Shown here in pieces: positions 1 through 22,359 of a stretch of DNA of 22,359 nt (position 1 is its first letter; every line of letters begins with the position of its first letter). Under the pieces are notes generated by a model. That model was not told the origin of the DNA and did no database searches. It saw only the letters and a list, made by a program, of their open reading frames with translations. The position numbers and the translations under genes are program-made. The stretch is from the IMG/VR virus record IMGVR_UViG_3300005613_000440, positions 1 through 22,359 of that record; one strand, written 5' to 3'. This DNA is from a virus.

Positions 1-28
1 TAATAACAGAACTTTAATAATTTAAGAT

Positions 29-1012
29 ATGGCGAATAAGACAATCCCTCAACTTCCCGAACAGACTGGTAAGACCAACGATGACTTACTCGTCATAGTT
101 GATAGTGGAGAGACAACAACAAGTAAGATAAAAGTATCAACCCTTTTGGATGGGGTTGGTGGTAGTTCATTTTTTTCAGGTGATACAACAGAACCATCTA
201 ATATAATACAGATAGACAGAGGACATAGTATAACTTATGGAACTGGTGCTATTGAGGACAACTTCTTTTTGGGTGGTTCAGGTAATACTATAAACGCTTC
301 AGTAGGAACAGCGCAACCATATTATAGAAATGTTTTATTGGGTGGATTTAACAACACACTATTCCCTGACTTTAGTAATGCGAGTTGGAGTAGTAATAAC
401 ACCGCAATTATAGCAGGAAATAATAACCGAATAGGAAGACAGAGTGATGATAGTGTTATAATTGGTGGAGGTAGTAATTATATTGGTTATGGTAATGATA
501 ATTTTATTATCGGTGGAACAAGTAATAATATGACTGGTAGTCGTTGTTTTATATTAGGTGGTTCAACTAATAGTGTTGCTGGTACAAATTCATCTGTTGT
601 TGGTGGAACAAGTCATATATCAAGGGGTAATGATACTTCTGTTGTAGGTGGTAATAATAATGAAGTTCAAATAAATTGTTTAAGAAGTGCCAGTATAGGT
701 GGTTTAAATCATTTAATGAGTGCTACTGGTTATGATGATAGTGTTTTTGTTGGAGGACAAAATAACACCATAGCAGGTGATAGTTCATCAATTATTGGTG
801 GTAATAGTAATACTATAAGTCATAATAGAAGTGTTATTCTCGGTGGTTCAAGTCAATCAACATCTATAGATGATGAGGTGGTTGTTCCTAACTTAACCAT
901 AACAAACTACGCTTCATTAAACTACGCTGATGACACTGCAGCAGCCGCAGGAGGTGTCCCATTAGGCGGTGTATATCATAACGCAGGTGATTTAAGAGTT
1001 AGAATTATATAA
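29..1012 (+). CDS. Tail fibre protein with GGxN repeats
   Basis: A 327-aa putative tail fibre. Residues 1-40 carry an N-terminal module (NKTIPQL, then DDLLVIVDSGETTTSKIKV) that also begins the protein at 3840-4271. Residues about 75-280 repeat a unit of roughly 15-22 residues centred on (I/V)(I/L)GG-x-N, for example IIGGGSN, IIGGTSN, VVGGNNN and FVGGQNN. This resembles the glycine/asparagine turns of beta-solenoid or trimeric adhesin-head fibres. The C-terminus contains PLGGVYHNAGDLRVRI, a tail-end sequence familiar from phage fibres. The role (host contact, trimeric fibre) is inferred from this architecture. Its stop overlaps the next start (TAATG). The 28 bases upstream show no clear promoter, so it probably continues an operon from outside the window. 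Confidence 0.75.
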   Translation: MANKTIPQLPEQTGKTNDDLLVIVDSGETTTSKIKVSTLLDGVGGSSFFSGDTTEPSNIIQIDRGHSITYGTGAIEDNFFLGGSGNTINASVGTAQPYYRNVLLGGFNNTLFPDFSNASWSSNNTAIIAGNNNRIGRQSDDSVIIGGGSNYIGYGNDNFIIGGTSNNMTGSRCFILGGSTNSVAGTNSSVVGGTSHISRGNDTSVVGGNNNEVQINCLRSASIGGLNHLMSATGYDDSVFVGGQNNTIAGDSSSIIGGNSNTISHNRSVILGGSSQSTSIDDEVVVPNLTITNYASLNYADDTAAAAGGVPLGGVYHNAGDLRVRII

Positions 1013-1188
1013 TGAATTATAAATTTAAGGAAGTCAGATTGGATTTGGAAAGAGACACCATAGATGTTGTGGTGTCCTTCCAAGAAAATCGTAATAGATG
1101 GCAACTTAAACATTATAAATTTCCTGCGCCTGATGAAATTGATATAGATGAATTGTTAAAAGAAACTAAACGACTAATAGAAGGATAA
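1012..1188 (+). CDS. 58-aa hypothetical protein in the fibre operon
   Basis: A short open frame of 58 aa. It begins MNYKFKEVRLDLERD and ends LLKETKRLIEG. Its ATG overlaps the fibre stop (TAATG at 1010-1014), and its own TAA overlaps the ATG at 1188 in the same way. This double coupling is the best evidence that it is real. The sequence is charged and soluble: an amphipathic beta-like first half (VVVSFQENRNRWQLKHYKF) and an acidic-then-basic helix (residues about 40-57). No signal peptide, TM segment or recognisable domain is visible. Function unknown. Its place between two tail-surface genes suggests a fibre chaperone or a small virion component, which is inference only. Confidence 0.7.
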   Translation: MNYKFKEVRLDLERDTIDVVVSFQENRNRWQLKHYKFPAPDEIDIDELLKETKRLIEG

Positions 1189-2114
1189 TGTCTCCAATAT
1201 ACAAGAGAGTTAAATATCAAAAACAGAATGGTTTTGATGTTCCATATTGGGATATTGAGACTATACCTTCTCCATCACCAATACCGGTGTGTCCCCCTGA
1301 AAGTGGTTATGAATGTTTGAATGTTTCAGGTTTTACTGGTGTTAATACTTGGGCTAATGGTGATTATACTTTCTTTAACTTTGGTTTTCTTAATATTGAT
1401 AATCAAATTGTGGAGTGTGGATGTGAATATGAGTATGCTATTTATCAACATAATACAAAACCTTGGATTACTTTATGTCTTTATTATGATATAAGTGGGT
1501 CTCAGTATATATATTCATTTAGACATAATGGATTTTTGGGAAGTCCTGAAGATATAATTTGTGATACTGAATGGAACTCAAGTGCTCTCATTCTAAACCC
1601 AACAGGTAATAGTGTCCCGACACAGCAGATAAATGATAGATTTTACCCAACAGAAACGACTATTCTTGGTGGTGTAATAACTTATGTATCTTGTGTTAGT
1701 CCTACTCCATCTACGACCCCTTCAATTACTCCTACGAGTAGTATTACTCCCTCTATTACTTCAACCCCTCCATTAAGTAAGAGCACTACTCCTACTACCA
1801 CCCCTACCATAACCAATACACCAAGTATAACACCGACCATAACTCCAACTGAAACTCCAAAGGCATCCATTAGCCCCACCCCGACGCCCACTCCTACAGC
1901 AAGCGACCCTTGCCCTTGTGGATATTATAGTGTCTATAACAATAGTGGAACAGAAACATTATCTGTGGAGTATGTTGATTGTGATACATTCAATACTGAA
2001 ATATTGGTTGTTGGAACAAAAGCAACAGAAACTCTATGTTCTTGTTCTGCACCGATTAGAGTATTCGGTTCAACCGATTATACAATAACCTATTTGGGTT
2101 CTTGTCCCACATAA
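1188..2114 (+). CDS. Tail surface protein with Pro/Thr/Ser linker and Cys-rich C-terminal domain
   Basis: A 308-aa protein in four parts. Residues 1-35 contain YKRVKY and PYWDIETIPSPSP, an anchor shared with the next gene. Residues about 36-168 form a globular domain with several cysteines. Residues about 170-238 are an extreme low-complexity linker of SIT-P, TPT and TP-S units. Residues about 240-308 form a compact domain with six or more cysteines (CPCGYY, VDC, LCSCS, GSC). It looks like a display protein: anchor, head, flexible stalk and terminal binding domain. The linker DNA is a degenerate repeat that could change length. Receptor binding or glycan contact is inferred from position beside the fibre gene. 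No enzymatic motif was seen. Confidence 0.65.
   Translation: MSPIYKRVKYQKQNGFDVPYWDIETIPSPSPIPVCPPESGYECLNVSGFTGVNTWANGDYTFFNFGFLNIDNQIVECGCEYEYAIYQHNTKPWITLCLYYDISGSQYIYSFRHNGFLGSPEDIICDTEWNSSALILNPTGNSVPTQQINDRFYPTETTILGGVITYVSCVSPTPSTTPSITPTSSITPSITSTPPLSKSTTPTTTPTITNTPSITPTITPTETPKASISPTPTPTPTASDPCPCGYYSVYNNSGTETLSVEYVDCDTFNTEILVVGTKATETLCSCSAPIRVFGSTDYTITYLGSCPT
1697..1905 (+). repeat. Degenerate repeat encoding Pro/Thr/Ser linker
   Basis: Tandem degenerate units of about 9-18 bp built on ACTCC, ACCCC and AGTAT triplets encode ITPS/TPT repeats inside the 1188-2114 gene. The same DNA read backwards gives a long Val/Gly-rich open frame, which is an artefact of the repeat. The run is a plausible site of slippage or recombination with the similar tract at 2203-2376. 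Confidence 0.7.
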
Positions 2115-2124
2115 AATTATAGAT

Positions 2125-2808
2125 ATGCCACAATATAACAGAGTTAAATATTATAGTATGGGGAAACCCTATTGGGATATTGAAATTATACCCTCACCTT
2201 TACCAAGTCCTTCTATGACGCCTACCCCATCTGCTACTCCATCTATTACTCCAAGTATTACATTAACTCCATCTATAACACCAACAATAACTCCAACAAT
2301 TTCAATTACACCAAGTATTACCAATACTACAACACCATCCGCTACACCATCTATAACTCCATCTATAAATTCTTTACCTCCAAGTAATTTGTATATTAGT
2401 GGTTTAACTACTGGTGGTGGAGAAAATTGGAATGGGTGTTTCACATATAATGAAGTTTCTTATATGGATATTGCGGCAAATCCAACATATAGAAGTGGTG
2501 CTAATTCAAGAGATAGTTTAAATTATGCGTCATATACTTATGATAATGACCCAACACAAAAAATAATTATAATTACTGACAGAACATCACCTCCTTTACC
2601 TTCAAGTGTAACTGGTTTCACTTTATTTGATATACAGGATGTTAGTATTTCAGGATTTACTGATAGTCAGAGTATGGGAACAGGTTGGTTAGCCATTGAC
2701 GCAATACCAAATATGACCCAAGCACCAAATGGAGTTTATCATCCTGAAGCAGGGACTTATAGTAATTATTGGGGAACTTGGACTTTAAGTTATACATGCC
2801 CACCTTAA
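2125..2808 (+). CDS. Paralogous tail surface protein with N-terminal Pro/Thr/Ser linker
   Basis: A 227-aa protein. Its first 25 residues (YNRVKYY, then PYWDIEIIPSPLP) match the start of the upstream protein, so the pair look like tandem paralogues sharing an anchor. Residues about 26-84 are the TPS/SIT-rich linker. Residues about 85-227 form a different globular domain (LYISGLTTGGGENW at its start, two cysteines) from either domain of the neighbour. The arrangement suggests swapping of receptor-facing domains on a common anchor and stalk. It starts 10 bp after the upstream stop, in the same operon. No known catalytic motif. The tail-surface role is inferred. Confidence 0.65.
   Translation: MPQYNRVKYYSMGKPYWDIEIIPSPLPSPSMTPTPSATPSITPSITLTPSITPTITPTISITPSITNTTTPSATPSITPSINSLPPSNLYISGLTTGGGENWNGCFTYNEVSYMDIAANPTYRSGANSRDSLNYASYTYDNDPTQKIIIITDRTSPPLPSSVTGFTLFDIQDVSISGFTDSQSMGTGWLAIDAIPNMTQAPNGVYHPEAGTYSNYWGTWTLSYTCPP
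2203..2376 (+). repeat. Second Pro/Thr/Ser linker repeat
   Basis: Degenerate units such as ACTCCATCTATAAC and CCAAGTATTAC recur through this tract and encode the linker of the 2125-2808 protein. It is similar in sequence to the 1697-1905 tract about 0.5 kb upstream, so the two could recombine. Confidence 0.65.
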
Positions 2809-2818
2809 AAAATAATGT

Positions 2819-2827
2819 AATATTTAT
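2819..2827 (+). promoter_or_regulatory. ATATTTAT boundary element, putative late promoter
   Basis: AATATTTAT lies 5 nt before the ATG at 2833. It is one of eight copies of this string at gene boundaries. No TTG -33 box lies 17-23 nt upstream. Confidence 0.5.
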
Positions 2828-2832
2828 AGATA

Positions 2833-3840
2833 ATGATAAAAATATCAGCAAATACGGATAATACGATATGGGTGAATGCTTCAAGGAATAAAACCTTGAG
2901 TAATCCAACCTATCTTATGTCTTTACAACATAAAGTTTCAGGAGACAGAAAATATTTCATACCCCAAAATATTACATCTTTTTCAGGTAGAACAACATAT
3001 CAGGAAGAACCGAGAGCAGATTTATTCAAGTTTGGTGTATATGAGAGTGGTGAGAACCTTACTGGTGGAACGAGGTATTGGGTTAAGGAAAAACCACCAG
3101 CACTTGTTTATTTGGAACAACCACTTTATTATCCTGGAAAACTTCAAGGGACAGATAAGATATACACAGACCAAATATTCGTAATTCCAAATCTTATTGG
3201 TATTTTTAGAATATACTTGGATACAAAAAATCCTGGTGAAATATTTACAGGTGGAACATGCTTTTCTGATGGTATAGATATATCAACTTATATAAATTTT
3301 GGAACTGAAGGAAACCCAAACAATACGCCTTGGAGTGTGGATTATCCCATACCTTATGCCGATATTCAATTAAACCAATTAAATAAAGCATTTACGGCAA
3401 CTACTTTCACATATAATTTACAGACCAATTCAGGTAGAACATTTAGTGATACATTATATCTCGCTTCTATGCAAGAGATACAAGATATCAAGCCTTGGGA
3501 ATATTTTGGAGATGAAGGACAAGATAATTTTAGAAGACCGAATTATCCTCGTGTTTATGTTGGAACTACCAATATATCTTTAGAAAATTATGGTTGGTAT
3601 TATTATAGAATATACGAGCAAACATCACAAACGAATTTAAACCCATTATTAACTACAGATGTGGTTGATGAAGGAACATTATACTTATACCCCCCTCCAC
3701 CTGATGAGGTGAGTTATGAAGGATATTCAACAGATGAGATTATAATATATGATGAGGATAAAATACCAACCAATCATATATTACAGGAAAATGAATATCA
3801 CTTATTAACAGAAAATAACGAATTACTAACACAAGAATAA
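2833..3840 (+). CDS. Structural protein of the tail/connector block, unknown role
   Basis: A 335-aa protein. The N-terminus (ANTDNTIWVNASRNKTLSN, then YLMSLQHKVSG) is of a type I associate with Bacteroidota phage virion proteins of unnamed function. The body is rich in Tyr, Gly, Thr and Asn with short beta-like segments. It ends in an acidic tail, the last part ILQENEYHLLTENNELLTQE, a leucine/glutamate repeat also seen at the ends of fibre-like proteins. No catalytic motif, signal peptide or TM segment. It is the first gene after an ATATTTAT element and is coupled to the next gene by TAATG at 3838-3842, so it probably opens the transcription unit that reaches the portal. Baseplate or fibre-attachment roles are guesses. 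Confidence 0.6.
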   Translation: MIKISANTDNTIWVNASRNKTLSNPTYLMSLQHKVSGDRKYFIPQNITSFSGRTTYQEEPRADLFKFGVYESGENLTGGTRYWVKEKPPALVYLEQPLYYPGKLQGTDKIYTDQIFVIPNLIGIFRIYLDTKNPGEIFTGGTCFSDGIDISTYINFGTEGNPNNTPWSVDYPIPYADIQLNQLNKAFTATTFTYNLQTNSGRTFSDTLYLASMQEIQDIKPWEYFGDEGQDNFRRPNYPRVYVGTTNISLENYGWYYYRIYEQTSQTNLNPLLTTDVVDEGTLYLYPPPPDEVSYEGYSTDEIIIYDEDKIPTNHILQENEYHLLTENNELLTQE

Positions 3841-4271
3841 TGGATAAAAAAATATCACAATTAACACAATTAACCGCAAGAACAGAGAGTGATGTTATTG
3901 CGATAGTAAATGGAGGTTCAACGAAGAAAATATCTGTTGAAGATTTTATCAGAGAACCTGTCATAAACGCAGGTAGTGTATCAGGTGGAATATCAGTTGA
4001 TTTATCTTTGGGTAGATGGTTTATCTTCACTTTAACAGACAATGTATCCGTTTCATTATCAAATGAAAAAGAAGGTGAGGAGTTCTTATTTTGGGTATAT
4101 GCTGACGGAAACCCAAGTATAACAAGTATGACTTTAACATCAGGTGGAAACATATATTGTGTTGGAGGCACATTACCAAATATCGCTAATAATGCTTGGA
4201 ACTTGTATAGAGGTTTTGTGATAAATGGAGGATTGGTATTAACAGAACTTGATAACTTCGCAGCAATATAA
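3840..4271 (+). CDS. Small tail-fibre-like protein
   Basis: A 143-aa protein that opens with KKISQLTQLTARTESDVIA and then IVNGGSTKKISVEDF. This is the same module as in the fibre at 29-1012 (QLPEQTG, DDLLVIVDSG, TSKIKV). The remainder (residues 45-143) is a short beta-rich domain with repeated Gly/Ser/Thr and a single cysteine, without the GGxN repeats. It starts on the last base of the upstream stop. The shared module probably docks both proteins to the same virion component, or is a folding unit. A short fibre or decoration protein is the best guess. Confidence 0.6.
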   Translation: MDKKISQLTQLTARTESDVIAIVNGGSTKKISVEDFIREPVINAGSVSGGISVDLSLGRWFIFTLTDNVSVSLSNEKEGEEFLFWVYADGNPSITSMTLTSGGNIYCVGGTLPNIANNAWNLYRGFVINGGLVLTELDNFAAI

Positions 4272-4278
4272 TATTTAT
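4270..4278 (+). promoter_or_regulatory. ATATTTAT boundary element before the portal gene
   Basis: AATATTTAT overlaps the TAA stop of the upstream gene and ends 5 nt before the ATG at 4284. A TTG occurs at 4249-4251, giving an 18-nt spacer, so this copy could have a weak -33 box. Confidence 0.5.
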
Positions 4279-4283
4279 AGAAT

Positions 4284-5363
4284 ATGGAAAAACAATTTCA
4301 CGCATTTGGTAGAAGAATAGATAGTGTTAATCGCTTTGAAGAAAAGGTGGTTAGAAACCAAGATTGGGTATCTTGGGGAAGCGAGAATAATTTTGCTGAA
4401 ACACTATATGATTACATAGATTATAACCCCACACATAACGCATGTATCAACGCAAAGGTAAGAAATGTCTTAGGTCAAGGGTTCGTTGATGGTGATAGAT
4501 TGGTGAATGGAACACAGACCTTAAATGAGTTCTTTATGGAATATGCCACAGAGTATATAACCACAGGAAACGCCTTTATTGAGTCAGTATGGTCTGCTGA
4601 TAGGACGGAGGGTTTAAATGGAATATACACCCTTCCCTCGTCGTCTGTGAGGGTTCAGAAGAAGGATACGATAGATGAAGAACAGAAGGTTTATTATTAT
4701 TGTGAGGACTGGAAAGATTATAGAACAAAAAGTATTATTGAGTTCAGTAAGTTAGACCCAAACAATCAGAACAACAGACAAGTATATCATATCAAGAATT
4801 ACGCACCAGGATACAACTACTATGGTTCTCCTGACTATATGTCTGTTATCAACGATATTAGATTGGCACATAACATAACATTATTCCACTTATCAAACAT
4901 ATTGAATGGGGGAACACCGGGTTTATGGGTCAATTTCCCAAATGGTATTCCTGATAGCGACAACGAACAAAGAACGATGTTGGCTAAAATTGAAGAAAGA
5001 TTTTCAGGAGCAGAAGGAGCGGGTAAGACGATGGTTTCATTTAGTGATGGAGCAGAACTCGCACCAACAATTACACAAATCCCCTCAAATACACACGATG
5101 GTTATTATTCAGAAATATTTGAATTAACCCAAAGACAGATTTTATCGGGACACAAAATCACTTCAGGTCTTTTGATTGGATTGAATAACGGAGGTGGTCT
5201 TGGTTCAAACGCAGATGAGATTAACCAATCATTCCAAGTGTTCCTCAATACAACAATAAAACCATTACAAATGGAATTGGTAGAACAAATGAAACCCCTT
5301 ATTAAGTTGTTGTATCCAAACGAACAAATAAACTTGAGTATTATACAAAATCAAATACTATGA
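4284..5363 (+). CDS. Phage portal protein
   Basis: A 359-aa portal of the HK97-like family: the dodecameric ring at the capsid vertex through which DNA passes and to which the terminase docks. Visible family features are the N-terminal YNPTHNACINAKVRNVLGQG (residues about 47-70), the central GTPGLWVNFPNGIPDSD stretch, the GAEGAGKTMVSFSDG region, and a C-terminal helical part with LLIGLNNGGGLGSNADEI. It is slightly short for the family (commonly about 400 aa or more). GAGKT here is not a P-loop, since the family has no ATPase activity. An ATATTTAT element precedes it, and its stop overlaps the start of the next gene (ATGA). It lies far from the terminase genes (9910-12297), on the other side of a reverse-strand block. 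Confidence 0.8.
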   Translation: MEKQFHAFGRRIDSVNRFEEKVVRNQDWVSWGSENNFAETLYDYIDYNPTHNACINAKVRNVLGQGFVDGDRLVNGTQTLNEFFMEYATEYITTGNAFIESVWSADRTEGLNGIYTLPSSSVRVQKKDTIDEEQKVYYYCEDWKDYRTKSIIEFSKLDPNNQNNRQVYHIKNYAPGYNYYGSPDYMSVINDIRLAHNITLFHLSNILNGGTPGLWVNFPNGIPDSDNEQRTMLAKIEERFSGAEGAGKTMVSFSDGAELAPTITQIPSNTHDGYYSEIFELTQRQILSGHKITSGLLIGLNNGGGLGSNADEINQSFQVFLNTTIKPLQMELVEQMKPLIKLLYPNEQINLSIIQNQIL

Positions 5364-5938
5364 TTACAGCATATTTTGTAAGCGAGCAGAAGTTAAAGGA
5401 CTATACACCTGTTAATAAAATGATGGATAGTGGAAAGTTGGTGTCAGCAATCCGTATCGCACAGGACATAGTCGCAAAGGAAGCATTAGGACAATCTCTT
5501 TATGAGAGAATGATGGAACTTATCACATCAGGTGATATATCCAATTCAACCTATGTGAATTATAAGAACCTATTGGATGACTACATCGTCCCTTGTGCTA
5601 TGTGGAATGCTTATTACATCTCACTTGATTTTGCCCTTGTAGAATACGCTAATGTAGGTCTGGTGAGTAATAACACCGAACAGGGCAGTTCAGTTGATTT
5701 GGCGACCTTTAAAACGATTAAGAATGGTGCCAAACATACCGCTGACTTCTATACAGAGAAGTTAAAGATGTGGTTGAATAATAACACATCATTATATCCC
5801 GAATACGATAGGGAAAATCCTGGTGAGACAGAACCTGATAGAAGCACATATTCAACAGGGATTGTCTTTGATACTCCAAGTGGTTATTGTAGAGATGAAT
5901 GGTTATTTTGTGGGGGGTTTAATAAAGGGGACAATTAA
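5360..5938 (+). CDS. Putative head-tail connector/adaptor protein
   Basis: A 192-aa, mostly helical protein directly coupled to the portal gene by a 4-nt ATGA overlap. Residues 5-60 are helical (VSEQKLKDYTPVNKMMD, then IRIAQDIVAKEALGQSLYERM). Residues 70-150 contain LLDDYIVPCAMWNAYYISLDFALVEY. The C-terminus is Gly/Cys-rich (GYCRDEWLFCGGFNKG). The pattern resembles helical adaptor proteins encoded next to portals in Bacteroidota phages (possibly the DUF6712 group). That name is from memory and unchecked. The stop codon sits in the loop of the terminator hairpin, so the operon ends here. Confidence 0.5.
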   Translation: MITAYFVSEQKLKDYTPVNKMMDSGKLVSAIRIAQDIVAKEALGQSLYERMMELITSGDISNSTYVNYKNLLDDYIVPCAMWNAYYISLDFALVEYANVGLVSNNTEQGSSVDLATFKTIKNGAKHTADFYTEKLKMWLNNNTSLYPEYDRENPGETEPDRSTYSTGIVFDTPSGYCRDEWLFCGGFNKGDN

Positions 5939-5953
5939 GTCCCCCTTTTTTAT
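5924..5953. terminator. Bidirectional intrinsic terminator
   Basis: Stem GGGGAC (5927-5932) and GTCCCC (5939-5944) with the 6-nt loop AATTAA, which contains the TAA stop of the upstream plus-strand gene. A T-rich run follows on the plus strand. On the minus strand the run after the hairpin is weaker (TTTATT). It separates convergent transcripts. Confidence 0.8.
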
Positions 5954-6123
5954 TAATATACAGAAAGATTATTTTTTGTTTTGATTGCTTCTTCTTTGGT
6001 GAAACCTCCAAGTGTGGAGTAGGTCAAATCTCCATATTCGTCCCATACACGGACAAAGTAAGTATCACGAATTACACCTCCACCAAAGTCGTAGTTTTTG
6101 ATTTTCTTAATTGTCTTTTTCAT
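5953..6123 (-). CDS. 56-aa hypothetical early protein
   Basis: A 56-aa open frame below usual ORF-length cut-offs. It starts MKKTIKKIKNYDFGGG and ends KEEAIKTKNNLSVY. The basic N-terminus is followed by a beta-rich middle (VIRDTYFVRVWDEYGDLTYS). Support for it: a promoter 25 nt upstream, an A/C-rich leader ending ACACTATGAAAAA that is nearly identical to that of the next gene, and a stop just before the shared terminator. Small basic proteins in such early blocks often bind host targets. That is context only. No family recognised. Confidence 0.7.
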   Translation of the reverse strand: MKKTIKKIKNYDFGGGVIRDTYFVRVWDEYGDLTYSTLGGFTKEEAIKTKNNLSVY

Positions 6124-6148
6124 AGTGTTATTGTGTTTGTTTGTTTTA

Positions 6149-6179
6149 CGAATATACGGCGAGTTTTTTAATTATCCAA
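6149..6179 (-). promoter_or_regulatory. Early-type promoter for the 56-aa gene
   Basis: On the minus strand: TTG (6179-6177), 20-nt spacer, TATATTCG (6156-6149). This is one mismatch from the Bacteroidota -7 consensus TAnnTTTG. The -33 box lies inside the end of the next gene. Confidence 0.6.
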
Positions 6180-6393
6180 GAAAAAATGGAAACCCTACTT
6201 TTTCAATTAGTTCTTTAACACTCTTTGACTTTACAATATCTTCCATTTCTTCTTCATCTAACTCTTCTTCAAGATATTCAAAACGACCACTTTCAAGTGC
6301 TTCATTTACACAAGACCACCAATAAGTTTGGTCTCCGTCGTCAAGGTAAGTTTCAATTACTTTAGTCATTTCTTGTTTGTTTTCTTTTTTCAT
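6172..6393 (-). CDS. 73-aa acidic hypothetical early protein
   Basis: A 73-aa protein with a short basic start (MKKENKQEM), an aromatic patch (DDGDQTYWWSCVNEALESGR, residues about 19-38) and a strongly acidic helix (EYLEEELDEEEMEDIV), ending VGFPFFLG. The start at 6393 is chosen because its leader and first codons (AACACTATGAAAAA) match the neighbouring gene and a promoter lies upstream. An internal Met at residue 9 is an alternative. Acidic proteins of this size can be DNA mimics or host-factor inhibitors. Nothing in the sequence proves this. Confidence 0.65.
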   Translation of the reverse strand: MKKENKQEMTKVIETYLDDGDQTYWWSCVNEALESGRFEYLEEELDEEEMEDIVKSKSVKELIEKVGFPFFLG

Positions 6394-6425
6394 AGTGTTT
6401 ATTGTTTCTGTGTTTATTTGTTTGT

Positions 6426-6456
6426 CAAAGATAGGGAATTAGGTTGGTTCTCACAA
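6426..6456 (-). promoter_or_regulatory. Early-type promoter for the 73-aa gene
   Basis: On the minus strand: TTG (6456-6454), 20-nt spacer, TATCTTTG (6433-6426). This is a perfect TAnnTTTG -7 box. An A/C-rich leader of 32 nt follows, without a Shine-Dalgarno sequence. Confidence 0.75.
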
Positions 6457-6457
6457 A

Positions 6458-6673
6458 TTATTTAACAAGTTTTTTTTCATCAAACATCATATTAACGAAC
6501 TTCTCAATTACACGAACTTTTCGTTGAGCACGAACTTTGTTGTATTCATTAAAATCAAGTTTATCCAAGATTTTGGAGATACAGAGGACTCGTTCCAATT
6601 TGTAAGGTGAGTTCAAATCAATAGAGTTTTCTTCTACGACTTCAAGGAAAAGGGTGTGTGTTGATTTTTTCAT
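6458..6673 (-). CDS. 71-aa hypothetical early protein
   Basis: A 71-aa protein (starts MKKSTHTLFLEVVEENSID, ends MMFDEKKLVK), helical and charged, with one cysteine. A longer in-frame start at 6790 would give 110 aa. That version would run through a terminator hairpin and encode a Lys/Arg tract followed by a Phe/Gly/Leu-rich stretch. I prefer 6673 because a TTG-N20-TTTCTTTG promoter ends 4 nt before it and the MKK start matches its neighbours. The mRNA would be leaderless or nearly so. Function unknown. Confidence 0.6.
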   Translation of the reverse strand: MKKSTHTLFLEVVEENSIDLNSPYKLERVLCISKILDKLDFNEYNKVRAQRKVRVIEKFVNMMFDEKKLVK

Positions 6674-6677
6674 ACCC

Positions 6678-6708
6678 CAAAGAAACAACAAAAATCCCAT
6701 ACTTCCAA
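6678..6708 (-). promoter_or_regulatory. Early-type promoter, leaderless start
   Basis: On the minus strand: TTG (6708-6706), 20-nt spacer, TTTCTTTG (6685-6678; one mismatch from TAnnTTTG), then 4 nt to the ATG at 6673. The -33 box overlaps the T-run of the preceding terminator. Confidence 0.55.
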
Positions 6709-6734
6709 AAAAAATGGGAACTTTTTTAGTTCCC
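6707..6734 (-). terminator. Intrinsic terminator of the three-gene minus-strand unit
   Basis: On the minus strand: GGGAAC, loop TAAAAAA, GTTCCC, A, then eight T. The TAA stop of the 37-aa gene is the first part of the loop. Confidence 0.85.
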
Positions 6735-6839
6735 ATATCCATCAGTCCAATAAATTTCTTCTTTCTCCTTCTCCTGATGGTATTTCTCATACATCAACTG
6801 AATATACCTTTCCCATGCTTTCTTTCTTTCACTTTCCAT
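6726..6839 (-). CDS. 37-aa charged helical microprotein
   Basis: A very short open frame (37 aa; starts MESERKKAWERYIQLMYEKY, ends YWTDGYGN), highly charged and helical. Two features argue that it is real. Its ATG overlaps the end of the upstream gene by 11 nt in another frame, as expected for translational coupling. Its stop falls exactly in the loop of the terminator hairpin, as for the 5360-5938 gene. The composition is Glu/Lys/Tyr-rich with no hydrophobic segment, so a soluble peptide is expected. No homologue recognised. Confidence 0.55.
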   Translation of the reverse strand: MESERKKAWERYIQLMYEKYHQEKEKEEIYWTDGYGN

Positions 6840-7206
6840 CTTTCATATATCCATTTTCAAATTTCCATAAATCAAACCAACCTTCATCATATCCTTTCTT
6901 CTCCCACTTCAATCTCTTTTCTTTTTGTCTTTTGATGAATAACTCTTGTTGTTCCGTTTCATCTTCAACATAACAGAATATACCTTCACTCACCTCTTTA
7001 ATTAAACCCATATCCATTAGGTTAGAGAACGCCCCACCTGTTGATGAAGTCCTTATACCCATATTATCATAGAAGTAATCTATAACACTATTATAGGTTA
7101 TATTTCCTTTTGGTTTAATGTATTCATACACCTTCTTCTTTAGATTATCCAATTCAGGATTATTGAGGTTTCTAATGTATGTATTTCGTTGATTTAAAGT
7201 AGCCAT
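6829..7206 (-). CDS. 125-aa protein with possible winged-helix fold
   Basis: A 125-aa protein. Residues about 18-80 look like a winged helix: helix (LDNLKKKVYEYIKPKG), helix (YNSVIDYFYDNMGI), recognition-like helix (SSTGGAFSNLMDMGLI), then a short beta pair (IKEVSEGIFCYV). Residues 81-125 are a charged helix (EQQELFIKRQKEKRLKWEKKGYD) with a Trp/Phe-rich end. It starts 1 nt after the stop of the 70-aa gene and shares its promoter. A small transcriptional regulator of the phage early region is a reasonable guess from fold appearance only. No characteristic family motif was identified. Confidence 0.6.
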   Translation of the reverse strand: MATLNQRNTYIRNLNNPELDNLKKKVYEYIKPKGNITYNSVIDYFYDNMGIRTSSTGGAFSNLMDMGLIKEVSEGIFCYVEDETEQQELFIKRQKEKRLKWEKKGYDEGWFDLWKFENGYMKDGK

Positions 7207-7207
7207 C

Positions 7208-7420
7208 TTACTTCTTCTTTAATTCGTTAATGTAAGTATCCACTGCTTCCAAACGAGTTCCCAAATCCTTTGAATATCCGTTTTCAACATAATCCACCAT
7301 AACATTTGTTATTGCGATTAAATCCTTTAATGTGAGACATACCCCACAATCCTTACTCCATTCTGTAATCAACTTAAGTTGTGATTGTCTTGCGATTGCT
7401 GCTCCTGTGTTGTTTTTCAT
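7208..7420 (-). CDS. 70-aa hypothetical early protein
   Basis: A 70-aa soluble helical protein (starts MKNNTGAAIARQSQLKLI; middle DCGVCLTLKDLIAITNVM with two cysteines three apart; ends LEAVDTYINELKKK). It is the first gene of a three-gene unit (70, 125 and 37 aa) driven by a perfect promoter and closed by the terminator at 6707-6734. The leader ends ATACTATGAAAAA, similar to those of the 56- and 73-aa genes. Function unknown. Confidence 0.65.
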   Translation of the reverse strand: MKNNTGAAIARQSQLKLITEWSKDCGVCLTLKDLIAITNVMVDYVENGYSKDLGTRLEAVDTYINELKKK

Positions 7421-7444
7421 AGTATTTAATGTTTTTGTATATCA

Positions 7445-7475
7445 CAAACATAGGAACACTTTACCAGTAAGTCAA
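7445..7475 (-). promoter_or_regulatory. Early-type promoter for the three-gene unit
   Basis: On the minus strand: TTG (7475-7473), 20-nt spacer, TATGTTTG (7452-7445). This is a perfect -7 match. A 24-nt leader leads to the ATG at 7420. The -33 box abuts the stop codon of the 45-aa gene. Confidence 0.75.
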
Positions 7476-7613
7476 TTATTTATTTCTATTTTTCCATACT
7501 GAATAACATATTGCGGCAGCAACATCACTTCTTTTACCTAATGATTTTTCTTTTTGGATACACCTTGCAATGAATGTGTCCTTGTCTTCACCTGTCTTTG
7601 GTTTGATTGGCAT
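7476..7613 (-). CDS. 45-aa phage protein with RC...W motif
   Basis: A 45-aa open frame (starts MPIKPKTGEDKDTFIARCIQ, ends ICYSVWKNRNK). The spacing of PKxGExxxxFxxRC and AxxxCYSxW matches a short module I recall from many phage proteins, either free-standing or fused to prohead proteases and minor head proteins. There it typically reads GE...FisRC...QR.AVC...W. The role of the module is not established. Here it stands alone, downstream of the zinc-ribbon gene with a weak hairpin between them, and has no promoter of its own that I can see. Confidence 0.65.
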   Translation of the reverse strand: MPIKPKTGEDKDTFIARCIQKEKSLGKRSDVAAAICYSVWKNRNK

Positions 7614-7630
7614 GTCTTAATTCTAATTTT

Positions 7631-7650
7631 AAGGGGTCATAAACCCTTTT
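7631..7650 (-). terminator. Weak hairpin after the zinc-ribbon gene
   Basis: AAGGG (7631-7635) pairs with CCCTT (7644-7648), and the loop contains the TGA stop of the 7637-8074 gene. The minus-strand T-run is poor (TTAAAATT), so it may attenuate rather than end transcription into the 45-aa gene. Confidence 0.3.
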
Positions 7651-8074
7651 TCTCTTTTATCTGATATGGTGTATCATCTATCTCCAATTCAACCCCGTAT
7701 TTCTCCTTAATTCGTTCTGCGAATTGGATATGGATTGGTTTGGATAAATCGTAATTCATTTTCCTAAAAAACTCTATGGTAATCATTTGGTCTTCAGGTG
7801 TTGCTCCTTTGAGGTTAAGATGACGACCCGTAGGTTCAATCCAAGATGTTCCATATTGTTTATTAACTTTGGTTAATATCTTTCTGTTATTTTGATTTGT
7901 TTGTTCCCGTTTTATCTTCTTACAGGTGGAACAATAGATGTCTTTACCAAATGGTTTGTTTCTATTGTTAGTCATATCATATTCGGGACAGAATTGCTCG
8001 CATACATAACATTTGTAATACCACAATCCATCCTCACCCATATATCTTCTTTTTTCTTTAATCGGTCTTCCCAT
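7637..8074 (-). CDS. 145-aa zinc-ribbon protein
   Basis: A 145-aa protein. Residues 20-53 form a four-cysteine zinc ribbon: CYVC and, about 25 residues on, CSTC, with a further Cys in EQFCPEYD. A basic stretch follows (KKIKREQTNQNNRKILTKVNK). The C-terminal half is helical (TIEFFRKMNYDLSKPIHIQF, then RIKEKYGVELEID). It resembles small phage zinc-finger proteins that bind DNA or accompany HNH nucleases, but the HNH catalytic His/Asn pattern is not evident. It is the first minus-strand gene after the RNA locus, with its own promoter whose -33 box lies in the RNA's terminator. The motif ends only 5 nt before the ATG, implying a leaderless mRNA. Confidence 0.65.
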   Translation of the reverse strand: MGRPIKEKRRYMGEDGLWYYKCYVCEQFCPEYDMTNNRNKPFGKDIYCSTCKKIKREQTNQNNRKILTKVNKQYGTSWIEPTGRHLNLKGATPEDQMITIEFFRKMNYDLSKPIHIQFAERIKEKYGVELEIDDTPYQIKEKKGL

Positions 8075-8079
8075 AATAA

Positions 8080-8109
8080 TAAATATAGTTCAATAAAAAA
8101 AAGGAACAA
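8080..8109 (-). promoter_or_regulatory. Promoter of the zinc-ribbon gene
   Basis: On the minus strand: TTG (8109-8107), 19-nt spacer, TATATTTA (8087-8080), then 5 nt to the ATG at 8074. The spacer runs through the T-run of the upstream RNA terminator. Confidence 0.6.
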
Positions 8110-8127
8110 GTAATTAACTTATTCCTT
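8095..8127 (-). terminator. Intrinsic terminator of the structured RNA
   Basis: On the minus strand: an 11-position stem (8127-8117 with 8111-8101, one A/C mismatch), 5-nt loop, and an eight-T run at 8102-8095 whose first two positions are shared with the 3' arm. No protein gene lies upstream of it on this strand between 8127 and 8530, so it appears dedicated to the RNA. Confidence 0.85.
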
Positions 8128-8530
8128 TAATGATTGATTTAACTAATCAAACAAAGCCGTCCTACTTGCTGTATATAAATATATTAAATTATATGATTTT
8201 ATCAACACAGCACACCTACTCTTTTACTTAATCCCCCTTTGTTCGTCAGGTTCTTAAGATTTGATTACCAATTCTATTCTTACATCCCCCCTCTGTTTAA
8301 CATTTCACCACTTAAACAGATATTGTGTTAATGTCTTTCTGTATTCACAATTAACACCTGTAAGAACCATCATATACCTTTTTACTTGTGGAGTAGATTA
8401 AGTCGGTATTACATTTTGTCAGTAGGACGACATTATTATGTAAAATGATGTTTGATTAGTAGTTGTCTTGAGTTGTTATGGATAATCAGTCCTTTATCGG
8501 TCAAGTCAAATTAACACCGATGTTATGTCT
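8095..8530 (-). ncRNA. Putative large structured phage ncRNA (about 435 nt)
   Basis: A gene-free interval with a perfect promoter (TTG-N20-TATATTTA) at its start and an intrinsic terminator at its end. Complementary arms are nested, given here in plus coordinates. P1 is 12 bp (8449-8460 with 8142-8153). P2 is 11 bp with one G-U (8421-8431 with 8156-8166). P3 is 8 bp (8396-8403 with 8226-8233). P4 is 8 bp (8359-8366 with 8277-8284). Hairpins are P5 (8350-8357 with 8325-8332), P6 (9 bp, 8312-8320 with 8292-8300), P7 (8204-8212 region with 8167-8174, abutting P2) and a 5' hairpin (8516-8521 with 8496-8501). P1 and P2 close a domain of about 320 nt. No open frame of useful length on either strand. 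Similar in style to the large phage RNAs ROOL and GOLLD, but I do not recognise it as either. A packaging RNA or antisense regulator is also possible. Confidence 0.75.
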
Positions 8531-8535
8531 AATAA

Positions 8536-8566
8536 TAAATATATCAATGAAACAAAAAAGTTTCAA
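8536..8566 (-). promoter_or_regulatory. Promoter of the structured RNA
   Basis: On the minus strand: TTG (8566-8564), 20-nt spacer, TATATTTA (8543-8536), followed by TTATTA, which places the start near 8530. The -7 region is the same as that of the zinc-ribbon gene (TATATTTATTATTA), but no ATG follows. Confidence 0.7.
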
Positions 8567-8569
8567 CAT

Positions 8570-8600
8570 TTGGTAATTTATTTTTTCTTTTATATATTTG
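8570..8600 (+). promoter_or_regulatory. Promoter of the DUF3820-like gene
   Basis: TTG (8570-8572), 20-nt spacer, TATATTTG (8593-8600), then 4 nt to the ATG at 8605. A perfect -7 box. Its -33 box is 3 bp from that of the divergent RNA promoter. Confidence 0.8.
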
Positions 8601-8604
8601 AATT

Positions 8605-8844
8605 ATGAGTAAATATAATTTTAGACACTGGCAACATACAAAAGAGTTTGAGAAAGAGTTAAATACTCCAACGAATAAGGAATTACAACCATTTAGAATG
8701 ACCGATGAGGTTATGGTTGTTGGAAAGTTCAAAGGACAAAAACTCAATACATTACCACAATACTACCTCAAGTGGTTATTGAAAAACTATAAGGGATTAT
8801 CGTTATCGGCAAAGTCAAAGATAAATCAATATGTAATCAAATAG
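8605..8844 (+). CDS. DUF3820-like small protein
   Basis: A 79-aa protein with the core VVGKFKGQKLNTLPQYYLKWLLKN (residues about 38-61). This matches the pattern (F)GK(Y/F)KGxxLxxLPxxYLxWL of the DUF3820 (putative quorum-sensing-regulated virulence factor) family. Family members occur alone or fused to exonuclease domains, and the biochemical function is not established. The N-terminal half is polar (NFRHWQHTKEFEKELN). It has its own promoter divergent from the structured RNA and an apparently leaderless mRNA, so it is probably an early or constitutive gene. It is followed closely by the membrane protein gene at 8877. Confidence 0.65.
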   Translation: MSKYNFRHWQHTKEFEKELNTPTNKELQPFRMTDEVMVVGKFKGQKLNTLPQYYLKWLLKNYKGLSLSAKSKINQYVIK

Positions 8845-8847
8845 TTT

Positions 8848-8856
8848 AATATTTAT
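8848..8856 (+). promoter_or_regulatory. ATATTTAT boundary element
   Basis: AATATTTAT lies 4 nt after the 8605-8844 stop and about 20 nt before the ATG at 8877. A degenerate copy (AATATTCA, 8868-8875) adjoins the ATG. Either may be the start signal. Confidence 0.35.
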
Positions 8857-8876
8857 CCATATAAACAATATTCAAT

Positions 8877-9140
8877 ATGGAAAAATATTTGACTTATCTT
8901 CTACCGGTCTTAACCACACTATTAGGTTATTGGGGAGGAAATTATAAAAGAAAAAAGAATGAAGAGAGTTTATACATTCAAAATCTCAACGAAAGTTTAA
9001 AAGCATACAACCAGGTAATCCTTGATATGAAACAAAGATACGATGAGGAACTCAAGAGATTAGAATTAAAATGTGAAGGATATGAAAAAATGATACAAGA
9101 ACTCAAAGATAAAATTGACTTATTGGAACATAATAGTTAA
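8877..9140 (+). CDS. Membrane-anchored coiled-coil protein
   Basis: An 87-aa protein. Residues 4-21 (YLTYLLPVLTTLLGYWGG) form one hydrophobic segment. A basic cluster (NYKRKKNEE, residues 22-30) follows, then a long heptad-like helix (residues about 35-85, with LKAYNQVILDMKQRYDEEL and MIQELKDKIDLLEHN). The layout is that of an i-spanin or of a membrane-tethered helper protein. The KRKK patch just after the TM segment predicts a cytoplasmic coiled coil, which does not fit a spanin. The nearby holin candidate (9719) makes a lysis or cell-envelope role plausible. The gene ends about 50 bp before a strong terminator. Confidence 0.55.
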   Translation: MEKYLTYLLPVLTTLLGYWGGNYKRKKNEESLYIQNLNESLKAYNQVILDMKQRYDEELKRLELKCEGYEKMIQELKDKIDLLEHNS

Positions 9141-9189
9141 TATTATCATATCATATATTTTAATATATGCTCCATAGTAGTTATTGTAT

Positions 9190-9234
9190 AAATCCCTGAT
9201 GAAGTACCAAACTTATAGACATCAGGGATTTTTT
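9190..9234 (+). terminator. Strong intrinsic terminator
   Basis: A perfect 12-bp stem (AAATCCCTGATG at 9190-9201 with 9220-9231), 18-nt loop, and T-run through 9234. It ends the 8605-9140 unit. The next gene starts from a boundary element just downstream. Confidence 0.9.
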
Positions 9235-9244
9235 CATTTATTAT

Positions 9245-9253
9245 TATATTTAT
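9245..9253 (+). promoter_or_regulatory. ATATTTAT boundary element before 9258
   Basis: TATATTTAT lies directly after a terminator, and its last base is 4 nt before the ATG at 9258. Because a terminator precedes it, the downstream genes need a new start, which makes this the clearest promoter-like copy. There is no TTG in the 40 nt upstream. Confidence 0.55.
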
Positions 9254-9257
9254 GGAT

Positions 9258-9506
9258 ATGGACTATCACATCGGATTAACGGAACAAGAATACTTCAACT
9301 TAACTGAAGAAGAGAGAACGGATATAGCACACAAAATAATTAAAATAATGAAAAGTGATAAATTGATGTTCTTGGAAAATGATTTTGAGAATATCATTAT
9401 TCCTGTATTAAAAATTGAATTGAGAAAAGGACAGATTGTTGAAAACTATATGATGTGTGATAGTATAAATAGAATGTTAAAAATATTGGAACAAGATGGC
9501 ATGTAA
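9258..9506 (+). CDS. 82-aa hypothetical protein
   Basis: An acidic helical protein with NLTEEERTDIAHKIIKIMKS (residues about 13-32), then DFENIIIPVLKIELRKGQIV. In-frame ATGs at 9252 and 9258 are both possible. I chose 9258 because the ATATTTAT element overlaps 9252 and the 4-nt spacing then equals that at other genes. The alternative adds two residues (MD). No domain recognised. It overlaps the next gene by 11 nt. Its position at the head of a unit running to the holin candidate and small terminase gives no specific role. Confidence 0.6.
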   Translation: MDYHIGLTEQEYFNLTEEERTDIAHKIIKIMKSDKLMFLENDFENIIIPVLKIELRKGQIVENYMMCDSINRMLKILEQDGM

Positions 9507-9717
9507 TTGTAAAAGAACTACTCAACCAAAAAGTTTTGATGCAAGACAAGTCCCAAAGTTGAAATCATATTGGGAAACTCATTTAAAGGGGGTAAAATAC
9601 GAAGATATTACTTTTGACGATAGACAGACCTTAAATATCTTTTTTCACGATATATACCCCTTAAATCAAGCAACAGACGGACTATTTATATATAATAAAC
9701 TTAAACAATTAATTTGA
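9496..9717 (+). CDS. 73-aa hypothetical protein
   Basis: A 73-aa protein starting MACNCKRTT, with two cysteines at the extreme N-terminus. It has a basic-aromatic middle (RQVPKLKSYWETHLKG) and an aromatic C-terminal half (LNIFFHDIYPLNQ). Its start lies within the end of the previous gene, and the next gene begins 1 nt after its stop, so all three are coupled. No signal peptide (the N-terminus is not hydrophobic) and no recognised family. Confidence 0.6.
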   Translation: MACNCKRTTQPKSFDARQVPKLKSYWETHLKGVKYEDITFDDRQTLNIFFHDIYPLNQATDGLFIYNKLKQLI

Positions 9718-9718
9718 T

Positions 9719-9910
9719 ATGAACGAAAAAGTATATTCAGTATTGAGACATATTTTGTCCTTCGCGGGTGGTGTCTTAATAACAAAAGGTGTAATAGACG
9801 AAGCGGGACTTGAAGAAGTCGTTGGTTCATTAATGACTATCATCGCGTTCGGTTGGTCGTATTACAATAAAATAAAGTTTGAGGGGTCTGAACCCACAGA
9901 AGAGAAATAA
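9719..9910 (+). CDS. Two-TM holin-like protein
   Basis: A 63-aa protein with two hydrophobic segments. Residues 8-24 (VLRHILSFAGGVLITKG) and residues 33-48 (VVGSLMTIIAFGWSYY) are joined by an acidic turn (VIDEAGLEE). A charged tail follows (NKIKFEGSEPTEEK). The pattern LRH-x4-GG-x(4)-KG...VVG...W(S)xxxK is typical of small phage holins, which form the membrane lesion that times lysis. No endolysin gene is visible beside it, so lysis partners must lie elsewhere or be among the unknowns. Its stop overlaps the terminase small subunit start (TAATG). Confidence 0.65.
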   Translation: MNEKVYSVLRHILSFAGGVLITKGVIDEAGLEEVVGSLMTIIAFGWSYYNKIKFEGSEPTEEK

Positions 9911-10371
9911 TGGAACAGAAGAACCCCCCTCATAGACCCACTTATGTTAATCTTGACTGGTTGGTTGAGCGGGGTAAAGTTCTGCCAACTTGGGAAGAGG
10001 ACATACTTGAATTAGGTAGAAATGGAAAAAACAAAACAGATTTTGCCAACTACTTAAACATAGGTAGAGATGTAATGTATCGTCTGTTTGATAGAGACCC
10101 AAAGTTCAAAAAGGTTGTAGCAAAAGCGATGGAATTATCTGAAGCATGGTGGGTTGAAAAAGCCAGAGTGGCATGGGAAGAAGGAACATCACAAAAACTA
10201 AATGCTACATTCTTCAAATATTTTATGAGTAATGTTTATAGAGATAGTTGGAAAACAAATATTGATATTACCACAGATGGTGATAAGATTAAACAAGACG
10301 ATAAAATAAAAATAGAGATTATCCGTCCCATCATAGATGAAGAAAACGACGACCAAAGTGAAAATAAATAA
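9910..10371 (+). CDS. Terminase small subunit
   Basis: A 153-aa protein with an N-terminal helix-turn-helix region (NGKNKTDFANYLNIGRDVMY, then RLFDRDPKFKKVVAKAMELS, residues about 37-76). A helical oligomerisation region follows (ELSEAWWVEKARVAWEEG and LNATFFKYFMSNVYRDSW, residues about 73-115). An acidic, disordered C-terminus is expected to contact the large subunit. The arrangement and length fit small terminases, which recognise phage DNA for packaging. It lies upstream of the large subunit but is separated from it by a GIY-YIG cassette. The start overlaps the holin-like stop. Confidence 0.75.
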   Translation: MEQKNPPHRPTYVNLDWLVERGKVLPTWEEDILELGRNGKNKTDFANYLNIGRDVMYRLFDRDPKFKKVVAKAMELSEAWWVEKARVAWEEGTSQKLNATFFKYFMSNVYRDSWKTNIDITTDGDKIKQDDKIKIEIIRPIIDEENDDQSENK

Positions 10372-10378
10372 TATTTAT
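10370..10378 (+). promoter_or_regulatory. ATATTTAT boundary element without a gene
   Basis: AATATTTAT overlaps the stop of the small terminase. No start codon follows within useful distance; a terminator begins at 10423. It may be a leftover start signal for the large terminase, stranded by insertion of the nuclease cassette, or evidence that the element marks 3' ends. Confidence 0.35.
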
Positions 10379-10422
10379 TCATAGAATATCTGCCATTTAG
10401 ATATTTCAGTTTTTATTTTTAT

Positions 10423-10454
10423 ACCCCTGACCTAACGAGGTTGGGGGTTTTTTT
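10423..10454 (+). terminator. Intrinsic terminator after terminase small subunit
   Basis: ACCCC-tg-ACCT, loop AACG, AGGT-tg-GGGGT, then a run of seven T. The T-run overlaps the -33 box of the nuclease promoter. The rest of 10372-10486 shows nothing coding. Confidence 0.85.
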
Positions 10455-10482
10455 GTGGATTAAAATATTTTTATTATATTTG
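10453..10482 (+). promoter_or_regulatory. Promoter of the GIY-YIG gene
   Basis: TTG (10453-10455), 19-nt spacer, TATATTTG (10475-10482), then 4 nt to the ATG at 10487. It is host-type, like the early promoters, although it lies among packaging genes. Confidence 0.75.
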
Positions 10483-10486
10483 TGGT

Positions 10487-11074
10487 ATGGAACATAAAGA
10501 ATGGATTGTATATCAACATCGTAGAAAAGATACAGGTGAAATCTTTTATATTGGTATTGGAAAAAAGTATCGTCCTTATACCACGAATAATAGAAATAAA
10601 ATGTGGATAAATGTTGTTAATAAAACAGATTATGATATTGAAATTGTTAATAGTTTTGATAGAAGAATTGATGCTGAAAAACTTGAAATTAAACTTATCA
10701 AATTATATGGTAGAAGAGATTTAGGACTTGGCACACTAGTTAATATGACTGATGGGGGAGATGGTTGTGAAGGTAGAGTATGGACTAAAGAACAACTAAT
10801 TTCCAAAGGAAAAAAAATTAGAGGTGAAAAAAATGGTATGTTTGGTAGAAAATGGAGTGAAGATGAAATTAAAATATTCAGTAAAAAATCACAAGGGACA
10901 AATAATAAAAACTCAAAACTAACAGAAGAAGATGTTATATGGATTAGAAAAAATGGTGTAAAAGGTAATAATCAATATGATAAAGGTAATTTAAATGATA
11001 TTGCTAAAATGTTTAATATAAGTCGTAATATGGTTAATAGAATTATTAATAGAAAAAGTTGGACGCACATATAA
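10487..11074 (+). CDS. GIY-YIG homing endonuclease
   Basis: A 195-aa free-standing homing nuclease. Residues about 6-30 carry the GIY-YIG core in the variant form IVYQHRR...IFYIGIGK, followed by the conserved Arg region (KKYRPY). The family's Glu is likely in KLEIKLIKLYG, and VNMTDGGDG closes the catalytic domain (residues about 60-95). Residues about 105-145 resemble a NUMOD3 DNA-binding repeat (GEKNGMFGRKWSEDEIKIFS). Residues about 150-195 form a helix-turn-helix (DIAKMFNISRNMVNRIINRK) ending SWTHI. It lies alone between two terminators with its own host-type promoter, a self-contained mobile cassette between the two terminase genes. It is somewhat more AT-rich than its neighbours by eye. 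Confidence 0.85.
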   Translation: MEHKEWIVYQHRRKDTGEIFYIGIGKKYRPYTTNNRNKMWINVVNKTDYDIEIVNSFDRRIDAEKLEIKLIKLYGRRDLGLGTLVNMTDGGDGCEGRVWTKEQLISKGKKIRGEKNGMFGRKWSEDEIKIFSKKSQGTNNKNSKLTEEDVIWIRKNGVKGNNQYDKGNLNDIAKMFNISRNMVNRIINRKSWTHI

Positions 11075-11104
11075 AAAAGTTTCACAATAAGTGGAACTTT
11101 TCTT
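11075..11104 (+). terminator. Intrinsic terminator after the GIY-YIG gene
   Basis: An 11-bp stem including one U-G pair (AAAAGTTTCAC with GTGGAACTTTT, 11075-11085 and 11091-11101), loop AATAA, with a T-rich end. It starts immediately after the stop codon. Confidence 0.8.
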
Positions 11105-11112
11105 GATTATAT

Positions 11113-11121
11113 GATATTTAT
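11113..11121 (+). promoter_or_regulatory. ATATTTAT boundary element before terminase large subunit
   Basis: GATATTTAT follows a terminator and lies 18 nt before the ATG at 11140. Since the terminator isolates the large terminase from upstream transcription, a start signal is needed here. Confidence 0.4.
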
Positions 11122-11139
11122 GGTTATACTATATGAACT

Positions 11140-12297
11140 ATGGCAAAGATACAAACTACTAAAGTATTTGAGGAGATTGAAAACAACATAGATAACTACA
11201 GAATGATTAGTTGTCGCGGGGGAAGTAGGTCTGGTAAGACATATAACATTTGTATATGGATTGTAGTGTATTGTTTAAGGAATACGGGGAAAACAATAAC
11301 CATAGTAAGGAAGAACTACCCATCATTAAAAGGCTCCGTTATGAGGGACTTTATTGAGGTATTAGATAAGTTCGGGAAGTATAATCCAAATGACTTACAT
11401 AAACAGGAAATGTATTATGAACTAAACGGAAATACAATAGAGTTTCTTAACGCAGATGACGAACAAAAATTACGAGGCAGACGGAGAAATCTACTATGGA
11501 TAAACGAGAGTAATGAACTACATAGAGATGAATACACCCAACTAGCAATAAGAACCACAGACAAGATTATATTGGATTATAACCCAAGTGATATAGATAG
11601 TTGGATATATGAAGAAGAGGAGAAGGATACTTGTTATTGGTTCAAAACGACATTTTTAGATAATCCATTTTTATCACAAGAAATCATAGATGAAATTAAA
11701 GGATTGAAAGATAAAGATGAGAACTTATACAGAGTATTCACATTAGGGGAAAGGGGAATAGCAAGGAGTTTAGTATTCAACAAATATACAGAAGAAACTG
11801 AAATACCACCACAAGCAAAGTTATTGGGATATGGTATGGACTTCGGTTTTGTTGATAGTTCAGTATTGGTTCAGGTTTATAAAATGGGGGAACACCTATA
11901 CTTCAAAGAACTAATCTATGAGAGTAATTTAACCATACCTGATTTGATATATCGTATGGAGCAATTAAGTATGGATAGAACAGATACAATATGGGCTGAT
12001 AGTTCCCAACCAGCAGCGATAGAACAAATTAGAAGGGCGGGGTTTAATATCAAACCAGTTAAGAAGACCACAATACAATATGGTTTAGACCTCCTTAAAA
12101 GACACTATATACATATTGTATCTTCCCCAAATATAGTAAAAGAGTTCAACTCTTACAAATATAAAACAGATAAAGATGGGAAGATATTGGGTGTCCCTGA
12201 AGATAAACACAACCATAGTATAGATAGTATCCGGTATTGTGTGGAGATGGAGTTAGACCCAAAGAAAATAAACAGAGGAAAATATGCTATAATATGA
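11140..12297 (+). CDS. terL: Terminase large subunit
   Basis: A 385-aa packaging ATPase/nuclease of the PBSX-like Terminase_3 type. The Walker A motif GGSRSGKT is at residues 27-34. The Walker B-like strand NLLWINE is at 117-123, with Glu123 as catalytic carboxylate and Asn replacing the usual Asp. The C-terminal RNase H-like nuclease shows the expected acidic triad: Asp234 (GYGMDFGF), Asp287 (TIWADSS) and Asp362 (HNHSIDSIRY). It moves DNA through the portal and cuts concatemers. The length is complete for this family, and no frameshift was seen. It is separated from the small subunit by the GIY-YIG cassette and overlaps the HNH nuclease start by 4 nt (ATGA). Confidence 0.93.
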   Translation: MAKIQTTKVFEEIENNIDNYRMISCRGGSRSGKTYNICIWIVVYCLRNTGKTITIVRKNYPSLKGSVMRDFIEVLDKFGKYNPNDLHKQEMYYELNGNTIEFLNADDEQKLRGRRRNLLWINESNELHRDEYTQLAIRTTDKIILDYNPSDIDSWIYEEEEKDTCYWFKTTFLDNPFLSQEIIDEIKGLKDKDENLYRVFTLGERGIARSLVFNKYTEETEIPPQAKLLGYGMDFGFVDSSVLVQVYKMGEHLYFKELIYESNLTIPDLIYRMEQLSMDRTDTIWADSSQPAAIEQIRRAGFNIKPVKKTTIQYGLDLLKRHYIHIVSSPNIVKEFNSYKYKTDKDGKILGVPEDKHNHSIDSIRYCVEMELDPKKINRGKYAII

Positions 12298-12713
12298 CTT
12301 ATTACGCAGATAAAGAAGGGAATGTATATAACGAGAACGGAAGACAAATGAAGTTCTGGATTAACCCATCGGGGTATTATTATTTCAAGATGTATTATGA
12401 TGGAGCAGCACACGCATCATCAGTCCATAGGTTCGTATATGAATACTTCAACGAACCCATACCAAAAGGATTAACGATAGACCATATCAACGAAGATAAA
12501 CTTGATAATAGATTGGAGAACCTACGACTAACGACCAATGCGTTTAATTGTAGAAGGAGGGAATACAACAAACTCAATATGGAATTAGCAGAAGAGATAA
12601 GAGACTTGTATTCAAAAAATATTTATAGTTATTCACAACTGGCAGCGATGTTTGATGTTGCAAAGACAACAATATCAAATTGTATAAAAGGAAAAACTTG
12701 GAGTAAGATATGA
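12294..12713 (+). CDS. HNH homing endonuclease
   Basis: A 139-aa nuclease of the HNH_3 type. The core is VHRFVYEYF (residues about 43-51), IPKGLTIDHINEDKLDNRLE (residues about 56-75), then NLRLTT. His in VHR, Asp-His in IDHIN and Asn in DNRLENL form the catalytic metal site. Residues about 98-139 are a helix-turn-helix module (YSQLAAMFDVAKTTISNCIK) ending TWSKI, like the end of the GIY-YIG protein. I start it at 12294 rather than the in-frame Met at 12237, because 12294 gives the 4-nt ATGA overlap with terL and the longer version would lie inside terL. Its stop overlaps the next start the same way. It was inserted without breaking the operon. Confidence 0.85.
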   Translation: MTYYADKEGNVYNENGRQMKFWINPSGYYYFKMYYDGAAHASSVHRFVYEYFNEPIPKGLTIDHINEDKLDNRLENLRLTTNAFNCRRREYNKLNMELAEEIRDLYSKNIYSYSQLAAMFDVAKTTISNCIKGKTWSKI

Positions 12714-13378
12714 GTGAAATTAAACTAACAATAGACGGACAGAAATATACCATAAATCCACGATTAACTCTTGGTGAGTATATGTCCCTACAAAAGATAG
12801 ATAAGGTTAATCTACAGACCCCCAAATTACTTGAGATGATTACCGGTATTCCTGAAAAGGAAATCAAAAAGATTGATAGTAATAGAACCCTTTATATCGT
12901 CAATAAGATTATGAAGGAAAAGATGGATAATAAAGACGAACCTATTAAAGCAACATTTGAGTTTAATGGAGTATTGTATGGTCTTGAAACAGATTTAACA
13001 AAACTTAACTTCGGGGGTTGGATAGATTTGGAAACCTTTATCAGTATGGGGTTCAAAGAAAACTTAAATAAGATTGTGGCTTTATATTACAGACCAATAA
13101 AAGCACAGATTGGTAAGACCTATGTATTAGAACCTTATGATACAGAAGAATGTTTAAAAAGAGCAGAAGAGTTTTTGGAACTCCCCTTTGATATTGTATC
13201 AGGTGCATCAGTTTTTTTTTTAACATTTACAAAGAAATATACAGAAAATACGCTACATATTTTGAAACGGAAGAACAAGAAAACGAGGAGGAGAATGAAG
13301 GCAGTAGAATATATGAAGAAGATACTACCGAAATGGTTGGTTGGGAAACTACCGCAAGATTTTACCAAAATCAGTTGA
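12710..13378 (+). CDS. Tail assembly chaperone-like protein (short, zero-frame form)
   Basis: A 222-aa protein (starts MSEIKLTIDGQKYTINPRLT). The body is helical/beta mixed, with no enzymatic motif. Zero-frame residues 172-222 form a very basic tail (KRKNKKTRRRMK). It lies upstream of tail terminator, tail and tape-measure genes and contains a T10 run with a canonical -1 heptamer (T TTT TTA at 13216-13222). From there the -1 frame stays open to 13530. That is the classic G/GT organisation of siphovirus tail chaperones, which wrap the tape-measure protein during tail assembly. The chaperone call rests on this frameshift layout and position, not on a recognised domain. A simple homopolymer sequencing error would instead make it a single 273-aa gene. 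Confidence 0.6.
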   Translation: MSEIKLTIDGQKYTINPRLTLGEYMSLQKIDKVNLQTPKLLEMITGIPEKEIKKIDSNRTLYIVNKIMKEKMDNKDEPIKATFEFNGVLYGLETDLTKLNFGGWIDLETFISMGFKENLNKIVALYYRPIKAQIGKTYVLEPYDTEECLKRAEEFLELPFDIVSGASVFFLTFTKKYTENTLHILKRKNKKTRRRMKAVEYMKKILPKWLVGKLPQDFTKIS

Positions 13379-13530
13379 TGATACTATCAAATGAAGACAT
13401 AACCAAGATAGATGAGATATTAAGTTATTCAACTTCTCGTTGTTTTAACTATTTATCGTGGTATAAGGACAAGCGAACAAGAGAGATGAACGCAATAAAG
13501 AAATCAAGACAAAAACAAATTAGAAGATGA
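13192..13530 (+). CDS. -1 frame extension of the chaperone (fusion via frameshift)
   Basis: In the -1 frame relative to 12710-13378, sequence is open from after a TGA at 13189-13191 to the stop at 13528-13530. Read from the slip point (13222) it adds 102 residues: an acidic stretch (TEEQENEEENEGSRIYEED), then MVGWETTARFY, LSNEDITKIDEILSYS and LNYLSW-like residues, and a basic end (KKSRQKQIRR). The fused product would be 273 aa. An ATG at 13333 could also start a free 65-aa protein. The overlap with the zero frame (13192-13378) exactly brackets the T10 run. The stop overlaps the next ATG region at 13527. The acidic extension versus the basic zero-frame tail would give two forms with opposite charge. 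Confidence 0.65.
   Translation, partial: YCIRCISFFFNIYKEIYRKYATYFETEEQENEEENEGSRIYEEDTTEMVGWETTARFYQNQLMILSNEDITKIDEILSYSTSRCFNYLSWYKDKRTREMNAIKKSRQKQIRR
13211..13222 (+). promoter_or_regulatory. T10 slippery site with T TTT TTA heptamer
   Basis: Ten consecutive T (13212-13221) followed by A. In zero-frame phase the codons are GTT TTT TTT TTA, so the canonical X XXY YYZ heptamer occupies 13216-13222. Runs this long also promote RNA polymerase slippage. No strong downstream hairpin was seen within about 40 nt. Confidence 0.6.
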
Positions 13531-14018
13531 GTATATACCCTGAAATGACTTTTAATCGTGTTATAGATGAACTATTTAAGTTTGCGAAATATCACAAACA
13601 GATTAACAACTATGGGTTTGGAAACCTTGTTGATTTTTCAAGAAGAAACGAAGAAAGTGATGATGTTAAATACCCCCTTATGTTTATAACCCCACAGAAT
13701 ATAACATATAACAAAACCATCACACAATATGAAATCAGTATTGTCTTTGGTGATATATTACAGGAGGATTATGATGATGGTAAGAATGTAATATCCAATA
13801 TGAGTATGATTGCCAAGGATTTAATCTCATACATTACCAACCCCCCTGCTAACCCCAATTCCGTTGATTTAACGGACTTGTTTGATATAACTTTACCTGT
13901 TAATGCCATACCCTTCCAAGAAAGATTTAATGACTATATCGGGGGTGTTTCATTAGACATAACCTTCAGTGTTAGAGATAGTATAAACACTTGTTCTGAT
14001 ATGGTAGTGATTGAGTAA
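13527..14018 (+). CDS. Putative tail terminator/completion protein
   Basis: A 163-aa protein. Features remembered from Bacteroidota phage tail-region proteins are the YPLMFITPQNITYNKTITQY segment (residues about 50-69), SIVFGDILQEDYDDG, the helix KNVISNMSMIAKDLISYI, and the late PFQERFNDYIGGVSLDITFS followed by a C-terminal Cys. The alpha/beta pattern and the place between the chaperone and an HK97 gp10-like gene fit a tail terminator, the ring that caps the tail tube and joins the head. It overlaps genes on both sides (ATGA at 13527, TAATG at 14016-14020). The call is positional plus pattern, with no diagnostic motif. Confidence 0.5.
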   Translation: MSIYPEMTFNRVIDELFKFAKYHKQINNYGFGNLVDFSRRNEESDDVKYPLMFITPQNITYNKTITQYEISIVFGDILQEDYDDGKNVISNMSMIAKDLISYITNPPANPNSVDLTDLFDITLPVNAIPFQERFNDYIGGVSLDITFSVRDSINTCSDMVVIE

Positions 14019-14557
14019 TGGAGGAGATGTTAGAAATACTCGTTAAACAACTCAAGGTTGAACTGGCAAAGAACTATCAACCAAGAGGATATAACATTCA
14101 AAGAAACAGACCTGGTGTTCCCAAGACGATAGGACAATATCCAAAGAACAACACAAAGAGATTGAGTGATAGTATTGGTTATGAGATAAGAGAGGTTGAT
14201 GGTGAAGAGATGGGACTTATTGTAATGGAAGATTATTATGAGTTTGTAGATAGAGGTAGAAAACCTGGTGGTAGTGGTTCAGGGACAACATTTAGAAGAG
14301 CCTTGGATACTTGGGTTAGACAGAAGATAGGAACATTCCCCGGTCTTTCATTTGAGACAACATCATTCCTCGTTAGAAGAAGTGTATGGATGAAAGGTAT
14401 AGGTGGAATAAACTTTATAAACAACGCAATAGATAATATAATAGATGAGATGGTAGATAAAGGTGAAGACGAATTTGCAGATAGATTTGAAGAGTTTGTA
14501 GATGAAAAACTATTGGTATTATCAAAAACATCAAATGATATAACATATAATACATAA
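14018..14557 (+). CDS. HK97 gp10-like head-tail/tail completion protein
   Basis: A 179-aa protein. The key feature is DYYEFVDRGRKPGGSGSG (residues about 69-86), which matches the DYaxYVxxGRkPG motif of HK97 gp10-like and virion-morphogenesis proteins. RALDTWVRQKIGT and the aromatic/basic SFLVRRSVWMKGIGGINFI follow, also in family order. An acidic helical C-terminus follows (DEMVDKGEDEFADRFEEFVD). These proteins complete the head-tail joint or tail top. It is coupled to both neighbours by TAATG overlaps. The role is firm at family level; its exact place in the virion is inferred. Confidence 0.7.
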   Translation: MEEMLEILVKQLKVELAKNYQPRGYNIQRNRPGVPKTIGQYPKNNTKRLSDSIGYEIREVDGEEMGLIVMEDYYEFVDRGRKPGGSGSGTTFRRALDTWVRQKIGTFPGLSFETTSFLVRRSVWMKGIGGINFINNAIDNIIDEMVDKGEDEFADRFEEFVDEKLLVLSKTSNDITYNT

Positions 14558-16287
14558 TGGGACAGATTAGTATAATAAAAGATATAGAAGGAACACAACC
14601 CACATTATCACCTGATAATTATTTCGTATTATCTGCGGATACAAACACAGAATTTAATTTTAGATATGTATATGATTTATATGTCTTTAACCAAAGGGTA
14701 TTCACAGGTAAATTAACCCCCAATCCTGAAGGGGTGGGTATAGTTCCAGTTGGAGAAATTATACACGATTTCGCAAAGAACGCACCTGTGGCATATATAG
14801 CAAATCTAACAGGTGGAACAAATAATTTTATACACCAAACAGAAAACTTTTCAACACCTCAACAAGATGAGGTTATCAACTGGTGGTGTAATTTTGGTGA
14901 AGAACATTCAACAACAATATCATCAACACCAACACCATATACTGGTCTTGGAACTCAAATAGGAAACCCCGCATATCCATCAGGACTACAAAGAAGTTTC
15001 TTGGGGACTATGGGTAGAAACATATTCTCAAACTTACAGAAATTAGATACAGACAAATTCTTTATGAATGGATATGATGGGTTATTCCCCTCAACAGATA
15101 ATCTGTTCTTAACGAACTCACCAAGAATAAGAGATATAGGTTCTGATGAGTATTTTACCTTATCTGCCTTAAACTATATCTTACCAAGTGAAGCAAACCC
15201 TAATGGGGACTATTCGTATGTCTATGACGCTGAATATAATTTCTACGATAACGATGGAACATTAATATCAGGTTATACCATAGCAAACACAAAAGAATAT
15301 GGTGGTGGTCCCAGAGAAGCGTGTAATGAGGATTATGAAAATTATGTATTACCGACAGGTGAGACACAAAGTTATTGGAATGTTATTCACATAGCAGCGG
15401 GAACAAAAAACATATATATACCTAACGGAACAAAGTATTATACATTACAATTAAGGGGCTTACCATCAACCCCTCCCCCGACGCCTACTCCCACTACCTT
15501 ACCACCTGGTTTTACATCGTGGAGATTAAGGAGTTGTTGCGAACCTGAAAACTTTATCATCGCTGGTATTGAAAGTGGTTATACAGGGTCTGTAAGAGTT
15601 TATAACAATAATTGTTATTATGCTGACGAACAAGTTGCGGGAGCATCATTTACAATATCAGGTGGTGCTACTCACGCTAATTGTAGTAGTTGTATTGATG
15701 AATACGCTTGTAGAAGTATTCCATCAAAAGGGGACAATACCCCCACTCCTACGCCGACCTTTACACCCACATCACCTAATAGTGGTGGAGCAAGAATTAT
15801 TTGTCCTGAATGGAACTACTCAAGTGAGATATTCCAATTTAATATTATAGATGATTGTGATAACCCTTATGATACAAACCAGTTCTTGTTTAAAAACAGA
15901 TATGGAACTTGGGACTACTTCACATTCCGTAAAAAGAAGATAGAACAGATTGATATACAAAGAGAAAGGTATAATCAATTTGATATTACCTATGGGTCAG
16001 CAAATCCTGTTAAAGAACCATTTAATCGTGGTCTAACAGATTATTCAACACAGATAAGAGAGGTTCATACATACAATACAGGATTTATCAACGAACCTGA
16101 TATGTATTATCTTGAGGAGTTATTCACATCAAATGATGTGTATATGATATTAGATAACGGAGTTCCATTTCCGATAAACATATTATCTAACTCATTTGAG
16201 AAGAAGACGAAGGGTAGAGGAAAAGAAATAACAAACATAACGATTGAATTTGAGTTTGCTAATAACATTAAACTATTGGATAAGTAA
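14557..16287 (+). CDS. Tail protein with Pro/Thr-flanked Cys-rich insertion
   Basis: A 576-aa tail-region protein. N-terminal residues 1-300 and C-terminal residues about 412-576 look like one beta-rich structural protein. The C-terminal part has FLFKNRYGTWDYFTFRKKK, of a type seen in Bacteroidota phage tail proteins. Between them, residues about 304-319 (STPPPTPTPTTLPPG) and 393-410 (NTPTPTPTFTPTS) are Pro/Thr linkers. They frame a domain of about 75 residues with eight or more cysteines or paired cysteines (RSCCEPE, NNNCYY, NCSSC, YACRS). That domain resembles in style the C-terminal module of the 1188-2114 protein. It looks like a loop-displayed domain inserted into a tube or baseplate protein. 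Starts on the upstream stop. Confidence 0.6.
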   Translation: MGQISIIKDIEGTQPTLSPDNYFVLSADTNTEFNFRYVYDLYVFNQRVFTGKLTPNPEGVGIVPVGEIIHDFAKNAPVAYIANLTGGTNNFIHQTENFSTPQQDEVINWWCNFGEEHSTTISSTPTPYTGLGTQIGNPAYPSGLQRSFLGTMGRNIFSNLQKLDTDKFFMNGYDGLFPSTDNLFLTNSPRIRDIGSDEYFTLSALNYILPSEANPNGDYSYVYDAEYNFYDNDGTLISGYTIANTKEYGGGPREACNEDYENYVLPTGETQSYWNVIHIAAGTKNIYIPNGTKYYTLQLRGLPSTPPPTPTPTTLPPGFTSWRLRSCCEPENFIIAGIESGYTGSVRVYNNNCYYADEQVAGASFTISGGATHANCSSCIDEYACRSIPSKGDNTPTPTPTFTPTSPNSGGARIICPEWNYSSEIFQFNIIDDCDNPYDTNQFLFKNRYGTWDYFTFRKKKIEQIDIQRERYNQFDITYGSANPVKEPFNRGLTDYSTQIREVHTYNTGFINEPDMYYLEELFTSNDVYMILDNGVPFPINILSNSFEKKTKGRGKEITNITIEFEFANNIKLLDK

Positions 16288-18587
16288 TGGATACATTATT
16301 ATTAGTTAAAACACAAGGAGGAAGTAGGGACAACTTTATGACCCCTATAGATTTGTATGATAATGTATCAATACAATTAGATATACAAGACGGGGACTTA
16401 TCAGGGTTTGAAAGAAGGAGTAATTACTCCAAGACATTTAGAGTTCCTGCGACTGATAATAATAGTGATATATTCAAGTATTTCTATGAGGTTAATGGAA
16501 CGGACTACAACCCCTATTCTGCTTTACCCTGTGTGGTTCAAATCAACGGAAACGATGTATTCCAAGGCACATTAAGATTGAATGCTGTATATAGAAATAA
16601 TCTATATGATGAATATGAAGTTTATATCTTACAGGAGTTGGTTGATTTTAACTTATCGTTGGGTGATAAATTATTGAGTGATTTTAATTGGACTGAATAT
16701 AACCACGAAGTGAATTATGATAATATCACAGCATCGTGGTCTGCCACAACAGGTAATACAGCAGGATTATTCGGTGGTGATATAATATACCCTATGATTA
16801 ATTGGGGTCTTGAATACAATAGTTCAGGTGTTCCATTATATGATTATTGTTTTGGTTCTGCCCCTTGTTTCAACAATACAACGGGGGCATTAAGTTCATT
16901 TAACTTCAAACCTGCCATCAGGATAAAAGCCATTATGGATAAAATCTTTGAGGAGACAGGTTATTCATATAATAGTGAATTTTTTGAAAGTCCATATTTT
17001 AAATTATTGTATATGGATATGGGATACGATAATACAGGACAAATCAGTAGTCCTGGTGATGGAGACAACTTAAACTTCTTCAAGGTATTCACCAATACAG
17101 ACCAATCCTTGTATTCACATACAACATTATCAAACCCCACAAATGTGGGGTTCAGAAGTTTAGAACCAAATGGATATGATTACTTGGGTAATTTCTATTT
17201 GGGTGGTAATAGTTATTTTACTTGTCCTAAAGACGGGTCTTATGGTTTTTCATTTAGATTTAGTTATACAAAGGTTGGAACATTCAACGAGGACTTTAGG
17301 TTTAAGGTTATGGTGAAGAAATCATCAACATTAGAAGATTTACCAAATGGAACTATAATAAGTGAAATAACAAGGGACGCTGACGACAGCGACCAACAAG
17401 AGTTATTTTTGTTTAGTGATACACTATCAGCAGGTGAATATGTAGGTATATTCCTTGAGAAGGTTAATGTATTTTCTGCGGGGTTCAACAACTTCCAAAC
17501 CCTTATATTAAAACCTTATGACAGCACATATCCAAAACCACAATGGCAGTTATATAGTTCCCCCACAATTGATGTAAATGATTTTGAGGGGAATAAAAAC
17601 TTACCAAATACAAAGGCAATTGATTTCGTTAGAAGTATCGTTCAGATGTTTAATTTGGTATTCATAGTTAATGATACAAAGACGATAACCATAGAACCAT
17701 TTAACTACTATTTCAGGGATGAAAATAGAACGACGAAGGATTGGACTGATAAGTTGGATACATCGTCTTCATACACCATTAAACCCTTTAGTTTTGACCT
17801 ATCCAAAGAACAGAGATATACCTACTTATCGTCAGGTGATGAAAACCCCGGTAAGTATTATGAGTATCAGTTCAACAGGATATATGGTGAGAAGACACTT
17901 ATAAAAGATAGTAATATCTTAAAGGGTGAAGATGTATTGGAAGTTCCATTTAGACCATTACCAACAGATAATGTTGAAGGTAGTGATTATGTGATTATAC
18001 CAAACTTATTTGAGAAGAATAGTGAAGGACAGAAAGTTCCAACGAATACACAACCCCATATATTCTTTTGGTTAGGTAATAGATACACATATACCGCATA
18101 TCCATCAACAAGTAGTGTATGGAAGTTCAATTCAGGTGGTGGAGGTATTATTGACTGGTCTACATACCCCGCAGTATCACATCTATCTAATATAGAATGG
18201 AATACTGATGACGCTGACTTTAGTGATTTATCATTCCAACCAGCATTTGATTTCTTTGGAACTGATGTGCCAGATGTTAATCAATTTACTGGTAATAATT
18301 TATTTGAGGTATTCCATAGACAGACATACGAAGAAAAGTATAATGATGAAGCCAGAAAGTTTATTGGTAAGTTCTTATTGACCCCACAAGATGTGGGACA
18401 ACTTAAAATCAACGATAGAATATATATCAAGGATAGTATGTATAGAGTTGAAAAGATAATAGGTGCTTCTTTAACTGAAACGAAATTAACAGAAGTATCT
18501 TTAATAAAACAATTAGGGGGAGGGTTCTACTGGTTAAATCCACCAGTAGATAATCCAACTATACCCCCTAACGACCCAATCCCATAA
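16287..18587 (+). CDS. Large tail/baseplate protein (distal tail-like)
   Basis: A 766-aa protein. The N-terminal signature is LDIQDGDLSGFERRSNYSKT, then FRVPATDNNSDIFKYFYEVN (residues about 32-71), followed by VFQGTLRLNAVYRNNLYDEYEV and LSLGDKLLSDFNWTEYNH. This is a pattern I associate with large distal-tail or baseplate proteins of Bacteroidota phages (syTK-F-lP-at-xN-iF). The middle contains Gly/Tyr-rich beta segments, possibly carbohydrate-binding. The C-terminus ends in a proline-rich tail (VDNPTIPPNDPIP). No hydrolase motif recognised. It is coupled to the upstream tail gene and lies directly before the tape-measure gene, so a tail-tip function fits. Confidence 0.6.
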   Translation: MDTLLLVKTQGGSRDNFMTPIDLYDNVSIQLDIQDGDLSGFERRSNYSKTFRVPATDNNSDIFKYFYEVNGTDYNPYSALPCVVQINGNDVFQGTLRLNAVYRNNLYDEYEVYILQELVDFNLSLGDKLLSDFNWTEYNHEVNYDNITASWSATTGNTAGLFGGDIIYPMINWGLEYNSSGVPLYDYCFGSAPCFNNTTGALSSFNFKPAIRIKAIMDKIFEETGYSYNSEFFESPYFKLLYMDMGYDNTGQISSPGDGDNLNFFKVFTNTDQSLYSHTTLSNPTNVGFRSLEPNGYDYLGNFYLGGNSYFTCPKDGSYGFSFRFSYTKVGTFNEDFRFKVMVKKSSTLEDLPNGTIISEITRDADDSDQQELFLFSDTLSAGEYVGIFLEKVNVFSAGFNNFQTLILKPYDSTYPKPQWQLYSSPTIDVNDFEGNKNLPNTKAIDFVRSIVQMFNLVFIVNDTKTITIEPFNYYFRDENRTTKDWTDKLDTSSSYTIKPFSFDLSKEQRYTYLSSGDENPGKYYEYQFNRIYGEKTLIKDSNILKGEDVLEVPFRPLPTDNVEGSDYVIIPNLFEKNSEGQKVPTNTQPHIFFWLGNRYTYTAYPSTSSVWKFNSGGGGIIDWSTYPAVSHLSNIEWNTDDADFSDLSFQPAFDFFGTDVPDVNQFTGNNLFEVFHRQTYEEKYNDEARKFIGKFLLTPQDVGQLKINDRIYIKDSMYRVEKIIGASLTETKLTEVSLIKQLGGGFYWLNPPVDNPTIPPNDPIP

Positions 18588-18594
18588 TATTTAT
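18586..18594 (+). promoter_or_regulatory. ATATTTAT boundary element before the tape-measure gene
   Basis: AATATTTAT overlaps the TAA stop of the upstream gene and ends 4 nt before the ATG at 18599. No TTG -33 box in the 40 nt upstream. Confidence 0.5.
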
Positions 18595-18598
18595 TAGT

Positions 18599-21595
18599 AT
18601 GGCAAGAACAATCGCAATTGAATTAGAAGTTAATGGTGTTAAAGAAAGTGTTAAAACCATAGGTGAGTTAGAAACCGCTATTGAAAGTTTAACAGAAGAA
18701 CTTAAAAACACCGATATAGGTAGTGAAAAGTTTAACCAATTAACAAATGAGTTAAACAAAGCGAAGAGTGAATTAAAAACATTTGAAGCCAGTTTTGAGG
18801 GATTAGACCCCCAACAAAAAACGCAGGCTTATGTCGCTTTCGCAGAGAGTGTCTCATCAGGTATATTGTTGGCACAGGAAGCGTTAAGGTCATTTGGTGT
18901 TGAAAATGAAAATGTTAATAGTGCGGTTGAAGCATCAACAAAGGCCATCAACTTCGCACTTCAGGCTCGTATTCTTTTAGAGGGGGCTTTGGAGGCAAGA
19001 GTTCTTGCCACATCACTCGCACAAAAAGCGTTAAATACCTCTGTTGTCGCAGGGAATAGAGCACTTAAGGTTTTATTTACAACCATAGCAGCAAACCCAT
19101 TAGGTGCGGTTCTTGCCGTTGTTGGATTACTGGTTACCGCATTTATTTCTTTGAGTGATGCGACTGAAGAAAATACAGAAGAAACAGATAAGAACAACGA
19201 AGCACTTGAAAGACAGAACCAATTAAGGGAGGCACAGGCTCGTATCATACAACAAGCGGAAGATGAGATTAGAAGGGCAAGAGAAGAGGGAACACAAGCG
19301 TTAAGAGAACAAGCGGATATATTGGAACAAAGACAAGACATATTAGATGACGAGGTTGATAAATTGAGAGATTTGGCAAGAGAAACTTTGGTTCAAATTA
19401 ACCAACAAAAGATATTAAGAGGTAGTACTGAAGATTTGGAAAAAAGATATGAAGATATAATAAAACAATTAGAAACAGCAACTGAAGAAGCGGGGGCTAA
19501 TGCGAAGGTATTGGAAAGTTTAAGAAAAGAGTTGGAGAATATAGACAAACAAATATCTCAAAATGAATTGGATAGGTTCAAAGGTGATTTGGAAGGAGCA
19601 AGAAAGGAATTAGATAAGTTAAACAGAAGTTTATTGGATTTTGGTGAAACCCCTACACCAAAGGTTATAGAAGACCTTGAAGAATTGGTAAGACAACAAA
19701 TTAGATTACAAGAGATTACAGAAGAAAGTAGAAAAACTCTTGGTGATGTGTTTAATGATTATACTAATAATGTAATAACTGCGTTAAGGTCTAATGATAG
19801 TTTCGGTGAAAGTTATGAAACCACAAGAAAACAATTAACAGACGCATTTAGAACTGGTGATATTGAAACTTTCCAAGAAGCGATAGATAAAGTTTATGAT
19901 ACATATTTTGACGAGAATAGTAATTTTAATGACGAACAAAGAAGAACCATAACTCAATTATTATCCAATTATAGAGTGGCGTTCCAACAATTACAACAAT
20001 TCGGTATAGATAGTGGTGAAGAGTTTGATACTATTGTATCCCCCTTATTAAATAAATTAGCAGAAAAATTAAGATTGGAAGGTTCTATTAAGTTTGAAAG
20101 AACTGATACTGAAAAGGCAGGTGAAGAAGCAGGTGAAGACGCTGCCAGTTCATATTTTGATGCTTTTGAAAAATATAAAACACGAACAGGTGTTGAATTA
20201 TCACCCATAGTTGATGAAACTAATTTAGAAAATGTATTAAAGAGATTTGAATTATTCCGTGAAAAAATAGAAGAAATTAAACAAAGTGAATTATCATTAG
20301 AAGATGTTTTATCAGGTAGTGAAGAGTTTTATAACTTAAGAAACGAACTAATAAACACTTTTAGTGAAGAGTTTTTAAAAAGTGCTGATATACAAAAATT
20401 GGCTGAAGAAGATAGAACGGCAGCACAAGAAGAAGCAATTAAAAGAGCAAGAGAAACGGCTGATGGTGTTATAAATATAATTACAAATACAGCGATTGCT
20501 GAAGATGCAATTAGGGGTGTATTTAATGAAGTTGAAGATTTACAAAATCAAATAAAAGATAATACACAAAATGTAGATACATTCTTGGGTCTTATTATAG
20601 AGAACTTTGATGAGATAGGAAAACAAATAAAATTAGAGGAGTTATTAGACCCTTCAGCAGCATTAGAAGACAACTTCCAACAGATAGTATCATTCTTTGA
20701 AAGTATCGGTGTTGATAGTGTTAATATATTATTTAACACTGAAGAAGAAAAACTGGCAATCGTTAATTTATTCCTAAAGAAAAGACAAGAGTTATTAGAG
20801 GAAAATGCGGAGAAGGAACAAGAGATACAAGAAAAAACATTAGATGATACATTAAATAATTACCAAGAGATAGTTAATGGACTTAACCAACTTACATTAT
20901 CTTTGGGTGAGAAATCACAATTACAAATAGAACGAATTGAAGCAAGGCGAGAAGAAAGTTTGGCTAATGTGGTTGGTGATACAGAAGAGGCTGAAGCATT
21001 AAGAACAGAAATCACAGAGGATGCCAATAGAGAAATTGTTGAGGTTGAGAGAAAGGCAAGATTAAGGGAATTACAATTTACGAAGATACAAGGTGTCGCT
21101 GATTTAGCACAAGCACTTATCAACGCACAGAAATTACCCCCTCCGTTTAATGTTATTCAATCAGGTATTGTTGCAACTGCTGGAGCGGTTCAACTTGCCG
21201 TTATTGAAAGTCAAATACAGGATTTACAAGGAGCACAAGGATTTGCTACTGGTGGTTTTGTATCAGGAGAGGGAACGGGGACAAGTGATAGTATCCCCGC
21301 ATTCTTAAGTAATGGTGAGTTTGTTGTTAATGCAAAAGCAACAAAACAATATTTACCTTTATTGGAGAAAATAAACAACGAAGAACAACAATTTAATAAG
21401 TTCGCAAATGGGGGTTTTGTGTTGGATGGATTAAATATTCCATCATCAAATATACAGAATATTTTTGATGATAGTAGAATTATAGAAGAATTGAGAAAAA
21501 CAAGACAAGAACCACTACGAGCCTATGTCTTTGAAAAGGATATTACCGACGCACAACAGATTGAGAAGCGATTACAGGAACTTTCCAAATTGTGA
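18599..21595 (+). CDS. Tail tape-measure protein
   Basis: A 998-aa protein, the longest in the window. It is mostly coiled coil (residues about 20-70, 200-340 and 640-860, rich in Glu, Lys, Gln and Leu) with a hydrophobic segment at about 152-183 (NPLGAVLAVVGLLVTAFISL). The C-terminus carries GFATGGFVSGEGTGTSDSIP and AFLSNGEFVVNAKATKQYLP (residues about 880-920), the typical Bacteroidota-phage tape-measure ending. It sets tail length and probably helps DNA entry through the membrane segment. By the usual scale of about 1.5 angstrom per residue it would specify a tail near 150 nm. That figure assumes a standard siphovirus tail. An ATATTTAT element precedes it, and the next element follows its stop. 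Confidence 0.88.
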   Translation: MARTIAIELEVNGVKESVKTIGELETAIESLTEELKNTDIGSEKFNQLTNELNKAKSELKTFEASFEGLDPQQKTQAYVAFAESVSSGILLAQEALRSFGVENENVNSAVEASTKAINFALQARILLEGALEARVLATSLAQKALNTSVVAGNRALKVLFTTIAANPLGAVLAVVGLLVTAFISLSDATEENTEETDKNNEALERQNQLREAQARIIQQAEDEIRRAREEGTQALREQADILEQRQDILDDEVDKLRDLARETLVQINQQKILRGSTEDLEKRYEDIIKQLETATEEAGANAKVLESLRKELENIDKQISQNELDRFKGDLEGARKELDKLNRSLLDFGETPTPKVIEDLEELVRQQIRLQEITEESRKTLGDVFNDYTNNVITALRSNDSFGESYETTRKQLTDAFRTGDIETFQEAIDKVYDTYFDENSNFNDEQRRTITQLLSNYRVAFQQLQQFGIDSGEEFDTIVSPLLNKLAEKLRLEGSIKFERTDTEKAGEEAGEDAASSYFDAFEKYKTRTGVELSPIVDETNLENVLKRFELFREKIEEIKQSELSLEDVLSGSEEFYNLRNELINTFSEEFLKSADIQKLAEEDRTAAQEEAIKRARETADGVINIITNTAIAEDAIRGVFNEVEDLQNQIKDNTQNVDTFLGLIIENFDEIGKQIKLEELLDPSAALEDNFQQIVSFFESIGVDSVNILFNTEEEKLAIVNLFLKKRQELLEENAEKEQEIQEKTLDDTLNNYQEIVNGLNQLTLSLGEKSQLQIERIEARREESLANVVGDTEEAEALRTEITEDANREIVEVERKARLRELQFTKIQGVADLAQALINAQKLPPPFNVIQSGIVATAGAVQLAVIESQIQDLQGAQGFATGGFVSGEGTGTSDSIPAFLSNGEFVVNAKATKQYLPLLEKINNEEQQFNKFANGGFVLDGLNIPSSNIQNIFDDSRIIEELRKTRQEPLRAYVFEKDITDAQQIEKRLQELSKL

Positions 21596-21604
21596 TATAT
21601 TTAT
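21596..21604 (+). promoter_or_regulatory. ATATTTAT boundary element after the tape-measure gene
   Basis: TATATTTAT begins on the base after the TGA stop and ends 6 nt before the ATG at 21611. Confidence 0.5.
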
Positions 21605-21610
21605 ATTAAG

Positions 21611-22359
21611 ATGAAAATATACGAATTAAGAGTTGATGATGAGATATTGGAGGATACTACCCTTGATGGGTTGGTTGATTATACTTCGGTATCTGAAATA
21701 GCGTTGGTAGAAAATCCTGCTATTGAAACTGAATGGGTATATTTCTCAAGTGAGAAATTTGAGAGTTATAATGACTATCCAAGAGCAGCAAGTGATAACG
21801 CTTGTAGAGCCGTTAAATGGGCTGAAGAAAACGGATGGGGTAGTTGTGGAACTAATGTTGGAAAACAACGAGCACATCAGTTGTGTAATAGAGAAAAGAT
21901 TAGTATAGAAACCATTGCTCGTATGGCTTCATTTGAAAGACATAGAAGATGGAAAGATGTGCCGTATGATGAAGGATGTGGTGGTTTGATGTGGGACGCA
22001 TGGGGTGGAGACGAAGGTATTAAATACGCTCAAAGAAAGTTAAGGTTATTGGAAAGACAAAACTTTATTACACCCAACCCTTGTCAGGAAGGTTATGAAG
22101 CAATTGGAACGAAGATAAAGAATGGTAGGGAAGTTCCAAATTGTGTTCCAATTTCATTATCTGATGAAAGGTTTGATGCTGTTGTAGATATTGACGGATT
22201 ACCCCTTTATAAGACACAGAGTGAAGCAGAAAGTATTGCTAGTATGATGGGTTGTGAGGGTTCTCATGCTCACGAATACGAAGGTGAGACATTATACATG
22301 CCTTGTAAGAGTATGGAGGATACAAAGAAGTTATGGGATGAGAGTTCAACTGAAGAATT
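21611..22359 (+). CDS. Putative XkdF-like prohead protease/head protein, 3' truncated by window
   Basis: Open from the ATG at 21611 to the window end (249 codons, no stop), so incomplete. Residues about 25-42 (TSVSEIALVENPAIETEW) match the N-terminal Val-x-NPA signature of XkdF-like phage proteases. Residues about 53-145 are a known phage accessory module: AASDNACRAVKWAEENGWGS, CGTNVGKQRAHQLCNRE, SIETIARMASFERHRRWKDV and CGGLMWDAWGG. Two smaller Cys motifs follow: CQEGYEAIGTKIKNGREVPN with CVPI, and CEGSHAHEYEGETLYMPC. The whole would be a composite head-assembly protein. The protease assignment is moderate because the catalytic residues are not evident in the visible part. If correct, the capsid gene should follow outside the window. 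Confidence 0.6.
   Translation, partial: MKIYELRVDDEILEDTTLDGLVDYTSVSEIALVENPAIETEWVYFSSEKFESYNDYPRAASDNACRAVKWAEENGWGSCGTNVGKQRAHQLCNREKISIETIARMASFERHRRWKDVPYDEGCGGLMWDAWGGDEGIKYAQRKLRLLERQNFITPNPCQEGYEAIGTKIKNGREVPNCVPISLSDERFDAVVDIDGLPLYKTQSEAESIASMMGCEGSHAHEYEGETLYMPCKSMEDTKKLWDESSTEE

Follow-up and report, generated by a model that had tools for sequence, protein, structure and literature searches.

To our knowledge, large folded RNAs encoded by phages are few, ROOL and GOLLD among them, and none has a settled role. Both are often located near phage tRNA genes. The phi29 pRNA is obligatory for packaging, and HEARO and omega RNAs partner HNH-containing nucleases of the IsrB type (IsrB/IscB/TnpB-type). 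Morons are inserted phage modules that carry their own promoter and terminator and provide a conditional benefit. A related arrangement is that of the PeSLs, which, as cited in PMC4503421, are promoter-terminator cassettes of phages. The locus described here would add a further, smaller large phage RNA, one that lies outside Rfam 15, belongs to phages most likely of Bacteroidota and is cleanly delimited as a gene on either side.

The window, i.e. the whole stretch of DNA that was analysed, is a virus fragment of 22,359 bases comprising the entire record, and all genome-wide statements are limited to these 22 kb. The structured RNA (~436 nt) occupies positions 8095-8530 on the minus strand, between the portal gene (4284-5363) and the terminase genes, i.e. 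a small terminase-like gene (9910-10371) and the large terminase gene (11140-12297). The best terminase match among described phages reaches only ~35% identity, and the nearest ones infect Flavobacterium and Bacteroides; since, in addition, prophage-like relatives were found in assemblies of Flavobacteriaceae, Bacteroidales and Chitinophagaceae, the host of the phage is most likely some member of the Bacteroidota. A terminase search of IMG/VR gathered six related contigs, and one of these, L001, carries a second copy of the RNA. In the window the RNA is adjoined by g8605, a 79-aa gene that is absent from L001.

The RNA is bounded by transcription signals of its own. Its promoter, of the Bacteroidota -33/-7 type, lies at 8536-8566 (-) and consists of TTG (8566-8564), a 20-nt spacer and TATATTTA (8543-8536), the flavobacterial -7 consensus being TAnnTTTG (PMC9723704). 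The intrinsic terminator (8095-8128, -) has a 12-bp stem (8128-8117/8111-8100) followed by a U8 tract at 8102-8095. The coordinates, the promoter (8566-8536) and the terminator with its eight T (stem 8128-8100) were thus found as the preliminary description of this DNA had claimed; the 5' end of the RNA is placed from the promoter and the 3' end from the terminator. In L001 the promoter elements TTGAAACTTTTT and TATATTTATT are unchanged on either side of a diverged spacer, and 11 of the 12 terminator pairs are identical, one A-U having become G-U. The interval had also been called otherwise empty, which holds insofar as no ORF of at least 50 aa lies wholly within 8095-8530, but a 73-aa mechanical ORF (7892-8113, +) overlaps one end of it; the longest stop-to-stop frames inside the interval are of 47 codons (window) and 35 codons (L001). 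Judged from sequence, the minus-strand unit 8530-8095 can be predicted with some confidence to be one transcription unit, made up of a promoter, an RNA of ~436 nt and a terminator.

The minimum-energy fold of the minus strand has a free energy of -98.8 kcal/mol and a folding z of -3.0; the plus strand gives a similar z, because the helices are complementary. The two long-range helices reported earlier, P1 (12 bp, 8449-8460 with 8142-8153, -) and P2 (11 bp including one U-G, 8421-8431 with 8156-8166, -), both emerge unconstrained in this fold. A chance match of this kind had been judged very unlikely, which is a fair assessment but not a decisive one: a nested long-range pair of 12 and 11 bp arises in four of 300 dinucleotide shuffles, and P1 and P2 alone are therefore suggestive, no proof. 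In the overall architecture a long closing stem (P1-P2-P3-P4) leads into a branched apical domain formed by P5 and the hairpins P6 and P7, with P8 beside P2. Some smaller helices of the free fold (8379-8376/8248-8251 and 8275-8269/8257-8263) are not supported in L001, and a search for conserved pseudoknots (at least 5 bp and at least two G-C pairs, between unpaired regions) found none common to the window and L001.

It is the compensatory changes in the second copy that establish a structured RNA. The homologue in L001, a related IMG/VR phage contig, lies at 4185-4632 (-) in the same place and orientation, is 74% identical, and keeps the promoter, all core helices and the terminator in order. 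In a structure-aware alignment, hand-adjusted by shifting two gaps of 2 nt each within the apical region in a way that favours structure, 70 of the 74 pairs of the core helices P1-P8 are kept and 16 are changed on both sides; under a null model in which substitutions fall independently at the rate of each helix, the maxima in 20,000 simulations were 64 pairs kept and 13 double changes. The earlier proposal, a large and structured RNA that the phage encodes between a promoter and a terminator of its own, is well borne out by this comparison. With the unadjusted alignment RNAalifold still finds seven double changes, of which P1, P4 and P5 account for five. When L001 is folded by itself, P1, P2, P4, P5, P6 and P7 are recovered, and the 92-nt apical domain has a folding z of -3.4 in the window and -3.3 in L001. 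The core helices hold 5 and 7 G-U pairs in the two sequences and no A-C pairs, and the minus strand is therefore the RNA strand.

The apical hairpins illustrate how the fold is kept while two hairpins are almost completely rewritten: 11 of their 17 pairs are changed on both sides and none is broken. P6 (8325-8357, stem 8357-8350 with 8332-8325, -), in which five of eight pairs are affected, replaces the strands GUGUUAAU/AUUAACAC of the window by GAAUAAGA/UCUUAUUC in L001, and P7 (8292-8320, stem 8320-8312 with 8300-8292, -), with six of nine, replaces UCUGUUUAA/UUAAACAGA by GAUUAACAA/UUGUUAAUC, with frame and junction unchanged in each case. Selection thus acts on base pairing, not on sequence. 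P5 (9 bp, 8359-8367 with 8276-8284, -), which closes the apical three-way junction, has one double and one single change and a broken end pair. Compensatory change in P1-P4, which the preliminary description had made a test of its proposal, is seen in part: P4 (8 bp, 8396-8403 with 8226-8233, -) has three double changes and one broken end pair, and P1, perfect in both phages, has one (A-U to U-A), but P2 keeps ten of its 11 pairs with one broken and zero double changes, and P3 (5 bp, 8405-8409 with 8212-8216, -) is invariant and so speaks neither for nor against. The hairpin P8 (8168-8211, pairing 8211-8205 with 8168-8174 and 8202-8198 with 8175-8179, -) is mostly invariant, with one pair broken and a folding z of its own of only about -1; it abuts P2, position 8211/8168 lying next to 8166, as had been noted. 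A 5' hairpin, P0 (8496-8521, -; UCGGU...GACCGA), has a counterpart GGGGU...ACCCC in the same place in L001, where two double changes in a partly shifted register lend it weak support. As the family has two members, each helix is judged on one comparison, in which P3, like the greater part of P1, P2 and P8, shows next to no variation. A possible switch is apparent at 8373-8409 (-), where the AUACC of P3 can alternatively pair fully with a downstream conserved GGUAU (AAAAAGGUAUAUG); this pairing and P3 are mutually exclusive in both copies.

The RNA had not been recognised as a member of a known family, and Rfam agrees, with no match at the gathering threshold for the whole window and none up to E 10 for the RNA region and L001. 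Four conserved 16-19-mers searched against IMG/VR returned L001 plus chance hits only (checked by eye and with nhmmer), blastn searches of 50,697 phage records and 72,556 plasmid records gave only short AT-rich matches, and a gapped P2 pattern, sought in 85,000 genomes of bacteria and archaea, had no match. When a covariance model built on the P4-P4' domain was run against 52 loci, 12 viral records and ~300 Bacteroidota genomes, it recovered the two founders only; the large genome search with the covariance model scored few candidates per genome and is a weak negative. The two copies thus represent a genuine, hitherto undescribed family of structured RNA with two known members.

The comparison with ROOL and GOLLD, as large, elaborately folded phage non-coding RNAs without settled function, is one in kind only (PMC12286853). 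Both form homo-oligomers (PMC12286853), and an RNA that is likewise phage-borne, large, elaborately folded and without a protein partner could be imagined to self-assemble into a cage or a similar multimer. We consider this improbable, and the resemblance and multimeric assembly proposed earlier find no positive backing: the RNA has no Rfam match to ROOL or GOLLD, it measures 436 nt compared with 659 and over 800, ARAGORN found no tRNA genes in the 22-kb window, and no kissing-loop sequence is preserved, the loops of P6 and P7 varying freely between the two copies.

Other relatives lack the RNA. In L002-L005 the terminases are 81-84% identical and both the endonuclease VII-like gene and g8877 (8877-9140 in the window) are present, yet the RNA is absent, and its covariance model found nothing in the corresponding slot. 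In L003-L005 other sequence with two other genes (read in L003) lies between the endonuclease VII-like gene and the next conserved gene, while the slot of L002 is rearranged, with the endonuclease VII-like gene inverted and short terminator-bearing units nearby. At L002:3550-3800 a short hairpin unit that runs out in a long stretch of T lies downstream of a Bacteroidota-type promoter (TATATTTATTATT); a further two terminators, each a hairpin with a T run, are found there, and these may be small RNAs with the same 18-nt promoter sequence. Since the RNA is missing from relatives with conserved terminases, it is best regarded as an accessory cassette rather than a core packaging RNA, an assignment drawn from the four contigs L002-L005, which are metagenomic and of which three are near-identical. 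A role in packaging had been among the earlier suggestions, and the position of the RNA between portal and terminase genes recalls phi29 pRNA as a phage RNA close to packaging genes; the absence from relatives that keep these genes, the different size and the lack of a pRNA match in Rfam leave such a role scarcely any probability, and a core packaging RNA is largely refuted.

The cassette has much in common with morons and PeSLs: an autonomous promoter and terminator surround the module, which some relatives have and others lack at that position, and the flanking promoters are similar. It differs in that the cargo is a structured RNA, not a protein gene, and in having a Bacteroidota -33/-7 promoter. 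A second promoter, that of the next gene (TTG-N20-TATATTTA, 8079-8109, -), overlaps the RNA terminator, and the RNA promoter region (8556-8530) and the next-gene promoter region (8102-8074) are 86% identical over 29 columns; L003 has a similar element in the corresponding position. Because the content of the slot varies among relatives and the flanking promoters are near-repeats, the layout looks like that of an exchangeable promoter-cargo-terminator module, with recombination as the presumed step of exchange.

The next gene (7637-8074, -) encodes an endonuclease VII-like protein of 145 aa (PHROG 1035, a weak match with E 1.5e-4) and begins 21 nt downstream of the RNA on the same strand. With promoter, structured RNA, terminator and gene following one another on one strand in both phages, and the gene adjoining the RNA in two of two cases, the RNA could be a cis-acting leader or attenuator that senses something and controls terminator read-through into the endonuclease VII-like gene. 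Such a function seems unlikely, given that the gene is served by a promoter of its own, which overlaps the terminator, that a similar element is present in L003-L005, all without the RNA, and that the only anti-terminator pairing common to both copies is a weak 7-nt match rich in U and G-U. Homologues of the protein were found by tblastn in L001-L005, i.e. also in relatives without the RNA, and that of L001 is 72% identical to its RNA-less counterpart in L002 but only ~49% to that of the window. L001 and L002, closest to each other by this protein, differ in the presence of the RNA, which speaks against the leader and shows that the RNA is not tied to the nuclease lineage. The same mismatch weighs on the idea that the RNA serves the adjacent protein as partner or guide, in the fashion of HEARO and omega RNAs. 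Like the IsrB-associated HEARO, the RNA directly precedes a nuclease gene of the same strand, here, in both phages, one with matches to endonuclease VII families, but the small size of the protein, its weak endonuclease VII match, its occurrence without the RNA and the absence of a HEARO match in Rfam render a partnership highly improbable. The neighbouring genes g7208 and g8877 are 98% and 90% identical between the window and L001, compared with the ~49% of the endonuclease VII-like protein, hinting that the divergent segment may have been replaced through recombination.

Host regulation, the remaining early suggestion, is possible in principle, but no target rises above noise level. Neither Flavobacterium rRNA nor the remaining phage sequence of the window is complementary to the RNA beyond background. 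The initiation codon region is the usual target of bacterial sRNAs, and the segment 5'-UAAUCAAACAUCAUUUUACAUAAUAA-3' (8458-8433, -) is complementary at 26 of 28 positions, save a 2-nt gap, to that of a small conserved gene that ~10 Flavobacterium genomes carry between oxyR and mnmD. An antisense regulator of this host gene is nevertheless very unlikely: the match has an E of ~0.002 per genome, and some match with E up to 0.01 turns up in ~13% of genomes; the strand concerned is tied up in P1; and the L001 RNA has no match to the oxyR-mnmD gene, its changes in P1 keeping the helix and worsening the match.

The reading that we favour, and that is probably correct, is an independent non-coding RNA gene of a new family, carried as an accessory cassette of a Bacteroidota phage and putatively trans-acting; action in trans is the most likely mode for such an accessory RNA. 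After infection the phage would transcribe the RNA from its own promoter, and the RNA would fold into a compact scaffold that presents the conserved unpaired segments UCCAUAACAA-CUCAAG, UAAAAAGGUAUAUG and GAAUAGAAUNGGUAAUCAAA in trans to a target in the host or in a competing phage. Like a moron, the RNA may confer a conditional benefit, and the cassette could enter and leave the genome by recombination between the similar flanking promoter sequences. A bolder extension, which we regard as doubtful, is a new class of accessory, protein-independent effector RNAs, perhaps multimeric, that would be swapped among Bacteroidota phages as promoter-RNA-terminator cassettes and counter host defences or rival phages. 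The natural pairs of close relatives with and without the RNA make the effect of carrying it directly testable.

Elsewhere in the window, two regions flanking the large terminase gene (10487-11074 and 12237-12713) contain ORFs that by eye resemble GIY-YIG and HNH homing endonucleases, and in the virion region (1188-2808 and 14557-16287) several proteins contain long low-complexity repeats rich in Thr and Pro (SITPTITPT, PTPTPT).

Follow-up and report, generated by a model that had tools for sequence, protein, structure and literature searches.

The window analysed here, a complete virus record of 22,359 bases, carries at 12710–13378 a gene encoding a protein of 222 residues, the N-terminal domain of which comprises residues 1–171. 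This protein would be the short, G-like form discussed below. Inside the gene lies a run of ten T's (13212–13221), read in the 0 frame as GTT TTT TTT TTA AC, and two heptamers were found to be in phase when read off the sequence and their phase computed: T TTT TTT at 13213–13219 and T TTT TTA at 13216–13222. The -1 frame is open from stop to stop between 13192 and 13530. After a -1 slip, reading would resume at AAC (13222) and end at 13530, giving a fusion protein of 273 residues whose C-terminal (T-like) extension runs from 13222 onward. The two frames overlap from 13223 to 13378, where the tail of the 0-frame protein is basic and the -1 extension acidic. Both the overlapping frames and the phase of T TTT TTA were thus as given in the preliminary description, which had proposed a programmed -1 frameshift at this place. 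It had also stated that 9 or 11 T's would yield one continuous gene; this is correct for 11 T's (and for 8), but 9 T's give GTT TTT TTT TAA, an immediate stop.

The gene for the terminase large subunit (11140–12297; Pfam Terminase_3, 3.8e-22; PHROG 2) is the upstream neighbour, and between it and the recoded gene lies an HNH endonuclease gene (12315–12713, with a putative start; Pfam HNH_3, 8e-15). The start of the downstream neighbour (13527–14018, 163 residues, function not assigned) overlaps the -1-frame stop, and the tape measure protein is encoded at 18599–21595 (PHROG 25241, 2.5e-22) in the same tail region, all of these features being on the plus strand, like the recoded gene itself. 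A position upstream of tail genes had been taken to fit the G/GT system of siphoviruses. The gene does lie in the tail region and shares a cluster with the tape measure gene; it follows the terminase and HNH genes, however, and is approximately 5.2 kb upstream of the tape measure gene. Proximity to the terminase gene is common among the homologues: it was found no more than 700 bases upstream in 123 of the 135 loci with enough upstream sequence.

Several further features of the window were noted. The HNH gene is likely a homing-type insertion; in the Nonlabens phage P12024L, the terminase gene and the chaperone gene abut. The product of 10487–11074, just before the terminase gene, gives the impression of a GIY-YIG-type endonuclease, although Pfam gave no match at E 0.01. 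The portal gene (4284–5363) is located about 6 kb upstream of the terminase gene, with small genes on both strands between them, which is an unusual order. Three proteins, encoded at 1188–2114, 2125–2808, and 14557–16287, have low-complexity T/S/P-rich linkers in common, and they are perhaps exchangeable receptor-binding or decoration parts. A repeat protein encoded at 29–1012 exceeds the cut-off of the LbR ice-binding beta-roll model, which it matches at 1.8e-7; it is possibly a tail fibre with a beta-roll.

Homologues of the locus were collected with several queries. The scan of viral contigs revealed 7 close relatives, and a profile gave 12, those 7 included. The L021 protein as query matched 368 relatives among the viral contigs, of which the best 80 were retained, whereas the P12024L protein gave 63 and the scan of genome contigs 9. 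Duplicate fetches of one place (L008, L010–L017, L021–L028, and L184) were counted once. Because ranking for the set of 80 used the 0-frame protein, a fused gene might have scored less well and been lost from it; the sets of 12, 63, and 9 were retained whole, and there was no fused-gene exception among them. A search of 299 genomes gave a match in three, one of which was already known. The only named phage relatives were the Nonlabens phages P12024L and P12024S, and the cultured relative was Galbibacter pacificus CAA-3, represented by a genome contig. The host of the phage group is likely a member of Bacteroidota, since six of the nine genome contigs carry Bacteroidota names (two Bacteroidetes bins, two contigs from one Winogradskyella bin, Flavobacteriaceae, and Galbibacter pacificus CAA-3); the other three are metagenome bins named otherwise.

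The results showed that a run of at least nine T's is present at the same place in all 166 homologous loci (T9 in 87, T10 in 73, and T12 in 6), and no shorter run was found at the site in any of them. Many of these loci are near-identical, and a better count is 44 clusters, which share less than 85% nucleotide identity across the 230 bases surrounding the site, three loci too close to a contig end having been left out of the clustering. The run lengths differ by substitutions at the borders of the run, without frame-breaking indels. The site, the direction of the shift, and both frames are kept down to approximately 25–30% protein identity. A homologue with a single unbroken frame and no slippery site, which the preliminary description had named as a finding against recoding, did not occur among the homologues examined; none was a single-frame gene. 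The description of the site as T TTT TTA proved too specific: the heptamer is in phase in the window, but the letter after the run varies among the homologues, and the constant part is the stretch of at least nine T's, which occurs in all three codon phases.

For a single contig, an error in the assembly of the homopolymer is a legitimate concern, as the preliminary description had pointed out, and a decaying gene could look similar. We found no support for either explanation. Run lengths are compatible with the frame in all 166 loci, most of which come from separate assemblies, and the contig of a cultured strain, with a stated 413-fold coverage, is among these loci. These independent assemblies exclude a homopolymer error for the homologous loci, and the probability that error or decay accounts for the arrangement is negligible.

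The -1 frame was open in all eight near loci (the window counted among them), all 80 members of the largest set (up to three of which reach a contig end), all 63 of the more distant set (four of which reach a contig end), and all nine genome contigs. Every set checked has a conserved -1-frame domain, FR.R..Y..LF ... WGWY.SIY.LA.GDI..., of which the window has a more divergent copy. In the set of 80, the run starts at gene offset 472 or 474. All 71 distinct genes of this set have TTT at codons 159 and 160, while a third of the Phe codons in these genes are TTC, and the +1 frame meets a stop 0–4 codons from the run in 71 of 71. In the loci resembling P12024L (L109–L171), the sequence from the run through ATCATTTA is identical in most, despite protein identities of 25–50%; dual coding may explain this identical stretch, and it could also be a longer signal.

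It might be argued that the locus consists of two separate genes, the downstream one being started by coupled reinitiation where the 0-frame stop overlaps an ATG. Such an overlap is present in the window, where TGATG at 13376–13380 joins the 0-frame stop to a -1-frame ATG, and in P12024L, where the corresponding sequence is TAATG; GenBank annotates the two frames of P12024L as separate hypothetical proteins, gp40 and gp41. The overlap of stop and ATG occurs, however, in just 8 of the 44 clusters, and coupled reinitiation was rejected on this ground. In addition, the conservation of the -1 frame sets in immediately behind the run (FR.R..Y..LF), well upstream of the ATG, and the constant T run would be left unexplained. 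We regard two separate genes as a very improbable arrangement. That both frames, the site, and the direction of the shift are all conserved strongly supports programmed -1 recoding.

To examine selection, nucleotide diversity at the three codon positions of the 0 frame was determined for 17 representatives drawn from 65 complete, ungapped genes of the set of 80 loci; the other 15 loci were duplicates, 216-residue variants, or incomplete. Diversity at positions 1, 2, and 3 was 0.21, 0.14, and 0.45 before the run, and 0.06, 0.36, and 0.20 after the 0-frame stop, the latter being the signature of coding in the -1 frame. In the overlap, the values were 0.15, 0.20, and 0.25. The family of the window, represented by four haplotypes, showed a similar pattern, with 0.19, 0.09, and 0.37 before the run, 0.11, 0.44, and 0.17 after the stop, and 0.19, 0.23, and 0.18 in the overlap. 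When the -1 frame was reshuffled synonymously, the 0 frame stayed open in 2.7% of the reshuffles (range 0.8–8.6%) in the large set; the same test had low power for the window family together with its nearest neighbours, where 17–100% stayed open. The overlap thus bears a dual-coding signature, and both frames are under selection in it.

The contrast between the acidic extension and the basic 0-frame tail, which had been cited as evidence for recoding, was rejected as support. The overlap has a charge of +13 in the 0 frame and -9 in the -1 frame, and synonymous reshuffling of the -1 frame gives an expected 0-frame charge of 13.1 (S.D. 1.3), equal to that observed, because GAA and GAG shifted by one base become codons of the AAG and AGG type. 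The contrast is a matter of codon geometry, and it reappears however the -1 frame is rewritten with synonymous codons.

We also investigated whether the product is a tail-assembly chaperone. The recoded gene gave no match to a Pfam family; the sole PHROG family matched by the 0-frame protein was PHROG 32199 (function unknown; 3.2e-5), and the P12024L extension matched PHROG 38404. The tail protein gpE of phage P2 matches PHROG 166 at 4e-7, and the same profile was matched weakly by 8 of 11 diverse members of the family studied here (E up to 1, best 0.004) and by 2 of 10 proteins of a second set, the protein of the window not being among these. The matches of gpE and of the homologues cover about the same part of the profile. 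Searching PHROG 166 over four whole records gave no match in them, and the link is therefore visible only at the level of single proteins. Direct comparison with lambda G, P2 gpE, T4 gp26, and T4 gp51 gave nothing significant, and T4 gp26 and gp51 were set aside as relatives. The first structure model, built from 8 sequences (pLDDT 64), had no match in the PDB. The second, built from 48 sequences (pLDDT 77), matched mostly unnamed phage proteins and a P12024S protein in BFVD, together with two low-ranking entries, at E 0.14 and 0.24, that carry the name tail assembly chaperone. Against the PDB, this model had a best E of 2.3 with Foldseek and a best Z of 2.9 with VIA-align, with no chaperone among the matches listed, and a sequence search of the PDB found nothing.

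The possibility exists that the recoding is real and that the protein has another function. There was no significant match to any family of known function, and the gene lies near the terminase gene and does not adjoin the tape measure gene. Against such a reading stand the combination of a short form with a -1 extension, the location in the tail region, the weak PHROG 166 link to P2 gpE, and the two BFVD chaperone matches at E 0.14 and 0.24; another function is, in our opinion, rather unlikely. The chaperone role claimed earlier is likely from the gene architecture, the neighbourhood, and the PHROG 166 profile that is weakly matched in common with P2 gpE, this last bridge being a hint.

Close models for such an arrangement are two known phage systems, lambda G/GT and P2 E/E+E'. 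In lambda, a single tail-region gene yields a short and a -1-extended form, as the gene studied here would, and the neighbourhood of both genes includes the tape measure gene. The slippery site in lambda is a heptamer, G GGA AAG, whereas here it is a run of at least nine T's; the lambda gene directly precedes the tape measure gene, whereas ours follows the terminase gene with the HNH gene between; and no profile match to lambda G was found. P2 gpE has an annotated -1 frameshift at T TTT TTG and resembles our case in shifting by -1 on T's and in its similarity, weak in our proteins, to the same stretch of PHROG 166. The P2 run, however, has six T's compared with at least nine in all 166 loci, beyond the site the 0 frame continues for about 20 nt in P2 and for 156 nt in the window, and direct comparison with gpE was not significant. 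The Nonlabens P12024L and P12024S genes gp40/gp41 and equivalents are true homologues with the same site (T9) and the same -1 extension, and differ in that their records annotate two hypothetical proteins with no recoding noted. Recoding of this type is already known from other phages, and the present homologues are not annotated as such in the records examined. In the parts of the open-licence PMC literature that were available, no report of recoding in these phages was recognised, which does not imply its absence from print.

A -1 slip of the ribosome is one route to the fusion; slippage of RNA polymerase is the other, as the preliminary description had recognised for the T10 run. If one U were added in the run of 9–12 U's, normal translation would lead into exactly the -1 frame, and loss of one U would give a form ending at or just after the run. 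Ribosomal stimulators, such as a downstream RNA structure or an upstream SD-like sequence, are usual and not obligatory. Among 42 representatives, no conserved pseudoknot-free structure was found in the 80 nt downstream (mean z -0.34, control stretch -0.15), and SD-like motifs upstream occurred in only four, so that no conserved stimulator was seen. An in-phase heptamer of the X XXY YYZ type is present, but any run of nine T's holds one in every phase. Since the letter after the run varies and only the length of at least nine T's is constant, polymerase slippage remains nearly as good an explanation as ribosomal slippage.

Other observations also point to the polymerase. The run never falls below nine in 166 loci while its phase and flanking letters vary. 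Selection against A/T runs in the coding sequence of bacteria commonly begins once they reach nine (PMC1088944), the E. coli enzyme slips more on T than on A runs and inserts more than it deletes (PMC6260861), and on nine A's or T's the bacterial enzyme, with its RNA-DNA hybrid of 9–10 bp, slips efficiently (PMC5009743). In the remaining coding regions of the cluster representatives, A/T runs of at least nine numbered 2 compared with 21.6 expected when proteins and codon use were kept. This deficit was mostly in A runs (2 compared with 18.9 expected), there being 0 T runs compared with approximately 2. The features by which transcriptional slippage is known in sequence are therefore all present: a run of at least nine, its avoidance elsewhere (mainly of A runs), and a conserved extension in the shifted frame. 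Moreover, codon 161 was TTT in 22 of the 22 genes in which codon 158 does not end in T, and in 5 of the remaining 49.

The same facts can be obtained with a ribosome. A rule requiring seven T's in phase predicts the association between codons 158 and 161, which was accordingly rejected as a test between polymerase and ribosome. The avoidance of long A/T runs is not decisive either, because T runs are avoided already at lengths of 6–7, partly by phase (in-phase T TTT TTN was seen 30 times and expected 72.3 times). A run of nine T's always contains an in-phase T TTT TTT, and the amino acids required in the two frames can explain the other T's, so the sequence cannot decide. The tail-chaperone cases described in PMC5009743 are ribosomal. 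We give -1 slippage of the ribosome on the U run roughly an even chance of being the dominant route, somewhat likelier than polymerase slippage, which as the main route is a tenable but more tentative proposal; both may act.

Thermus dnaX, the Shigella mxiE and spa genes, and IS elements resemble the present case in having a run of about nine A's or T's and a conserved shifted-frame extension; unlike them, the window also has an in-phase ribosomal heptamer, and its slippage is proposed from the sequence. Apparent transcriptional slippage has been mentioned for a tape measure and a topoisomerase gene of an Acinetobacter prophage (PMC6095929). The subject of PMC2853527 is a methyltransferase.

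Taken together, the results point to a probable tail chaperone gene whose recoding is real and functional. The best explanation, in which we have considerable confidence, is a two-product, frame-recoded tail-assembly chaperone gene of a probable Bacteroidota phage. Conservation of the site and of the direction, as well as selection on both frames, is evident from the sequences; that the shift occurs, its level, and the chaperone role we infer. Most copies would be read straight through to 13378, producing the short form of 222 residues, and a minority would change frame by -1 at the T run, producing the fusion of 273 residues with its C-terminal domain from the -1 frame. According to PMC5009743, the tape measure protein of lambda is bound by G and the tube protein is recruited through the T part, the ratio being near 30:1. 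By analogy, a coat of numerous short copies and a few long ones would form on the tape measure protein and bring in the tail-tube subunits.

It is possible, though we hold this with less than even confidence, that the ratio of short to long chaperone is set in transcription, by stuttering of the polymerase on a selected run of at least nine T's, and not by the ribosome. If true, this would be programmed polymerase slippage in the tail assembly of tailed phages, in a large unannotated group of Bacteroidota phages. The T9, T10, and T12 runs in three codon phases form a natural series for separating ribosomal from polymerase slippage. The analysis also gives a probable function to a widespread protein pair (PHROG 32199 and PHROG 38404) that annotation has split into hypothetical genes. 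If it is the polymerase that slips, transcription would fix the stoichiometry of a virus assembly chaperone.
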